The position numbers and the translations under genes are program-made. Below, piece after piece: positions 1 through 64,000 of a stretch of DNA of 64,000 bases (positions are counted from its first letter, which is position 1; every line of letters begins with the position of its first letter). Under the pieces are notes generated by a model, which was not told the DNA's origin, did no database searches, and saw only the letters and a program-made list of their open reading frames with translations. This DNA comes from Bradyrhizobium betae. Lineage in GTDB: Bacteria; Pseudomonadota; Alphaproteobacteria; Rhizobiales; Xanthobacteraceae. The stretch covers positions 62,001 through 126,000 of the forward strand of contig NZ_MZXW01000033.1 of assembly GCF_004123905.1 (NCBI RefSeq). Direction: 5' to 3'.

Positions 1-1
1 C

Positions 2-898
2 CGCGCGCTGCCCGATGGCGTCTACGAGGGCGAGGATCATCTCGACGATGGCAGCGTCAACAACGCGCCGGCCCGGATTCACGTCAAGATCACCATCGCA
101 CGCGACGAGGCGATCTTCGATCTCTCCGGAAGCTGCGACCGCGTCTCGAACTTCTGCAACACCACGCCGTTCATGGCGCGCTCGGCGGTCGCCTATGCCG
201 CGCGGATCATGAGCGGGCAAGATATGCACCAGAACGCAGGCGCGCTGCGGCCTCTGACCATCATCACGCGCCCGGGCTCGATCCTGGAGCCGGGCTGGAT
301 GGCCTCCGTTGCCGCCGGCAACCACGAGACCTCCATGCGCATCGTCGATGCGATTTTTCGCGCGATGCAGGACACCATCCCGGAGCGCCTGTCGGCTGGC
401 GGCGCGACAACTGCAGGTGTGCTGTTCTTTGCCGAACCTCGGCCGAACGGCTCCTGGAAGATGCTCTATGAGGTTCACGGTGGCGGCGAAGGCGCGCGTC
501 ATGACCGGGCTGGAATGTCGGCGACGCGGGTGCATCTGTCCAACACGTCGAACACGCCGGTCGAGGTGATCGAGGCGAGCTACGCAATCCGCCTCGAGCA
601 GCAGGCCATTCGCTGGAATTCCGGCGGCGCCGGCGCGCATCGCGGCGGTGACGGCTCGATTCGCACCTATCGCATCCTGGCGCCCTCGATGCACCTGACC
701 ACCTGCATCGAGCGCATGGTGATCGCGCCGTTCGGCATGCAGGGCGGAGAACCGGGCAAGGCGTGCCGCATCTCGCTGATCCGGCGGGGCGCGAACGTCG
801 CCATCGACGGCAAATCGAACCTGGTGTTGCAGCAAGACGATCTCGTCACGATCGAGATGTGCGGCGGCGGTGGCTACGGCGCCGCGGCTGCGGAGTGA
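2..898 (+). CDS. hyuB: N-methylhydantoinase B / 5-oxoprolinase B family subunit, C-terminal part
   Basis: Open at the left edge; only the last 298 residues are present. The HyuB family is one half of ATP-dependent hydantoinases and 5-oxoprolinases, which open a cyclic amide ring using ATP; the ATP-binding HyuA partner would be expected upstream, outside the window. Visible family features are the DLSGSC stretch near the cut end, the NAGALRPLTI region, the GGGEGARHDRAG loop, and a glycine-rich end (CGGGGYGAA) typical of the C-terminus. It is followed 11 bp later by an aminotransferase on the same strand, so it is probably part of the same catabolic operon. Substrate (hydantoin, N-methylhydantoin, oxoproline or another lactam) cannot be read from this fragment. 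Confidence 0.88.
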   Translation, partial: RALPDGVYEGEDHLDDGSVNNAPARIHVKITIARDEAIFDLSGSCDRVSNFCNTTPFMARSAVAYAARIMSGQDMHQNAGALRPLTIITRPGSILEPGWMASVAAGNHETSMRIVDAIFRAMQDTIPERLSAGGATTAGVLFFAEPRPNGSWKMLYEVHGGGEGARHDRAGMSATRVHLSNTSNTPVEVIEASYAIRLEQQAIRWNSGGAGAHRGGDGSIRTYRILAPSMHLTTCIERMVIAPFGMQGGEPGKACRISLIRRGANVAIDGKSNLVLQQDDLVTIEMCGGGGYGAAAAE

Positions 899-909
899 GG
901 GGACCCGCG

Positions 910-2205
910 ATGAGCAAATTGTTGCGAACCGGACTGAACGCTGGCGACAGCGCGCCCATGGCCGTGGTCGGCGGCGAGGGCGTCTACTTTCATTTGTCGG
1001 ATGGTCGCAAACTGATCGACGGCAGCAACACCGGCGGCGGCCTTGGCCATCGGCACCCCGCGATGGTGGAAGCGATCCGTCGCGCGGCCGATACGCCGGT
1101 CGTGAACGAAGGCTGGACTTGGATCGGGCGCGAGCAGGCCGCCGATGATCTGATGGCCACCGCATTCGCGGGCGAAGAGGATTGGGTCGGCGCGGTGCGT
1201 TTCTGCATCAGCGGCAGCGAGGCCAACGACATGGCACTGTCGCTGTGCCAGGCGCTGACGCAGCGCTCGGCGCTGGCGACGCGCGAGCGCGCCTATCACG
1301 GCATCACCGGCCTGTCGCGCAGCATGACGGTGCAGCCGCAATGGCATGGCGGTCTCGCCGTGCACGCCGGTGGCTCAAAACTGCCGGCGCCGATGGCGCC
1401 GGCGCGGGTTCTTCCTGCGCCGGATGGCGCGATCTACGGTGCGCCTGCCAACAACACCCCGCCGAGCGAATATCTGGCGGATGCCGCGCGGCTGCTCTCG
1501 GACACCGCGGCAACGATTATCGACTACACCCAGGGCGGCATCTACTACGACGGCGCCTATCAGGACGAGGTGGCGCGCTATGCCCGCGAGGCGAGTTCGT
1601 ACTGGATCGCGGACGAGGTCGTCACCGGCGCGGGCCGCGCGGGGCGCTGGTTCGCGTTTCAGGGCGCCGAGAGCCGCCCGGATATCGTGACGCTCGGAAA
1701 ATCGCTCGGCGGCGGTGCGGCTGCGGTCGCTGCGGTCGTGGTCTCGAAAGACATCGTCGAGCGGCTCAAGGGCTCGAGTTGGCAGAACTACGGCACGCTG
1801 CGCGGCCACCCGATCAGCATGGCCGCCGTGAGCGCCTATCTGAAGGTCGTCACCGACGAGAAGATCCTCGCGCACGTGCAGATGCTCGAAGCGCTGTTCA
1901 CGCGCCGTCTGCTCGCGATCGCGCAAAAACATCCGAGCGTGCAGCGCGTGGCGGGGCAGGGGCTGCACTGGACGGTGGAGTTGCACGGCCCGGACTGGCG
2001 CACCTGGCGTGCCGACACCACCGAGGTGCCGATCGCCTCGCGCGTCGCGGAGCGGGCGCTGGAGGCTGGCGCGGTGATCGGAACCAGCGGCGAGCAGACC
2101 TCGCTGTTCCTGGCGCCGCCGCTGGTGATCTCCGAGCGGGAAGCGACGCTGCTTCTGGATGCACTCGATTACGGTCTCGACATTGCGGACAGGGAGCACG
2201 GGTGA
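910..2205 (+). CDS. Class III PLP-dependent aminotransferase (glutamate-1-semialdehyde aminomutase-like)
   Basis: A 431-residue fold-type I PLP enzyme. The SGSEAN phosphate-binding motif is at residues 101-106, the cofactor-nitrogen aspartate at D235 in ADEVVTG, and the Schiff-base lysine at K264 in TLGKSLGGG. Sequence style resembles glutamate-1-semialdehyde 2,1-aminomutases and related omega-aminotransferases. Position between a hydantoinase subunit and an acyl-CoA ligase argues against haem synthesis and for a catabolic transaminase acting on an amino acid released from a hydantoin or carbamoyl compound (inference). The ATG at 910 was chosen because it gives the normal family N-terminus; a longer frame begins inside hyuB. 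It ends in a GTGA overlap with the next gene. Confidence 0.88.
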   Translation: MSKLLRTGLNAGDSAPMAVVGGEGVYFHLSDGRKLIDGSNTGGGLGHRHPAMVEAIRRAADTPVVNEGWTWIGREQAADDLMATAFAGEEDWVGAVRFCISGSEANDMALSLCQALTQRSALATRERAYHGITGLSRSMTVQPQWHGGLAVHAGGSKLPAPMAPARVLPAPDGAIYGAPANNTPPSEYLADAARLLSDTAATIIDYTQGGIYYDGAYQDEVARYAREASSYWIADEVVTGAGRAGRWFAFQGAESRPDIVTLGKSLGGGAAAVAAVVVSKDIVERLKGSSWQNYGTLRGHPISMAAVSAYLKVVTDEKILAHVQMLEALFTRRLLAIAQKHPSVQRVAGQGLHWTVELHGPDWRTWRADTTEVPIASRVAERALEAGAVIGTSGEQTSLFLAPPLVISEREATLLLDALDYGLDIADREHG

Positions 2206-3884
2206 GCGCGGATCACGCAACGCCGCATCGATCGCCGGCCTGGCCGGTGGATGAGCCCTGGCATCTCGCGATGCCGGAGGGGACGCTGTACGATGCGCTG
2301 GTGCGTGCGGCGCTCGATCGGCCGTCGCACCCGGCGACGGTGTTTTACGGCGCGAGCCTGAGCTACGCGGAGCTGCGCGAGCGCGTCGATGCCATGGCCG
2401 GCTTCCTGCAACATGCTTGCGGCGTGAAGCGTGGCGACCGCGTGATGATCGCGCTCCAGAACTCGCCGCAATATGTCATCGCCTACTACGCGGTGATGCG
2501 GGCGGATGCCGTGATCGTGCCGGTCAATCCCATGAACAAGACCGCGGAGATCGCGTATCTCGCGGAGGACAGCGGCGCCAAAGTCGCGATCATCGGCAGC
2601 GAGCTGATCGATGTCTTTGCGCCGCTGGTGGGCGGAGCCATCGCGCATGCGATCGTTGCGCAATATCGCGACGAGGCGCCTGATGCCACGCCCTATACGC
2701 TGCCGTCATGCGTGACTGAGGCGCCGTCGGAGGTGCCTTCATCGCCGGGCTGGCAGTCCTGGCCGTCCGTAATCGCGCAAGGCTTGCGCCCGGGCGCAAT
2801 GACCGCGGGGCCGGGCGACCTGATGATCCTGCCCTACACGTCGGGGACAACAGGTAAGCCCAAGGCCTGCATGCACACCCATCGCAGCGCGCTGTTCACA
2901 GCTGTGCTTCAGGCGCGCTGGTACGGTCTCGACGGCGATGACGTCATGACCGGCTTCATGCCGCTGTTCCACGTCGCGGGCATGCAGGGCTCGATGAATG
3001 CCGCGATGGTGACAGGTGCGACGCTGCTGCTGATGGCTCGCTGGGACAAGGATTTGTTACCCGACCTGTTCGAGACCTATGGCGTGTCATTCTGGAATGC
3101 GGCGCCGACCATGATCGTCGATGTGCTCGCCAGCGCCCGCTTCCGCGACCGGTGCTTTGCAAAGCTTAAAGTGCTGACCGGCGGCGGCGCGGCGATGCCG
3201 ACGGCCGTGGCCGATCGGCTGAAAGGCCGCTTCGGCCTCGATTTCGTCGAGGGCTACGGCATGACCGAGACGATGTCGCCGACCCATCTCAATCCGATCG
3301 CCGCACCAAAGCGGGAGTGCCTCGGCATCGCCGTGCAGGAGACCGATGCGCGGATCGTCGATCCCGAGAGCTTGATCGAGCTCGACGACCATGTCGTCGG
3401 CGAGATTGTCGTGCACGGGCCGCAGGTGCTGCAAGGTTACTGGAACAGGCCACAGGCCAATGCCGAGTCCTTCATCGAGATCTCGGGAAAGCGGTTCCTG
3501 CGCACGGGCGATCTCGGCTATCGCGACTCCGACGGCTATTTCTTCGCGGTCGACCGCCTGAAGCGGATGATCAATGTCAGCGGCTTCAAGGTGTGGCCGG
3601 CCGAAGTCGAGGCCGCGATGTACCAGAACCGTGCCATCCGGGAGTGCTGCATCATCTCCGCGCCCGACGTCTACCGTGGCGAGACCGTCAAGGCGCTGGT
3701 GGTGCTGGACGATGCCGCGCGTGCAACCACGTCTCCAGACGATGTCGTGAGCTGGGCGCGCAGCGCGATGGCCAGCTACAAGGCGCCGCGCGCTGTGGTC
3801 TTTGTCGACGAGCTGCCGCGTACCGCGAGCAACAAGATCAACTGGCGGCTTTTGCAGGACGCCGAATGGGGGCGGACGGCATGA
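2202..3884 (+). CDS. AMP-forming acyl-CoA synthetase (class I adenylate-forming enzyme)
   Basis: A 560-residue ANL-superfamily ligase that would activate a carboxylic acid with ATP and CoA. Motifs in order: P-loop YTSGTTGKPK at 212-221, GYGMTE at 351-356, the TGD at 435-437, the hinge DRLKRMINVSGFK from 451, and the catalytic lysine K545 in the C-terminal lid. Start is GTG 2202 overlapping the previous stop (GTGA), giving tight translational coupling; an upstream in-frame extension runs through the aminotransferase gene and is not credible. Likely substrate is the keto or semialdehyde-derived acid produced by the upstream transaminase. That substrate is inferred only from gene order. Confidence 0.9.
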   Translation: MSADHATPHRSPAWPVDEPWHLAMPEGTLYDALVRAALDRPSHPATVFYGASLSYAELRERVDAMAGFLQHACGVKRGDRVMIALQNSPQYVIAYYAVMRADAVIVPVNPMNKTAEIAYLAEDSGAKVAIIGSELIDVFAPLVGGAIAHAIVAQYRDEAPDATPYTLPSCVTEAPSEVPSSPGWQSWPSVIAQGLRPGAMTAGPGDLMILPYTSGTTGKPKACMHTHRSALFTAVLQARWYGLDGDDVMTGFMPLFHVAGMQGSMNAAMVTGATLLLMARWDKDLLPDLFETYGVSFWNAAPTMIVDVLASARFRDRCFAKLKVLTGGGAAMPTAVADRLKGRFGLDFVEGYGMTETMSPTHLNPIAAPKRECLGIAVQETDARIVDPESLIELDDHVVGEIVVHGPQVLQGYWNRPQANAESFIEISGKRFLRTGDLGYRDSDGYFFAVDRLKRMINVSGFKVWPAEVEAAMYQNRAIRECCIISAPDVYRGETVKALVVLDDAARATTSPDDVVSWARSAMASYKAPRAVVFVDELPRTASNKINWRLLQDAEWGRTA

Positions 3885-3990
3885 AAACTGCTTGGCTGGA
3901 AAAATTGGGCAAGGCTGCGTTATGCTGCACGCGCCGACGGGCCCTTGAAACCAAAATCCCTAGCTCCGCCAAGAAATCAGGAACTCGCTG

Positions 3991-4923
3991 ATGCGTATCG
4001 TCAATGTTGCCGCCGCCCAAATGGGGCCGATCCAGAAGGCCGACAGCCGCGAGGCCGTGGTCAAGCGCATGATAGCGCTGATGGACGAAGCCAAGGCCAA
4101 AGGCGCCGACCTGATCGTCTATCCCGAACTGGCGCTGACCACGTTCTTCCCGCGCTGGTATTCGGAGGATCGGGCCGAGGCCGACATCTGGTTCGAGCGC
4201 GAGATGCCGAATGCGGCGACGAAGCCGCTGTTCGAGCGCGCCGCACAGCACCAGATGGCGATGAATTTCGGCTATGCCGAGCTGACGCCCGATGGCCACC
4301 ATTTCAACACAGCGATCCTCACCGACAAGTCCGGCAAGATCGTCGGCAAATACCGCAAGGTCCATCTGCCGGGCCATGTTGAGTACGACACCAAGCGTTC
4401 GCACCAGCACCTCGAAAAGCGTTATTTCGAGCCGGGCGATCTCGGCTTCAAGGTCTGGCGCGAGCTGGGCGGTATCATCGGCATGGCGATCTGCAATGAT
4501 CGCCGCTGGCCCGAGACCTATCGCGTCATGGGCCTGCAGGGCGTCGAGATGGTGCTGATCGGCTACAACACGCCGTCGGTGAATGCGGAGAAGAGCGAGG
4601 AGGGCGTCGAGAAGCGCCTGTTCCACAACCGCCTCTCCGTGCAGGCCGGCGCCTATCAGAACGCGACCTGGGTGGTCGCGGTCGCCAAGGCCGGCGACGA
4701 GGATGGCCACCCGCTGTTCGGCGGTAGCCTGATCGTCGATCCCAATGGCGAGATCGTCGCCGAGGCCAAGACCGAGGATGACGAGGTTCTGGTTCACGCT
4801 TGTGACCTCGACGCCACCATTTTCGGCAAGACCACGATCTTCGATTTCGCCCGGCATCGGCGCATCGAGCACTACGGCCTGATCACCAGCCAGACCGGCG
4901 CGGTGCCGCCGCCGGAGAAGTGA
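3991..4923 (+). CDS. hyuC: N-carbamoyl-D-amino acid hydrolase (nitrilase superfamily)
   Basis: A 310-residue cytoplasmic carbon-nitrogen hydrolase. The catalytic triad is in place: E46 (VYPEL), K123 (YRKVHLPGH) and C168 (AICNDRRWPE). Spacing and the CNDRRWPE signature match the Agrobacterium D-carbamoylase group (about 304 residues), which converts N-carbamoyl-D-amino acids to D-amino acid, CO2 and ammonia. The hydantoinase and racemase a few genes downstream complete the known three-enzyme hydantoin route. A 106-bp gap precedes it, in which I see no obvious promoter or terminator; a purine-rich AGGAAC lies just before the ATG. Confidence 0.93.
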   Translation: MRIVNVAAAQMGPIQKADSREAVVKRMIALMDEAKAKGADLIVYPELALTTFFPRWYSEDRAEADIWFEREMPNAATKPLFERAAQHQMAMNFGYAELTPDGHHFNTAILTDKSGKIVGKYRKVHLPGHVEYDTKRSHQHLEKRYFEPGDLGFKVWRELGGIIGMAICNDRRWPETYRVMGLQGVEMVLIGYNTPSVNAEKSEEGVEKRLFHNRLSVQAGAYQNATWVVAVAKAGDEDGHPLFGGSLIVDPNGEIVAEAKTEDDEVLVHACDLDATIFGKTTIFDFARHRRIEHYGLITSQTGAVPPPEK

Positions 4924-4928
4924 CGCCG

Positions 4929-5582
4929 ATGGTGGATAAAGGCATATCCCTGCGGGAGCTCGATCCGCGCGATCGCTACAAGCTGCTCTGCGGCGTGGTG
5001 GTGCCGCGACCGATCGCGCTGGTGACGACGCTGGACGAGAACGGTGCCGTCAATGCCGCGCCGTTCAGCTTCTTCAACGTCTTCTCGGAAAGTCCGGCGC
5101 TGGTCGTGCTCGGGCTCCAGCACAAGCCGGATCACTCGCCAAAGGACACCACCCGTAACATCCATCGCGACGGCGAGTTCGTCGTGCACATGGTCGACGA
5201 GGCACTGTCGGGTGCGATGAACGACTGCGCTGTCGATTTCCCCTCCGGCGACAGCGAGGTCGCGGCGACGGGACTTGCGACGCTTCCCTCAATTGACGTG
5301 AAGGTGCCGCGCCTCGCCGCAGCGCCGTTCGCACTGGAATGCCGGCGCCATGTCGTGCTGAACTTCTCGCCCGACCGCGAGCTATTGGTCGGCGAGGTGC
5401 TCAGGGTTCACGCCCGCGAGGGTCTGGTCGACGAAGCCAACATGTATGTCGATCTCGACGCCTATCGGCCGATCGGCCGCATGTTCGGCAATCTCTACAC
5501 GACGCAGCGGGATACGTTTGCGCTGTCGCGCGAGAGTCATGCGCAATGGCTCGCGCGCACACAAGAGCTGAAGGACGCTTAA
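4929..5582 (+). CDS. Flavin reductase-like FMN-binding split-barrel protein
   Basis: A 217-residue protein of the flavin reductase-like family: LDPRDRYKLLCGVVVPRPIALVTT at the N-terminus followed by the NAAPFSFFN segment are classic for the FMN-binding split barrel. Such proteins either supply reduced flavin to a monooxygenase or act as small flavoenzymes. GGAGAAG ends 8 nt before ATG 4929, so I prefer this start to the overlapping GTG at 4920, which would sit almost on the Shine-Dalgarno. A flavoprotein monooxygenase-like gene lies downstream at 9506, but pairing of the two is inference. Its stop codon shares a TTAA with the stop of the convergent racemase gene. Confidence 0.87.
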   Translation: MVDKGISLRELDPRDRYKLLCGVVVPRPIALVTTLDENGAVNAAPFSFFNVFSESPALVVLGLQHKPDHSPKDTTRNIHRDGEFVVHMVDEALSGAMNDCAVDFPSGDSEVAATGLATLPSIDVKVPRLAAAPFALECRRHVVLNFSPDRELLVGEVLRVHAREGLVDEANMYVDLDAYRPIGRMFGNLYTTQRDTFALSRESHAQWLARTQELKDA

Positions 5583-6241
5583 TGAGCCGAGAACTGCACC
5601 GTACCCAGCGCCATGGTGACGGCCGCCTGTGTCGGGTCGATCACGGGAATAGCCAGCGCGTCTTCGAGCGGCCGGCGGTGGCGTGCCATGCCGGCGCAGC
5701 CCATTACGATGGCGCGGGCGCCGTCCTCGTCGCGCAGCGCGCGGCCGATCTCGATCATCTTGGCCAGCGTGCCTTCGCCCGAGGCGGTCTCCGCAACGCT
5801 CATGTTGAGGGGGCGTTCGCCGGCGAGACGCTCGGTCAGTCCCATCTGCCTGAGATAGCGCATGTGGCGCGGGATCGAACGCTGGGCGATGGCGATGACG
5901 CCGAACGTCTCGGCGCGGGCCAGCGCCGTCAGTACGCCACACTCGGCGATGCCGAACACCGGGCGGTTGGTGCCTTCGCGGCAGACCTGAAGCCCGGGAT
6001 CACTGTAGCAGGCGATGACGAAAGCGGCAGAACTGTTGTCGCCTTCGACCAGCTTTCGGAGCGGCATCGCGACGCCGTCGACATCGGCCTGGCTTTCAAT
6101 GCCGAACGGACCCTCGGCCAGCGACTGGCAGACCAGTTCCGGCCCGCCCTCGAAGCCGAGCGGCTTCAACGCTTCCTCCAGCCCTCGCGTGACCGCAGGG
6201 TTGGAGTTCGGATTGATGACGAGAATGCGTGGCCGGGCCAT
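5579..6241 (-). CDS. hyuA: Hydantoin racemase (Asp/Glu racemase superfamily)
   Basis: A 220-residue cofactor-independent racemase. The two catalytic cysteines are C78 (IACYSDP) and C182 (MGCAGM), nearly the same positions as in characterised Agrobacterium hydantoin racemases (C76 and C181). The NPNSNPAVT N-terminus is also typical. It would interconvert D- and L-5-substituted hydantoins so that a stereospecific hydantoinase can use both. It is the only minus-strand gene in the first 21 kb, divergent from the hydantoinase gene with a 56-bp space between, and convergent with the flavin reductase gene. Related maleate isomerase or Asp racemase functions are less likely given the neighbours. Confidence 0.88.
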   Translation of the reverse strand: MARPRILVINPNSNPAVTRGLEEALKPLGFEGGPELVCQSLAEGPFGIESQADVDGVAMPLRKLVEGDNSSAAFVIACYSDPGLQVCREGTNRPVFGIAECGVLTALARAETFGVIAIAQRSIPRHMRYLRQMGLTERLAGERPLNMSVAETASGEGTLAKMIEIGRALRDEDGARAIVMGCAGMARHRRPLEDALAIPVIDPTQAAVTMALGTVQFSAH

Positions 6242-6297
6242 GGTGGTCTACCTGCGAAATTGCGATCACGTGCCCTAAGCCTATCACGGAGTGCCTC

Positions 6298-7767
6298 ATG
6301 ACTGAACCCACTTACGACCTGATCATTCGCGGCGGCCGCGTCGCCACCACGACCGATGTGTTCGAGGCTGATGTCGCCATCTCCGGCGAGACCATCGCCG
6401 CCGTCGGCAAGGGCCTTCCGGCCGCGAAGCGCGAGATCGACGCGCGCGGCAAGCTGGTGCTGCCAGGCGGTGTCGACAGCCATGCCCATATCGAGCAGCT
6501 CTCCGCCGCCGGCATCATGAACGCCGACACCTTTGAAAGCGCGACCGTCTCCGCCGCTTTCGGCGGCACCACCACGGTGATCCCGTTCGCGGCCCAGCAT
6601 GTCGGCATGAAGCTGCCGCAGGTGGTGGAGGATTATCACGCGCTCGCAAAGAAGGGCGCGGTGATCGATTACGCCTTCCACATGATCATTGCCGATGCGA
6701 CCAAGGAGACGGTCGAGGAGCACATTCCCGCGCTGGTGAAGCAGGGGCATGCGTCGATCAAGATTTTCATGACCTACGACCGCCTCAAGGTCGACGACGA
6801 GCCTTTGCTCGATATCCTCCTCGCCGCGCGCCAATCCGGTGCGATGTTGTGCGCACATGCCGAAAACCACGGCATCATCGCCTGGATGGTGAAGCGTCTG
6901 CTCGCGCGCGGCTACACGATGCCGAAGTACCACGCTGTCAGCCACGCCCGCGTCTCGGAGGCGGAGGCCTTCACGCGCCTGATCGGCATGGCGGCGCTGA
7001 TCGACCAGCCGATCATGATCTTCCATGTCTCGACGACCGAAGGCACCAAGGTGATCCGGGACGCGCGCGGGCAGGGGTTGAAGGTTTTTGCCGAGACTTG
7101 CCCGCAATATCTGTTCCTCACCGCCAACGATCTCGACAAGCCCGGCGCGGAGGGCGCGAAGTGGATGTGCAGCCCGCCGCCGCGCACGCATTCCGACCAG
7201 GAGGCGCTGTGGCAGGCGCTGTCGCTCGGCGATCTCCAGACCATCTCGTCGGATCACGCACCGTATCGCTACGACGAAACCGGCAAGCTGCGCGCCGGAC
7301 CCAATCCCAACTTCAAGCAGGTCGCCAACGGCTTGCCCGGACTGGAGCTGCGGCTGCCGCTGCTGTTCGACGCGATGGTGTCGAAGGGTCGGCTGGGTCT
7401 CGAGAAGTTCGTCGAGCTGACGTCGACGGCGCCGGCAAAAATCTACAATCTGCATCCGCGCAAGGGCTCGATCGCGGTCGGCGCCGATGCCGATATCGCG
7501 ATCTGGGATCCGAACCGCGAGACCGTGATCGCCGACGAGATGATGCACGATCTCGCCGGCTACACGCCGTTTGCGGGCCGCAAGCTGAAGGGCTGGCCGG
7601 TGTCGGTGCTCTCGCGTGGCCGCGTCATCATCGACGGCGACAAGTGTCTTGCGAGTGCCGGCAGCGGGAAATTCCTGCCGCGCAGCGGCGGGGAGGCGGC
7701 CAAGCCCACCGGCCGGCTCGTTGCCGACATGGATCCGGAACGGAACTTTGGGGCGAAGCTGCTGTGA
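6298..7767 (+). CDS. hydA: D-hydantoinase / dihydropyrimidinase
   Basis: A 489-residue cyclic amidohydrolase. All binuclear-metal ligands are present: H62 and H64 (HAHIE), carboxylated lysine K155 (SIKIFMTY), H187 (CAHAEN), H243 (FHVSTTEG) and D319 (SSDHAPY); Y160 is the usual oxyanion residue. Spacing matches bacterial dihydropyrimidinases/D-hydantoinases, which hydrolyse 5,6-dihydropyrimidines or 5-substituted hydantoins to N-carbamoyl products. The carbamoylase at 3991 would take the product onward. ATG 6298 is chosen for the canonical N-terminus TYDLIIRGG; an upstream in-frame start would run into the divergent promoter space. Confidence 0.95.
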   Translation: MTEPTYDLIIRGGRVATTTDVFEADVAISGETIAAVGKGLPAAKREIDARGKLVLPGGVDSHAHIEQLSAAGIMNADTFESATVSAAFGGTTTVIPFAAQHVGMKLPQVVEDYHALAKKGAVIDYAFHMIIADATKETVEEHIPALVKQGHASIKIFMTYDRLKVDDEPLLDILLAARQSGAMLCAHAENHGIIAWMVKRLLARGYTMPKYHAVSHARVSEAEAFTRLIGMAALIDQPIMIFHVSTTEGTKVIRDARGQGLKVFAETCPQYLFLTANDLDKPGAEGAKWMCSPPPRTHSDQEALWQALSLGDLQTISSDHAPYRYDETGKLRAGPNPNFKQVANGLPGLELRLPLLFDAMVSKGRLGLEKFVELTSTAPAKIYNLHPRKGSIAVGADADIAIWDPNRETVIADEMMHDLAGYTPFAGRKLKGWPVSVLSRGRVIIDGDKCLASAGSGKFLPRSGGEAAKPTGRLVADMDPERNFGAKLL

Positions 7768-7783
7768 CGGTGGATCGCGCGCG

Positions 7784-8758
7784 ATGAAGGTTCTCATCTT
7801 CGGCGGTGCCGGCTTCGTCGGCCTCAATGTTGCGGACGCGCTGCTCGCGCGCGGCCACGATGTGACGCTTTATGACCGCGCGGAGTTGCCGCCATCCGCG
7901 CGGCGATCGCTTGCTGATTATGGCATGCGGCTCAAGGCCGTGCAGGGCGATATCACCGACGCAGTAGCCATCGACGCCGTCATCGCCGAAGGCTGCGATG
8001 CGATTGTACTGGGTGCCGCAGTCACCGCTGGCGAAGAACTCGAGCGTGCCTCGACCGCGCGCGTTCTCGAAATCAACGTGATGGCGCAGATCCCGGTCCT
8101 GCTCTCCGCGATCCGCCATGGCGTGCGCCGCGTCGTCAACCTGTCGTCGGCCTCGGCCTATGGCGCTGCGGGTGGGCGGGTTGACGTGCTGGACGAGGAA
8201 ACGCCGTGCGATCCCGTCTCGTTCTATGCGATCAGCAAGTTCACCTCGGAGCGCTCGGTCGCGCGCCATGCCGAACTCTTTGGCGGCGACTTTTTGAGCG
8301 TGCGCCTGAGCGCCCTGTTCGGCCCCTGGGAAAAACCCAGCTCGGTGCGCGATACGCCGAGCCTCCAGTACCAGATCCTGGCTGCGTTCGCGCGCGGCGC
8401 GCCAGCGCTGATGCCGGAGCCGGGCATGCGGGACTGGATCTACGCGCCGGATGCGGCCGAAGCCGTGGCTCTGCTGATCGAAGCCGAGCGGCCGCGCCAT
8501 CGGCTCTACAACATCTCCCGCGGCGAATTATGGCCGGCGCTACAATGGGGTGAGGCTTTTGCGGCGCTAAATCCCGGCCTGCAATGCCGGCTCGCAGCGT
8601 CCGGAGAGAAGACGGGCATCAAGCTGCATGGACCTTATCGCGCACCGCTGTCGGTGTCGCGGATGGCGGATGAGTTCGGTTGGCGTGCGCGGTTCGGCTG
8701 TGCCGAGTCGGCGGCTGAGATGAGCGTCTGGTTGACGCAGCACAAGGAGTGGATCTGA
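7784..8758 (+). CDS. NAD(P)-dependent epimerase/dehydratase (extended SDR)
   Basis: A 324-residue extended short-chain dehydrogenase. The Rossmann motif GGAGFVG is at 7-13, SSASAYG at 121-127 supplies the catalytic serine region, and the YxxxK pair is Y148/K152. Members act as NDP-sugar epimerases, dehydratases, or reductases of small carbonyl compounds. No sugar-nucleotide genes are nearby, and the gene is 16 bp downstream of the hydantoinase and 1 bp before another SDR, so a role in oxidising or reducing a catabolic intermediate seems more likely (inference). Start ATG 7784 places the nucleotide-binding motif right at the N-terminus as expected. Confidence 0.85.
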   Translation: MKVLIFGGAGFVGLNVADALLARGHDVTLYDRAELPPSARRSLADYGMRLKAVQGDITDAVAIDAVIAEGCDAIVLGAAVTAGEELERASTARVLEINVMAQIPVLLSAIRHGVRRVVNLSSASAYGAAGGRVDVLDEETPCDPVSFYAISKFTSERSVARHAELFGGDFLSVRLSALFGPWEKPSSVRDTPSLQYQILAAFARGAPALMPEPGMRDWIYAPDAAEAVALLIEAERPRHRLYNISRGELWPALQWGEAFAALNPGLQCRLAASGEKTGIKLHGPYRAPLSVSRMADEFGWRARFGCAESAAEMSVWLTQHKEWI

Positions 8759-8759
8759 C

Positions 8760-9509
8760 ATGCGGCTGCAGGGGCGCACGGCGATCATCACGGGAGCAGC
8801 TTCGGGCATCGGCCGCGCCAGCGCAAAGCTGTTCGCCGAAGAAGGTGCGCATCTTGCTCTGGTCGATCGGGATGCCGCGGGCCTCGCAGAGACTCTGAGC
8901 TTGGCCGGCGAAGCAACCACGCATGTCGGCGACGTCGGTGATGCCGGTTTCGCCGAGACCGTCGTCAGAGACGTCGTGGCACGGCACGGCCAACTCGATA
9001 TCCTCATGACCGCGGCCGGCTTCTCCGTCGGCGGTACGGTGCTGACGACGAGCCCGGAGGACTGGGACGCGGTGTTCCGCGCCAATGTCGGCGGCACCTG
9101 GCTGTGGGCGCGCGCCGCGGTGCCGCAGATGCAAAAACAGAAGAGCGGCTCGATCATCACACTGGCGTCGCAGCTTGCGATCGCCGGCGGCAAGGGCAAC
9201 AGCGCCTATATCGCCGCCAAGGGTGCGATCATCAGCCTCACGCGGACCATGGCGGTGGATTTTGCGACCGACGGCATCCGTGTCAATGCGATTGCGCCGG
9301 GCGCGATCGATACGCCGATGCTTCGCCGCAGCTTTGCCCGCCACGCCAATTCGGACGAGGTGCGCGAAGCCTCGCGCAATCGCCACGCCATGAAGCGGTT
9401 TGGCCAGGCGGAGGAAATCGCGCAGACTGCGCTGCATCTTGCCAGCGATGCCTCCTCGTTCACGACCGGCACCGTGGCGGTGGTCGACGGAGGCTGGCTC
9501 GCGGCATGA
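8760..9509 (+). CDS. SDR family oxidoreductase
   Basis: A 249-residue classical short-chain dehydrogenase. TGAASGIG at 11-18 binds NAD(P), N109 (RANVGG), S137, Y150 and K154 form the catalytic tetrad, and APGAIDTPM is the usual substrate-loop start. The aspartate after beta-2 (VDRD) suggests NAD preference. It begins two bases after the previous stop and overlaps the next gene by ATGA, so it is co-translated with the epimerase and the monooxygenase-like gene. It resembles FabG-like alcohol or 3-hydroxyacyl dehydrogenases; the substrate is not evident. Confidence 0.9.
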   Translation: MRLQGRTAIITGAASGIGRASAKLFAEEGAHLALVDRDAAGLAETLSLAGEATTHVGDVGDAGFAETVVRDVVARHGQLDILMTAAGFSVGGTVLTTSPEDWDAVFRANVGGTWLWARAAVPQMQKQKSGSIITLASQLAIAGGKGNSAYIAAKGAIISLTRTMAVDFATDGIRVNAIAPGAIDTPMLRRSFARHANSDEVREASRNRHAMKRFGQAEEIAQTALHLASDASSFTTGTVAVVDGGWLAA

Positions 9510-10942
9510 GTGACGCGCTGACAGAGCTCGAAGCGGGCGTTCGCGCCGATCTCGCCATGATCGCACATCCGCACGCGGCATGGCTCGAACCGAAGACCGG
9601 CCCGGACGGCAAGCCCGCGCTCGATGTGCTCATCATCGGCGCCGGCCAGTCGGGCATCGCCATCGGCTTCGGCCTTCTGCGTTCGCGCGTCAGCAACATC
9701 CTGCTGCTGGACAAGGCCGAGGAGGGAAAGGAGGGCCCGTGGCTCACCTATGCCCGCATGCCGACGCTGCGCAGCCCGAAGGATTACACCGGCCCTGACC
9801 TCGATATTCCCAGCCTGACCTATCAGTCCTGGCACGAAGCCCGCTTCGGCAAGGAGAGCTGGCAGACGCTGAACCTGATCCTGAGGGAGCATTGGGCGGA
9901 GTATCTGCTCTGGCTGCGGCGCACGATCGGCTTGCCGGTTCGCAATGGCTGTGAGCTCCTGGAGATTGCTCCGGCGGCCGATGGCCTGCTCGCCGCGCGC
10001 GTGAAGCGCGCCGACGGCGTCGCGACGCTTTACGCGCGCAAGATCGTGCTGGCGACAGGGCAGGAGGGCACGGGCGACTGGATGATCCCGGAGCCGCTGC
10101 GCGCTCTGCCGGCGAGCTCGATCGCAACCGTTGCCGACGACATCGATTTCGAAAGCCTGCGCGGCAGGCGCGTCGCCGTGATCGGTGCCGGCGCGTCTGC
10201 CTTCGACAATGCGGCAACGGCGCTCGAGGCCGGCGCAGCCGAAGTGCATCTGCTTTGCCGCCGCGCGCAGATCCAGGTGATCCAGCCCTATCGCTGGCTG
10301 ACTTTTCGCGGGTTCCTGCGTCATCTCAGCGATCTCGACGATGCCTGGCGCTGGCGCTTCATGCGCACCATCCTCGAGATGCGCGAAGGGTTTCCGCAGC
10401 CGACATACGACCGCTGTGCGCGCCACGCCAATTTCACATTGCACGAAGGCGCGCCGCTGGAAGCGGCACGACAGACCGCGGGCGGCGTCGAGTTGCAGAC
10501 GCCGCGCGGCATCGTCGCGGCCGATCTCGTCATCTGCGGCACCGGCATCGACATGAATTTTACCGGCCGCGGCGAACTCGCCAAATTCGCCGGCAATATC
10601 GCGACGTGGGCGGATCGCTATCAGCCGCCGGAGAATGAGCGCAACGCGCGGCTCGGCCGCTTCCCTTATCTCGGCGACGATTACGCCTTCACCGAGCGCG
10701 TGCCGGGCGAAACGCCTTGGATCTCCGACATCCATCTCTTCGCCATCGCCTCCACCATGAGCTTTGGTCCGTCGGGATCGTCGATCAACGCGATGACGAC
10801 CGCCGTGCCGAAGCTGGTGAATGGCCTGACGCGCGGGCTGTTTCGCGCGGATATCGCGCGTCATTGGGCCTCGCTCAGCGCCTATGACGTGCCGCAGGCC
10901 GTGGTCACCCGGCCGGCGGGAAAAATGGGGGAATCGCGGTGA
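9506..10942 (+). CDS. NAD(P)/FAD-dependent oxidoreductase, flavin monooxygenase-like
   Basis: A 478-residue protein with two dinucleotide-binding motifs: GAGQSG at 45-50 for FAD and GAGASAFD at 227-234 for NAD(P)H, plus an ATG-type segment (LATGQEG) near 183. The layout matches class B flavoprotein monooxygenases and their relatives. The FxGxxxHxxxW fingerprint of Baeyer-Villiger enzymes is not visible between the two motifs, so the exact reaction is open. It may oxygenate an amine, sulfur or carbonyl intermediate of the hydantoin block. It is the last gene of the block; the first importer operon has its own promoter 38 bp after its stop codon. Confidence 0.83.
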   Translation: MSDALTELEAGVRADLAMIAHPHAAWLEPKTGPDGKPALDVLIIGAGQSGIAIGFGLLRSRVSNILLLDKAEEGKEGPWLTYARMPTLRSPKDYTGPDLDIPSLTYQSWHEARFGKESWQTLNLILREHWAEYLLWLRRTIGLPVRNGCELLEIAPAADGLLAARVKRADGVATLYARKIVLATGQEGTGDWMIPEPLRALPASSIATVADDIDFESLRGRRVAVIGAGASAFDNAATALEAGAAEVHLLCRRAQIQVIQPYRWLTFRGFLRHLSDLDDAWRWRFMRTILEMREGFPQPTYDRCARHANFTLHEGAPLEAARQTAGGVELQTPRGIVAADLVICGTGIDMNFTGRGELAKFAGNIATWADRYQPPENERNARLGRFPYLGDDYAFTERVPGETPWISDIHLFAIASTMSFGPSGSSINAMTTAVPKLVNGLTRGLFRADIARHWASLSAYDVPQAVVTRPAGKMGESR

Positions 10943-10980
10943 TCATCCATGCGCCGCCGCGACGAAGCGCCCTCCAGGTT

Positions 10981-10996
10981 TGGCGCGCAACTTGCT
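10981..10996 (+). promoter_or_regulatory. Candidate sigma-54 (-24/-12) promoter of importer A
   Basis: TGGCGCG-N4-TTGCT with the GG (10982-10983) and GC (10994-10995) separated exactly as in RpoN promoters. Predicted start is about 11007, giving a leader of about 43 nt before ATG 11050. One base (A to G in TGGCA) departs from consensus. No activator site was identified. Confidence 0.6.
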
Positions 10997-11049
10997 TCTT
11001 TCTTAACCTGCCTTGCTGGCGTTCTCGTACGAAATTCAGGGAAAAACCA

Positions 11050-12669
11050 ATGCGTTTTGTGTCTTTCAGGCCGGCGGCCGGCGTCCTCGCCACCACCGCG
11101 CTGTTGCTCATCGCCACCGCGCCTTCGCAGGCGCAGACCAGGGCCGAGACATTGCGCTACGTCACCGGCGCATCGGTGAACACGCTCGATCCCAACATTC
11201 CGGGCTCGACGCGCGAGTCGTTCGCGCTGAGCATGAGCACCTATGACCGGCTGGTGGCGTTCGGCCGCAAGCAGCTCAACGGCAAATGGGTGTTCGATCT
11301 CGACACGATCACGGGCGAGCTCGCCGAGAGCTACGACGTCAGCCCGGACGGCCTGAAGATCACCTTCCGCTTGCGCAAGGACGCAAAATTCCAGGACGGC
11401 TCGCCTGTCACGGCCGAGGACGTGAAATGGTCGCTCGATCGCTGCGTCACCGCACCGATCCTCGGCAAGGCGCAGCTGCTGACGGGGTCGCTGACGTCGG
11501 CCGATCAGTTCAAGGTGATCGATCCTCTGACCATCGAGGTGACGCTGCCAAAGCCCGACAAGCTCGCGCTGCCAAATCTCGCCACCGTCTATCCCATGAT
11601 CATCAACTCGAAGGTCGCGAAGGAGCACGCTACCGCGGATGATCCCTGGGCGACCGCGTGGCTGAAGGAGCACACCGCCGGCAGCGGCGCTTATGTTGTG
11701 GAAACTTTCAAGCCCGGTGAGCAGGTCATGCTCAAGCGCGACGAGGCCTGGAATCGCGGCTCGGCCAACAAGCCGGCGTTCTTCAAGCGTGTGATCATTC
11801 AGTCGGTGCCGGAGCCGGCAACGCGCGCCAACCTCGTCGAGCGCGGCGATGCTGATATCGTCGTCGATCTCCAGGCCAGCGACGTGCAGTCGCTCGAGGC
11901 CAAGGGCAAGCTCAAGGTGATCTCCACGCCGCAATACAATGCGATCACCTTCGTCTCGATGAACAACCAGATGCCGCCGTTCGACAACGTCAATGTCCGC
12001 CGCGCCATCGCCTACGCGCTGCCATATGACGACATGTTCAAGGCGGCGCTGTTCGGCCGCGGCTCGCCGCTGTTCGGCGCGACCTGGGCAGACGGCAAAC
12101 CGGCGAACGGCATCTATCCGTTCCAGCAGCCGGTGAAGCTCGATCTCGACAAGGCCCGCGAATATCTCAAGGCCGCAGGCCTTCCGGAAGGCTTCTCGAC
12201 CACCTTCAGCTTCAACGTCGGCCAGGCCTCGACCGCGGAGCCGATGGCCGCGCTGGTGAAGGAATCGCTTGGCAAGATCGGGATCAAGGTCGACATCCAG
12301 AAGCTGCCGGATGCGCAGATGTCGACACAGATCAACGAGAAGAAGCTTCCGTTCTACACCGAAGGCATCGTCGCCTGGCTGCCGTCGACCGACTACTTCT
12401 ACCGCAACTTCTACACCGGTAATCAGCGGTGGAATTACAGCTCGATCAACAACCCGGACCTTGCTGCGATCGCGCAGGAAGCACGGTTCGAGCCGGATAA
12501 GGCCAAGTATGAGGAAGCCGGCCGCAAGCTCAATGCGATGCATTTCGACCTGATGCCGCAGGTGATGCTGTGGCAGCCGAACCAGGATGCGGTGATGGCC
12601 TCGTCGGTCGAGGGATACACCTACGAGTTCCATCGTCAGGTCGACTATCGCGACGTCAGCCGCAAGTGA
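11050..12669 (+). CDS. Importer A: periplasmic peptide/opine-type substrate-binding protein
   Basis: A 539-residue family 5 (DppA/OppA/NikA) solute-binding protein. A Sec signal peptide (residues about 1-27, ending PSQAQA) precedes a mature region starting with ETLRYV. Family landmarks include LDPN near 50 and the LRKDAKFQDGSPVTAEDVKWS segment that marks the family 5 domain; this tract is partly quoted only by its key residues FQDGSPVTA. It would capture the substrate in the periplasm for the permeases encoded next. It stands behind a -24/-12 promoter and shortly after the hydantoin block, so a peptide, amide or hydantoin-related ligand is plausible but unproven. Confidence 0.92.
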   Translation: MRFVSFRPAAGVLATTALLLIATAPSQAQTRAETLRYVTGASVNTLDPNIPGSTRESFALSMSTYDRLVAFGRKQLNGKWVFDLDTITGELAESYDVSPDGLKITFRLRKDAKFQDGSPVTAEDVKWSLDRCVTAPILGKAQLLTGSLTSADQFKVIDPLTIEVTLPKPDKLALPNLATVYPMIINSKVAKEHATADDPWATAWLKEHTAGSGAYVVETFKPGEQVMLKRDEAWNRGSANKPAFFKRVIIQSVPEPATRANLVERGDADIVVDLQASDVQSLEAKGKLKVISTPQYNAITFVSMNNQMPPFDNVNVRRAIAYALPYDDMFKAALFGRGSPLFGATWADGKPANGIYPFQQPVKLDLDKAREYLKAAGLPEGFSTTFSFNVGQASTAEPMAALVKESLGKIGIKVDIQKLPDAQMSTQINEKKLPFYTEGIVAWLPSTDYFYRNFYTGNQRWNYSSINNPDLAAIAQEARFEPDKAKYEEAGRKLNAMHFDLMPQVMLWQPNQDAVMASSVEGYTYEFHRQVDYRDVSRK

Positions 12670-12698
12670 TAGCGTCAAACGCTGGGGAGTTCTGAATC

Positions 12699-13733
12699 GT
12701 GAAGACCGGTCTTGGCGCAACGATGGTGCGGGCGGGCAGGCGGCTTCTGTCGTCGCTGCCGGCGCTGTTCGGTGTGCTGGTCTTCACCTTTCTCCTGATG
12801 CGCGTCCTGCCCGGCGACCCCGCGGTGTTCTTCGCCTCGGGGCCTAACGCCGGCAAGGAGGAGATCGAGCTGATCCGCAAGCAGATGGGGCTCGACAAGT
12901 CGGTGCCGGAGCAGCTCGTGTTCTATCTCTCCGACATCGGCCGCGGCAATCTCGGCCGCTCCATGATGACGGGGCAGCCGGTGCTCAAGGATCTGCGCGA
13001 GCGGCTGCCGGCCTCGTTGGAGCTCACCTTCACCGCGCTGTTGATTGCGCTGATCGCTGCGGTGCCGCTCGGCGTGGTCGCGGCGCTGCGGCCGGGGTCG
13101 GCAGTCGATCACGGCGTACGGCTGTTCTGCGCGCTCGGCGTCTGCGTGCCGACCTTTGTTTCTGGCCTCTTGCTGATCTACGTCTTCTACTACCTGCTCG
13201 GGCTCGCACCCGATCCGACCGGGCGCATTGACGTCTTCACGTCGTTGCCGCCGTCACGCACCGGCTTCCTGTCGATCGATTTCCTGCTGGCTGGAGATTT
13301 TGAGGGCTGGTGGGCGGCCTGCAAGCAGCTGATCCTGCCGGCGGTGAGTATGGCGCTGTTTGTCATCGCGCCGCTGGCGCGGATCACACGCGCCTCGATG
13401 CTGGTCTCGCTCGGCAGCGATTTCGTCCGCACCGCGCGCTCGGTCGGATTGTCCTGGCATAAGGTGGTCGTCACCTACGCGCTCCGGAACGCGATCCTCC
13501 CCGTCATCACCATCGCCGGCATCGTGTTCTCGACCATGCTGGGCGCCAATGTGCTGGTGGAGAAGGTGTTCTCCTGGCCGGGCGTGGCGTCCTACGCGCT
13601 CGATGCGCTGTTGTCCTCCGACTATGCGCCGGTGCAGGGTTTTGTGCTGCTGATGGCTGGCATCTTCGTGCTGGTTAATCTCATCGTCGATGTCTGCTAC
13701 GGCATCGCCGATCCCAGGGTGTCGATCGAATGA
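12699..13733 (+). CDS. Importer A: ABC permease (DppB type)
   Basis: A 344-residue inner-membrane permease. The N-terminal segment after RRLLSSLPALFGV, the RVLPGDPA motif, and the EAA-type cytoplasmic loop (RTARSVGLSW) are the DppB signatures. About six transmembrane helices are visible. It differs from the other DppB proteins here by an insertion near residues 185-205 (SLPPSRTGF), a large periplasmic loop. GTG 12699 is used as the start because GGGGAG lies about 9 nt upstream; ATG 12723 is the alternative. It ends in an ATGA overlap with the next permease. Confidence 0.92.
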   Translation: MKTGLGATMVRAGRRLLSSLPALFGVLVFTFLLMRVLPGDPAVFFASGPNAGKEEIELIRKQMGLDKSVPEQLVFYLSDIGRGNLGRSMMTGQPVLKDLRERLPASLELTFTALLIALIAAVPLGVVAALRPGSAVDHGVRLFCALGVCVPTFVSGLLLIYVFYYLLGLAPDPTGRIDVFTSLPPSRTGFLSIDFLLAGDFEGWWAACKQLILPAVSMALFVIAPLARITRASMLVSLGSDFVRTARSVGLSWHKVVVTYALRNAILPVITIAGIVFSTMLGANVLVEKVFSWPGVASYALDALLSSDYAPVQGFVLLMAGIFVLVNLIVDVCYGIADPRVSIE

Positions 13734-14578
13734 CCAGCGCAACCCTCCGTCATTCGGTCTGGATCCTCCGCGGCAACCCGCTTACGGCTGTGGCCGCAGC
13801 CGGTGTAATGCTGTTCGTTCTGCTCGCGATCTTCGGCCCCTGGATCGTTCCTTACGATCCTGTGGTCTCCAATGTCTCGGAAGCCCTACTGCCGCCGAGC
13901 GCGGCTCATCTCGCCGGCACCGACCAGCTCGGGCGCGATGTGTTCAGCCGCCTCGTCATCGCCGCGCGGCTCGACCTCACGATTGCGGTGTCGGCGGTCG
14001 GTATCTCCTTCGTAATCGGCGCCGTCGTCGGCGCGTTCTGCGGTTATACTGGCGGCAAGCTTGACCGCGCGGTCGGCCGCTTCGTCGACGTGATGATGGC
14101 GTTCCCGCTGTTCGTGCTGGCCATGGCGATGGTCGCAGCGCTCGGTAACCGGATCGAGAACATCGTGATCGCAACCGCGATCATCAATCTTCCCTTCTAC
14201 ATCCGTTTCGCGCGGGCCGAGGTCAACGTCCGCCGCAACGTCGGCTGGGTGGAAGCCGCGCGCGCCTGCGGCGAGAGCCATTTTTCGGTGGTGCTGCGCT
14301 TTCTGCTGCCGAACATCCTGCCGGCGATGGCGGTGCAGATCTCACTCAACCTCGGCTGGGCCATTCTCAATGCGGCCGGTCTGTCCTTCATCGGCCTCGG
14401 CGTCAAGCCGCCGACGCCGGAATGGGGCATCATGGTCGCGGAAGGCGCACGCTTCATCTCGACCGGGCGGTGGTGGCTGGTGGCCTTTCCGGGCCTTGCG
14501 CTGATGATGGCCGTGCTGTGCTTCAATCTCCTCGGGGACGGGATGCGGGACATTCTCGATCCCCGCATGCGCACATGA
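13730..14578 (+). CDS. Importer A: ABC permease (DppC type)
   Basis: A 282-residue partner permease. DppC hallmarks are the HLAGTDQLGRDVFSRL segment near 65, the EAA loop (EAARACGESH), and the C-terminal LLGDGMRDILDPRM. Five to six transmembrane helices follow a short cytoplasmic N-terminus. It forms a heterodimer with the 12699 permease. Start overlaps the stop of that gene (ATGA) and its own stop overlaps the ATPase start (ATGA), so stoichiometric coupled translation is expected. Confidence 0.93.
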   Translation: MTSATLRHSVWILRGNPLTAVAAAGVMLFVLLAIFGPWIVPYDPVVSNVSEALLPPSAAHLAGTDQLGRDVFSRLVIAARLDLTIAVSAVGISFVIGAVVGAFCGYTGGKLDRAVGRFVDVMMAFPLFVLAMAMVAALGNRIENIVIATAIINLPFYIRFARAEVNVRRNVGWVEAARACGESHFSVVLRFLLPNILPAMAVQISLNLGWAILNAAGLSFIGLGVKPPTPEWGIMVAEGARFISTGRWWLVAFPGLALMMAVLCFNLLGDGMRDILDPRMRT

Positions 14579-16245
14579 GCGAGGACCTGCTAGAGATCAA
14601 CGACCTCCAGGTCGCGTTCACGACGCGGCGTGGCGTGGTCGAGGCGGTGCGCGGCATCACGCTCACCGTCGCAAAGGGCGAGATGCTTGGCCTTGTCGGC
14701 GAGAGCGGCTCGGGCAAGTCGGTCACAGGGTTCGCAACGACACGGCTGCTCGATGCGGCCGGGCGCGTCACCGGCGGCAAAATCCTGTTCCGCGGACAGG
14801 ACGTGACAAAACTCAGGGGAGACGACCTCCGTCAGCTCCAGGGTGCCGCGATGTCGATGATCTTCCAGAATCCGCGGGCGGCGCTAAACCCCATCCGCGC
14901 GATCGGTCTCCAGATCGCGGATGCGATCCTTACGCACAAGAAGATATCGAAGGACGCCGCGCGCGCCGAGGCGCTGGAGTTGCTGCGCGCCGTCCAGATC
15001 CGCGACCCCGAAGCGCGGATGAACGCCTATCCGCACGAGCTCTCCGGCGGCATGTGCCAGCGCGTGATGATCGCAATCGCGATCTCCTGCAATCCCGCGC
15101 TGCTGATCGCGGACGAGCCGACCACCGGCCTCGATGTCACCACCCAGAAGGTTGTGATGGACCTGCTTGCGGAGATCGCCGCCGCGCGCGGCATGGCGAC
15201 GATTTTGATCACGCACGATCTCGGGCTCGCAGCGCGCTATTGCCGCCGCATTGCCGTGATGGAGCGCGGCCGCATCGTCGAGGAGGCAAGTCCCAAGATT
15301 CTCTTCACCGCGCCACAGCACGCTTACACAAAACGCCTCGTTGCGGCATCGCCCACCGCGACATCCCGGATCGAGGATCTCGTGACGGAGGAGGAGCGGG
15401 AGCGCACCGCGGCCGTTGTCAGCAAGCCGAGGCCCGCGCCCGCACACGGTACGCCGCCGCTGCTGGAGGTGCGCAAGCTCGCAAAACGTTTTGACCAGGG
15501 CTCTGCCGCTGTCGCCGACTTCTCGATGACGATGGCAGGCGGCGAGAGCGTCGGCCTCGTCGGCGAATCCGGATCCGGCAAGAGCACGACCTCGCGGATG
15601 ATCTGCCGCCTGATCGACCCGAGCGAGGGCGATATCGTGTTCGACGGACAGTCGATCGGCCATGTCGCGGCGCGCGATTTCCACCGCTCGCGCTTCCGCA
15701 AGGACATCCAGATCGTGTTCCAGGATCCCAACGAGAGCCTCAATCCGCGCTACACGGCCTTCGACTGCATCGCCCATCCTTTGATGCGTCTCGACGGCAT
15801 GCGTGGGGGTGACGCGCTGCGCAAGCGGGTGGAAGAGTGCGCCGAGCGGGTGGGGTTGCCGCTCGACCTGCTGCCGCGCTTTCCGCATCAGCTCTCCGGC
15901 GGCCAGAAGGCCCGCGTCGGCATTGCCCGTGCCATCGCCTGCCGGCCGCGGCTTCTGGTACTGGATGAGCCGACCGCCGCACTTGACGTCTCGGTGCAGG
16001 CGGTTGTGCTGCAACTGCTTGATCGCCTTCGGCGCGAGAACGACATCGCACTTCTGTTCGTCAGCCACGATCTCAACGTGGTGCGCATGCTGTGCGACCG
16101 CACCATCGTGCTGCGCAACGGCAGCATCGTGGAGCAGGGGGAGAGCAGGGCGCTGTTCGATAATCCGAAGACCGACTACACGCGCAAGCTGGTCGAGGCG
16201 ATCCCGCATATCGAGACTGGGCCTGCGCTCGCGGCCGCCCTCTGA
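14575..16245 (+). CDS. Importer A: fused double ABC ATPase (DppD-DppF type)
   Basis: A 556-residue protein with two complete ATPase domains. Walker A motifs are GESGSGKS at 42-49 and again at 330-337; signatures are LSGGM at 156-160 and LSGGQ at 440-444; Walker B boxes are LLIADEPT and LLVLDEPT. A charged linker (about 265-295, TEEERER then KPRPAPA) joins the halves. Both sites look catalytically complete. The arrangement is that of GsiA-like fused ATPases and powers the two upstream permeases. The start ATG 14575 overlaps the previous stop. Confidence 0.94.
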   Translation: MSEDLLEINDLQVAFTTRRGVVEAVRGITLTVAKGEMLGLVGESGSGKSVTGFATTRLLDAAGRVTGGKILFRGQDVTKLRGDDLRQLQGAAMSMIFQNPRAALNPIRAIGLQIADAILTHKKISKDAARAEALELLRAVQIRDPEARMNAYPHELSGGMCQRVMIAIAISCNPALLIADEPTTGLDVTTQKVVMDLLAEIAAARGMATILITHDLGLAARYCRRIAVMERGRIVEEASPKILFTAPQHAYTKRLVAASPTATSRIEDLVTEEERERTAAVVSKPRPAPAHGTPPLLEVRKLAKRFDQGSAAVADFSMTMAGGESVGLVGESGSGKSTTSRMICRLIDPSEGDIVFDGQSIGHVAARDFHRSRFRKDIQIVFQDPNESLNPRYTAFDCIAHPLMRLDGMRGGDALRKRVEECAERVGLPLDLLPRFPHQLSGGQKARVGIARAIACRPRLLVLDEPTAALDVSVQAVVLQLLDRLRRENDIALLFVSHDLNVVRMLCDRTIVLRNGSIVEQGESRALFDNPKTDYTRKLVEAIPHIETGPALAAAL

Positions 16246-16302
16246 GGCCGCGGTCAAATCAACCTGGTTCGGCCCAAAAGTCGGTGGCGGAGGCCCATTT
16301 AC

Positions 16303-16318
16303 TGGCATACCATTTGCA
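16303..16318 (+). promoter_or_regulatory. Candidate sigma-54 (-24/-12) promoter of importer B
   Basis: TGGCATA-N4-TTGCA with GG (16304-16305) and GC (16316-16317) at the correct 12-bp offset. Predicted start is about 16329, leaving a leader of about 62 nt before ATG 16391. It lies in the only sizeable gap (145 bp) between importers A and B, which argues that B is a separate transcription unit. Confidence 0.6.
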
Positions 16319-16347
16319 GGCCAATGGGCTCTGTTTCACTTGCCTTT

Positions 16348-16362
16348 GGCCAATGATTGGCC
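16348..16362. promoter_or_regulatory. Perfect inverted repeat GGCCAAT-G-ATTGGCC in importer B leader
   Basis: Seven-base perfect arms around a single G, located about +20 to +34 relative to the predicted sigma-54 start. An additional GGCCAAT half-site lies at 16319-16325 at the start region. It could be an operator for an unidentified repressor or a small leader hairpin. No cognate regulator can be named. Confidence 0.4.
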
Positions 16363-16390
16363 GGTATCACGGCATTACTGGGAGGACTTC

Positions 16391-17995
16391 ATGGATCGCA
16401 GGACCGTATTGAAGGGACTGGCTGGCGCTGGCGGCTTGGCATTGTCGGGTGGCCTTTCGGCCCCTGCGATCGCTCAGGGCGCAGCAGCCCGCACCCTGCG
16501 ATTTGTGCCCCAAGCCAATCTCGCCAATTTCGATCCGATCTGGGGCACGCAGTATGTCGTCCGCAACGCGGCCGCGATGGTCTGGGACACGCTCTACGGC
16601 ATCGATTCTTCGTTCCAGCCGCAGCGGCAGATGGTCGAGTCCGAGCAGGTCAGCGACGACGGCACGACCTGGATTTTCAAGCTGCGGTCCGGGCTCAAAT
16701 TCCACGACGGCGAGCCGGTGCTGAGCAAGGACGTCGTCGCGAGCCTCAACCGCTGGGCGGTGCGCGATCCGATGGGCCTGATGATCAAGGCGCTCCAGCA
16801 GGAGCTGACCGCCGTCGACGACCGTACCTTCAAATGGGTGCTGAAGCAGCCTTTCCCGAAAATGCTGTTTGCGCTGGGCAAGAACAACGCGCCGGTCGCC
16901 TTCATCATGCCGGAGCGCATCGCGCAGACCGACCCGTTCAAGCAGATCTCGGAATATGTCGGCTCCGGTCCGCTAAAATTCGCCAAGGCTGAATGGGTCC
17001 CCGGCGCGAAAGCGGTGTTCGAGAAATTCACCGACTACGTCCCGCGGCAGGAGAAGCCGTCATGGCTCGCCGGCGGCAAGCAGGTGATGGTCGATCGCGT
17101 CGAGTGGGTGATCATGCCTGACGCGGCAACCGCGGCAGCCGCGTTGCAGAACGGCGAGGTCGACTGGTGGGAGAATCCGATCGCGGATCTCGTTCCGGTT
17201 CTGAAGAAGAACAAGAACATCAGCGTCGATATCGGCGATCCCCTCGGCAATATCGGCTCGTTCCGCATGAATTTCCTCTACCCGCCCTTCAACGACGTCA
17301 AGGCGCGGCGTGCGGTGATGATGGCGCTCAGCCAGGAAGACTACATGCGCGCGATCGTCGGCGACGACAATTCGCTGTGGAAGTCGCTGCCCAGCTACTT
17401 CACGCCGGATACACCGCTCTATACCGAGATGGGCGGCGAAATCCTGAAGGGCAAGCGCGACCTCGATGCCGCCAAGAAGCTGCTCGCCGAGAGCGGCTAT
17501 TCCGGCCAGCCGGTGACCTGCCTCGTCGCGCAGGATCAGCCGATCACAAAGGCCATGGGTGACGTGACCGCGGACCTCCTGAAGCAGCTCGGCATGAATG
17601 TCGACTTCGTGGCGACCGATTGGGGCACCGTCGGCGCGCGACGCGCGCAGAAGACACCGCCCGGACAGGGCGGTTGGAACATGTTCCACACTTGGCATGC
17701 CGGCGCGGATTGCGTCAATCCGGCGGCCTACACCGCCATTCGCGCCACCGGCGACAAGGCGTGGTTCGGCTGGCCGACCAGCCCGGGCACCGAAAAGGAA
17801 GTGGCGTCGTGGTTCGAGGCCAAGAACATCGACGAGGAGAAGGCCGCCATCGGCCGTCTCAACAAAGCGGCGATGGACGACGTCGTCTACGCTCCGACCG
17901 GCTTCTTCCTGGGCTACACCGCGTGGCGCAAGAACGTCTCCGGTGTTACCAAGGGACCGGTGCCCTTGTTCTGGGGCGTGTCGAAATCGGCATGA
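16391..17995 (+). CDS. Importer B: periplasmic peptide-type substrate-binding protein
   Basis: A 534-residue family 5 solute-binding protein. The N-terminus (DRRTVLKG followed by a glycine/alanine/leucine-rich core and APAIAQG) looks like a twin-arginine signal peptide, unlike that of importer A. LANFDP near residue 50 and the FHDGEPVLSKDV segment are family landmarks. GGGAGGA lies 6-12 nt upstream of ATG 16391. It has its own -24/-12 promoter and leads an operon of two permeases and two separate ATPases. The ligand is unknown. Confidence 0.92.
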   Translation: MDRRTVLKGLAGAGGLALSGGLSAPAIAQGAAARTLRFVPQANLANFDPIWGTQYVVRNAAAMVWDTLYGIDSSFQPQRQMVESEQVSDDGTTWIFKLRSGLKFHDGEPVLSKDVVASLNRWAVRDPMGLMIKALQQELTAVDDRTFKWVLKQPFPKMLFALGKNNAPVAFIMPERIAQTDPFKQISEYVGSGPLKFAKAEWVPGAKAVFEKFTDYVPRQEKPSWLAGGKQVMVDRVEWVIMPDAATAAAALQNGEVDWWENPIADLVPVLKKNKNISVDIGDPLGNIGSFRMNFLYPPFNDVKARRAVMMALSQEDYMRAIVGDDNSLWKSLPSYFTPDTPLYTEMGGEILKGKRDLDAAKKLLAESGYSGQPVTCLVAQDQPITKAMGDVTADLLKQLGMNVDFVATDWGTVGARRAQKTPPGQGGWNMFHTWHAGADCVNPAAYTAIRATGDKAWFGWPTSPGTEKEVASWFEAKNIDEEKAAIGRLNKAAMDDVVYAPTGFFLGYTAWRKNVSGVTKGPVPLFWGVSKSA

Positions 17996-18012
17996 TCGTG
18001 CGCTGAAGCCAG

Positions 18013-18954
18013 ATGCTCTCCTACATCCTCCGTCGCATCGTCGCGACCTTGCCGGTCATGGCAATCGTCGCGCTGTTCGTGTTCAGCCTGCTTTACATCG
18101 CGCCGGGAGATCCGGCAGTGGTGATCGCGGGCGACCAGGCAAGCCCGGAGGATGTGGAGCGCATCCGCCAGAGCCTCGGCCTCGACCGGCCGTTCCTGAT
18201 CCAGTTCGGAAGCTGGGTCTGGCGCATCCTGCATGGTGATCTCGGCACCTCGATCTTCACCAATCTGCCGGTCTCGACGATGATCGGACAGCGTCTCGGA
18301 CCGACGCTGTCGCTGATGATCGTCACGCTGCTGCTCACGATCGTGGTCGCCGTGCCGCTCGGCGTGCTGGCGGCGTGGAAGGCCGGCAGCCTGATCGACC
18401 GCGTCATCATGGGATTTGCCGTATTCGGCTTCTCGCTGCCCGTCTTCGTGGTCGGCTACATCCTCGCCTATATCTTTGCGCTCGAGCTCGAATGGCTTCC
18501 GGTGCAGGGCTATACGCCGCTCACGCAGGGCTTTTGGCCGTGGCTGCAAAACCTGATCCTGCCGGCCATCGCGCTCGGCTGCGTCTACATCGCGCTGGTC
18601 GCGCGCATCACCCGCGCCGCCATGCTCGAAGTGCTGCAGCAGGACTATATCCGCACCGCGCGCGCCAAGGGCATGGGGCAGGGCGGCATCCTGTTCATTC
18701 ACGCACTGAAGAACGCGGCGGTGCCGATCGTGACCGTGATCGGGATCGGCATCGCGCTCCTGATCGGCGGCGCGGTGGTCACGGAAAGCGTGTTCGCGAT
18801 CCCCGGCCTCGGCCGGCTCACGATCGATGCGATCCTGCGCCGCGACTATCCCGTCATCCAGGGCATCGTGCTGCTGTTCAGCTTCGTCTACGTCCTCGTC
18901 AATCTGATGATCGACGTCACCTATACGCTCGTCGACCCGAGGATCCGCTATTGA
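18013..18954 (+). CDS. Importer B: ABC permease (DppB type)
   Basis: A 313-residue inner-membrane permease with the DppB N-terminus [10 protein letters not shown], the APGDPAV motif at about 32, EAA-type loop ([10 protein letters not shown]) and the C-terminal LVDPRIRY. About six transmembrane helices. It pairs with the following DppC-like permease, whose TTG start overlaps its TGA stop. Confidence 0.94.
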
Positions 18955-19874
18955 CCGACACCACCGTCAATCCCCAATCGCTTCCGGCCGGCTTCGTCCT
19001 CGCGCCGCAACTGCCGGAGATCCTGCGGCCGGTCAAGATCCGGCGCGGCTTCATCGGCCTGTTGCGCGGTCATCCGACGGTCGCCATCGGCGGCGCGCTG
19101 CTGCTGATGCTCGTCCTGATGGCAGTCTTCGCGCCCTATCTCTTCACGGTCGACCCGACCGCACTCGCGCCCGCAAAACGCACCCGTGCGCCGTCGGCGC
19201 TTTACTGGTTTGGCACCGACGTGCTCGGCCGCGACGTCTATTCGCGCGTGCTGTTTGGCGCGCGGGTCTCGCTCACGGTCGGCCTGTCGGTTGCGATCTT
19301 CGCGTCCGCGATCGGCCTTGCCATCGGCATCGTCTCCGGCTTCATCCGCTGGGCCGACGGCATCTTGATGCGCTTCATGGACGGCCTGATGTCGATCCCG
19401 CCGATCCTGCTGGCGATCGCGCTGATGGCGCTGACGCGCGGCAGCGTCGGTAACGTGATTCTGGCGATCACCATCGCCGAGATCCCGCGGGTTTCCCGTC
19501 TTGTTCGCAGCGTCGTGCTGTCGCTGCGCGAGCAGCCCTATGTGGACGCCGCGGTCGCCTGCGGCACGCGTACGCCGATGATCATCCTGCGCCACATCCT
19601 GCCCAACACGCTCGCGCCGATGCTGGTCCAGGCGACCTATATCTGCGCCAGCGCCATGATCACGGAGGCGATCCTGTCCTTCATCGGCGCGGGCACCCCG
19701 CCGACGATTCCGTCCTGGGGCAACATCATGGCCGAGGGCCGCGCGCTCTGGCAGGTCAAGCCTTACATCGTGTTCTTCCCGGCGGCCTTCCTGTCCGTCA
19801 CCGTGCTTGCCGTAAATCTGCTCGGCGACGGCCTTCGCGATGCGCTCGATCCGCGCATGGCCAAGAGCCTGTGA
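18951..19874 (+). CDS. Importer B: ABC permease (DppC type), TTG start
   Basis: A 307-residue permease with [16 protein letters not shown] near 80, EAA loop ([11 protein letters not shown]) and C-terminal [14 protein letters not shown]. It has a longer cytoplasmic N-terminus (about 45 residues) than the other DppC proteins in the window. TTG 18951 is the only start that keeps the N-terminal helix and is coupled to the upstream stop (TTGA); a GAGG lies 8 nt before it. The in-frame extension upstream is a shadow of the previous gene. Confidence 0.9.
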
Positions 19875-19893
19875 TGTCGAGAGGCTGATCACG

Positions 19894-20879
<986 letters not shown>

Positions 20880-20883
<4 letters not shown>

Positions 20884-21863
20884 GTGTTCCGCTGCTCCAG
20901 GTCAACGACCTCAAGAAGCATTTTCCGGTCAACAAGGGTCTGTTCGGGCGAAAGTCCGAATGGGTCTACGCAGTCGACGGTGTGTCCTTCGAGATCGCGA
21001 AGGGCGAGACGCTGTCGCTGGTCGGCGAGTCCGGCTGCGGCAAGTCGACGGTCGGCCGCGCCGTCCTGCGGCTGTTCGACATCACGTCGGGGCAGGTGAT
21101 CCTCGACGGCCAGCGCATCGACGACGCACATCCGAGCACGATGCGCCAGATGCGCCGGCGCGTGCAGGTCGTGTTCCAGGATCCGTTCTCCAGCCTCAAT
21201 CCGCGCATGCGCGTGCGCGACATTCTCGCCGAGCCGATCCGCAATTTCGGCCTCGCCAAATCCAGGGAGGATCTCGAGGTCCGCGTCACCGAGCTGATGG
21301 ACACGGTGAGGCTGCCGCGCGAGGCGCTGAACCGCCGGCCGCATGAATTCTCGGGCGGCCAGCGCCAGCGTATCGGCATCGCGCGAGCGCTCGCGGCGGA
21401 GCCCGAGCTGATCGTTTGCGACGAGGCGGTCTCGGCGCTCGACGTGTCGGTCAAGGCACAGGTCGTCAATCTGTTGCAGGACCTTCAGCAGAAATTCGGC
21501 CTCGCGCTGCTGTTTATCAGCCACGACCTCGCCATCGTCGAGCACATGACCCATCGCGTCGCGGTGATGTATCTCGGCAAGATCGTCGAAGTCGCGCCGC
21601 GCCGGGAGATCTTTGCCGCGCCGAGGCATCCCTACACCAAGGCGCTGCTCTCGGCGGTGCCGCTGCCCGAGCCCGGCGCCCAGCGCAATCCGATCATCCT
21701 CGGCGGCGACGTGCCGAGCCCGATCAATCCGCCCAGCGGGTGCCGCTTCCACACCCGCTGCCCCTACGTGTTCGACCGTTGTCGCACGGAAGAGCCGCAG
21801 CTCCGTTCGACTGAAGGCGAGCAATGGGTGGCGTGCCACCTGGACGCATTGCCGGCGACGTAG
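20880..21863 (+). CDS. Importer B: ABC ATPase (DppF type)
   Basis: A 327-residue ATPase partner of the 19894 protein. Walker A GESGCGKS at 49-56, signature FSGGQRQR, Walker [13 protein letters not shown] and ISHDL switch are all intact; the glutamate of Walker B is present. The C-terminal [11 protein letters not shown] cysteine module is typical of DppF. Last gene of the importer B operon; it runs convergently into the aminotransferase gene with only 9 bp between stops. Confidence 0.94.
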
Positions 21864-21872
21864 AGGGCAACG

Positions 21873-23219
21873 TCAGCTGATCCCGGTCAGGGCGCGGCGG
21901 ATCGCAGCAAAAATGTCCGCGATCTGCTCTTCTGTGATGATCAGGGGCGGCGAGATCAACAGCGTGTCACCGCTGCCGCGGATCAGGATGCCGTCCTCAT
22001 AGCAGCGGTTGGCGCACTCGCTGCCGCGCGCGCCTGGTGCGCCCTCGCGCGGCTTCAGGTCGATTGCGGCCAACAGCCCGATGTTGCGGATATCGATGAC
22101 GTGAGGAAGGTCGCGCAAGCCGTGCGCATGGTTCTCCCACACCGGCGCGAGGCGGCGCGCCCGCTCGAACAGGCCGAGATCCTGGTACACGTCGAGCGCG
22201 GCTAGGCCCGCGGCGCAGGCGAGCGGATGCGCCGAATAAGTATAGCCGTGGAACAGCTCGATCGCGTTGTCCGGCCCCTGCATCAGCGCATCATAGACCT
22301 TGCCGCTGGCGATGACGCCGCCCATCGGCACCGCGGCATTGGTCATGCCCTTGGCGCAGGTGATGATATCAGGCGTCACGCCGAAGGCGTTGGCGCCGAA
22401 CGCCGCGCCCAGGCGGCCAAACCCCGTGATGACTTCGTCGAAGATCAGGAGAATACCGTGCTGGTCGCAGATTTTTCGCAGCCGCTCGAGATAGCCGACC
22501 GGCGGCGGCAGCACGCCGCCGGAGCCGGTAACGGGCTCGACGATGACGGCGGCAATGGTCGAGGGATCGTGGACTTGCAGCAGCTTCGACAACTCGTCGG
22601 CGAGATGCGCGCCCCATTGCGGCTGCCCGCGCGAAAACGCCGCGTGCTCGGGGTTATGGGTATGCGGGAGATGATCGACCTCCGGGAGCAGCGGACCGAA
22701 ATCCCGGCGGTGGCGGACGATGCCGCTCACCGACAGGCCGCCCCATCCCATGCCGTGATAGGCCTTGGCGCGCGAGATGAAGCGGATGCGGCTGGCGTCC
22801 CCATGGGCGCGGTGATAGCCGCGCGCGATCTTCAGCGCAGTGTCGACCGCTTCCGAACCGGAATTGGTGAAGAAGACGTGGTCGAGGCCGGCGGGCGCGA
22901 TCTCGGTGATGCGACGGGCAAGCTCGAAGGCGGCCGGATGGCTCATCTGGAACGAGGAGACGAAGTCGAGCTTCGCCGCCTGCGCCTGGATCGCCTCGAC
23001 GATGCGCCGCTGCGCATGGCCTGCGTTCACGCACCACAGCCCCGCCATGCCGTCGAGAATGCGCCTGTTGTCATCGGTGACGTAGTGCATTCCTTCGGCG
23101 CCGACGAAGATGCGCGGCTTCGACTTGAACTGCCGGTTCGGCGTCATCGGCAGCCAGAACGGCTCCATGGCCTCGCGGGTGAGGGGGCTGTTGGACGAGG
23201 CGAACGCATTCATGGTCAT
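21873..23219 (-). CDS. Class III aminotransferase (omega-amino acid:pyruvate type)
   Basis: A 448-residue PLP enzyme. GLWCVNAGH near 61 is typical of beta-alanine/omega-amino acid:pyruvate aminotransferases; NSGSEA at 119-124 binds the phosphate, D261 (FDEVITG) contacts the pyridine nitrogen and K290 (TCAKGMT) is the Schiff-base lysine. It would move an amino group from an omega-amino acid or amine to pyruvate. It sits 18 bp downstream of the GntR gene on the same strand, suggesting a two-gene operon in which the regulator comes first. The divergent C45 hydrolase/importer C operon may supply its substrate (inference). Confidence 0.92.
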   Translation of the reverse strand: MTMNAFASSNSPLTREAMEPFWLPMTPNRQFKSKPRIFVGAEGMHYVTDDNRRILDGMAGLWCVNAGHAQRRIVEAIQAQAAKLDFVSSFQMSHPAAFELARRITEIAPAGLDHVFFTNSGSEAVDTALKIARGYHRAHGDASRIRFISRAKAYHGMGWGGLSVSGIVRHRRDFGPLLPEVDHLPHTHNPEHAAFSRGQPQWGAHLADELSKLLQVHDPSTIAAVIVEPVTGSGGVLPPPVGYLERLRKICDQHGILLIFDEVITGFGRLGAAFGANAFGVTPDIITCAKGMTNAAVPMGGVIASGKVYDALMQGPDNAIELFHGYTYSAHPLACAAGLAALDVYQDLGLFERARRLAPVWENHAHGLRDLPHVIDIRNIGLLAAIDLKPREGAPGARGSECANRCYEDGILIRGSGDTLLISPPLIITEEQIADIFAAIRRALTGIS

Positions 23220-23237
23220 GGCAGCTCTTGCAAATCG

Positions 23238-24185
23238 TTAGGCGGTCTTTGATGGGGCGTTGGAATTGGCCGGGCTGCGCTTGAGCTTGGCGGCGCCTTC
23301 GAGATGCCGGCGCAGTAGCGCAGCGGCGGCCTCGTTCTGGCCGGCTTCGAGCTGGTCGAGGATGGCGAGATGCTCGCGGCAGTTCACGATCACGCGCTCA
23401 TGGCCGAAGGTCCAGTCGTAATTGCCGAAGCGCCGCAGCCGGTTCTGCTGCTGAACGGCGACCAGCAGATAGCGGTTGCCTGATGCGGCGGCGAGGCCTT
23501 CGTGAAAGGCCGCGTTCATTTCGTAGAGCGCGATGCTGGCCGTGTCGCTCCACGGCATCGCCAGCATCTCCTGATGACGGCGGCGCATCTCGCCGGCCCA
23601 TGCCGGATCGAGCTGGAATCCGGGCTCGAGCAGGCCGGCCGGTTCGATCAGCAGGCGATATCGGTAACTCTCATCGCGCGCCTTTGTATCCGCAAGCGTC
23701 GGCTGGAAGCGCCAGCCATGTCCCGGCTTGCGCTGCACGGCCGCAACTTCGGCAAGCTTGGTGAGCACGCGCTGCACGACCGGCCGCGTCGCATCGTAGC
23801 GCTGCATCAAATCGCGCTCGGACACTTCGTCGGGCAGCCGGCCGGCGCGGCGATCGCGCGCAATCGCAAGGAACAGCCGGTCGGTATCGTCGGGGCTTGG
23901 CTTGGGCGGCGCCTTGTGCAGGGCAGGGGCGCTGTCCGCGACGAAATAGCCGCGGCTTTCGCCGGCGTGCACGAGCTTGCGCCGCGCCAAAAGCTTCAGC
24001 GCGGCACGCACCGGCGTGCGCGAGACCTGGAGGCGTTCGGCGAGCGCAACTTCAGCAAGCCTTGTTCCCGGCGCGAGTCCTTCGCTCCGGATCAGCTCGA
24101 CGATCCCGGCGGACAATTCGCGCTGGAGCCGGCTTGGAGGCGTTTTTTCCACGGTGGATTTCGAGGCGGAAGATTTTTGTTTCAT
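23238..24185 (-). CDS. GntR-family regulator with two winged-helix segments and FCD ligand domain
   Basis: A 315-residue repressor-type protein. Residues about 15-80 form a GntR winged helix (TRLAEVALAERLQVSRTPVR). Residues about 100-160 look like a second, more diverged winged helix (SERDLMQRYDATRPVVQRVL). The rest resembles the FCD ligand-binding domain, with histidines in AAFHEGL, REHLAIL and LRRHLEG as possible metal ligands. I start at ATG 24185 (MKQKSS); a 19-residue longer form from 24242 would overlap the divergent gene. It probably controls the divergent C45/importer C operon and its own operon with the aminotransferase. Confidence 0.88.
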   Translation of the reverse strand: MKQKSSASKSTVEKTPPSRLQRELSAGIVELIRSEGLAPGTRLAEVALAERLQVSRTPVRAALKLLARRKLVHAGESRGYFVADSAPALHKAPPKPSPDDTDRLFLAIARDRRAGRLPDEVSERDLMQRYDATRPVVQRVLTKLAEVAAVQRKPGHGWRFQPTLADTKARDESYRYRLLIEPAGLLEPGFQLDPAWAGEMRRRHQEMLAMPWSDTASIALYEMNAAFHEGLAAASGNRYLLVAVQQQNRLRRFGNYDWTFGHERVIVNCREHLAILDQLEAGQNEAAAALLRRHLEGAAKLKRSPANSNAPSKTA

Positions 24186-24197
24186 GTCATCACAAAA
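24175..24197. promoter_or_regulatory. Candidate GntR autoregulatory site TTTTGT-N11-ACAAAA
   Basis: Six-base perfect arms (24175-24180 and 24192-24197) flank an 11-bp spacer that contains the GntR start codon. It lies in the short AT-rich divergent region before the C45 hydrolase gene. The pairing with the GntR protein is inferred from position only. Confidence 0.3.
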
Positions 24198-24240
24198 TAC
24201 ATTAGGCTTCATGAGAAAGCAAAAGGAACTTGGCATCCCC

Positions 24241-25401
24241 ATGGTCGAACCCTTCCCCCTGATCGAAATTTCGGGTCCGCCCCGGGAGCGCGGACGTCAG
24301 TACGGACAGAAGGCGGCGAGCCGCATCAAGAAGGGGACCACGCATTACTTCGCGCAGTTGAAGGAGCTCTCGCTCGACGCGAAGGGCGTGTCCGAGTTGG
24401 TGCGGGACTATCTGCCCGTCATTGAGGCGTTCGAGCCGAGCTATATCGAGGAGATGCGCGGCATCGCCGAGGGCGCTGACGTTCCGTTCGAAGACATCGT
24501 GCTGCTCAACGCCCGCACGGAGATCCTCAAGCTTGCCAATCCAAAAATCCGCGCGCGCCTGAAGGCGCCCGATGAGCCCGATGGCTGCACCGGCGTCGTT
24601 GTGCTGCCGACGGCGACCGGCAGCGGTCGTCTGATCCATGCCCAGAACTGGGACTGGAAGCGCGAATGCGCGGAGACCGCGGTGGTGCTGAAGGTGCGCC
24701 GCGATGACGGTCCTGATCTCATGACCTTCACCGAGGCCGGCGCGCTCGGTCGCTGTGGCTTCAACGCGGTCGGCATCGCGATCACTGCGAACTATCTCCA
24801 AAGTGACCGTGACTATCGCCAGGTCGGTGTGCCGCTGGCGCTGATCCGTCGCAAGGTGCTGGAGCAGGAGCACGTCGCGCTTGCCATGCGTGCGGTCTAT
24901 TGCACGAAGAAATCCGCGGCCAACAACATGATCGTCAGCCATCGCGAGGGCGTGGCGATCGATTTCGAATGCGCGCCGGATGAGACCTTTCAGGTGCATC
25001 CGCAGAACGGCCTGCTCGTGCACGCCAATCACTTCGTGAGCCCAGTTGCGCTCGGCAAGCTCAAGGACGCCGGTATCCAGGATACGCCGGACAGTCTCTA
25101 CCGCGACATTCGCGTTCGCGATCTGCTCCAGCCGCACATCGGCAGCATCACCTTCGACACGGTCAAGAACGCGCTGTTCGACGAGTTCGCCTATCCCTGG
25201 TCGGTGTGCCGTCCGCCGCGCCGCAATCTCAGCAACAATCTCAGCGCCACCGTGGCGATGATCCTGATGGAGCCGGCGAGCGGGTTGATGCAGGCGGCGC
25301 CGCTGCCCGCGCTCAATCGCGAGTTCACCGAGTACCGGCTCGAGATCGACGAGATCGGGCGGGCCGCGTTCGAGCGGTCGGCCGGGGCGGGGGCGGCGTG
25401 A
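24241..25401 (+). CDS. C45 family Ntn hydrolase (acyl-CoA:6-APA acyltransferase-like)
   Basis: A 386-residue relative of penicillin isopenicillin-N acyltransferase. The N-terminal PPRERGRQYG and the DGCTGVVV motif at 114-121 are family hallmarks; C116 would become the nucleophile after self-cleavage between G115 and C116. AQNWDWKRE, TEAGALGRCGFN and SNNLSATVAM match later conserved blocks. Bacterial members hydrolyse or transfer amide-linked acyl groups. It is the first gene of an operon with importer C (next ATG shares one base with its stop), so it may process the imported amide or peptide. ATG 24211 is an alternative start adding ten residues. Confidence 0.88.
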   Translation: MVEPFPLIEISGPPRERGRQYGQKAASRIKKGTTHYFAQLKELSLDAKGVSELVRDYLPVIEAFEPSYIEEMRGIAEGADVPFEDIVLLNARTEILKLANPKIRARLKAPDEPDGCTGVVVLPTATGSGRLIHAQNWDWKRECAETAVVLKVRRDDGPDLMTFTEAGALGRCGFNAVGIAITANYLQSDRDYRQVGVPLALIRRKVLEQEHVALAMRAVYCTKKSAANNMIVSHREGVAIDFECAPDETFQVHPQNGLLVHANHFVSPVALGKLKDAGIQDTPDSLYRDIRVRDLLQPHIGSITFDTVKNALFDEFAYPWSVCRPPRRNLSNNLSATVAMILMEPASGLMQAAPLPALNREFTEYRLEIDEIGRAAFERSAGAGAA

Positions 25402-26966
25402 TGCGTCGGCGTCGGCCATCGCCGGCATGGGCGGTCGGTCTGGCCGCGTTGGCCCTGCTGGCCATGCTGGGGAGGGCCGATGCCGAGACCTTGCTGCGGA
25501 CGCGGCTCAACGCCGACATCCGCTCGACCGATCCCGGCACCAATCGCGACGCCAACACCGACGGTGTCATTGGGCATGTGGTGGAAGGGTTGGTCGCCTT
25601 CCGCGACGATACCTCGATCGGTCCGATGCTGGCCGACAGCTGGGCTGTTTCGAACGAAGGCAAGACCTACACGTTCCGCCTGCGGCAAGGCGTCAAGTTC
25701 CACAACGGCGCGACCATGACGGCCGATGACGTGGTCTGGTCACTGAAGCGCTGGCTGGATCCGGCGACGCAATGGCGCTGCCTCTCCGAGTTCGGCGCGA
25801 CCGGTATTGCGCGGATCGAGAAGATCGAGGCGCCGGATCCGCAGACCGTCGCCATCACGCTTGACCAGCCGACAGCTCTGTTCCTTCCGACCCTGGCGCG
25901 GCCCGATTGCGGCCAGACCGCGATCATCCACCGCGATTCCGTCGCCCCCGACGGCAAGTGGATTGCCCCTGTCGGCACCGGCCCGTTCAAGCTCGCTGAA
26001 TGGAAGCGAGGGCAATATGTCGATATCGTCCGTTTCGAGGGCTATGTCTCGCGCAGCGAGCCGCGTACCGGCTACACCGGCGCGAAGGACGTCAAGGTCG
26101 ATCGTGTACGCTTCAATGTGATCCCGGACAGTTCGGCCGCGAAGGCTGGGCTGCTCAGCGGTTCGCTCGACGTGATCCTGAGCCTGTCGATCCCCGATCT
26201 CGAAGAGCTCAAATCGCGTCCCGAGGTGCAGCTCAGCATCACGCCGGCGCTCGGCCTCACCGGCATCCTGTTCCAGACCAAGGATCCGCTGCTGAAGGAC
26301 GTCCGCATCCGCCGTGCCATCGCGCTGTCCATCGATACCGCGCAGATCGCGGACGCCGTGATGATGGGCACCGCGCGTCCGAACAATTCCGCGCTGCCGC
26401 TCGGCAGCCCGTTCTACAGCGAGGCGCAGTCGCACGGCTATGCACAGAACATCGCCGAGGCCAAGAAGCTGCTGCTGGAGGCCGGCTATCGCGGCCAGCC
26501 GATCAAGATGATCACCAACAAGCGCTACAGCTATGTGTTCGATGCCTCCGTGCTGGTGCAGGCGATGGCGCAGTCCGCGGGGATCAACATCGAGCTCGAG
26601 GTCATGGACTGGGCAGCGCAACTCGATCGCTACAACCGCGGCGACTACCAGTCGATGGCCTTCACCTATTCGGCGCGGCTCGATCCCTCGCTGAGCTTCG
26701 AGATGCTGACCGGGCCGAAGGCGACGCAGCCGCGCAAGGTCTGGGACAATCCGGAGGCGCAGGAAATGCTGCGCCAGTCCATGATGATCGATGACACCGC
26801 GAAACGGCAGGCGCTGTTCGACGAGATGCACAGGCGATTCATCGCCGATGTGCCGATGATCGTGCTGTTCAACGGCGCCGAGCTGACGGCGCTGCGCACG
26901 GGCATCAAGGGCTATGCCGGCTGGCTCTATCCCCAGCCGCGGTTCTGGGGCGTCACGGTCGAGTAG
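25401..26966 (+). CDS. Importer C: periplasmic peptide-type substrate-binding protein
   Basis: A 521-residue family 5 solute-binding protein with an arginine-rich Sec signal peptide (RRRR then a leucine/alanine core, cleavage near GRADA). DIRSTDPGTNRD near 38 and VKFHNGATMTADDVVWSLKR near 100 are family landmarks. It begins in a TGATG arrangement with the C45 hydrolase gene, linking the two functionally. Ligand unknown; an N-acylated amino compound or small peptide would fit the C45 neighbour. Confidence 0.91.
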   Translation: MRRRRPSPAWAVGLAALALLAMLGRADAETLLRTRLNADIRSTDPGTNRDANTDGVIGHVVEGLVAFRDDTSIGPMLADSWAVSNEGKTYTFRLRQGVKFHNGATMTADDVVWSLKRWLDPATQWRCLSEFGATGIARIEKIEAPDPQTVAITLDQPTALFLPTLARPDCGQTAIIHRDSVAPDGKWIAPVGTGPFKLAEWKRGQYVDIVRFEGYVSRSEPRTGYTGAKDVKVDRVRFNVIPDSSAAKAGLLSGSLDVILSLSIPDLEELKSRPEVQLSITPALGLTGILFQTKDPLLKDVRIRRAIALSIDTAQIADAVMMGTARPNNSALPLGSPFYSEAQSHGYAQNIAEAKKLLLEAGYRGQPIKMITNKRYSYVFDASVLVQAMAQSAGINIELEVMDWAAQLDRYNRGDYQSMAFTYSARLDPSLSFEMLTGPKATQPRKVWDNPEAQEMLRQSMMIDDTAKRQALFDEMHRRFIADVPMIVLFNGAELTALRTGIKGYAGWLYPQPRFWGVTVE

Positions 26967-26980
26967 AGCAGGGGCGCGCG

Positions 26981-27925
26981 ATGTTGGGTTACCTCGCAAG
27001 ACGGCTGGTCATGACGATCCCGACACTGCTGCTGGTCGCGATCGCCGTGTTTGCGCTGGTCCGGCTCATCCCCGGCGATCCCGTGCAGGTGATGCTCGGC
27101 GATGCCGCCGATCCCGCGCAGGCGGCGCAGCTCCGCGCCCAGCTTGGCCTCGACCAGCCGATCCCAGCCCAGTTCATGCACTGGATCGCGAAGCTTGCGA
27201 CAGGCGATTTCGGGCACTCCATCACCAACAATCTCGCGGTGCTGCCGCTGATCCTCGATCGCTTCCAGGTCAGCGCCGTCATCGTGCTGGTCGCGGTCGC
27301 AGCGGCGGCCTGCATCGCGGTCCCGGCCGGGCTGGTCGCAGCGTGGAAGCAGAACAGCCTGCTCGATCTCTCCGTCGTCGGCGGGGCTACGCTGCTGCTG
27401 TCGATTCCGAGCTTCTGGCTCGGCCTGTTGCTGCTGCTCCTGTTCGGGCTCAAGCTGAAATGGCTGCCGGTGATCGGCTACGTGCCTTTCACGGAGAATT
27501 TCTGGCAGGCGGCGACCTTCATCGTGCTGCCGATTGCCACCCTGACCATGGTGGAGATCGGCGTGCTGACGCGTATGGCGCGGGCTGCCTCGATCGAGGT
27601 GCTCAGGCTCGAATATGTCACGCATGCGCGCGCCAAGGGCGTGCCGGAATGGCGCGTGCTTGCCCGCCACGTCTTGCCCAACGCATTCGCGCCGACCTGG
27701 ACGCTGATCGGTCTCGTGCTCGGTCATCTGCTCGGCGGTATCGCCGTGATCGAAACCGTGTTCACGCTGCCCGGGCTCGGACGGTTGCTGGTCGATTCCA
27801 TCTTCGCCCGCGACTATCCGGTGGTGCAGGGCTGCCTGCTGTTCACCGCCGTGATCTACGTCGTGGTCAATCTGATCGTCGACCTCTGCTATCCGCTGTT
27901 CGATCCCAGGGTGGCGGTGGCATGA
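26981..27925 (+). CDS. Importer C: ABC permease (DppB type)
   Basis: A 314-residue permease: MLGYLARRLVM start, LIPGDPVQV motif, EAA-type loop (THARAKGVPE) and C-terminal LFDPRVAVA. About six transmembrane helices. Starts 14 bp after the binding-protein stop and overlaps the next permease by ATGA. Confidence 0.94.
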   Translation: MLGYLARRLVMTIPTLLLVAIAVFALVRLIPGDPVQVMLGDAADPAQAAQLRAQLGLDQPIPAQFMHWIAKLATGDFGHSITNNLAVLPLILDRFQVSAVIVLVAVAAAACIAVPAGLVAAWKQNSLLDLSVVGGATLLLSIPSFWLGLLLLLLFGLKLKWLPVIGYVPFTENFWQAATFIVLPIATLTMVEIGVLTRMARAASIEVLRLEYVTHARAKGVPEWRVLARHVLPNAFAPTWTLIGLVLGHLLGGIAVIETVFTLPGLGRLLVDSIFARDYPVVQGCLLFTAVIYVVVNLIVDLCYPLFDPRVAVA

Positions 27926-28734
27926 GGATGCGCGCCAACACAGCGATCGGCGGCGCCTTGATGGCAATTCTGCTCGGTGCGGCCATCACCGGCGCCTTCT
28001 GGACGCCGTTCGATCCGCTGCGGATCAATCTGCGGGCTCGGCTTCAGGCGCCGTCGCCGCTGCACTGGCTCGGTACCGACGAATTCGGCCGCGACGTGCT
28101 CAGCCGCATCATGGTCGGGGCCGGCGCCAGCGTCGTCATTGCCTTTGTCACGGTGCTGATCGCCGTGACGGCCGGCATAGTGATCGGCTGCACGGCCGGA
28201 TACATCCGCGGCTGGGCCGACCGCGTCATCATGGCCGTCAACGACGCGCTGTTGGCATTCCCCGGCATCCTGCTGGCGCTGGCCGTGATGATCGTGGTTG
28301 GCGCCAACAAGGTCGGCCTGATCCTGGCGCTCGGCCTTGCCTACATCCCGTCGGTCGTCCGCGTGGTGCGAGGCACCGTGCTCTCGATCCGCGAGAAGGA
28401 GTATGTCGAGGCCTCGCGCGTCATCGGCAATTCCGAGGTCTATTCGATGATCCGCCATGTGATGCCGAATGCGATTGCGCCGGTCGCGGTGCTCGCGACC
28501 AGCATGTTCGGCTGGGTGCTCTTGGCCGAGAGCGCGCTGAGCTTCCTCGGCCTTGGCGTGCCGCCGCCGGCGCCGACCTGGGGCAACATGCTGGCGGCGA
28601 GCCGTCCGTTCATGGAGACGGCGGCCTGGCTCTCGATCGCGCCGGGCCTCTGCATTGCGCTCACATTGCTCGGCATCAATCTGCTCGGCGATTCCCTGCG
28701 GGACCGCCTCGACCCCAGGATGGCGCACGGATGA
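27922..28734 (+). CDS. Importer C: ABC permease (DppC type)
   Basis: A 270-residue permease with LHWLGTDEFGRDVLSRI near 48, EAA loop (EASRVIGNSE) and C-terminal LLGDSLRDRLDPRM. It has a very short N-terminal cytoplasmic tail. ATG 27922 overlaps the previous stop; ATG 27928 (second methionine) is an alternative. Coupled by ATGA to the ATPase gene. Confidence 0.93.
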   Translation: MRMRANTAIGGALMAILLGAAITGAFWTPFDPLRINLRARLQAPSPLHWLGTDEFGRDVLSRIMVGAGASVVIAFVTVLIAVTAGIVIGCTAGYIRGWADRVIMAVNDALLAFPGILLALAVMIVVGANKVGLILALGLAYIPSVVRVVRGTVLSIREKEYVEASRVIGNSEVYSMIRHVMPNAIAPVAVLATSMFGWVLLAESALSFLGLGVPPPAPTWGNMLAASRPFMETAAWLSIAPGLCIALTLLGINLLGDSLRDRLDPRMAHG

Positions 28735-30338
28735 CGCTGCTGTCGGTCGAAAATCTGCGAATTGAGGTCGCTGCCAGCAAGGCTGTGATCGTCGACGAGG
28801 TCTCCTTCGCCGTCGAGCGCGGCGAGTTCCTCGCCATCGTCGGCGAATCCGGTAGCGGCAAGACCGCAGCGGCACGTGCGGTGCTCGGCCTGTTGCCACC
28901 AGGATTGCGCAAGGCTAGCGGCCGCATCGTGCTCGACGGCGTTGATCTCGCCAACGTCTCCGCGCGCAAGATGCGGACGCTGCGCGGGCCCACCGTCGGC
29001 ATGGTGTTCCAGGAGCCGATGGTCTCGCTCAACCCCGCCATCAGCGTCGGGGCGCAGATGGCCGAAGGGCTCGGCTTGCACGAGCGGCTCGGCAAGCGCG
29101 AGATCAGGCAGCGCTGCCTTGACATGCTGGCGCGCGTGCAGATCCGCGATCCCGAGCGGACGTTTGGCGCCTATCCGCATGAGTTCTCCGGCGGCATGCG
29201 CCAGCGCATCATGCTGGCCTCGGTGATGCTGCTGAAGCCGAAGCTGCTGATCGCGGACGAGCCGACCACGGCGCTTGATACGCTGACCCAGCGCGAGGTG
29301 CTCGATCTCATGGTTGGGCTCGCCCGCGATCACGGTACGTCGGTGATGCTGATCACCCACAATCTGGGCCTTGTCTCGCGCTATGCGCAGCGCGCGCTGG
29401 TGTTGCGCCAGGGCAAGATGATCGAAACCGGCACGACGCGGCAAATCCTGTTCTCGCCGCGGGAGGCCTATACCAAACGGCTGGTCGAGGCCCTGCCGCG
29501 CCGTGGGGCCACGACCAAGGCGCGCCAGGGTGGCGAGCCTCTCGTCAGCGCGCGCGGCCTCAAGGTCGGCTTCGCCGGGCGGCAGCGATTGTTCCGGCGC
29601 GATACCGGCGTCTCCGCCGTCAACGGCGTCGATCTCGATATCGCCGCGGGCGAAACGGTCGCCGTGGTCGGCGGCAGCGGCTCGGGCAAGACCACGCTCG
29701 GCCGCGCCATGCTGCGGCTGATCCCGACGTCGGGTGGTGAAATCAGGTTCCGGGGCAGGGACGTGACGGCAACGATCGATCGCGACTTTCGTCTCGCCTC
29801 GCAGCTCGTGTTCCAGGATCCTTACTCCTCGCTCGATCCGCGCATGCGCGTCGGCGAGATCGTCGCCGAGCCGCTGCGTCATGTGGCGCAACTGACGACG
29901 GCCGAGCGCGACAGGCGAGCCGAGGCGATGCTGGACGAGGTCGGGCTTGCCGGTCTGGCTGCGCGCTGGCCGCATGAATTGTCCGGGGGGCAGCGGCAGC
30001 GCATCGCGATCGCGCGCGCCATCGTGCGCGAGCCGGCCTTCGTCGTGGCGGACGAGCCTGTCTCGGCGCTGGACATGACCATTCAGGCGCAGGTGCTGAA
30101 ATTGTTCGAGCGGCTGCAGGCGCAATACGGTTTTGCCTGCCTGTTCATCAGCCATGACCTCGCGGCGGTCGAGCAGGTCGCCGACCGCGTCGTGGTGATG
30201 CAGGGCGGCAAAATCGTCGAGCAAGGCTCGCGTGACGAGATATTCGATCATCCCCAGCACGACTACACCAAGGCGCTGCTCGCGGCCGCGCCCGTGCTGG
30301 ATTTTGCCGGGGCGGCGGAGACGCACGCGTCGGGCTAG
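28731..30338 (+). CDS. Importer C: fused double ABC ATPase
   Basis: A 535-residue ATPase with two nucleotide-binding domains. First Walker A GESGSGKT at 38-45; second is GGSGSGKT near 313, with glycine instead of the usual glutamate in the second position. Signatures FSGGM and LSGGQ, and Walker B boxes [12 protein letters not shown] and VVADEPVSALD, are intact. An arginine/glutamine-rich linker (RRGATTKARQGG) separates the domains. It energises the two upstream permeases. Last gene of the C45/importer C operon. Confidence 0.94.
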   Translation: MTLLSVENLRIEVAASKAVIVDEVSFAVERGEFLAIVGESGSGKTAAARAVLGLLPPGLRKASGRIVLDGVDLANVSARKMRTLRGPTVGMVFQEPMVSLNPAISVGAQMAEGLGLHERLGKREIRQRCLDMLARVQIRDPERTFGAYPHEFSGGMRQRIMLASVMLLKPKLLIADEPTTALDTLTQREVLDLMVGLARDHGTSVMLITHNLGLVSRYAQRALVLRQGKMIETGTTRQILFSPREAYTKRLVEALPRRGATTKARQGGEPLVSARGLKVGFAGRQRLFRRDTGVSAVNGVDLDIAAGETVAVVGGSGSGKTTLGRAMLRLIPTSGGEIRFRGRDVTATIDRDFRLASQLVFQDPYSSLDPRMRVGEIVAEPLRHVAQLTTAERDRRAEAMLDEVGLAGLAARWPHELSGGQRQRIAIARAIVREPAFVVADEPVSALDMTIQAQVLKLFERLQAQYGFACLFISHDLAAVEQVADRVVVMQGGKIVEQGSRDEIFDHPQHDYTKALLAAAPVLDFAGAAETHASG

Positions 30339-30397
30339 ACAGGATCTTGCGTACGAAGCGGTTTGTCGTTGATCGACGCCGTCTGGAGCGATCGGAC

Positions 30398-31348
30398 CTA
30401 AATTGGCTTCACGGGCATGCGGGATTTCGCCAGTACGCAGTGAATGCCCTTGTTGCCGTCGACCAGCTGCGTGACCCGCAAGTCTGCGGCAATCGAGCAG
30501 AGCGTATAGGCATCCTGCGCGCTGAGGCCGCTTCTCTCCCGGATCAGCGCGATCATGTCGCGTAGCGCGGCCTTGGCCGCATCGTCGAGGTCCTCGTCGA
30601 ATCCCATGGTGATCCAGTCCGACGCCGTCTCCGCGCGCGGCGAGGTGAGGCGGAGATCACGGCGGACGTGGAATTCGAAGGTGCCGGTGAGCGCGGCCTC
30701 GATTGCGGTCAGGCAGACTTCGCCATCGCCCTGGAGCGCGTGGCCGTCGCCGGCCGAGAACAGCGCGCCCGGCACGAACACCGGAAAATACAGCGTGCTG
30801 CCGGCACCGAGCTCCTTGTTGTCCATGTTGCCGCCGAACGCGCGCGGCTCCTTCGAGGACAGCCGACCCCATGACGGCGGCGGCGCGACGCCGAAATTGC
30901 CGAAGAAGGGGGCGAGCGGCAGCTCCTGCCCCCAGGGAAGTGTTGCGACGTTGCGCGCGCGGTCCAGGGGAATGTGGATGCGGCGGAACTCCGGGAAATC
31001 CTCCGGAAGGGTGCCGAGAGTCGGGACCTGGATATTCCAGCCCCAATTGCAGCGCAGCTCGATGTTGAGGATGCGCACTTCGAGGACGTCGCCGGGCTCA
31101 GCGCCCTCGATATGAACAGGTCCGGTGAGGAGATGCGGCCCCGGACCGCGAAAGGCGCTTGCCAGCACCTCTGCATGTCCGGGAACGATATCATAGCCGA
31201 GCGACGGATCAGGCAGATCGTCCGGTTCGCCCGACAGCGTCTCGATGGTCACCCGGTCTCCGGATGCGATCCGGAGCACCGGTTTCGATCGTCCATCCCA
31301 GAGACCCCATTGGACATTTCCGGGCGTCGATTGCAGGACGAAGTCCAT
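30398..31348 (-). CDS. Acetamidase/formamidase family amide hydrolase
   Basis: A 316-residue FmdA/AmdA-family protein that would release ammonia from formamide, acetamide or a similar short amide. Family blocks: TGPVHIEGAEPGDVLEV near 75, FGGNMDNKEL near 170, and GDGHALQGDGEV near 203, which hold the zinc- and substrate-binding residues. It follows the NCS1 transporter gene by 9 bp and is expected to be co-transcribed from the sigma-54/MarR-controlled promoter at 32815. The 59-bp space to the importer C operon (convergent) shows no clear terminator. Confidence 0.9.
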   Translation of the reverse strand: MDFVLQSTPGNVQWGLWDGRSKPVLRIASGDRVTIETLSGEPDDLPDPSLGYDIVPGHAEVLASAFRGPGPHLLTGPVHIEGAEPGDVLEVRILNIELRCNWGWNIQVPTLGTLPEDFPEFRRIHIPLDRARNVATLPWGQELPLAPFFGNFGVAPPPSWGRLSSKEPRAFGGNMDNKELGAGSTLYFPVFVPGALFSAGDGHALQGDGEVCLTAIEAALTGTFEFHVRRDLRLTSPRAETASDWITMGFDEDLDDAAKAALRDMIALIRERSGLSAQDAYTLCSIAADLRVTQLVDGNKGIHCVLAKSRMPVKPI

Positions 31349-31357
31349 GATCTGCGA

Positions 31358-32776
31358 CTACCTGCCTGCGCTACTCGCAACGATCGAGGAGGGCGAGGTC
31401 GCGAACTTGCCGAGCCCAAGATAGACGAGGCCCGCAACGCCGATGCCGAACAGCCAGCTCAGGTCGGCACCGCCGAGCAGGTTGATCGAGATCGGCCCCT
31501 GCAGCGCGCCGACGAGGCCGTCTTCCACGAGCCAGCCGGCAACGAGGCCCGCGAAGAACGCGATCATGCCGGCCCAGTTGATGTCGCCATAGGCGCTGGT
31601 CTCCGGCGAGCGATAGAGCTCGGCGACGTCGATCTTGCCCTTCCGCTTGATGAAGAAGTCGGCCAGCACCACGCCGGCCCACGGGCTCATCCACAGCAGC
31701 AGGCTGATCATCCAGTTGTCGAACGCCTTCGCGAAGGACGGCGCGAAGATGAAGTAGAGCGTGACCAGATAGCCGGCGACGCCGACGATGAGCGTGAGCC
31801 AGAAGCGCGAGAGTTTCAGCCCCGCGCTCAGCGCCGCCAGCGTCGCCGAGTAGACGTTGAGGATGTTGGTGGCGATCGGACCGTGCAGCACCATCAAGAG
31901 CACGAGGATGCTGACGGGACCGCCGAATACCGCGCTGACCATTTTTGCAGGGTCCGTGTCCAGCGTCGTCGAGGCGATGGTCGCGCCGAGAATGCCGAGC
32001 CAGACCGTTGGCACGAACATGCCGACATAGCTGTACCAGAACACGGATTTCGACGACACGCTGCGCGGCACGAAGCGCGAATAGTCGGAGGCCCAGGTCA
32101 CCCAGGAAATGCCCCAGCCGACGCCGATCGCGGTCATCAGCAGCGTCAGCATCGCCAGATGCGCGCCCGGCGGCAGCGACGTCGTGAGGCCCCAGTTGAC
32201 GACGCCGGGACGCGTCCAGGCCAAAATGCTCATCAGCACCATGATGGCGATGGTGGGCGGCACCGTGTATTTCTCGAAGGTGCGGATCGCATAGAAGCCG
32301 TAGATGCCGATGAGGACCTGCACGGCCATCACCAGCGTGATGACGACGATCTCGATGAACCAGGTGTCGGGAACACCGAACTGGCCGAGGATGCCCATCG
32401 AGACCTTGACCGGGAAGTAGGTGTTCACGCCGATCCAGCCCAGCGTCATCACGAACATCAGGATGCTCGGCAGGTAGGCGCCGCGGACGCCGAAGGCGGA
32501 GCGGCTCAATACCATCTGGTTGACGCCGGTCTTGTGTCCCATCACCGTGAAGGTCGCGAAGATCGCGCAGCCCACGATGTTGCCGAGCACGATGACCGCG
32601 ATCGTCTCCATCAGGCCGAGCTTGAGAATAATGCCGAGCGCGCCGAGCGCCCAGTTCACCGGTGCGATGTTGGCGCCGGCCCAGATCCACATCTGCTGCG
32701 GGCCGGTCGAGTCCCGGTCCGCATCGGGAATGGGTTCGATGCTGTGAATATCAGCGCGAAGTTCGGAATCCGTCAT
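31358..32776 (-). CDS. NCS1 family nucleobase/hydantoin:cation symporter
   Basis: A 472-residue membrane protein with about 12 transmembrane helices. QQMWIWAGANIAPVNWALGALG at the first helix region (shown by key residues WAGANIAP) is the NCS1 signature found in cytosine, allantoin, uracil and benzyl-hydantoin permeases. It would import a small cyclic amide or nucleobase with a cation. ATG 32776 is chosen because GGGGGA lies just upstream and the operator/promoter pair lies directly beyond; the longer frame would run through that promoter. First gene of a two-gene operon with the acetamidase. Confidence 0.91.
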   Translation of the reverse strand: MTDSELRADIHSIEPIPDADRDSTGPQQMWIWAGANIAPVNWALGALGIILKLGLMETIAVIVLGNIVGCAIFATFTVMGHKTGVNQMVLSRSAFGVRGAYLPSILMFVMTLGWIGVNTYFPVKVSMGILGQFGVPDTWFIEIVVITLVMAVQVLIGIYGFYAIRTFEKYTVPPTIAIMVLMSILAWTRPGVVNWGLTTSLPPGAHLAMLTLLMTAIGVGWGISWVTWASDYSRFVPRSVSSKSVFWYSYVGMFVPTVWLGILGATIASTTLDTDPAKMVSAVFGGPVSILVLLMVLHGPIATNILNVYSATLAALSAGLKLSRFWLTLIVGVAGYLVTLYFIFAPSFAKAFDNWMISLLLWMSPWAGVVLADFFIKRKGKIDVAELYRSPETSAYGDINWAGMIAFFAGLVAGWLVEDGLVGALQGPISINLLGGADLSWLFGIGVAGLVYLGLGKFATSPSSIVASSAGR

Positions 32777-32791
32777 GACATCCCCCAAATA

Positions 32792-32805
32792 CGAAGCACG
32801 CTTCG
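32792..32805. promoter_or_regulatory. MarR-type operator O1, CGAAGC-AC-GCTTCG
   Basis: Perfect six-base arms around AC, flanked by AT on both sides. It covers about -1 to +13 of the predicted NCS1 transcript, so a bound repressor would block initiation. The same core occurs twice before the divergent amidohydrolase operon and I noticed it nowhere else in the window. Confidence 0.75.
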
Positions 32806-32814
32806 CATCATCGC

Positions 32815-32830
32815 AGCATAAATCGTGCCA
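32815..32830 (-). promoter_or_regulatory. Candidate sigma-54 (-24/-12) promoter of NCS1-acetamidase operon
   Basis: Read on the minus strand: TGGCACG-N4-ATGCT, with a perfect -24 block and correct GG-to-GC spacing; the -12 block has A for T. Predicted start about 32804, 28 nt before the NCS1 ATG and inside operator O1. Confidence 0.6.
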
Positions 32831-33063
32831 TCGGTTGCGGAGACGCCGGAGCAGGGGGTGCACGGACGCTGGATGCAACGTGCCTCGCGCGGGATTGCAC
32901 CTGAAATTTCAAGCGCGCTTCGTCACGCGCCGGCTCGCCGCTACATGTTCGATACAGCGCTCCTCTGCGCCGGCTAGTCGGCGAGAAGCGGAGGACGTTG
33001 CATGGCCGGGCGGCGGTACGATGATAAAATGAGCAGCCCAACTCAAAAGTGCAGCAGCAGCTT

Positions 33064-33573
33064 CTAGTCGAATAGGGCAGCGGAGCTGTCGCGACTGGGA
33101 TTGCCGGCCACGATGCGCTGCATCATTTCGATGAAGAGCGCCTGTTCCTTTTCGCTGAGATCGCCGAGCGTCGCACGATGGGCCCGCCGCGCGGCGTCCT
33201 CGATCTTGACCAGCAGCGCGGCGCCGGCCGGTGTCAGGCGGCACAAGCGCGCGCGGCGATCGTCCTTGTTGACGGCGCGCTCGACCAGGTTTCGTGCGGC
33301 GAGCCGCTTCAACGCACCGGTCGTCGTGGTCCGGTCGAGGGCGATATCGGCCGCCAAAGTGGTCTGATCGGCGGTTTCGCGCACTGCCAGCGCCGAGAGC
33401 AGGCTGTATTGCAGCGGCGTGACCTCGAACGCGCCGCAGGCGTCCTGAAACAGCGCGACGTGAATCTGGTGCAGCCGCCGGATCAGATAGCCGGGACGTT
33501 GCGACAATGGCCAGGGGCGGTGCTTGCCCCCGCCGCGACGCTTCTGTGCTTGCCGCAATGCACGCTCTCCCAA
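33064..33573 (-). CDS. MarR family transcriptional regulator
   Basis: A 169-residue winged-helix repressor: helix-turn-helix around DQTTLAADIALDRTTTTGALKRLA and the wing VERAVNKDDRRARLCRLT (key residues DRTT and KDDRRA). It is the natural candidate to bind the three CGAAGC-NN-GCTTCG palindromes at the flanking operons. The start is TTG 33573 with GGCAGG seven bases upstream; the N-terminal 25 residues are uncertain. It is encoded between the two target operons and transcribed divergently from the amidohydrolase gene, so autoregulation is possible. MarR proteins of this kind usually release DNA on binding a small aromatic or heterocyclic ligand. Confidence 0.88.
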   Translation of the reverse strand: MGERALRQAQKRRGGGKHRPWPLSQRPGYLIRRLHQIHVALFQDACGAFEVTPLQYSLLSALAVRETADQTTLAADIALDRTTTTGALKRLAARNLVERAVNKDDRRARLCRLTPAGAALLVKIEDAARRAHRATLGDLSEKEQALFIEMMQRIVAGNPSRDSSAALFD

Positions 33574-33638
33574 CCCAAGACCTGCCGCGCTTAGCTCGAT
33601 TCGAGTGCGCCCGCCACCGATTGATCACCACCCGATCA

Positions 33639-33654
33639 TGGCATGATGCTTGCT
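33639..33654 (+). promoter_or_regulatory. Candidate sigma-54 (-24/-12) promoter of amidohydrolase/molybdenum hydroxylase operon
   Basis: TGGCATG-N4-TTGCT with GG at 33640-33641 and GC at 33652-33653. Predicted start about 33665, an 88-nt leader before ATG 33753. Operators O2 and O3 cover about +3 to +16 and +29 to +42. Confidence 0.65.
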
Positions 33655-33663
33655 TTTGTCAAA

Positions 33664-33683
33664 ATACGAAGCATACTTCGTAT
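33664..33683. promoter_or_regulatory. MarR-type operator O2, 20-bp palindrome
   Basis: ATACGAAGCATACTTCGTAT; all but one base pair (C/A next to the centre) are symmetric. Its centre is 26 bp from that of O3, which would place the two sites on roughly opposite DNA faces. Confidence 0.75.
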
Positions 33684-33692
33684 ATCGAAATG

Positions 33693-33706
33693 CGAAGCAT
33701 GCTTCG
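33693..33706. promoter_or_regulatory. MarR-type operator O3, CGAAGCATGCTTCG
   Basis: A fully symmetric 14-bp palindrome in the transcribed leader of the amidohydrolase operon. It shares its arms with O1 and O2. Confidence 0.75.
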
Positions 33707-33752
33707 TAATTCCCGAGCGAGGCAATCGCCCGTGTGAGGAGAGGAGACCGTC

Positions 33753-35030
33753 ATGTCCGTCACAGCCAGCTTCGACCTTCTGCTGCGAGGCGGTCGCGTG
33801 ATCTGTCCGGGCTCGGGCGTGGACGGCATCCGGGACATCGCCATCCGCAACGGCAAGATCGCGGCGGTCGCGCCTGATATCCTGCCCACGAGTGCGAAGG
33901 AGGTCGTCGATGTCGGCGGCAAGCTGGTGCTGCCCGGGCTGATCGACACCCACGCGCATGTCTATCAATATGTCTCGGGACGTTTCGGCATGAACCCCGA
34001 CATGGTCGGCGTGCAGTCGGGCGTGACGACGGTGATCGACCAGGGCGGTCCGTCCTGCATGACGCTGCCCGGCTTCCGTCATTTCATCGCCGAGCCCTCG
34101 GCCACGCGCGTCTACGCCTTCCTATCGGCCTATCTCGTCGGCGGTCTCGAGGGACATTTCTATCCGCAGCTCTACAGCCCCGATGGCGTCGACATCGATG
34201 CGACGGTGAAGGCGGCGACGGCCAATCTCGACATCGTGCGCGGCATCAAGGCCCATGCCGAGATCGGCGGCTTCGCGCGCTGGGGCATCCGCGTCATCGA
34301 GATGGCGGCAGAGATCGGCAAGCGCGCCGATCTGCCGGTCTATGTGCATTTCGGCCAGCTCTGGGGCCTCCCCGAGAGCGGTGCCAATGGCGAGGATGCC
34401 GACACCATCCTCACGCGCGTGATTCCGCTGCTGCGCGAAGGCGACGTGCTCGCTCATCCGTTCACGCGCCATCCCGGCGGCTTCGTCAACCGCGAGGGCG
34501 AGGTGCATCCCGTGATCCAGGCCGCGCTCGACCGCGGCCTCAAGGTCGATGTCGGCCACGGCAGCCACTTCTCCTACCGGCTTGCCAAGAAGGCGATCGC
34601 CGCCGGCATCGTTCCGGCCACGCTCGGCGCCGACATCCACGGCTACAACACCCACGTGCCCGCGCCGGCCGGAACGCCGGACCAGCATGAGGACGAGGAG
34701 AACCATCCGTTCGCAGGCCAGGCCAAGTTCAGCCTGGTGCAAGCGATGAGCTCGATGATGGCGCTTGGCCTGTCGCTGGAGCAGGTGGTGCCGATGGTCA
34801 CCTCCAACCCTGCAAAGATGCTCGGCCGCAGCGGGGAGATCGGCGCGCTCAAAGTCGGCATGGACGCCGACGTCTCGGTGCTCTCGGAGAAGAACGGCCG
34901 GTTTGTTCTGACGGACAATGAAAAGAACGAGGTGATCGCCGAGCGCCTGCTGCAGCCGGCGTTCTGCCTGCGCGCCGGCACGCGCTTCGACGCGGTCGCG
35001 CCGATCCTGCCGCAAGCCGTCGCGGCGTAA
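33753..35030 (+). CDS. Dihydroorotase-like amidohydrolase
   Basis: A 425-residue amidohydrolase-superfamily enzyme. Likely metal ligands: H67 and H69 (DTHAHV), lysine K166 in GIKAHAE, H199 (VYVHFGQ), a histidine in AHPFTRH near 235, and D294 (GADIHGYN). The pattern resembles the deacetylase/dihydroorotase-like group that hydrolyses cyclic imides, N-acyl amino acids or carbamates. GGAGAGGAGA precedes the ATG at good spacing. It is the first gene of a long operon with the molybdenum hydroxylase and importer genes, under sigma-54/MarR control, so it may open a ring hydroxylated by the next enzyme (inference). Confidence 0.88.
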   Translation: MSVTASFDLLLRGGRVICPGSGVDGIRDIAIRNGKIAAVAPDILPTSAKEVVDVGGKLVLPGLIDTHAHVYQYVSGRFGMNPDMVGVQSGVTTVIDQGGPSCMTLPGFRHFIAEPSATRVYAFLSAYLVGGLEGHFYPQLYSPDGVDIDATVKAATANLDIVRGIKAHAEIGGFARWGIRVIEMAAEIGKRADLPVYVHFGQLWGLPESGANGEDADTILTRVIPLLREGDVLAHPFTRHPGGFVNREGEVHPVIQAALDRGLKVDVGHGSHFSYRLAKKAIAAGIVPATLGADIHGYNTHVPAPAGTPDQHEDEENHPFAGQAKFSLVQAMSSMMALGLSLEQVVPMVTSNPAKMLGRSGEIGALKVGMDADVSVLSEKNGRFVLTDNEKNEVIAERLLQPAFCLRAGTRFDAVAPILPQAVAA

Positions 35031-35042
35031 GGCCGGGCGGCG

Positions 35043-37433
35043 ATGGAGGGCGCGGAGTTGCGCAACGAGCGAGAGTTTCCTTCTGGAAAGTCCGGGCAGG
35101 GCGTGGGCGCACGGCTGCCGCGGAAGGAGGACGACCGTCTGATGCGCGGCCGCGGCCAGTACGTCGCTGACATCAGGCTCGCCGGTCTTCAGGACGTCGC
35201 CTTCGTGCGCAGCCCGATGGCGCATGCGCGGATTCGCGGCATCCACGTGCCCGAGCGCCATCGCGGCAGCGTCTTCACGGCAGCAGACCTCGTCGGCATC
35301 AAGCCGATCCGTGCGGTGTCGGGATTGCCAGGCTTCAAGATTTCCGAGCAGCCGGTGCTGGCGACCGGAAAAGTGCGCCAGGTCGGCGAGCTCGTCGCGA
35401 TGTGCCTGGCGCCGACGCGGGCCGAGGCGGAGGACATCGCGGCCTCCGTGACGCTGGATCTGGAGGAGCTGCCGGCGATCACCGACATGCTGAAGGCGCG
35501 CGAGCCCGGCTCGGCGCTGGTGCACGAGCATTGGGGCGACAACGTCTTCCTGGAGACCAATTACGAGGTCGATATCTCCGCAGCACTCGACGCGCCGATC
35601 AAGGTGACGCGCGAGATCTCGACCGCGCGGCAGTGCATGTCGCCGCTGGAAGGCCGCGGCGTGGTCGCGACGTTCGACCGCCGGCTCGATCAGCTGACGT
35701 TGCATTCGGCGGCGCAAATGCCGCACATCACGCGCAGCGGCCTTGCCGAATGCCTTGATATGGACGAGGGCCAGATCCGCGTCATCTCTCCCGATGTCGG
35801 CGGTGGTTTTGGCCACAAGGGAATTTTGCTGCCCGAAGAGGTCTGCCTGTCCTGGCTGACCATGCAGCGCGGCCATCCCGTGCGCTGGATTGAAGATCGC
35901 CGCGAGCATCTCATCGCCAGCTCGAATTGCCGCGAGCATCATTACAAGATCACGCTCTATGCTGACCGCGACGGCACGCTGCGCGGCATCGATTGCGAGG
36001 CGACCGTGGATTCCGGCGCCTACTCGTCCTATCCGTTCTCGGCCTGTCTCGAAGCCGCGCAGGTCGCGAGCATCCTGCCCGGCCCCTACAAGATGCCGGC
36101 CTATCGCTGCCGCACCTTCTCGGTCGCCACCAACAAATGCCCGATCCTGCCGTATCGCGGCGTCGCGCGCACCGGCGTCTGCTTTGCGCTGGAGCTGATG
36201 CTCGATCTCGTGGCGACTGAGGCCGGGCTCGAGCCCGGTGAGGTCAGGCTGCGCAATCTGGTGCAGCCGGAGCAGATGCCGTTCGACAACATCACCAGGA
36301 AGCACTTTGACAGCGGCGATTATCCGCAAGCGATGCGCCGCGCGCTGGCCGCTATTAACATCGATGCCATTCGTGCCAGGCAAAGCCTGGGCGAGACCGA
36401 CGGCCGCCGCATCGGCGTCGGAATCTCCATCTATTGCGAGCAGGCCGCGCACGGCACCTCGGTCTATGCCGGCTGGGGCATCCCGATGGTGCCGGGCCAT
36501 GAGCAGGCCTCGGCACGGCTGACGCCGGACGGCGGCCTCGAATTGCGCGTCGGCGTGCATTCGCACGGGCAGGGCATGGAGACCACGCTCGCCCAGGTCG
36601 CGCATGAGATGCTCGGCATCGACGTCGCAAAGATCCGCATTATCCTCGGCGACACCGCGATGACGCCCTATTCGACCGGCACCTGGGGCTCGCGCTCGAT
36701 GGTGATGGCGGGCGGCGCGGTAGCGACGGCCTGCCGCGAGCTCGGCGAACGCGCCCTGCGCATCGGCGCAAAGCTGCTGCAGCACGATCCGGCGGCCGTG
36801 GTGCTGCAGAATGGCGAAGTGTGCGGCGTCAATGGCAGCGTCAGCCTGAAGACGATCGCCCACACCTGGTATCGCCGCCCGCAAGACCTGCCGGCGGACG
36901 TCGATCCCGGCGGGCTGGAAGTCACCCAAGGCTACAAGCCCGTGCGCGACAGCGGAACCTTCAGCTACGCCGCGCATGCGGCCCTCGTCGCGGTCGATCC
37001 TGATCTCGGCGAGGTGGAAATTCTGGACTATGTGATCGTCGAGGACGGCGGCGTGCTGGTCAATCCGCTCGTCGTCGACGGCCAGATCTATGGCGGCCTC
37101 GCCCAAGGCATCGGCACCGCGCTCTACGAGGAGATGCCGTTCGATGCGTCCGGTCAGCCGCTGGCGACGACGCTTGCCGACTATCTGCTGCCGGGCCCGA
37201 CTGAGGTCCCGGCCGCGCGTCTCGATCACATGGAGACGCCGTCGCCTTACACGCAGTTCGGCGTCAAGGGGATCGGCGAGGGTGGTGCCATTGCGCCGCC
37301 GGCCGCGATCGCCAACGCCGTCAACGATGCGCTGCGCCCGCTCGGTGTCGAGCTGATGCAATCGCCGATCACGCCGCATCGCGTCGTCACGGCCGTGCTG
37401 GCCGCGCGCGCCGCCGAAAGGAGCGCGGCATGA
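35043..37433 (+). CDS. Molybdenum hydroxylase large subunit (xanthine dehydrogenase/CoxL family)
   Basis: A 796-residue molybdopterin-cytosine-dinucleotide-type subunit. GARLPRKEDDRLMRGRGQYVADI at the N-terminus (key residues GxxxxRxED.RxxxG), GGGFGHKG near 258, and the C-terminal GIGEGGAIAPPAAIANAV containing the catalytic glutamate are all present. It would hydroxylate an N-heterocycle or aldehyde with water as the oxygen source. The CO-dehydrogenase-specific cysteine loop is not evident, so a heterocycle or aldehyde substrate is favoured. It starts 12 bp after the amidohydrolase and overlaps the FAD-subunit gene by ATGA. Confidence 0.93.
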   Translation: MEGAELRNEREFPSGKSGQGVGARLPRKEDDRLMRGRGQYVADIRLAGLQDVAFVRSPMAHARIRGIHVPERHRGSVFTAADLVGIKPIRAVSGLPGFKISEQPVLATGKVRQVGELVAMCLAPTRAEAEDIAASVTLDLEELPAITDMLKAREPGSALVHEHWGDNVFLETNYEVDISAALDAPIKVTREISTARQCMSPLEGRGVVATFDRRLDQLTLHSAAQMPHITRSGLAECLDMDEGQIRVISPDVGGGFGHKGILLPEEVCLSWLTMQRGHPVRWIEDRREHLIASSNCREHHYKITLYADRDGTLRGIDCEATVDSGAYSSYPFSACLEAAQVASILPGPYKMPAYRCRTFSVATNKCPILPYRGVARTGVCFALELMLDLVATEAGLEPGEVRLRNLVQPEQMPFDNITRKHFDSGDYPQAMRRALAAINIDAIRARQSLGETDGRRIGVGISIYCEQAAHGTSVYAGWGIPMVPGHEQASARLTPDGGLELRVGVHSHGQGMETTLAQVAHEMLGIDVAKIRIILGDTAMTPYSTGTWGSRSMVMAGGAVATACRELGERALRIGAKLLQHDPAAVVLQNGEVCGVNGSVSLKTIAHTWYRRPQDLPADVDPGGLEVTQGYKPVRDSGTFSYAAHAALVAVDPDLGEVEILDYVIVEDGGVLVNPLVVDGQIYGGLAQGIGTALYEEMPFDASGQPLATTLADYLLPGPTEVPAARLDHMETPSPYTQFGVKGIGEGGAIAPPAAIANAVNDALRPLGVELMQSPITPHRVVTAVLAARAAERSAA

Positions 37434-38266
37434 AGCCGGCGCCCTTCAGCTACGAGCGCCCGCGCGATCTCAGCGCGGCCCTGTCGATGCTGGCCGCAAG
37501 CAGCGGCTCCGCAAAAATCATCGCCGGCGGCCAGTCGCTCGGTCCGATGCTCAATCTGCGGCTGGTGCAGCCGGAGCTGATCGTCGACATCTCCGGCCTG
37601 TCCGAGCTCAAGCGGGCCGAGGTTTCCGGCAATGAGCTCGTGCTTGGGGCCCTGGTCACCCATGCCGATATCGAGGACGGACGCACGGCCGACGTGACGC
37701 GCGGCGCCATGCGCGCCGTCGCGGCCAATATCGCCTATCGCGCGGTGCGCAACCGCGGCACCATCGGCGGCTCGCTCAGCCACGCCGATCCCGCCGCGGA
37801 CTGGGTGTCCGCGTTCGCGGCATTGGGCGCGCGGCTGACGCTGCGCAACCTCGCCGGCGCGCGCATGATGGCGATCGAGGCTTTCGTCGTCGGCGCCCTT
37901 GAATCTGCGCTGCACGCCGGCGAGATCGTCGAGTCCGTTCATGTTCCGGCACGAACGGTTTCGTCTCATTGGGGCTATGCCAAGAGCTGCCGCAAGACCG
38001 GCGAGTTCGCCCATGCCATCGGCGCGGTGCTGGTCGATCCGGCCGCCGCTTCGGCGCGAATCGTAATCGGCGCGATCGACACGACGCCGATCGTCGTGAC
38101 CGAGGCCGCGGAGCTGTTCGGCGGGCGTATTGCGGCCGACTACAAGCAGCGTTTCGACACCCGCGTCGCGGACGCGCTTCTCGCGAAAGCCGGCATCGAC
38201 GATGCCGCGCAGCGCCATATCCATGTCAGCGTGCTCAAGCGCGCCGTCCTGGAGGCCGCGGCATGA
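37430..38266 (+). CDS. Molybdenum hydroxylase FAD subunit (CoxM type)
   Basis: A 278-residue medium subunit. The two FAD-binding motifs are IIAGGQSLGPML near 24-35 and RGTIGGSLSHADPAADW near 106-122. The N-terminal FSYERPRDLSAAL is usual for CoxM. It carries electrons from the Fe-S subunit to the acceptor. Overlaps both neighbours by ATGA, so the three subunits are co-translated. Confidence 0.94.
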   Translation: MKPAPFSYERPRDLSAALSMLAASSGSAKIIAGGQSLGPMLNLRLVQPELIVDISGLSELKRAEVSGNELVLGALVTHADIEDGRTADVTRGAMRAVAANIAYRAVRNRGTIGGSLSHADPAADWVSAFAALGARLTLRNLAGARMMAIEAFVVGALESALHAGEIVESVHVPARTVSSHWGYAKSCRKTGEFAHAIGAVLVDPAAASARIVIGAIDTTPIVVTEAAELFGGRIAADYKQRFDTRVADALLAKAGIDDAAQRHIHVSVLKRAVLEAAA

Positions 38267-39456
38267 CCACGATCGCGCTTCACGTCAATCGCCGCGCGGT
38301 GGAGCTGTCGGCCGAGCCGCGCACCAGCCTGGCCGATTTCGTCCGCGACAGGCTCGATCTGACCGGCACGCATCTCGGCTGCGAGCACGGCGTTTGCGGC
38401 GCCTGCACCGTGCTGCTCGACGGCGTGCCGGCGCGGTCCTGCATCACTTATGCGGTCGCCTGCGAGGGCGCGGATGTCACCACGATCGAAGGTCTCGACG
38501 AGGACGAGGTCACGACCGAGCTGCGCGCGGCCTTCACCCGGGAGCATGCCCTGCAATGCGGCTATTGCACGCCCGGCATGCTGGTCGCGGCACGGGACCT
38601 GGTGCTGCGTCTGCCCGATGCCGACGAGCGGCGCATTCGCGTCGGCCTCAGCGGCAATCTCTGCCGCTGCACCGGTTATGTCGGGATCGTGCGGGCGGTG
38701 CAGTCGGTTATCGAAGCCCGGCGCGCGCGCAACATCGCGCCGCAGGCCGATGCGGGCCGGACCCATCTCGGCCCCGCCGGATCGGGGCGGGCCACTTCCA
38801 CCAGAGACGAGCCGAGGCGCGCGACGCAGGCGTCGGCGCCGGCATCAGAGAGTGCCGCACCGGGGCGAATCCCGGACTTCACGCCGGCGACCGTGCTCGA
38901 CCAGCGCTTCACGCTGCCGCACCCGCCGGCAAAAGTATTCGCGATGTTCGATGATATCGCAGCCATCGCGGCCTGCTTGCCCGGCGTATCGCTGACGGCA
39001 CCGCCGAAGCCCGAGCGCGTCGTAGGTTTGATCCGGGTCAGGCTCGGACCGATCGCGGCGGCCTTCGAGGGGGCCGCGCGCGTCGAACGCGATCCGGCAA
39101 CGCTCTCCGGCCGCATCGTCGGTATCGGCACCGACCAGCGCAGCCATTCGGCGACGCAAGGCGAGATTCGTTACCGCCTCGTGCCGCTCGAAGGCGGCGC
39201 GGCGACCGCCGTCGAATTGTCGATCGGCTACACGCTCACGGGAATGCTGGCGCAATTCGGCCGGCCCGGCCTGGTGCGGGATCTCGCCAGACGCCTGATT
39301 GCGGAGTTCGCGGGAAATCTCGACCGACACATGTCCGGCGCGTCGCCGGAGCAGGCGGCCGAGCTCAGCTTCTGGTCGATTGCATCGGACGTTCTGCGCG
39401 CCCGGCTCGCGCGCATGTTTGGCCGCGTCTTCACCGGAAAAGGTGGCGCGGAATGA
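38263..39456 (+). CDS. Molybdenum hydroxylase Fe-S subunit fused to a CoxG/SRPBCC domain
   Basis: A 397-residue fusion. Residues 1-155 form a normal small subunit: plant-type [2Fe-2S] cysteines C40, C45, C48, C60 and the second cluster C99, C102, C134, C136. A low-complexity linker rich in Ala, Pro, Arg and Ser spans about 155-205. From about 208 an SRPBCC/CoxG-like domain follows (VFAMFDDIAAIAACLPGV, IRVRLGPIAAAFEG), ending with a hydrophobic/basic tail. CoxG proteins are normally separate and help assemble or anchor molybdenum hydroxylases at the membrane; fusion would make that permanent. No frameshift separates the parts. Confidence 0.9.
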   Translation: MTTIALHVNRRAVELSAEPRTSLADFVRDRLDLTGTHLGCEHGVCGACTVLLDGVPARSCITYAVACEGADVTTIEGLDEDEVTTELRAAFTREHALQCGYCTPGMLVAARDLVLRLPDADERRIRVGLSGNLCRCTGYVGIVRAVQSVIEARRARNIAPQADAGRTHLGPAGSGRATSTRDEPRRATQASAPASESAAPGRIPDFTPATVLDQRFTLPHPPAKVFAMFDDIAAIAACLPGVSLTAPPKPERVVGLIRVRLGPIAAAFEGAARVERDPATLSGRIVGIGTDQRSHSATQGEIRYRLVPLEGGAATAVELSIGYTLTGMLAQFGRPGLVRDLARRLIAEFAGNLDRHMSGASPEQAAELSFWSIASDVLRARLARMFGRVFTGKGGAE

Positions 39457-39532
39457 TCGGCGTGCCGGCGCCGCGAAGTGACGAAGCCTGGACTGCTCTA
39501 GACATCAACAGCGTGGGATTTGGAGAGACAAC

Positions 39533-40687
39533 ATGACACGAGCACTCGGACTGGTTGGGACAATCGCGCTGGCGACGGCCTTGTTCGGCGGCACGGCAGG
39601 GGCGCAGACCATCAAGATCGGCGTCAATGAGCCGCTCACCGGTGCGTTCGCTGCTTCAGGCACCTACGTTGTCAACGGCGCCAAGATCGCCGCCGACGAG
39701 ATCAACGCCAAGGGTGGCGTGCTCGGCAAGAAGATCGAGCTCGTCATCGAGGACAACAAGAGCAACCCGACGGAAGCTGCCGCCGTCGCCGAAAAGCTCA
39801 TCACCAGCGACAAGGTGCCGGTGCTGATGGGCGCCTGGGGCTCGAGCCTGACGCTCGCGGTGATGCCCAAGCTGATGGAATACGAGACGCCGATGGTGGT
39901 GGAGACCTCGTCCTCCGGCAAGATCACGACCACCGGCAATCCCTTCATCTTCCGCATCTCGCCGCCCTCGGCGGTCGAGGCAGCCGCGTTCAAGGGCATC
40001 GTCGACAAGCTCGCGCTCAAGAAGGTCGACTTCCTCGTCATCAACAACGACTGGGGCCGCGGCACCGCCGAGGATTTCAGCAAGATGATGAAGGACAAGG
40101 GCATCACCATCGGTCTCGTTGAGACCATGGACCAGGGCGCGCAGGACATGAGCGCGCAGCTCTCCAAGATCAAGAGCTCGGATTCCGAGACTGTCATCGT
40201 CACCACCGCTGTCGACCAGCTCACGCTGATCTTCAAGCAGGCGGCAGCGCTCGGTTTGAAGAAGCGCATCATCACCACCGGCGGTTCGCAGAACCCGGAC
40301 CAGATCATCGCCCAGGCGGGAGCGGCCGCCAACGGCACCATGCATCTGACCACCTTCCTGCCCTGGTTCCCGGACAAGACGCCGAACCCGGAAGCAACCA
40401 ACTATTTCATCACCGAATGGAAGAAGCGCGGCTTCGAGTTCGCCGGCTGCACCGAGAGTTTCCGCGGCTATGACGGCATCCGCACCGCGGCAGCTGCGAT
40501 CGAGAAGGCGGGCAAGGCCGAGCCGGCTGCGATCAAGGCGGCGCTCTGGGACATCAACATCAAGGGGCTGAACGGCGACATCGTGTTCCGCAAGTCCGGC
40601 CCCGAGGGCAAGGAAAGCGGCCAGAGCCAGCCGAACGTCTATCTCATCGAGATCAACGACGGCAAGGTCGAGATGAAGACGCTCTGA
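39533..40687 (+). CDS. Branched-chain-type ABC importer: periplasmic binding protein
   Basis: A 384-residue LivK-type protein with a Sec signal peptide (cleavage near GGTAGAQT). IKIGVNEPLTGAFAASG is the family N-terminus; the paired Rossmann-like lobes are intact. The HAAT family carries branched-chain amino acids but many soil-bacterial members bind aromatic acids, amides or urea. Given its place in the molybdenum-hydroxylase operon, a heterocyclic or amide ligand is more likely (inference). A good GGAGAG ribosome site precedes the ATG. A 76-bp gap separates it from the Fe-S subunit with no promoter that I recognise. Confidence 0.92.
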   Translation: MTRALGLVGTIALATALFGGTAGAQTIKIGVNEPLTGAFAASGTYVVNGAKIAADEINAKGGVLGKKIELVIEDNKSNPTEAAAVAEKLITSDKVPVLMGAWGSSLTLAVMPKLMEYETPMVVETSSSGKITTTGNPFIFRISPPSAVEAAAFKGIVDKLALKKVDFLVINNDWGRGTAEDFSKMMKDKGITIGLVETMDQGAQDMSAQLSKIKSSDSETVIVTTAVDQLTLIFKQAAALGLKKRIITTGGSQNPDQIIAQAGAAANGTMHLTTFLPWFPDKTPNPEATNYFITEWKKRGFEFAGCTESFRGYDGIRTAAAAIEKAGKAEPAAIKAALWDINIKGLNGDIVFRKSGPEGKESGQSQPNVYLIEINDGKVEMKTL

Positions 40688-40699
40688 CGTCGCGCCAAG

Positions 40700-40728
40700 G
40701 GCGAGGGCGGCACATCGCCGCTCTCGCC
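40700..40728 (+). promoter_or_regulatory. Intercistronic stem-loop after the binding-protein gene
   Basis: Twelve-base arms (GGCGAGGGCGGC and GCCGCTCTCGCC, 11 of 12 paired) around a five-base ACATC loop, with no T-run after it. Such hairpins between a binding-protein gene and its permeases commonly protect the upstream mRNA and lower downstream expression. Confidence 0.6.
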
Positions 40729-40748
40729 GTATTGCAGGTCAATCGGGA

Positions 40749-41627
40749 ATGGCTTTGAGCGAATTCCTCCAGCATCTCGTCAACATGCTCGTGCTCGGCG
40801 GCACTTATGCGCTGCTGGGCATCGGGCTGACCTTGATCTTCGGCATCATGAACGTCGTGAATTTCACGCACGGCGTGCTTTACACGTTCGGCGCCTACAT
40901 CATGTTCATCGTGGTGCAGCAGCTAGGGCTGAACTTCTTCCTGGCCTTGCCGGTGGCCGTGCTGGCCGGATGGCTGCTGGGAGCCGCCATCGAGCTGACG
41001 CTGCTGCGACCCTTGCGCGGCTCCGACATCGACACCACGATGCTGGTCATGATTGGCGCCTGGATCGCGATGCAGTCGGGCACGCTGTGGATCTGGGGCG
41101 GTGTCGCCAAATCGGTAACGACACCGTTTCCCGAGGCGCCGCTGGTGCTCGGACCGGTCTCGGTCTCGTGGCTGCGCCTGTTCGTCCTGGCCGCGGCGGC
41201 ACTTCTGATCGTGGTGACGTATCTGCTGATCAACAAGACGAGCCTCGGACGCGCGATGCGGGCGACGTTCCAGGACCACGACACGGCCTCGCTGATGGGC
41301 GTCAATGTCGACATGATCTACACCTCGACCTTCGCGATCGGCTCCAGCCTCGCCGCCGCCGCTGGCGCCTTGCTCGGGCCGGTCTACGTCATCTTCCCGC
41401 AAATGGGTGACCTCGCCGCGGTCAAGGCGTTTGCCATCGTCATCCTCGGTGGTCTGGGCAACATCACCGGTGCGGTGATCGGCGGCTTCATTTTGGCGCT
41501 GGCCGAGGAGCTTGGCGCCGGTTACGTCTCATCGGGCTACCGCGACGCCATGGGTTTTTTGATCATCATCGCGGTCCTCATCTTCAAGCCCACCGGCCTG
41601 TTTGCGCGCGCGGAGCGCGTCGGATGA
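40749..41627 (+). CDS. Branched-chain-type ABC permease (LivH)
   Basis: A 292-residue membrane protein with about eight helices. GGTYALLGIGLTLIFGIMNVVNFTHG near the N-terminus (key residues GLTLIFGIMNVVNF) and GGLGNITGAVIGGF near the C-terminus are diagnostic of LivH. Start ATG 40749 lies 20 bp after the stem-loop. Overlaps livM by ATGA. Confidence 0.94.
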   Translation: MALSEFLQHLVNMLVLGGTYALLGIGLTLIFGIMNVVNFTHGVLYTFGAYIMFIVVQQLGLNFFLALPVAVLAGWLLGAAIELTLLRPLRGSDIDTTMLVMIGAWIAMQSGTLWIWGGVAKSVTTPFPEAPLVLGPVSVSWLRLFVLAAAALLIVVTYLLINKTSLGRAMRATFQDHDTASLMGVNVDMIYTSTFAIGSSLAAAAGALLGPVYVIFPQMGDLAAVKAFAIVILGGLGNITGAVIGGFILALAEELGAGYVSSGYRDAMGFLIIIAVLIFKPTGLFARAERVG

Positions 41628-42661
41628 GGATCGTCGTCACCATCCTCGCCGTCGCGGCCCTTGCCTCGGTGCCGCTCTGGCTGCGCGATCCCTATCTGCT
41701 CAACGCGCTGATCACGACCGGAATCTTCGTCATCGGCGCGATGAGCCTCAATCTGCTGCTCGGCTTCACCGGCCAGCTCAGCCTCGGCCACATCGCCTTC
41801 TTCGGGATCGGCGCCTATGTGAGCGCGCTGACATCGCTCGGCTTCGACGTCGGCCTGCCCGGAGGCTTTCGCGTGGTCCACGAGCCATGGCCGCCGATCA
41901 TAGGGCTTGTGTTCGCAATTCTGGCAGCCGGATTGTGCGGCTATTTCGTCGGACTGCTCTCGTTCCGGGTTCGCGGCGCCTATTTCGTCATCGTGACGAT
42001 CTCCTTTGCCGAAGTCGTGCGGCTGGTGGCGCTGAACTGGGTCGAGCTGACGCAGGGACCGCTGGCGTTGACCAACATTCCCTCCATCGCGCTGCCTTTG
42101 CCGGGTTTCGGTGAGCTGACGCTGCGCACCAAGATGCAGAACTATTATCTCGTGCTGGTGGTCGCGCTGATCGCCTATCTCTTGATCGCACGCCTCGTTC
42201 GGTCCCATTTCGGCCGCGCCATGCGCGGGCTGATGGAGAACGAGACGCTGGCCGTCTCCGTCGGCATCGATGTGACCAGGACGCTGACGCTGGCCGCGGT
42301 GATCTCGGCTGCGATCGCGGGCGCGGCCGGCAGCCTCTATGCGCATTACATCCGGATCATCGACCCCGAGGTGTTCGCCTTCATCAACACCGTCACCATG
42401 GTGATCATGGTGATCAGCGGCGGCAAGGGTTCGCTGGCAGGTCCCGTCGTCGGCGGTTTGATCTTCGGGCTGCTGCCGGTTGCGCTGCGTCCGGTGATGG
42501 CGCCGGAAGCGCAGTGGATCGCCTATGGCGGTGTGCTCATGGCGATCCTGTTCGTGCTGCCGCGCGGCATCGTGCCGTCGCTGGCGCAACGATTGACGAA
42601 GCGGCGGAGCTCGACGGCGGCGCTTGCGCTCACTGAGACCGGCATCGAGGAGCGGGCGTGA
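41624..42661 (+). CDS. Branched-chain-type ABC permease (LivM)
   Basis: A 345-residue membrane protein; LNLLLGFTGQLSLGH near 45 and the LVRSHFGRAMRGLMENETLA cytoplasmic loop (key residues FGRAMRG, NE) are LivM hallmarks, followed by GGKGSLAGPVVGG. About ten transmembrane helices. Shares its TGA with the start region of livG (TGATG). Confidence 0.94.
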   Translation: MRIVVTILAVAALASVPLWLRDPYLLNALITTGIFVIGAMSLNLLLGFTGQLSLGHIAFFGIGAYVSALTSLGFDVGLPGGFRVVHEPWPPIIGLVFAILAAGLCGYFVGLLSFRVRGAYFVIVTISFAEVVRLVALNWVELTQGPLALTNIPSIALPLPGFGELTLRTKMQNYYLVLVVALIAYLLIARLVRSHFGRAMRGLMENETLAVSVGIDVTRTLTLAAVISAAIAGAAGSLYAHYIRIIDPEVFAFINTVTMVIMVISGGKGSLAGPVVGGLIFGLLPVALRPVMAPEAQWIAYGGVLMAILFVLPRGIVPSLAQRLTKRRSSTAALALTETGIEERA

Positions 42662-43443
42662 TGACGGCGCGCAGCGTTGCCATGACGATCGAGCAGGTCG
42701 CCGTCCGCTTCGGCGGGCTGGTCGCGATCTCCGACATGAGCTTTACCGTGGGCGAGGGCGAGATCGTCAGCCTGATCGGTCCGAACGGCGCCGGCAAGAC
42801 CACCGCGTTCAATGTCATGACCGGTTTCCTGACGCCGAGCGCGGGCCGCGTCACCTATCGTGACACCGCGCTCAACGGATTGAAGCCGCACGAGATCGCC
42901 GATCTCGGCCTGATCCGCACCTTCCAGCGCACCAGCGTGTTTCCCAACGATACCGTCTACGACAATCTCCTGATCGGCTTGCACCGACAGGGCCGGGTCC
43001 GGCTGCTCGACGCCATCCTCGGGCTGCCCGGTGCGCGCGCCTCGGAGCGCAAGCTGCGGCAGCGGGCGAGCGAGCTGATCGAATGGGTCGGTCTCGAACG
43101 CCGTGCGCACGATTTGGCCGGCTCGCTCTCCTACGGCGAGCAGCGTCTCGTCGGCGTCGCGCTGGCGCTCGCGGCCGAGCCGTCGATGCTGCTGCTCGAC
43201 GAGCCGGTCTCCGGCATGAATGCCTCGGAGACGCACCGCTTCGTCGAGCTGATCCGCAGCATTCGCGACCGCGGCATCACCATTCTGCTGGTCGAGCACG
43301 ACATGCCGATGGTGATGACGGTTTCGGACCGCATCGTGGTGCTCAACTACGGCCGCATCATCGCGGAAGGAACGCCCGATGTGATCCGCAACGATCCCGC
43401 CGTGATCGAGGCCTATCTCGGACATGGAGCGGCGCGTGCTTGA
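42661..43443 (+). CDS. Branched-chain-type ABC ATPase (LivG)
   Basis: A 260-residue ATPase with Walker A GPNGAGKT at 40-47, the Q-loop segment IRTFQRTSVF, signature LSYGEQR, and Walker B MLLLDEPVSGM. The signature has Y where LSGGQ-type proteins have G, usual for LivG. I use ATG 42661, one base inside the livM stop; GTG 42658 is an in-frame alternative adding one residue. It overlaps livF by 20 bp. Confidence 0.93.
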   Translation: MTARSVAMTIEQVAVRFGGLVAISDMSFTVGEGEIVSLIGPNGAGKTTAFNVMTGFLTPSAGRVTYRDTALNGLKPHEIADLGLIRTFQRTSVFPNDTVYDNLLIGLHRQGRVRLLDAILGLPGARASERKLRQRASELIEWVGLERRAHDLAGSLSYGEQRLVGVALALAAEPSMLLLDEPVSGMNASETHRFVELIRSIRDRGITILLVEHDMPMVMTVSDRIVVLNYGRIIAEGTPDVIRNDPAVIEAYLGHGAARA

Positions 43444-44140
43444 AATCCGCGACATGGTGTGCGGCTATGGCGGCGTCACCGCGCTGCGCGGCATCTCGCT
43501 CGACGTCAAGGCCGGGCAGCTTGTCGCCCTGATCGGCGCCAACGGCGCCGGCAAGAGCACGACGTTGCGCGCGATTTCCGGGCTCGTGCCGCCGCGCTCA
43601 GGACAAATGCGGTTCGAAGGTACTGACATCACCGGGGCGAAGCCGCCGCGCGTGCTGGCCAGCGGCATCGCGCATTGTCCGGAAGGCCGGCGCGTGTTTC
43701 CGCATATGAGCGTCGAGGAAAATCTCGACATGGGGGCTTACCTCCGTCGCGGGTCAGGCGAGATCGCGGCCGATCGCGATCGCATCTACAGGGAATTTCC
43801 GCGGCTCGCCGAGCGGCGCAAGCAGGCGGCGGGCACGCTGTCCGGCGGCGAGCAGCAGATGCTGGCGATCGGGCGCGCGCTGATGTCGCGGCCGCGGCTG
43901 ATCATGTTCGACGAGCCCTCGCTCGGGCTCGCGCCCAACATCGTCGAGCGCACCTTTGCGATCATTCGCGGCATTCGCGATGCCGGCACCACGGTGCTGC
44001 TGGTCGAGCAGAACGCGTTTGCTGCGCTGGAGATGTGCGATCATGCGTATCTGCTTGAGAGCGGCCGCATCGTGCTGTCAGGCGCAGGCTTCGAACTGAT
44101 CGAGAACGAGCATGTGCGGAAAGCCTATCTCGGTGGATGA
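43424..44140 (+). CDS. Branched-chain-type ABC ATPase (LivF)
   Basis: A 238-residue ATPase: Walker A GANGAGKS at 38-45, CPEGRRVFPHMSVEENL (LivF-specific), signature LSGGEQQ, Walker B IMFDEPSLGLAP and the VEQN switch. Starts 20 bp inside livG. Its 3' end overlaps the Rieske gene by up to 29 bp. Confidence 0.94.
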   Translation: MERRVLEIRDMVCGYGGVTALRGISLDVKAGQLVALIGANGAGKSTTLRAISGLVPPRSGQMRFEGTDITGAKPPRVLASGIAHCPEGRRVFPHMSVEENLDMGAYLRRGSGEIAADRDRIYREFPRLAERRKQAAGTLSGGEQQMLAIGRALMSRPRLIMFDEPSLGLAPNIVERTFAIIRGIRDAGTTVLLVEQNAFAALEMCDHAYLLESGRIVLSGAGFELIENEHVRKAYLGG

Positions 44141-44471
44141 TCCGGACGAACCGGGGTGGATTCCGGTCTGCGATCTCAGTCGGTTGAAGGCAGAGACGAT
44201 CGTTCGCGTTGCCGGCCGCGATTTGCTCGTGATCTGGAACGAGGGCGATGTCGTCGCCTGCGAACGCGCGTGCCCGCACGAACAGGCCGATCTCGGTCTT
44301 GGGCATGTCGCGGAGAAGCGCCTGTTCTGCCCGCGCCATGCCGCATCATTCGATCTACGTGACGGGGCAATCACGGCGGGATGGCCGGGCCCGCCATTGC
44401 GGCTCTATCCGATCCGCATCACGGGAGAGCAGATCTGGATCGAGGTGCCGGAGCGTCGATCGGTGCGATGA
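44112..44471 (+). CDS. Rieske-type [2Fe-2S] ferredoxin
   Basis: A 119-residue single-domain Rieske protein. Cluster ligands are C54-P-H56 and C73-P-R-H76, the CxH/CxxH pattern with 16 residues between. Such proteins feed electrons to Rieske oxygenases, nitrite reductases or other redox partners. No oxygenase is encoded here, so the partner might be the molybdenum hydroxylase of the same operon or an enzyme elsewhere (inference). ATG 44112 lies inside the end of livF; GTG 44133 is a shorter alternative. It is the last plus-strand gene of the operon and stops 5 bp short of the convergent hydrolase. Confidence 0.85.
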   Translation: MCGKPISVDDPDEPGWIPVCDLSRLKAETIVRVAGRDLLVIWNEGDVVACERACPHEQADLGLGHVAEKRLFCPRHAASFDLRDGAITAGWPGPPLRLYPIRITGEQIWIEVPERRSVR

Positions 44472-44476
44472 TGGCA

Positions 44477-45337
44477 TCAGTCCAGCAAGTGCCTGATGGC
44501 GTCGACCAGAATGCCGTCGGGGCGCCGCAATGCCTCAAGAATGGTGAAATGGTCGGCGCCTTCGACCGGGATGAGCTTGCCGGGCGCGTTCGCGGCCGCG
44601 CGCTTGTCGTGGAGAGCGATTGAATCGCAGACCAGCGCCGGCAGCTCGTTGCTGCCATAGGCGATGTCGAGCCGCTTCTGCGTCACGGGCAGACGAAGCG
44701 GCGAAAGCTCAGCGATCTCCTCATCCGTCAGCTTCAGCGCGGTGTTGAGGCCGGTATCGCGGATCGGCGCGAGATCGTAGACGCCCGATAGCGCGAGCCC
44801 GGCATGGACGCGTGGATGGTCCAGCCCCATCGCAACGAGATGGGCGCCGGCTGACCAGCCCGACAGCACGACCGGCCCGGCAATGCCATAGGCTGCACCG
44901 TGTGCGGCAAGCCAGTCGAGCGCGCGCGGGATTTCGGCGACGATGTCGGTAAGGGACACTTCGGGCGCCAGCGAATAGCCGGGAATGGCGACCGACCAGC
45001 CATGCGCCGCGACGCCCTCGACGAGCATGGCAAACAGCTCGCGGGAATTGCGCTGCCAATAGCCGCCATGCACGAACACCAGGCATGGCGCATCGGGCTT
45101 CGCGGCCGGATAGAGGTCGATCTTGTTGTTGGCGCGCTCGCCGTAAGGAAGGTCGAGATGGGATTTCAGCGTGGCCCGCAGCCGTCCCGAAGCTTCGTTG
45201 CGCTCAGCAATCAACTCTGCGCTGTTCTTGACCGCCGCGTTGTTGTCATAGGCGGCGCTGCGTTCCGCCGGGGACAGTTTTGCCCATGTGCTGCGGGGAT
45301 CGAACGGCCGATGTATCGAGCTTGTGTCGTCTGCCAT
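44477..45337 (-). CDS. Alpha/beta hydrolase, kynurenine formamidase-like
   Basis: A 286-residue esterase/amidase. HGGYW at 90-94 is the oxyanion-hole motif of the hormone-sensitive-lipase/KynB-like group, the nucleophile is S162 in GWSAG, and the catalytic histidine is probably in GADHF near 265. Members hydrolyse N-formylkynurenine, carbamates, or aryl esters. It may act on a ring-opened N-formyl or N-acyl product of the neighbouring operon, but it is on the opposite strand and its promoter is separate. CGGAG is placed six to seven bases before ATG. The 107-bp space behind it separates the catabolic region from the polysaccharide genes. Confidence 0.86.
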   Translation of the reverse strand: MADDTSSIHRPFDPRSTWAKLSPAERSAAYDNNAAVKNSAELIAERNEASGRLRATLKSHLDLPYGERANNKIDLYPAAKPDAPCLVFVHGGYWQRNSRELFAMLVEGVAAHGWSVAIPGYSLAPEVSLTDIVAEIPRALDWLAAHGAAYGIAGPVVLSGWSAGAHLVAMGLDHPRVHAGLALSGVYDLAPIRDTGLNTALKLTDEEIAELSPLRLPVTQKRLDIAYGSNELPALVCDSIALHDKRAAANAPGKLIPVEGADHFTILEALRRPDGILVDAIRHLLD

Positions 45338-45444
45338 TGGAATCTCCGTGCGGGGGCATCACTCGCTCCTGTCTGCCACGAATCCCGCTCGAATTGAACA
45401 TCGCTCGCGCCCAGGCGAGCAATGCGTCGTGCGCGGGACGCGCT

Positions 45445-46980
45445 TCAGCAGGCGGTGAATGGACGGGTTCGCGCAGGCAAGACGGCCGATGGGAGTTGGC
45501 GCGCGAAGGCACGCGTCTTCGGCTGAACGCGCGAGCCGTCGATCACCTCCAGCCGGCCGCAGCGGTTCAGGGTGTGCAGCTTCCGGCCGGGCCATGCCGG
45601 GCCGGGCTTCAGCGAGTGGCGGACGATCTGCCTGAACGTCGTCGGCGACAGCTCGACGACTTCCGCAAGCCCGAGCGCTGCGCCATAACCGTCGGCACAA
45701 TCCTGCACCGGGCGCCACAGCCTGTCATTGATGGTGACGAAATTCCCCGCCGGTCGCGCGCTCGCGCGATCGATCAGGACCGGATTGCTGGCATGGGGCA
45801 GCCAGGGGCCGAGCAGGTGTTCGGCGTAGTAGATCGCAAGCGAATCCGAATAGCCGCCGGTTCCGTCGCGCCAGGCGCCAAACAAATAGTGCAGGCCGTT
45901 GTGCCGCGTGATCGTCACGTCGGCCAGTTCGAGGCCCGACAGCAGCGTTACGTGCCGCTCCCATTTGTCCGGAAACCGGACGCATTTGTAGAGCGCGACG
46001 TCGCCGTGGAGCGAGCTCTCCGGGATCATCCACAACTCGCCATCGTCCTCGAGCAGGAAGGGATAGGAGAGATGCCAGGTCTCCTCCAGCACGGGCACGA
46101 CGTTTCCGACCGGCCCGGTGTCACCGAACTCGATGGCCGAAATGATGCCCTTGCCGACGCGGTGATCGAGATCCTCGAAGAAGACGAATGTTCGTCCGCG
46201 CCATGTGATGGGGAAAGGATCGGCGTAGAAGTGGTTTCCGGGATCGGCGAGGACGTTCCAGCCCGGCCCCGAGAGATCGCCCGTCTGCCAGACGCCGGCA
46301 TTGTCGTTGAAGCGCCATCCGATGTGCCAATGCGGCGCATAGCAGCAGAGGCGATAGATCTCCTTGGCGATCGACACGGCGAGGCCGCGTGCGACGTAGC
46401 CGACAGGTCCACGGTGGCTCGTTGCACCGGCGGGACGCGCGAGCTGTGGCAGAATGCGCGGCCGTCCCGACAGGATGGCTGCCACCATGGTCAGGGTTCG
46501 CGCCATGACCGTTTCAAGCGCACCGCTCAGGCCCGCCGCAATCTCTGCTGACGGGTGGCCGCGATCGAGGACCGCGCCGTCGACCTCGTTGACGATCTCG
46601 ATCACCGGAAGGTCGCCGGCCAGAATGGCGGCGAGCGCAGCGTTCTCGCCTGTGGCGCCATTGAACAGCGGGCGGAGATACAGTTTGGCCGAACGGTCGG
46701 GATCCCGTGCGGCGGTCGTGAAATCGACGATCACATCGGCCGTGCCGGCGCGAGCCTGCGTCTGGTCCGGAATGCGCGTCAGCCTGTCGGCGCCGCCGGG
46801 TTTGCCCTTGCGCAGCACCATGCGTTCGAGCCCGAACAGCGCGTCGAGACCTGCCGGCCGCGGCTCCGCTGTCGTCGTCCATGCGATTTGCACCGGAACG
46901 TCGCGGCCGTCGATCGACAGCGTATCGCGGCCCATCCATTGCCGCGCGTGGTCAATTTCACAGCGAAACTCGATGATCAT
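45445..46980 (-). CDS. GINT1-like glucosamine inositolphosphorylceramide transferase family protein
   Basis: A 511-residue protein of a poorly characterised glycan-related family. The C-terminal two thirds (about 200-480) show the repeated beta-propeller-like blocks of the GINT1 domain: FYADPFPITWRGRTFVFFEDLD, YPFLLEDDGELWMIPESS, FPDKWERH, LHYLFGAW, PARPAGNF-like segments (quoted by key residues). The first 190 residues vaguely resemble a degenerate formyltransferase fold (DVIVDFTT, LPVIEIVNEVDG). Many bacterial homologues lie in capsule or exopolysaccharide loci. It follows the GT4 gene by 29 bp in the same operon. Transferase activity has been shown for plant GINT1 only; here the function is inferred. 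Confidence 0.72.
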   Translation of the reverse strand: MIIEFRCEIDHARQWMGRDTLSIDGRDVPVQIAWTTTAEPRPAGLDALFGLERMVLRKGKPGGADRLTRIPDQTQARAGTADVIVDFTTAARDPDRSAKLYLRPLFNGATGENAALAAILAGDLPVIEIVNEVDGAVLDRGHPSAEIAAGLSGALETVMARTLTMVAAILSGRPRILPQLARPAGATSHRGPVGYVARGLAVSIAKEIYRLCCYAPHWHIGWRFNDNAGVWQTGDLSGPGWNVLADPGNHFYADPFPITWRGRTFVFFEDLDHRVGKGIISAIEFGDTGPVGNVVPVLEETWHLSYPFLLEDDGELWMIPESSLHGDVALYKCVRFPDKWERHVTLLSGLELADVTITRHNGLHYLFGAWRDGTGGYSDSLAIYYAEHLLGPWLPHASNPVLIDRASARPAGNFVTINDRLWRPVQDCADGYGAALGLAEVVELSPTTFRQIVRHSLKPGPAWPGRKLHTLNRCGRLEVIDGSRVQPKTRAFARQLPSAVLPARTRPFTAC

Positions 46981-47009
46981 GTCGAGCCAATCTATTTCAG
47001 CGTATCAGG

Positions 47010-48200
47010 TCAAATGACTTGGTCGAGAATTCGAATGTATTCCTCCACCATCGCATCCACTGAATAGCGCAACCTGAGGCCTTTGGCGGTTTGCCGCAGT
47101 TCGTTGCTCAGCGGTTGGTCGGTCAGGAGTCTTGAGACGGCCGCCGACAGTTTTGCGTGATCGGAGGCATCGACGAAGAGGGCGGTCGGTCTTCCTTCGA
47201 AGGACAACACCTCGCGCAGGACGGGTAGATCGGTGACGACGGAGGGGACACCGGCGTTTGCGGCCTCGACCGCGGCGAGACCAAAGGTCTCGGCCTGCGT
47301 CGGAAACACGAAGACGTCGAGAGAAGCGAGAAAGTCCGCCATCCGGCGCGGGGGGATTTCCCCGAGCAGATGCAGCCTGTCCGAGACGTTCAAGTCATTT
47401 GCCAGCTGCCTCAGCCGGGCCTCGTCGTCGCCCTGGCCGGCCAGCGCAAGGTGCCAGGATGGCTGATCAGGCAGCAGCCGTATCGCGGCATCGAGCCGCT
47501 TGTGCGGATGCAGCCGCGCGGCGCAGCCGAGCAGGATGCGGTCCGGCGGCAGATTGAATGTCTGTCGTGCCGCGTCCTTCGACAGGGTGAGGGCCTTGTC
47601 GTCGAAGCCGTGCGGGACATGTATCATGCGCGAGCGATAGGCCGCGGGGTAGCGCGAATATTCGCGCTGCATGTCCTGCGAATTGAGCGTGATGCGGTCG
47701 AAGAAGCCGAGGCTGCCCATGACGATGTCGGCGGTGCGGACCGGCCAGCTCATCGACAGCGCGGAGGAGACCTGATTAGCGACGATTGGGGCGCGGCTGA
47801 CGAGGCGGGACGTGCCTGCGCCGATGACGTTGCCGAAATGCTGAAAGGTCAGAAGGGCATCGGGCTTGATGGTCCTGATATGACGGCCGAGCGTCCACAG
47901 CATTCGCAGCAAGGCCAGCGGGTTTCCCGGCCGGCGCGATGCGCAGTAGAGCGTATCCGGCGGCTCATCGAAGGACGCCGATTTGCGGAAGAAGAACAGA
48001 TTGGTGACACGGTAGCCGCGCGCGGTCAGGCCGGCGCCGAGCAGCCTGGAGATCTCCTGCGCGCCCGCGTTCTCGGCTTGGGTCTGGATGAGAAGCACGT
48101 GCGGCTTTGGTCTGCCGCTGTCCGGTCTTGCGGAGGCTGCTGCGGTCGAAGGCAGCTTCGGTGCATCGCCCGGTTCTGCGCCTGGCTGGTAATGGAGCAC
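47010..48200 (-). CDS. Glycosyltransferase family 4 (GT-B)
   Basis: A 396-residue cytoplasmic/peripheral glycosyltransferase. N-terminal acceptor domain starts after a 30-residue tail (HVLLIQTQAENAGAQEISRLL). The donor domain has GCAARLHPHKRLDAAI near 240 and PTQAETFGLAAVEAANAGVP (EX7E motif, key residues E-FGLAAVE-A) near 318. It would add a sugar to the lipid-linked repeat unit. Start is GTG 48200 with GCAGG nine bases upstream. It is transcribed divergently from the Wzz gene, sharing a 279-bp AT-rich regulatory region. Confidence 0.88.
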   Translation of the reverse strand: MLHYQPGAEPGDAPKLPSTAAASARPDSGRPKPHVLLIQTQAENAGAQEISRLLGAGLTARGYRVTNLFFFRKSASFDEPPDTLYCASRRPGNPLALLRMLWTLGRHIRTIKPDALLTFQHFGNVIGAGTSRLVSRAPIVANQVSSALSMSWPVRTADIVMGSLGFFDRITLNSQDMQREYSRYPAAYRSRMIHVPHGFDDKALTLSKDAARQTFNLPPDRILLGCAARLHPHKRLDAAIRLLPDQPSWHLALAGQGDDEARLRQLANDLNVSDRLHLLGEIPPRRMADFLASLDVFVFPTQAETFGLAAVEAANAGVPSVVTDLPVLREVLSFEGRPTALFVDASDHAKLSAAVSRLLTDQPLSNELRQTAKGLRLRYSVDAMVEEYIRILDQVI

Positions 48201-48399
48201 GACTTCCGACCTGCTAATGAAACGCTCACCTTCTTAACCCGGTACCTACCATGCGAGCATCGCGCGGACACTGACTAGCGACAAACGGAGTTAATGCGCT
48301 GGCTGCCGCAACGGCATCTTTCGCAGGGCAATTTCGATGATTCCCGATGGCGCGAGACGCGCGCGTTAACCAGTTGGTCATGATTGCGCGGAGGGCGGA

Positions 48400-48415
48400 G
48401 TAACTGCCGATTAAC
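48400..48415 (+). promoter_or_regulatory. Near-consensus CtrA-type site
   Basis: GTAA-N7-TTAAC, one base from TTAA-N7-TTAAC and followed by CAT, placed 65-80 bp upstream of the Wzz gene. Further TTAACC half-sites occur at 48234-48239 and 48366-48371 in the same region. CtrA is the alphaproteobacterial cell-cycle regulator; the assignment rests only on the motif. Confidence 0.4.
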
Positions 48416-48479
48416 CATAGATATTTACGGTAGCTCAGGCCACTGAACAGTGTTCGCCAGTTGAATCCGAGTAAAGTCC

Positions 48480-50576
48480 ATGACGTTCGGTCGCCGCGCA
48501 GAGCCGACAAGTTCCGGATCGACCGGTGTCTCCGCGTCGTGGCAGACTCAGACTGCGTCGAACGACGAGGCGCGCGGAACCGCGGCGCGCCTTGGCGGCG
48601 TGCTCACCGCCGCAGGCGCGCTCTCTTTCATGCGGGACAATGCCCGCCGCATCCTGACGCTCGCGCTCGCGATCTTCGCCCTCGGCGTCGTCGTTCTCCT
48701 GGTGATCCCGGTTCGATTTGCCGCAACCGCGCTGGTCGTCGTCGATCCCCGCGAGCAACGTATCACCACCGAACAGGACGTTCTGCCGGGCATCGGGCAG
48801 GACAGCGCCGCACTGCAAAGCCTGGTCGAAGTGGCGAAGTCCGACGGCTTCCTCAAGCCGCTGATCGAGCAGCTCAGGGTTCAGGATGATGAAGACATTT
48901 CCGGGGGACACACCGATCCCGCGCGCCTGCTCGAGAGGTTCCGCAACCGTCTCGATATTTCCCGCCGTGGGCTGACCTACGTCATCGCCATTCGCTTCAC
49001 CTCGAACCGGCCGGAGCGGGCGGCCTATTATGCCAATGCGATCGCCGAGGCGTTCGTCGCGGGCCAGAGAAGTATCCGCACCGATGCGACCGACGAGGCC
49101 GCCGACTGGCTGAGCAGCCGGCTCAAGACGTTGAACGACCGGCTGAAGGCGTCGGAGGATGCCGTCGCCGGGTTCAAGCTCGAGCACAGGATCGTCAACG
49201 CCGGCAAGGACTCCACGACCCAGCAATTGCGCGTGACCGAATTGTCGCAGCAGGTTTCTGCCGCGCGTGCCCGGACCGAAGAGGCGAAAGCGCGCTACGA
49301 GCAGGTGCAGCGCGACGTGAAGGCGAATGTCGAGGCTCCCGCCAGGCAGGATCTGCTCAGCGCCCTGCGCGCACAGCGTTCCGCGCTCAACGATCAGATC
49401 GCGCAGAAGCGTGCGGTGTTCGGCGATCGCCATCCCGACCTCGTCATGTCGTACAGCCAGCTGAACGATCTCAACAGGCAGATCGAGGTCGAGCGGACCA
49501 AGGGCATCGACACCGCCAAGTCGGAATATGAGGCCCAGCGCGATCAGCAGAAGGCGCTGGAGAGCCAGATGAAGGCGGCGGAATCGCAGCTGCTGGTCGA
49601 CGGTCAGGCGCTGGTGAAGCTCCAGGAATTGCAGCGCGACGCCGAAGCCAACAGGAACATCTACGAGCAATTCCTGTCGCGTTCGAAGACGACAAACGAG
49701 CAGCGTCTCCTGCAGAGCTCCCAGACCAAGATCGCGTCCTCCGCCATTCCGCCGCTGCGCTCGACCCTTCCGCCGCTCCCCCTGCTGCTCGCCGCGCTCG
49801 CGATCGGCTCGCTGCTGACGTCGACGGCGGTCGTCGTCGCCACCGGCCGCGGATCCGACAAGGCCGTTGAAGAAGTTCGTGCGCCCGATCCGGCACCGCG
49901 CCAGCCTGCGCCGGCGTGGCCACGTCCGCCCCTGTGGGCCCGCATTCCCGATCTCGTACCGGGCGATGCTCCCAGAAACATCTGGCAAGGTCCCGTGTCC
50001 GCGACGGCTGAACTCGATCTCGGTCCTTATCTGCGCCCGCTGTTCGACAGGCTGGAGAAATTGCCGGCACAGCGGGGCAAGGTCGCCCTCGTGATGTCGG
50101 TCGGCAAGCGCGCCGGCGGCAACACCGTCGCCCGATCGCTGAACCGGTGGGCGGTGAACAGGGGGAAGCTGAGCGTCCTGATCCGGGTCGAGCCGGACCT
50201 CGGCGGTGCCGGGGCCGGACAGGCGAGAGGGCACGCGGACGGCACGACCACAGCAAGCTTTCCCGGTGTCGATGCGCTTCTGAGTGCCGGCAAGGGGCCC
50301 GGACTGTCGCCCGCGGAAGACATCCGTTCGGAGTTCGATCTGATCGTCGTCCACGCAAGCTCTCTGGCCTTGCAGCCGGAGGCGGCGGCGCTGGCTGCTC
50401 ACGCCGATCTGATCATGCTGGTCGCGCGCGAGGACGCCGTCGATTCAGCCGCCATGCGCAGGGTGACGGCGGCGCTCTCCCGCTTCGGCGGCGTGCCGAC
50501 CGGGATCGTCGTCAATCGCGTGCCTGCCGATCCCTCGGCTCAGCGTCGCGGTGAAGTGCTCGGCTTGACCGGTTGA
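48480..50576 (+). CDS. Polysaccharide co-polymerase (Wzz/GumC type) with kinase-like domain lacking the P-loop
   Basis: A 698-residue inner-membrane protein for chain-length control and export of exopolysaccharide. A first transmembrane helix (about 57-78, ILTLALAIFALGVVVLLVI) precedes the Wzz domain (RFAATALVVVDPREQRI), long coiled-coil periplasmic helices (about 190-410), a GNVR-like end (QFLSRSKTTNEQ) and a second helix (about 430-450). The C-terminal part (about 500-698) is placed like a bacterial tyrosine kinase, but the expected Walker A is replaced by SVGKRAGGNTVARSLN and no tyrosine cluster ends the protein. It is therefore probably a pseudokinase module. Confidence 0.88.
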   Translation: MTFGRRAEPTSSGSTGVSASWQTQTASNDEARGTAARLGGVLTAAGALSFMRDNARRILTLALAIFALGVVVLLVIPVRFAATALVVVDPREQRITTEQDVLPGIGQDSAALQSLVEVAKSDGFLKPLIEQLRVQDDEDISGGHTDPARLLERFRNRLDISRRGLTYVIAIRFTSNRPERAAYYANAIAEAFVAGQRSIRTDATDEAADWLSSRLKTLNDRLKASEDAVAGFKLEHRIVNAGKDSTTQQLRVTELSQQVSAARARTEEAKARYEQVQRDVKANVEAPARQDLLSALRAQRSALNDQIAQKRAVFGDRHPDLVMSYSQLNDLNRQIEVERTKGIDTAKSEYEAQRDQQKALESQMKAAESQLLVDGQALVKLQELQRDAEANRNIYEQFLSRSKTTNEQRLLQSSQTKIASSAIPPLRSTLPPLPLLLAALAIGSLLTSTAVVVATGRGSDKAVEEVRAPDPAPRQPAPAWPRPPLWARIPDLVPGDAPRNIWQGPVSATAELDLGPYLRPLFDRLEKLPAQRGKVALVMSVGKRAGGNTVARSLNRWAVNRGKLSVLIRVEPDLGGAGAGQARGHADGTTTASFPGVDALLSAGKGPGLSPAEDIRSEFDLIVVHASSLALQPEAAALAAHADLIMLVAREDAVDSAAMRRVTAALSRFGGVPTGIVVNRVPADPSAQRRGEVLGLTG

Positions 50577-50583
50577 TCGGCGC

Positions 50584-51930
50584 CTAGTCGCCGGAGTCGG
50601 CGCCGCGAACCGCATAGGCGCCGCGCTTCGATGCCGAGAAGCGCAAAATCACGAGAATTGAGGGATCGACCCCGGTTCGCCGCCGGCAGAGGATGTTGAG
50701 CGCGATGGTCGCGAGCGCCAGCGACACGGTCGCCGAGATCGCAGCGCCAAGCACGCCGAGCCAGGGGATCAGCACGAGAAATCCGACCAGCCGCAGCGCC
50801 ACGTTCGCCGCGACGACGGGCACGTAGATGCGCTCATGGCCGGTGAGCTGCAAGATCGCCGCGGATGGACCGCCCGCTGCCTGGAATGCCGTCCCGATCG
50901 CAAGCACGATCAGCACCCAGTGCTGCGCGGCGAAATGGGGGCCGAACAGGTTGAGCAGATACGGACTGCCGATCCAGATCAGGAGGAGTCCGCCGGCCAC
51001 GCAAAGTGCGGTCACCTCCGCCATGAGCTGCAACGTTCGCTCGAACTCCTCGTGGTTCTTGCTGAAGTACAGCGAGGGAAGCCGGCGCGCGCCGAAACTG
51101 TAGAGCGCAGCCGACAGCATGGCGAAGATGTTGGCAAGGCGCGAAGCCGCGAAATAGATTCCGGCGGTCGCCGGATCCAGCAACCAGTAGACCAGGATGA
51201 CGTCGAAATACTGGTTTGCCGCCTCGAGGATCGACGCGACCCAGAAATGAAGCGCGCTCGATCTCCAGCGCGACGTCTCGGAACGCGCCGGTGTGCCGCG
51301 GAAATCCGGCAGCGCTCGCGCGATCGCAATGATTTGGGCGCCGAGGCCCACCGACATCGCGATCGTCATCACGGCGATCAGTTCGGCGGGATCGAGCTGC
51401 CGATGACCGAACAACATGGCAAGCAGAAACAGGACGACGATGACCCGCCAGAAGAACTCGCGGTTTCCTTCGCCCATGAGAATGCTGACCAGTGAGCGCG
51501 CGATCTGGCTGCCGAGCATCAGCCCGGCACTCACGGCGGTATAGGCCGACACCGCGAGGATCAGCAGCCACCCATCGCCCCGCAAGCTCGCGACCAATGC
51601 GACTGCGGCGATCGCGATCAGCATCGCGACGGAGGCAATCCTGAAGCTCGACAGCAGGACACCCTTGGTGAGGTCGGGCCTGTCTCCGACGTGATACTCG
51701 TTCAGGAAACGCACCAGGAGGGATTCCTGGCCGACCAGTCCCACCACCGCTGCGATCTGGGCAACCGAAAGCCAGGTCGCAAAGATGCCGAATCCATCGG
51801 GCGACATCGTCCGTGCCGCGAGCGAGAACAACGCGAACGCAAGCGCGCCGCTGCCAACCTTGAGGAGGATGGTCCCGGCAACACCGCGCGTCACGTCGCG
51901 CCGCATGAACTGGATGATGGATTTGATCAT
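50584..51930 (-). CDS. Polysaccharide flippase (Wzx/PST family)
   Basis: A 448-residue polytopic membrane protein with about 12 helices. The N-terminal GVAGTILLKVGSGALAFALFSLAARTMSPDGFGIFAT (key residues RxxSPDGFGIFA) is the classical Wzx/MviN-like opening. It would flip the lipid-linked repeat unit to the periplasm. It stops 7 bp from the convergent Wzz gene. The region before ATG 51930 lacks a clear Shine-Dalgarno at normal spacing; a GGGGAGAG sits further upstream within a small stem-loop at 51940-51956. Confidence 0.87.
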   Translation of the reverse strand: MIKSIIQFMRRDVTRGVAGTILLKVGSGALAFALFSLAARTMSPDGFGIFATWLSVAQIAAVVGLVGQESLLVRFLNEYHVGDRPDLTKGVLLSSFRIASVAMLIAIAAVALVASLRGDGWLLILAVSAYTAVSAGLMLGSQIARSLVSILMGEGNREFFWRVIVVLFLLAMLFGHRQLDPAELIAVMTIAMSVGLGAQIIAIARALPDFRGTPARSETSRWRSSALHFWVASILEAANQYFDVILVYWLLDPATAGIYFAASRLANIFAMLSAALYSFGARRLPSLYFSKNHEEFERTLQLMAEVTALCVAGGLLLIWIGSPYLLNLFGPHFAAQHWVLIVLAIGTAFQAAGGPSAAILQLTGHERIYVPVVAANVALRLVGFLVLIPWLGVLGAAISATVSLALATIALNILCRRRTGVDPSILVILRFSASKRGAYAVRGADSGD

Positions 51931-52379
51931 GGAGGTTTAAGGGGCAGCTCTCCCCTGAAGAGACATGTTTAGATACCGGCGAGAGCCTAGCATGTCGAGA
52001 AATCGCGAGTGTTAATGGGCGGCCTTCCGAGGCCTGTTGGTCGCTGACGAGCCTGGCGATGGGCCGGGTGCGTCACCGTGAAACACCTTCGTCCAGTTGT
52101 CCCGGATCGAGCAAAGCGCGGCTGTGATCGAACAGCGATGTGATCCCGCGCGGATGAGGAACCGCCATGCATTCCACCGTGGCATTGCCGAAGTCCTGAC
52201 GTCGTCGACCATCCTGAGCAAGACGCGTGCCGGGACGTCGCCCGGCGAGATCCGTTCATCGGTTCATTAACCTCGATCGACGGAAATGATCGCGCTTGGC
52301 CCTGCGATGCGACATCAGGCGGGATAATTGCACTTCGGGATAATAGCGGAACCGCCGTTAACCCTCGGGAGCCTGGACC
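51931..52379. other. 449-bp divergent intergenic region without convincing genes
   Basis: Lies between the flippase (minus) and FAD oxidoreductase (plus). It holds a small stem-loop AGGGG-N7-CCCCT at 51940-51956, TTAACC motifs at 52267-52272 and 52358-52363, and a direct repeat CGGGATAAT at 52320-52328 and 52336-52344. A 69-codon minus-strand frame at 52012-52221 has no recognisable motif. Promoters for both flanking genes presumably lie here. Confidence 0.6.
52320..52344 (+). repeat. Direct repeat CGGGATAAT, 16-bp period
   Basis: Two exact nine-base copies (52320-52328, 52336-52344) located 36-60 bp before the FAD oxidoreductase ATG. They could bind a regulator in tandem or represent chance AT-rich repetition. 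Confidence 0.4.
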
Positions 52380-53603
52380 ATGACGGCGGACATCACCGTG
52401 ACCGAGCCGATCGCCGCAGCGGGGACCGCAACGATCGTCGCTGAGATCGCGATCGTCGGCGGCGGCCTTGCGGGTTCGCTTGCGGCGGCCGTTCTGGCGC
52501 GGGCAGGGCATCATGTTGTGCTCGTCGACAAGCGCGCGGTTCATCCGGATGAGTTTCGGGTCGAGAAGATCGGCGGCCCGCAATTGCAGATGTTCCGCAG
52601 GCTCGGCTTCATCGATGCTCTCGCGAACGCCGCTTGTCGATACGACCGTGTGCTCAATGTCAGGGAAGGCAAGGTGGTCGATGTCAGCGTCAGCCAGGCT
52701 TATGGGCTTCCCTATGCCGATCTCGTTGCGATGGCGCGCAGCCAGTTGCCTGATCCGTCGAGTCTGATCGTTGACGACGTCACCGCTATCGGCTGTAGCG
52801 ACGATATCCAGCATCTCGAACTTGCGTCCGGACGGCGCATCGACGCGCGCCTCGTCGTTCTCGCGACGGGCATGGCGGGCGCACTCGGTTACAAGCTCGG
52901 TATCAAGCGGCGTGTGCTGGCCGAGCGCCATTCGGTTTCGTTCGGCTTCACGATTGCCCGCACGGATGGCACACCGTTCGATTTCGAGGCGCTGACCTGC
53001 TACGGCGAGCGCACGGCAGACGGCGTCGACTATCTCAGCCTGTTTCCGGTCCGCGCCGGCATGCGGGCCAATCTCTTCATGTTTCGCGATCCGACCGATC
53101 CGGTCATGCGCGATCTGCGGCGTGATACGGAAGCGACGCTTCAGCGGTTGCTGCCGGGATTGCAGCCCTTCCTCGGCGATTTCCGCGTGACAGACCGGGT
53201 TCAGAACTGGGTGATGGACCTGTCCATCGTCGAAGGACACCTCCAGCCCGGAATAGTGATCATCGGCGATGCGTTCCAGACCAACTGTCCTGCCGCCGGC
53301 ACCGGCGTTGCCCGACTGCTGGTGGATGTCGAGCGTCTCTGCACCGAATATGCGCCGCGCTGGCTCATGACCGAGGGCATGAGCCAAGAGAAGATCGCGG
53401 AGTTCTATTCCGATCCCGACAAGATCGCGGCAGACCAGCAATCGCTCAAAATGGCGCGCTTCCGCCAGGCGCTGACGTCACGCGACGACATCAGCTGGAA
53501 TGTGCGGCGGCGCCTTCACTTCCTGCGGCGCAGGATCACCCATCGGGTCGACCAAATGCGGCCAGGCTGGCTCGCGCAGGTGCGAAGCGCACTGCGGGCC
53601 TGA
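52380..53603 (+). CDS. FAD-dependent oxidoreductase/monooxygenase (PHBH-like fold) in the polysaccharide locus
   Basis: A 407-residue flavoprotein. GGGLAGS near 29-35 is the FAD GxGxxG motif, DKR follows beta-2, and GDAFQTNCPAAGTGVARLL near 298 is the second FAD contact (GD motif). The N-terminal 20 residues (TADITVTEPIAAAG) are extra. The fold is that of aromatic hydroxylases, geranylgeranyl reductases and halogenases. No partner reductase is adjacent. In this setting it might modify a sugar, lipid carrier or small molecule exported with the polysaccharide; that is inference. GGGAG lies eight to nine bases upstream of ATG. Confidence 0.83.
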   Translation: MTADITVTEPIAAAGTATIVAEIAIVGGGLAGSLAAAVLARAGHHVVLVDKRAVHPDEFRVEKIGGPQLQMFRRLGFIDALANAACRYDRVLNVREGKVVDVSVSQAYGLPYADLVAMARSQLPDPSSLIVDDVTAIGCSDDIQHLELASGRRIDARLVVLATGMAGALGYKLGIKRRVLAERHSVSFGFTIARTDGTPFDFEALTCYGERTADGVDYLSLFPVRAGMRANLFMFRDPTDPVMRDLRRDTEATLQRLLPGLQPFLGDFRVTDRVQNWVMDLSIVEGHLQPGIVIIGDAFQTNCPAAGTGVARLLVDVERLCTEYAPRWLMTEGMSQEKIAEFYSDPDKIAADQQSLKMARFRQALTSRDDISWNVRRRLHFLRRRITHRVDQMRPGWLAQVRSALRA

Positions 53604-53621
53604 GGGGCGCTCGTCGGCGCC

Positions 53622-54758
53622 TCAGCGCGTGGGCGTTGAGGTGCGGGTTGGCGAGAGCCTGAACTCCGACAGTCGCTTCGCCGCCAGTTTGAGCCAGGGC
53701 GCCTGCTTCAGGGCGAACAGGGAGATTGCGCCTGTGGTGCTGCCGGCTTGCGCAACCGCCCACATCGGCGAGGGCTGCGCGCCGAACAATTTCTTGTAGG
53801 GCTCGTCACCGATGGTGAAGTCGAGCATCTGGTCCCCGCGTTCGATGCAATCCCTCGCCACCTGCTCGAACATCAGCGCGCCCAGGGACTGGCTCTTGTA
53901 CCCGTCGATATCGAAGGCGCTCATGATGACGAGGAAGCTGTCGCGATGGTGCAGTCCGAGCACGGCGGCGATCGCCTGGCCATCCATCTTCATGGCATAG
54001 AGCCGCACGAACGCGCCGAGACCGCGGACCGCCACGTCGGAATAGAAGTCGTAATATTCCGGGCGCTGAAGCAGGTCGCCGTCGCCTTGCGACTGAAACC
54101 GCGGACCGCGGAATTTCCTCATCACGTCCAGCGTGTCGAGGACGGAGACGCTGTCATCGCAGCATGCGAAGCTCAGCACACCCTTCTTCTGGAGCTGGCG
54201 ATATTTCTTGGCGAGCTCCTTCTGATAGGAGCGATCCAGTGCACTGGCCCGCCATTGCTCGAATGGCGCGACGAGGACGGTGGCGTAGGCATTGGTGTCC
54301 ATCGCCACCCGGCGCGGTGCAGCCAGCAGGTTCTCGATCGGAAGCCGCCCGTCCGGCAGCTTGGTCATTCGGAGCAGGTCGAAGGGGTGGACGAGATGCC
54401 GAATCTCCGCACATGCGTCCGCATCCCTGAGCAGCCCGGAAAACACCTCCGGACTGCAAACGGGCGCAAGATAGTCGGAGACGCGGAGGTCGGCGAATTC
54501 GACGGTCCGGATTGGCCCGCGCCGGATCCGGAGCAGGGGCAACACCATCGCAAGGGCACCCGTCGCGCGGTGGCGAGCCACGACAACCAGAGCGGTTGCC
54601 CCGGCATGAGACGCGAGCCTGGTGTAGAGGCTGTTCAGCCAGAGCGGATGCTGGAATGCGGTGGCGGCCGAGCCGGCGAACAGCGCTGCATATTCCGGAG
54701 ACAGGAAGTCGAATGCCGGCTCGACGGTGATATCGAAGTGGTTGCCAGACGTAGTCAT
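53622..54758 (-). CDS. BcsL/CelD-like (FemAB/GNAT fold) acyltransferase
   Basis: A 378-residue protein of the CelD/BcsL acetyltransferase group found in cellulose and exopolysaccharide loci. The N-terminal half includes FQHPLWLNSLYTRL and the C-terminal GNAT-like core includes LGAFVRLYAMKMDGQAIAAVLGLHH (key residues LYAMKMDGQ) and the DFTIGDEPYKKLFGA end. It would acylate a sugar or amino sugar of the polymer or its precursor. ATG 54758 is preferred over a TTG further upstream; neither has a strong ribosome site. It is convergent with the FAD oxidoreductase (18 bp between stops) and divergent from the Wzy-like gene. Confidence 0.84.
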   Translation of the reverse strand: MTTSGNHFDITVEPAFDFLSPEYAALFAGSAATAFQHPLWLNSLYTRLASHAGATALVVVARHRATGALAMVLPLLRIRRGPIRTVEFADLRVSDYLAPVCSPEVFSGLLRDADACAEIRHLVHPFDLLRMTKLPDGRLPIENLLAAPRRVAMDTNAYATVLVAPFEQWRASALDRSYQKELAKKYRQLQKKGVLSFACCDDSVSVLDTLDVMRKFRGPRFQSQGDGDLLQRPEYYDFYSDVAVRGLGAFVRLYAMKMDGQAIAAVLGLHHRDSFLVIMSAFDIDGYKSQSLGALMFEQVARDCIERGDQMLDFTIGDEPYKKLFGAQPSPMWAVAQAGSTTGAISLFALKQAPWLKLAAKRLSEFRLSPTRTSTPTR

Positions 54759-54952
54759 GCGTAACCAGGAAAATGATCTAACTCGGGAAATGGTCGATCG
54801 GGCCGGAGCCAAGGTTTATAGCAGGGGAGTGAGGAGCGAGATACCGACGGGGTACGATTTGCATTAATGCCTCGAAGCTGGCTCGTATCGTTACCGAACT
54901 CTTAAGATCCCGCGGCCGTGCGCATCGAGGTCGAGCCCGCGCTAGCAAATAA

Positions 54953-54966
54953 TTAACCGCGATTAA
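54953..54966 (+). promoter_or_regulatory. TTAA-N6-TTAA element before the Wzy-like gene
   Basis: TTAACC followed by GCGA and TTAA, 14-27 bp before ATG 54980 and overlapping its GGAAGG ribosome site. It resembles a CtrA site with a 6-bp gap; binding here would repress. Confidence 0.3.
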
Positions 54967-54979
54967 GGAAGGTCAACTC

Positions 54980-56266
54980 ATGGCCAGCCTGCAGACCGAG
55001 GTGGATTCCGGGGCACCCGGGAGCGCGATCTGGAAGACGCGCAGCGTTGGCGTGGAGAAGATGGCCAGGGCCGCCATCGGCTGCTCGATCACCGTCAATG
55101 TGGTCGCGTCGATGGGCACCTTCAATACGGCGCTGCTACCGACCGAGCTGACCTATCTCCAACAGGCCGTCGCGATCCTGATGTGGGTCGTCCTGATTTA
55201 TGCAAGTGCATTCGTGCGCCCGCGCCTGCGTCTGCAATTCAATCCCGATTTGATCGCGCTGGTCGCATTCTACACCTTCGCCGTCATCTCCGTGTTCTGG
55301 ACCAGCCTGAATGCCGCAGCGATCATGAAGAGCGCGGCGCTTGCGATGACGACCTTCGGCGCATTCTGCCTGATCACCCGTATCGACATGGACGAGGTCG
55401 TCAGGGCCACGGCCCTTGGGCTCTTCATACTGGTCGCCGCATCGGCGTTCTGCGCGCTTGCCGTGCCCGATATCGGGATAGACCATAGCTGGATGCACAA
55501 TGGTCAATGGCAGGGCGTCTATGAATCGAAGCAGACGCTCGGTTTCGTCGGCGCCTATCTGATGTTCTTCGCCTGCTATCTGAAGATGAGGGGGCAGGGA
55601 TGGCTGGTCTTTCTCGCGATGTTCCTTCTGGCCTCAACATGTGTCCTCGCGTCGGAATCGCGAGGCGCGGGTGCTGTGGCCCTGGCCGCCTGTGCACTGC
55701 TCGTGACCTCGATGCGGTCCGTCACCTGCATGAGACTTTATGCGATCCTGCCGTTCGTCATGTGTCTGCTGGCCGGCGCGCTGATCGTCTATTTCTACGC
55801 GACGGGTTATGACGCGATCCATGTCGGCGATGCCGCCATTGACCTGACCGAGCGGACTTTCATCTGGCACTACGCCATCAGCCATTTCGACGACGCCCCG
55901 CTGCTCGGCTTCGGGATCAACGGATTCTGGACCGTCCCGTCGATCTACGATTATTTCGAGCAGAACCACGGCTGGGTGCTCGACAATTATCACAGCGGCT
56001 ATATCGCGATCCTGATGGAAACGGGATTTCTGGGCTACGTGCTTTTCGCGGGAAGCGTCCTTCTGTTCTCAAGCAAGGTTCTCCATCTGATTTCGGCGCG
56101 CGCGATTGACCGGTCGCACTGCGCCCTCATCATCGGCTTTGTCGTTCTCAGCTTTCAGACCAATTTTACGGAGACGACGTTCCTTCGGTCGACGATGTTC
56201 ACGTCGGTGCTGCTGGTGTCGTTCTTCTTCACGACGTGCAGGCCGGTGCCGCAGACCGATCTCTGA
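54980..56266 (+). CDS. O-antigen ligase/Wzy-type polymerase family membrane protein
   Basis: A 428-residue protein with about ten to eleven transmembrane helices and one large periplasmic loop (about 285-340) that contains LLGFGINGFW and HNSY-like DNYHSGYIAILMETGFLG. That loop pattern (LGFGxNxF, H.GYI..L.ExGF) is characteristic of the Wzy_C/O-antigen ligase domain. Wzy polymerises repeat units delivered by the flippase under control of Wzz, both encoded nearby. It is followed 19 bp later by a secreted glycosidase gene in the same operon. Distinguishing polymerase from ligase is not possible from sequence alone. Confidence 0.87.
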   Translation: MASLQTEVDSGAPGSAIWKTRSVGVEKMARAAIGCSITVNVVASMGTFNTALLPTELTYLQQAVAILMWVVLIYASAFVRPRLRLQFNPDLIALVAFYTFAVISVFWTSLNAAAIMKSAALAMTTFGAFCLITRIDMDEVVRATALGLFILVAASAFCALAVPDIGIDHSWMHNGQWQGVYESKQTLGFVGAYLMFFACYLKMRGQGWLVFLAMFLLASTCVLASESRGAGAVALAACALLVTSMRSVTCMRLYAILPFVMCLLAGALIVYFYATGYDAIHVGDAAIDLTERTFIWHYAISHFDDAPLLGFGINGFWTVPSIYDYFEQNHGWVLDNYHSGYIAILMETGFLGYVLFAGSVLLFSSKVLHLISARAIDRSHCALIIGFVVLSFQTNFTETTFLRSTMFTSVLLVSFFFTTCRPVPQTDL

Positions 56267-56285
56267 TCTCTGGAATGGAAGCAAG

Positions 56286-57311
56286 ATGATCGCGATTCGC
56301 GCTCGCTGGCCGAGAAGCCTCAGTTTCCTGGGCGCGGTATTGCTCCTGACGTCACTGCTCTCGCATGCTCGTTCGGCCGAGCAGGGCGCGTCCCGCGACC
56401 TGCCGAAATTGGGACGCGGCATCAATATTCTTGGCTATGACGGGATTTGGGAAGGCGGTCGGAATGCGCCATTCCGCCTCGACAATCTGACGGCCATCAA
56501 GCGGGCGGGATTCTCGCACGTCCGGATCAATTTCTTCGGCTTCAAGTTCATGGGCGAGGCGAACGTGCTCGACGAGATCGTCCTGAGGCGGCTTGACGCC
56601 GTCATCGAGGACGTTCTCGCGCGCAATCTCATCCCCGTCCTCGACGAGCACGATACCCATGTCTGCCAAAGCGACGTTTCCGGATGCGGCGAAAAACTGA
56701 GGACGTTCTGGCGGCAGATCGCCGAGCGCTATGCCGGAAAATATCCCGCGCTGGTGTTCGAGGTCCTGAACGAGCCCGGTGGACAGATGACGTCCGCCGG
56801 CTGGAATTCGCTCCTCAACGAATGTCTTGAAATCATCCGCCGCACCAACCCCGAGCGGCCGGTGGTTGCCGCTGCTCTCAACACGGATGATGTTTTAATC
56901 GACGATCTGGCGCTGCCGGCTGGCGACAGAAATCTCATCGTCACGTTTCATTACTATGCGCCGATACGATTCACCCATCAGGGCGCGCCGTGGTCCCGCA
57001 CGTTTTCGCGGATCGGGCCACTCGATTGGGGCAGCCCGGACGACGAGGCAAAGGCTGCCGCGGACTTCAGGAAGATCAGTCTCTGGGCCGAGAAAGAGAA
57101 GCGCCCCATCTATCTCGGCGAGTTCGGGGTCTACGAGCGGGCGCCATCCGAGAGTCGCGCGAGATATCTGTCGTTCGTGGCGAGAAGCGCCGACAGGCTC
57201 GGCTGGTCGTGGGCCTATTGGCAATTCGACCACGATTTCGCGGCCTTCGACAGTGCTCGCCAGGCCTGGAAGTCGGACATCCTGCGTGCCCTGATCCCGC
57301 CGTCGCACTGA
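56286..57311 (+). CDS. Secreted glycoside hydrolase family 5 (cellulase-like)
   Basis: A 341-residue enzyme with a Sec signal peptide (residues 1-31, ending SHARSA). The (beta/alpha)8 catalytic residues are visible: acid/base E163 in LNEPGG and nucleophile E279 in YLGEFGVYE; R80 (HVRINF) and H222/Y224 (FHYYAP) complete the family 5 set. It would cleave beta-linked glycans in the periplasm or outside. In exopolysaccharide loci such hydrolases trim or release polymer. The start ATG 56286 follows GGAAG by a short spacer; a longer frame would lie inside the Wzy gene. Confidence 0.9.
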   Translation: MIAIRARWPRSLSFLGAVLLLTSLLSHARSAEQGASRDLPKLGRGINILGYDGIWEGGRNAPFRLDNLTAIKRAGFSHVRINFFGFKFMGEANVLDEIVLRRLDAVIEDVLARNLIPVLDEHDTHVCQSDVSGCGEKLRTFWRQIAERYAGKYPALVFEVLNEPGGQMTSAGWNSLLNECLEIIRRTNPERPVVAAALNTDDVLIDDLALPAGDRNLIVTFHYYAPIRFTHQGAPWSRTFSRIGPLDWGSPDDEAKAAADFRKISLWAEKEKRPIYLGEFGVYERAPSESRARYLSFVARSADRLGWSWAYWQFDHDFAAFDSARQAWKSDILRALIPPSH

Positions 57312-57385
57312 AGCGACGGTCCCGATCGAGGTCAGTCCCACGCGACGCGGCCATGTGCTCGCGTACGCGCTTGGCGCGCATCTCG

Positions 57386-58600
57386 TCAGCCGCAAATCTC
57401 CAGGATGGCGAGCATGTAGATGCGGATCATGTCGGCGAAGTCGACGATATCGACGCGTTCGTCGGGCATGGTGTTGTAACGGCCGCCGGGACCGCAGACG
57501 ATGCCCTCCATCCCGCCGAAATAGTGCAGATGACCAGCGTCGGTGCCGTAGAAGCAGCTCGGCGCAACGGCTCCCGTCGGCTGGTCCTCGCCGCGCACCG
57601 TGCGATAGGCGCGGTTGACCGCCGCGACGATCGGGCTGGTGCGCGCCACCTCGAAGGGCGGCATGGTCGGCACGCCGGCGCGGTCCTCCGACATGATCTC
57701 GGCCTTGAGGCCCGGAAACCGCGCTTCGAGCGCATCGAGCTCGCGGCGCATGTCGGCCATGGCGCCGGCCTCGGTCTGCCCCGGTGCGTAGCGGCCCGAA
57801 CCCTTGATCCGCACGAAGTCCGCAACCTGGGGCGTACGCCATTCGTGCAGCTCGCGCCCGAGCGCGCCGTGGACGACGCCGACATGGACACGGTTGATCC
57901 GTTCATGCTCCGGCGAGAGCGCGCCCGAGAATGTCATCGCATTGAGGCGCGGGATCAGGTCACAGGCCGCCGTGATCGCATCGACCGCCTCTTCGCGCTT
58001 GGACAGATGGCGGGTATTGCCGGTCAACTCGATGATGAACATGAACGCCGCGGCGTGCATGGTCATCGCCTTCAGATCGGTCGGCTCCGAATTGATGAAG
58101 TAGTCCGCGCGAAGCCCTTGCTCGACCAGCGAGTAGGTGCCGACGCCGCCCTGCAGCTCACCGACCACGTAGGTGAGGATGACGTCGCCGCGGAGCTTGA
58201 CGCCGGCATCGATCAGCGTTTTCACCGCGCAGAAATAGGCGGCGTCACCGGCCTTCATGTTGGAGACGCCGATGCCGTAGATGAAGGCATCATCGACCTT
58301 GCCGGCCCAGGGATCGACGGTCCAGCCCTCGGTCACCGGGTTGGTGTCGAGATGGCCATTGAACAGCAGGCTCTTGCCGCCACCCGACCCTTTCCAGCGG
58401 CCGACGGCGTTGACCCGGCCTTCATTGCCGAACGGCGTGAGCTCGGTCGCAAGGCCGATCTCGCGCATGCGGCCGGCCATGAAGGAGGCCAGTTGCTTTT
58501 CGCCGTCCGACTTGGAGTAGCTTTTCTGCTGCACCATGCGCGACAGCAGGTCGAGGGCCGCGGGCACGTCGATCCGGGCGAGAAGGGCGTTGTGATCCAT
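57386..58600 (-). CDS. M20 family amidohydrolase with altered metal ligands
   Basis: A 404-residue M20 peptidase/deacylase-type protein. First metal motif is GHLDT (H83, D85). By eye the bridging aspartate motif reads GVSNMKAG, with N114 in place of aspartate; the catalytic-glutamate motif reads GELQGG (E148), with leucine where a metal-binding glutamate is usual; and the C-terminal histidine motif (AHxPxE) reads NTMPDE. Other M20 features, including SEPTD and the lid dimerisation domain, are present. It is downstream of the importer D ATPase by 17 bp and probably co-transcribed. Its activity may differ from that of canonical di-zinc family members. Confidence 0.85.
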   Translation of the reverse strand: MDHNALLARIDVPAALDLLSRMVQQKSYSKSDGEKQLASFMAGRMREIGLATELTPFGNEGRVNAVGRWKGSGGGKSLLFNGHLDTNPVTEGWTVDPWAGKVDDAFIYGIGVSNMKAGDAAYFCAVKTLIDAGVKLRGDVILTYVVGELQGGVGTYSLVEQGLRADYFINSEPTDLKAMTMHAAAFMFIIELTGNTRHLSKREEAVDAITAACDLIPRLNAMTFSGALSPEHERINRVHVGVVHGALGRELHEWRTPQVADFVRIKGSGRYAPGQTEAGAMADMRRELDALEARFPGLKAEIMSEDRAGVPTMPPFEVARTSPIVAAVNRAYRTVRGEDQPTGAVAPSCFYGTDAGHLHYFGGMEGIVCGPGGRYNTMPDERVDIVDFADMIRIYMLAILEICG

Positions 58601-58617
58601 GGAAGAAATCCTTGTCG

Positions 58618-60192
58618 TCAGCCGACCGGTACGGGGGAGGCGGCCATCAGTTCGCTTGTGTAGGGATGAACGTGATCTGCGTCGAAATCCTCGATCGGCA
58701 ACAGGTCGACCATTTCGCCTTGGCGCATCACGGCGATGCGATGGGCGATCTGACGGATCAGGTTGAGATCGTGGGTGATGAAGAGGAAGGCGGTCCCGGT
58801 CGCCGCGCGCAGCGCCAGCAGCAATTCGATGATCTGCGCCTGCACCGAAACATCCAGCGGCGCGGTGATCTCGTCGCAGATCACGAGCTTCGGCCGAGCG
58901 GCAAACGCGCGTGCGATGGCGACTCGCTGCTTCTCGCCGCCCGAGAGCTGGTGGGGCCAGCGACGGGCATAGGAATCCGGCAGGCGAACCTGCTCGAGAA
59001 GGCGGGGAATCTCGGCGGCACTGCCGCCATAGAGTTTGAGCGGCCGCGACAGGATTTCGCCGACCTTGTGGCGTGGATTGAGCGAGGCATCCGGATGCTG
59101 GAAGATGATCTGGACGTCGCGGCGATAGGCCGCGTTCATGTCGCGCGCACCCGTGATCACGCGATTGTCGAAGCGGACCTTCCCCGAGAAGCGGGCAAGA
59201 CCGGTGAGTGCGCGCGCCATGGACGATTTGCCCGACCCGGATTCGCCGACCAGGCCGAGGATTTCTCCAGCCCGCACGTCGAGGCCGATGCGCCTGGTCG
59301 CAGGCGGCGGTGCATCGCCAAACAGTTTGGCGCGGCCGTAATGAACTTCGATGTCCGACGCTGCGAGAAGAACGTCATCGCCAGGCTTGTCGTGAACGAG
59401 GCGCCGTTCCGGCCGCGGCACGGCTTGCACCAGGGCCTTCGTATCGGCATGGCGTGGCGCGCGGAAAATATCGGCGGCCGGCGCCTCTTCCACCAAACGG
59501 CCGCGTTTGAGGACCGCGACGCGGTCGGCGACCCGCGTCACCAGCGCGAGATCGTGGGAGATATAGAGCGCGGCAACGCCGGTTTCCTCGCGCAGCCGGG
59601 CAAACAGCGCGAGGATGCGTGCGCCGGTGATGACGTCGAGCGCCGTGGTCGGCTCGTCGAACAGGATGACGTCCGGCCGGCAACCGAATGCCGTGGCAAT
59701 GATGACACGCTGCTTTTCACCGCCGGAGATCTCGTGCGGATAGCGCCGCATGATCGCGGCGGGGTCGCGCAGCTCGACATGACCGAGCAGGTCCACGGCC
59801 AGCGCATTCGCCTCGCGCTGGCTGAGCCCGCGATGCTGGAGCAGCGTCTCCGTCACCTGCCGCCCGATACTGAGCGTCGGGTTGAGGGCGGTCGACGGAT
59901 CCTGGAACACCATGCCGAGCCGGCGTCCCCGGATTTTCGTCAGCTCGCGCGGGCCCAGGCGCTGAAGGTCGGTGTCGCTGAGACGCAGGGAGCCCGCGAT
60001 TTCGCGGGCGTTGTCCGGCAAATGGCGCATCAGCGCCCAGGCGAGCGAGCTCTTGCCGGAGCCGGATTCTCCGACCAGGCCCAGCACTTCACCGGGGGCG
60101 ATCTCCAGCGAAATGTCGTGCAGCACGCGCACCGGTCCCGCGGCCGTGACGTAGTCGAGCGTGTAGTTCTTGATGGCAAGCGCCGGGGTCAC
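58618..60192 (-). CDS. Importer D: fused double ABC ATPase
   Basis: A 524-residue ATPase with two domains: Walker A GESGSGKS at 41-48 and near 320, signatures ISGGEKQR and LSGGEKQR, Walker B boxes [12 protein letters not shown] and LVICDEITAPLD. Both halves use the variant SGGEKQR signature. It overlaps the upstream permease gene by 4 bp and energises importer D. The charged linker between domains (RPERRLVHDKPGDD) is short. Confidence 0.93.
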   Translation of the reverse strand: MTPALAIKNYTLDYVTAAGPVRVLHDISLEIAPGEVLGLVGESGSGKSSLAWALMRHLPDNAREIAGSLRLSDTDLQRLGPRELTKIRGRRLGMVFQDPSTALNPTLSIGRQVTETLLQHRGLSQREANALAVDLLGHVELRDPAAIMRRYPHEISGGEKQRVIIATAFGCRPDVILFDEPTTALDVITGARILALFARLREETGVAALYISHDLALVTRVADRVAVLKRGRLVEEAPAADIFRAPRHADTKALVQAVPRPERRLVHDKPGDDVLLAASDIEVHYGRAKLFGDAPPPATRRIGLDVRAGEILGLVGESGSGKSSMARALTGLARFSGKVRFDNRVITGARDMNAAYRRDVQIIFQHPDASLNPRHKVGEILSRPLKLYGGSAAEIPRLLEQVRLPDSYARRWPHQLSGGEKQRVAIARAFAARPKLVICDEITAPLDVSVQAQIIELLLALRAATGTAFLFITHDLNLIRQIAHRIAVMRQGEMVDLLPIEDFDADHVHPYTSELMAASPVPVG

Positions 60193-61019
60193 CGCTCATC
60201 CTTCGGATTGAGAGCGTCGCGAAGGCCGTCGCCCAGGAGGTTGAACGCAATGGCGGTGAGCGCGATCGCGGCGGACGGCGCGATCAGCCCCCACGGCGCC
60301 TGATACATATATTGTCGGGCATCCGCCACCATAAGCCCCCATTCGGATGCAGGCGGCTGCGCGCCGACGCCGAGGAAGCTGAGCGTTGCGAACAGCATGA
60401 CGGCAAAGGACACGCGGATGGTGGATTCGATGACGATCGGCGCCATCACATTGGGCAGCATCTCGCGGAAGATGATCCACACTGCGCTTTCGCCACGCGC
60501 GATGGCTGCCTTGACGTAGTCCTGGTTGCGGATGTTGAGCGCGACCGAGCGGGTCACGCGCGCCATGCCGGGCGCAAAGGCGACCGCGATGGCGACGACA
60601 GCGTTGCCGGCGCCGTTGCCGAGCGTCGAGACCAGCAGCAGGGCCATCAGAAGGCCGGGGATCGCCATCACGGCATCGTTGGTGCGCATGATCGCCTCGT
60701 CGGTGCGGCCGCCGAGATAGGCCGAGCCGACGCCGATGATGGCGCCGGCTGCGCTGCCGACGAAGGTTGCGACCAGCGCCATCGGCACGGTCGAACGCGC
60801 GCCGACCATCAGGCGGCTCAGGATGTCGCGGCCGAATTGGTCTGCGCCAAGCCAGTTCTGCCAGCCCGGCGGGCGAAATCGGCCCAGAAAGTCGATCTTC
60901 TCCGGCGCATAGGGCGCGAGCGCCGGCCCGAACAGGCAGGCAATGGCGATGAGCGCCAGCAGCGCGACGCCGACAAGTCCCTGCGGTCTTCTGACCAGGC
61001 GGATGAGCAGCTCAATCAT
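60189..61019 (-). CDS. Importer D: ABC permease (DppC type)
   Basis: A 276-residue permease with WLGADQFGRDILSRL near 56, EAA-type loop (KAAIARGESA) and C-terminal [15 protein letters not shown]. About six helices. It begins 8 bp inside the end of the upstream permease gene. Confidence 0.93.
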   Translation of the reverse strand: MIELLIRLVRRPQGLVGVALLALIAIACLFGPALAPYAPEKIDFLGRFRPPGWQNWLGADQFGRDILSRLMVGARSTVPMALVATFVGSAAGAIIGVGSAYLGGRTDEAIMRTNDAVMAIPGLLMALLLVSTLGNGAGNAVVAIAVAFAPGMARVTRSVALNIRNQDYVKAAIARGESAVWIIFREMLPNVMAPIVIESTIRVSFAVMLFATLSFLGVGAQPPASEWGLMVADARQYMYQAPWGLIAPSAAIALTAIAFNLLGDGLRDALNPKDER

Positions 61020-61959
61020 AGCGGATCCGGCGGTCGAGAAGGGCGTAGGTCATGTCGGCAAGCGTGTTGGTGATCGCGTAGGTCGCAGCCATGATCAACG
61101 CGCCTGCCTGGATCGATGGCAGGTCGCGCGTGGTGATGGCGACCATCAGCGCACGCCCGATGCCGGGAATGGCAAAAATCTCCTCGATCACGATGATGCC
61201 GCCGAGCAGGTAGCCGACATCAAGCGCGATGATCGTCACCACCGGCAGCAACGCATTGCGGAGCGCGTGGCGAAACAACACCGTGCGTTCCGGCAATCCC
61301 TTCAAGCGTGCGGCGCGGATATAATCCGATTTCAGCACGTCGAGCGTCTCGGAGCGCATCATGCGCATCACGTGAGCGATGAGGATCACCGAGATGGTCA
61401 GGACCGGCAGTGCCAGGTGACGGATGCCGTCGCCAAAATCCTCCGGCAGCGAGACGTAGCCGGTTGCCGGCAGCCAGTGCAGCGTGTCGGCCAGCAGGAG
61501 TGCGAGCAGGGTCGCGGTGACGAATTCCGGCAGCGAGACACCGAGATAGGCGATCAGGCTCACGCCCGTGTCGGTGAGCCGGCCATGCCGCAGCGCCGCT
61601 ACCACGCCAAGCGGCACGGCAACGAGCAGCGTGACGAGGATGGAGGACGCCGCGAGCAGCAGCGAACGCGACAGTGCCGTCAGCATATCTGGACCGACGG
61701 GCTGGCTGGTTCGCATCGAGATGCCGAAATCGCCGCTGAAGACGCGGCCGGCCCAGCGCAGATATTGCTGCCAGGCCGGATCGCCGAGCCCGAGCTTTGC
61801 CCTGAGCGCGGCCAGCATTTCCGGCGTCGCGTTCTCACCGAGCAGCGACTGGGCTGCGTCGGCCGGCAAGACCTGCGTGATGGCGAACACCAGCATCGAG
61901 ACCACGACGAGAGTGTAGGCCATCAGCAGCAGACGGCGCGCGAGCCAGGCGAATGACAC
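61012..61959 (-). CDS. Importer D: ABC permease (DppB type)
   Basis: A 315-residue permease with WLARRLLLMAYTLVVV at the first helix, the VLPADAAQ motif where others have PGDP, the cytoplasmic RAARLKGLPE loop and the C-terminal LLDRRIRYD. Starts 15 bp after the binding-protein stop. Confidence 0.92.
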   Translation of the reverse strand: MSFAWLARRLLLMAYTLVVVSMLVFAITQVLPADAAQSLLGENATPEMLAALRAKLGLGDPAWQQYLRWAGRVFSGDFGISMRTSQPVGPDMLTALSRSLLLAASSILVTLLVAVPLGVVAALRHGRLTDTGVSLIAYLGVSLPEFVTATLLALLLADTLHWLPATGYVSLPEDFGDGIRHLALPVLTISVILIAHVMRMMRSETLDVLKSDYIRAARLKGLPERTVLFRHALRNALLPVVTIIALDVGYLLGGIIVIEEIFAIPGIGRALMVAITTRDLPSIQAGALIMAATYAITNTLADMTYALLDRRIRYD

Positions 61960-61974
61960 CCGATATCTCCGGTG

Positions 61975-63522
61975 TCAGGCGCGCTTCGGCGCGCCGGTGC
62001 CGAGCGAGACCATGTCGAGGCGGAACACCGAGCCGCGCGGATGCAGCGTATAACCTTCGACATAGGCGCGCTGTGCGGCCAGAAGATCGAAGAACGCCGA
62101 GATCACCGAAGGGACTTCCGTGTTCATCAATTCCTGCGCCTTGGCATAGAGCGCGTTGCGCTTGACCTCGTCGGTCTCGACGCGAGCCGCGTTGATGATG
62201 GTGTCGAACTCGGCGTTGTTCCAGTGGGTCTCGTTCCAGGTCGCATTCGACGTGTAGAGCAGGTTGAAGATCGCATCTGCGGTCGGCTGCATGTTGTAGA
62301 AGCCGACGTAAAAATTGCCCTTCTTCCAGACCTGGTCGAGATAGGTCGCGTGCGGCATCGTCTGCACGTTGATGCGGAAGCCCGCCGCCGCGGCCATTTC
62401 GCGAACCGCGACCCCGAGCTGGGTGCGGGTGGCCGGCCTGTCGGAAGCGATCAGCGTCAGGTCGATCCCGTTGGGATAACCGGCCTCGGCCAGAAGCTGC
62501 TTCGCCTTGGCGACATCGGGCTTCTTTATCGGGATATTCTTGTAGAAATGATAGGCGGAGTTCAACGGCGTGTCATTGCCCGGCGTTCCGTAGCCGCCGG
62601 CGACGAAGCCGACGGTGGCCTCGCGATCGACCGCCAAGGCGAGGGCCTGGCGGACCCTGATGTCGTTGAATGGCTTCTGGTCGCATCCGAGGTTGATATT
62701 GAGGAACTGGCCGGAGGGCGTTCGCAATGCCTTGACGCCGCTGGCCTTCACAAGCCGCTCATACTCGCCGGGCGTTGTCGTCAGCAGCAGGTCGATCTCG
62801 CCGGACATCATCGCTGACGCTTCGGCGGTGCGATCGGGATAGACGAGCAATTCCACGCGGTCGAGGTACGGCCTCGTCGGGTCGTAATAGGCGCCGTTGC
62901 GTTCGACGACGATCTTCCGGTCGGGCTCATAGGACACCAGCTTGAACGGCCCGGTGCCGTTCGCCGTCGTCGAAAGGCTGGCGAGATCGGACGCGATGAC
63001 CTTTGCCGGAACGATACGCGCGTTGAGATAGGTGAGAGCCACCGGCAGGTCGGCGTAGGCGCCGGAGAGCGTGAACTTGACGGTCAAGGCATCGATCGCG
63101 GCGACCTCCTTGATCGGACCGACATTGGTTCGGCCGGGGGAAGCGGTCTTCGGATCGAGGATGGCGTTGATGGTGGCGACGACATCTTCCGATGTCAGCG
63201 GCGAGCCGTCGTGGAATGTCACGCCCGGGCGCAGCTTGAAGGTCCACTCCGTCCGCGTCTCGTTCGGCTCCCAGGAGATCGCGAGGTCCGGCTCGACGGT
63301 CATGTCCGGCTTCAGCCGCGTCAGGTTGGAGTAGAGCAATTCGGTGACGAGATATTCCGGATTGACCCGCGCCAGCATCGGATGAATCACCGATGCCGCC
63401 TGGTCCAGCGACATCCGCAGCACGCCACCACGCTTGGGGGTATCGGCGACGGCGATCCTGGGAAGGGTGACGAGGCTTATGGCAGTCCCGGCAAGGAAGA
63501 GGCGGCGGGTGACGGACAGCAT
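61975..63522 (-). CDS. Importer D: periplasmic peptide-type substrate-binding protein
   Basis: A 515-residue family 5 binding protein. The N-terminus (VTRRLFLAGTAISL) resembles a twin-arginine signal, as in importer B. PKRGGVLRMS marks the start of the mature domain, and PGVTFHDGSPLTSEDVVATI is the family 5 block (key residues FHDGSPLTSEDV). It is the first gene of importer D but follows an M20 gene by 17 bp, so the operon probably starts beyond the window. The two M20 genes around it suggest a dipeptide, N-acyl amino acid or carbamoyl amino acid ligand (inference). Confidence 0.91.
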   Translation of the reverse strand: MLSVTRRLFLAGTAISLVTLPRIAVADTPKRGGVLRMSLDQAASVIHPMLARVNPEYLVTELLYSNLTRLKPDMTVEPDLAISWEPNETRTEWTFKLRPGVTFHDGSPLTSEDVVATINAILDPKTASPGRTNVGPIKEVAAIDALTVKFTLSGAYADLPVALTYLNARIVPAKVIASDLASLSTTANGTGPFKLVSYEPDRKIVVERNGAYYDPTRPYLDRVELLVYPDRTAEASAMMSGEIDLLLTTTPGEYERLVKASGVKALRTPSGQFLNINLGCDQKPFNDIRVRQALALAVDREATVGFVAGGYGTPGNDTPLNSAYHFYKNIPIKKPDVAKAKQLLAEAGYPNGIDLTLIASDRPATRTQLGVAVREMAAAAGFRINVQTMPHATYLDQVWKKGNFYVGFYNMQPTADAIFNLLYTSNATWNETHWNNAEFDTIINAARVETDEVKRNALYAKAQELMNTEVPSVISAFFDLLAAQRAYVEGYTLHPRGSVFRLDMVSLGTGAPKRA

Positions 63523-63539
63523 CGGAGTACGCTCCTGAG

Positions 63540-64000
63540 TTAGCGAATGGCGGTTGCTTCGGGCGAAAGATCGGAACGGAATTCGGCGGAGAGATAGGCG
63601 AGGACCGACTTCGCCAACGCGACGATGTCGGCGAGCGTGGTGAACTCACCGGGCGCGTGAATGCGGCTGTCCGGCCGGCCGAGGCCGGTCAACAGGATCT
63701 CCTGCATGCCGGTGGCTTGCACCCAGCCGAAGTCGGAGCAGCTTGTCGCGCCCCACTTGGCGAACTCATCGGGAGCGTAGCCGAACCCGGCCGACAGGGC
63801 CTCTTGCCAACGCGGCCAGTGCGGACCTGTCGGATCGGACGTCGGCATCAGATGACCGGTGAGGGCGATCTCAATCTCGGCCTGTGGCGCGGCCTTGCGG
63901 ATGGCATCCTCGATCTCGCGACGCGCGGCGGAAAAGTCCTCTTCCGGCGCGTAGCGGCGGCAGACGAGGATCTCGAACTGCGAGGGGATCTGGCCGCCGC
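63540..64000 (-). CDS. M20 family amidohydrolase, C-terminal part
   Basis: Cut at the right edge; the last 153 residues are visible. They comprise the end of the dimerisation domain (GGQIPSQFEILVCRRYAPEEDF) and the C-terminal metal motif RIHAPGEF with the canonical histidine and glutamate. ArgE/DapE-like deacylases and carboxypeptidases share this end. It is immediately upstream of the importer D binding protein in the same orientation, so it is probably its partner hydrolase. Contrast this canonical histidine motif with the altered one in the 57386 gene. Confidence 0.87.
   Translation of the reverse strand, partial: GGQIPSQFEILVCRRYAPEEDFSAARREIEDAIRKAAPQAEIEIALTGHLMPTSDPTGPHWPRWQEALSAGFGYAPDEFAKWGATSCSDFGWVQATGMQEILLTGLGRPDSRIHAPGEFTTLADIVALAKSVLAYLSAEFRSDLSPEATAIR

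Follow-up and report, generated by a model that had tools for sequence, protein, structure and literature searches.

Predicted MarR-family operators at the start points of two sigma-54-type promoters in Bradyrhizobium betae

Sigma-54 promoters are usually described as being under activation alone, and a locus of Bradyrhizobium betae raises the question of whether a local repressor might act on two of them as well. The window analysed here is a stretch of 64,000 nucleotides on contig NZ_MZXW01000033.1 (window position being contig position minus 62000), which is part of a genome of 8.62 Mb, labelled G000. It encodes a MarR-family regulator (33064..33573, minus strand; Pfam MarR PF01047, E 1.6e-10), for which a TTG start was used, the start codon being uncertain. 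Downstream of marR, and read in the same direction, lie the genes for an NCS1-family nucleobase/allantoin-type permease (31358..32776, minus strand; Transp_cyt_pur, E 4.9e-52) and an acetamidase/formamidase-family protein (30398..31348, minus strand; FmdA_AmdA, E 8.5e-35), the latter falling far short of the NCBIfam formamidase model with 70.8 bits at a cut-off of 500.

Facing marR on the plus strand is an enzyme operon that begins with an amidohydrolase (33753..35030; NCBIfam NF006689, 446.1 bits, cut-off 371) and continues with the large subunit of a molybdenum hydroxylase (35043..37433), whose nearest solved structure is quinoline 2-oxidoreductase (E 2.7e-144). Family searches identify the next genes as the FAD-binding medium subunit of the hydroxylase (37430..38266), its 2Fe-2S small subunit fused to a CoxG-like domain (38263..39456) and a branched-chain-amino-acid-type ABC substrate-binding protein (39533..40687), all on the plus strand. 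The gene for the ABC binding protein is next in order in 9 of the 11 relatives mapped, and is not so placed in loci L056 and L057. Going by family resemblance only, the enzymes appear suited to hydroxylating an N-heterocycle, opening the ring and hydrolysing an amide, and both operons look as though they were built for the use of a nitrogen-containing compound. The initial annotation of this DNA had called the arrangement divergent, which holds for the enzyme operon relative to marR, whereas the permease operon is co-directional with marR.

A -24/-12 element had been proposed for both operons, and both elements are found where they had been placed. The enzyme operon has TGGCATGATGCTTGCT at 33639..33654 on the plus strand, with one mismatch to TGGCACGNNNNTTGCW, and the permease operon has TGGCACGATTTATGCT at 32815..32830 on the minus strand, again with one mismatch, T to A at -15. 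In each of the two, GG and GC lie 10 bp apart within YTGGCACG-N4-TTGCW, the spacing by which we define a sigma-54 element. A lone match of this kind is unremarkable and frequent by chance, the pattern giving 113 matches genome-wide with up to one mismatch versus 84 for the reversed control. A single rpoN gene is present in the genome.

The palindromes next to the two elements were located relative to the predicted +1, taken as the position 12 bases past the GC of the -24/-12 element. On the enzyme side, the predicted operator O1 (33665..33682, TACGAAGCATACTTCGTA) spans predicted +1 to +18, and O2 (33691..33708, TGCGAAGCATGCTTCGTA) stands 26 bp after O1. The permease promoter has the predicted operator O3 (32790..32807, TACGAAGCACGCTTCGCA), spanning predicted -3 to +15. 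The initial annotation had described a 14-bp palindrome starting at +1 of both promoters; the palindrome is indeed present at both, but its true length is 18-22 bp, the extended unit being about AATRCGAAGYRYRCTTCGYATT, and the first plus-strand copy reads CGAAGCATACTTCG, one mismatch from the CGAAGCNNGCTTCG that had been given. A start at +1 is right for the enzyme side, with the 14-bp core at +3, while on the permease side the palindrome starts at -3 and the core at -1. The additional copy placed at +29 to +42 on the plus side was correct.

The short 14-bp core by itself hardly exceeds chance in the window, where 16 copies with up to two mismatches are found, compared with 9.84 +/- 3.10 expected, and 5 of 100 shuffles reach 16; one exact core, at 9835, is none of the extended sites. 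A genome-wide scan, which the initial annotation had recommended, finds the exact extended form at three places in 8.6 Mb, all of them at this locus, and three further places carry it with one mismatch (L034-L036). Because the extended palindrome is rare, its spacing fixed and both are conserved in relatives, the combination of promoter and palindrome is a real observation, well past chance.

Conservation was assessed in the best 80 of 341 relatives (named genomes), a sample from Bradyrhizobium, Tardiphaga, Rhodopseudomonas and some metagenome assemblies, among which the nearest named orthologues of the locus belong to Bradyrhizobium. Between marR and the enzyme operon, all 80 loci have the palindrome, each in at least one exact copy, and the amidohydrolase is visible on that side in 79, L137 being cut off. 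Measured from where the best -24/-12 match begins, the first copy of the palindrome starts after 24-27 bases in 78 loci; in 2 it starts after 20. The GG of the enzyme-side element is kept in 78 loci and the GC in 75; across the sample the N4 spacer is variable, a trait of sigma-54 sites, and TGGCA and TTG are nearly constant. An intact element (at least 10 of 12 positions, with GG and GC) at an offset of 22-28 is found in 75 of the 80 loci, compared with 0 of 35,066 other positions in the same sequences, counts that are not independent trials because the sequences are related by descent. An alignment of 18 of the 80 loci shows flanks that diverge widely and promoter elements that persist. In L011/L056, the enzyme-side palindrome has one mismatch and stands at a greater distance, about 34 bases from the start of its element, which we count against the explanation favoured below.

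Operator copies number two to four on the enzyme side in 17 of the 80 loci, at a spacing of 24-27 bp with one of 35. They look like short tandem duplications, and the extra copies may strengthen repression. Three copies stand at the enzyme-side promoter of L079, and four stand in tandem in L080 (Bradyrhizobium sp. WSM1743), in steps of 35, 27 and 27 bp.

The permease lies directly downstream of marR in 46 of the 80 loci, and an operator is found there in 45 of them. All 45 of these operators have an intact sigma-54 element 22-28 bases ahead, the distance being 23 in 37 loci. The exception is L125, where the permease has a sigma-54-like element and no operator, and which counts against the favoured explanation. 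In the other 34 loci, marR has no permease beside it; 28 of these also lack an operator beyond marR, and the remaining six, L132-L137, do have a palindrome there and are likewise counted against the favoured explanation. In total, 55 sigma-54-like matches occur in the 49,200 positions beyond marR, 45 of them at operators; of the other ten, seven are spread singly over L125 and L132-L137, and three, in L098, L102 and L112, are unrelated. In L056 and L057 (2 of 60 genomes), the permease sits behind the hydroxylase genes, and the gene there, too, has a sigma-54-like element (TGGTACGGTTCATGCA, TGGTACGATTCTTGCT) with no operator visible beside it.

The region beyond the end of marR also contains guanidine-I riboswitches (RF00442), with matches above the gathering score at L056:9765-9871, L057:9906-10012, L133:4740-4846 and L134:4754-4860. 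Each follows the start of a sigma-54-like element at a distance of about 25-35 bases, the element in L056 being TGGCACGTCATTTGCT, and the genes after them resemble, by eye, nitroreductase and polar amino-acid ABC genes. An exact palindrome stands upstream of the riboswitch in L056. The search at E 0.001 gave no guanidine-I match in L132 and L135-L137, though a sigma-54-like element is present in these loci.

That both operons are under sigma-54 control, as first proposed, finds support in the near-invariant GG and GC, in the variable spacer and in a published rpoN-mutant transcriptome of an orthologous strain, Bradyrhizobium sp. DOA9. Wongdee et al. 2026 compared the wild type with rpoN mutants in microaerobic nitrogen-free culture, and their Table 1 of RpoNc targets, cross-referenced with the differentially expressed genes, lists a permease (42166) with TGGCACGATTTATGC at -39 and a "D-aminoacylase" (42168) with TGGCACGAAGCTTGC at -102 (PMC13207237). 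In the sections covered, 42166 is described as "consistently downregulated" in the rpoN mutants and 42168 as "also affected" (PMC13207237). Both distances are reproduced on the DOA9 locus (L068) when the count runs from the element's final base up to the ATG, which identifies the Table 1 entries as these same two promoters, and the permease element of the window is identical to that listed for DOA9. We regard both elements as almost certainly sigma-54 promoters. Table 1 also includes braC (42172; PMC13207237), which we infer from the numbering to be the orthologue of the ABC binding protein in the window.

The word MarR is absent from the main text of the DOA9 paper, the palindromes are not described in the sections covered, and the gel-shift probes, as named in these sections, exclude the two promoters (PMC13207237). 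The rpoN response was seen in nitrogen-free medium, and the sections covered mention no inducer, so that repression may be leaky. The same paper gives TGGCATACCATTTGC before dppE as an RpoN target (PMC13207237), to be compared with TGGCATACCATTTGCA at 16303-16318 of the window, which is located ahead of an open reading frame.

Whether the palindromes belong to the MarR protein can be judged from their distribution. Among 60 related genomes, a close MarR orthologue is found in 12, with a best match of at least 203 bits against at most 122 bits in the others, and the exact palindrome is found in the same 12 genomes and in 0 of the 48 others. In one of these genomes, G024, the exact copy lies beyond marR and the enzyme-side copy has one mismatch. 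A scan of 397 genomes from the order for the stricter pattern that combines sigma-54 element and palindrome finds it in 6, belonging to 2 of 141 genera. The 60-genome and 80-locus sets overlap (G014/L073, G016/L085, G023/L113, G027/L106 and G032/L111) and are therefore not independent. The initial prediction that the palindrome is a MarR operator is backed both by this co-occurrence with the gene and by the way the palindrome follows the permease gene, and the palindromes would very probably be the operators of this MarR.

Such an operator could serve mainly for the autoregulation of marR, with the sigma-54 promoters being set by their activator alone and the overlap being incidental. MarR genes are commonly self-regulating, and the operator persists where the enzyme-side sigma-54 element is degraded. 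In L132 and L134-L137, this element is without GG or GC and the palindrome is retained, which means that the palindrome must serve another purpose there, perhaps that of marR itself, as if promoter control had changed in that group; we count these loci, too, against the favoured explanation. All five belong to L132-L137, the six lowest-ranked loci, whose region beyond marR is different as well. Autoregulation accounts poorly, however, for the permease promoter downstream of marR, which has an operator of its own at nearly the same place relative to +1, for an operator that accompanies the permease in all but one of 46 loci, and for a nearly constant offset between operator and -24/-12 element, and we judge it unlikely as the main role of the palindrome.

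A further alternative dispenses with a DNA operator and takes the palindrome as a hairpin at the 5' end of the RNA that governs mRNA stability. The enzyme-side palindrome begins at the predicted +1, as such a hairpin might, and where the two halves of a copy fail to match at position 2/17, the pair is mostly G-T (75) and seldom A-C (7), the bias that G-U pairing would favour, but 75 versus 7 is not a count of events, the copies sharing descent. On the permease side, moreover, the palindrome starts at -3, so that the transcript would lack the palindrome's first three bases, and in L132-L137 a copy precedes the next sigma-54 element by 130-150 bases and falls outside that transcript. Together with the co-occurrence with the MarR gene, this makes a hairpin very improbable. 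It is scarcely credible that the -24/-12 elements are unused and that a sigma-70-type promoter overlapping the palindrome drives transcription, since the TTGTCA hexamer immediately ahead of O1 in the window is kept in part of the relatives only while TGGCAY-N5-TTGCT is kept far more widely, and rpoN dependence is reported in the covered sections on DOA9 (PMC13207237), even if single -24/-12 matches are common by chance.

The explanation that we favour joins a local repressor to a sigma-54 activator. The two operons would let the cell take up and degrade an N-heterocyclic or amide compound, each being transcribed from its sigma-54 promoter, and a dimer of the local MarR would occupy the palindromes from the start site (-3 or +1) and block initiation. 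An enhancer-binding activator, probably nitrogen-responsive and with NtrC as the first guess of six, would supply the ATP-driven opening, the substrate or a pathway intermediate would release MarR, and expression would need both keys, the activator and the release by the ligand. We are rather confident that MarR would repress both operons, and the explanation as worded, with its "probably" before the nitrogen-responsive activator, appears likely. The full two-key switch of a nitrogen-responsive activator and substrate release is moderately probable, nitrogen status being a plausible activating signal.

A dimer at about -3 to +18 would sit where the open complex must form, and the position of the predicted site in this region would place repression at initiation, the block being either exclusion of the polymerase or a stop to opening. 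More specifically, MarR might lie at about -3 to +18 over a docked sigma-54 polymerase and act after recruitment, at melting or escape, a suggestion that we consider doubtful and put forward tentatively. If true, the promoter would be poised, needing ATP-driven activation plus ligand release, and sigma-54 promoters capped by a repressor would be a recurrent design in these bacteria, a further, GntR-like example being L152 (described below). With a conserved predicted MarR site at the start point of two such promoters, the locus provides a small, naturally occurring system in which to ask if a sigma-54 polymerase that has already docked can be held by a repressor.

A repressor on a sigma-54 promoter has precedent in the HutC/hutU system of Pseudomonas, which, in the parts of the literature covered, is the closest known arrangement. 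In Pseudomonas aeruginosa, the region protected by HutC overlaps hutU's sigma-54 site (PMC12977541), and NtrC and CbrB activate hut in pseudomonads (PMC8871633). From the sections covered, the likeness lies in a local, substrate-responsive repressor over the sigma-54 site of a nitrogen-compound operon (PMC12977541), with the regulator gene near the operon as here. HutC itself is a GntR/HutC-family protein that recognises TGTA-N2-TACA sites and gives a 51-bp footprint (PMC12977541), whereas the present locus has a predicted MarR with an 18-22 bp site from the start point, repeated in some loci and present at two promoters. The predicted repressor site overlaps the sigma-54 promoter region, from -3 to +18, as judged by sequence only.

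The regulator described here scores 41.1 bits against PF01047 (Pfam cut-off 24.6), and MarR and MarR_2 are the only families above the Pfam cut-off, the GntR-type HutC domain not being among them. The present case would act like HutC/hutU, yet its regulator is no member of the HutC protein family. In the titles and abstract openings found by our literature search, no MarR repressor at a sigma-54 promoter is reported. The arrangement would offer a ready two-input switch (activator AND substrate), and it supplies two rpoN-dependent operons, already known from a transcriptome, with a predicted substrate-specific regulator to which the covered sections of the DOA9 paper do not link them.

Candidates for the activator come from nine matches to enhancer-binding proteins in the genome, six of them strong, which we take to be NtrC, an NtrX-like neighbour (from its position only), an FlbD-like protein, a response regulator, an AcoR-like protein and a PAS protein. 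Scans for the GCAC/GTGC dyad of NtrC upstream of both promoters yielded only weak matches, none of them convincing, and the region upstream of a glutamine-synthetase gene, read as glnII (L153), gave no clear common motif in a dyad scan and a comparison by eye. For the enzyme operon, upstream comparisons and dyad scans found no activator site. The diversity of marR at fourfold sites, calculated for 53 of the 80 loci, is low at codons ~28-79 (window means of 0.25-0.29, compared with mostly 0.38-0.52 elsewhere) and low again at both gene ends. Low diversity could mean that marR hides the activator site of the enzyme operon, codon bias being an alternative cause.

On the permease side, an alignment of 24 loci, drawn from the 45 that have both permease and operator, reveals a conserved block, CTTGAAATTTCAGGTGCAATC (32893..32913, minus strand), upstream of the sigma-54 element, which is a possible activator site of the permease promoter. 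The block CTTGAAANNNCANNNNCAATC has a single exact match in the genome and hence seems to be no general motif. A second conserved block, GCTGC-CAATTTATCATCG (33019..33048, minus strand), lies just past the marR stop. A stretch related to it, judged by eye, is also seen in L051, a locus without the permease.

Among solved structures, the regulator comes closest to PcaV (4fht) and to 6pcp/6pco, a MarR regulator. The search table labels the latter chains as MarR family, and we take them to be BpsR. The most similar known MarR regulators are thus BpsR, NicR and PcaV, none of which is known to us to have a link to sigma-54. In the covered part of the BpsR report, Arg26 and His32 contact 6-hydroxynicotinate (PMC6837509). 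If the published residue numbers equal the chain positions, as was assumed for the alignment, these residues correspond to R32 and H38 here, which are invariant in the 12 MarR orthologues, while Tyr15 and His23 of BpsR differ, being W21 and Y/F29. The match of R32 and H38 to the ligand contacts of BpsR, and their invariance, suggest an aromatic or heteroaromatic acid as the ligand of this MarR.

Elsewhere in the same genome, another junction of a sigma-54-like element with a palindrome was noticed in L152 (G000:C1:762000-764400). The element, at C1:763132-763147 on the minus strand, is joined directly to the palindrome, with AAATGTGCACATTT overlapping TGGCATGACGCTTGCT by one base, ahead of a gene that is ABC binding-protein-like by eye. 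A second TGTGCACA copy lies near the start of a divergent gene, GntR-like by eye. The L152 junction is found without mismatch in one more of the 60 genomes, G011.
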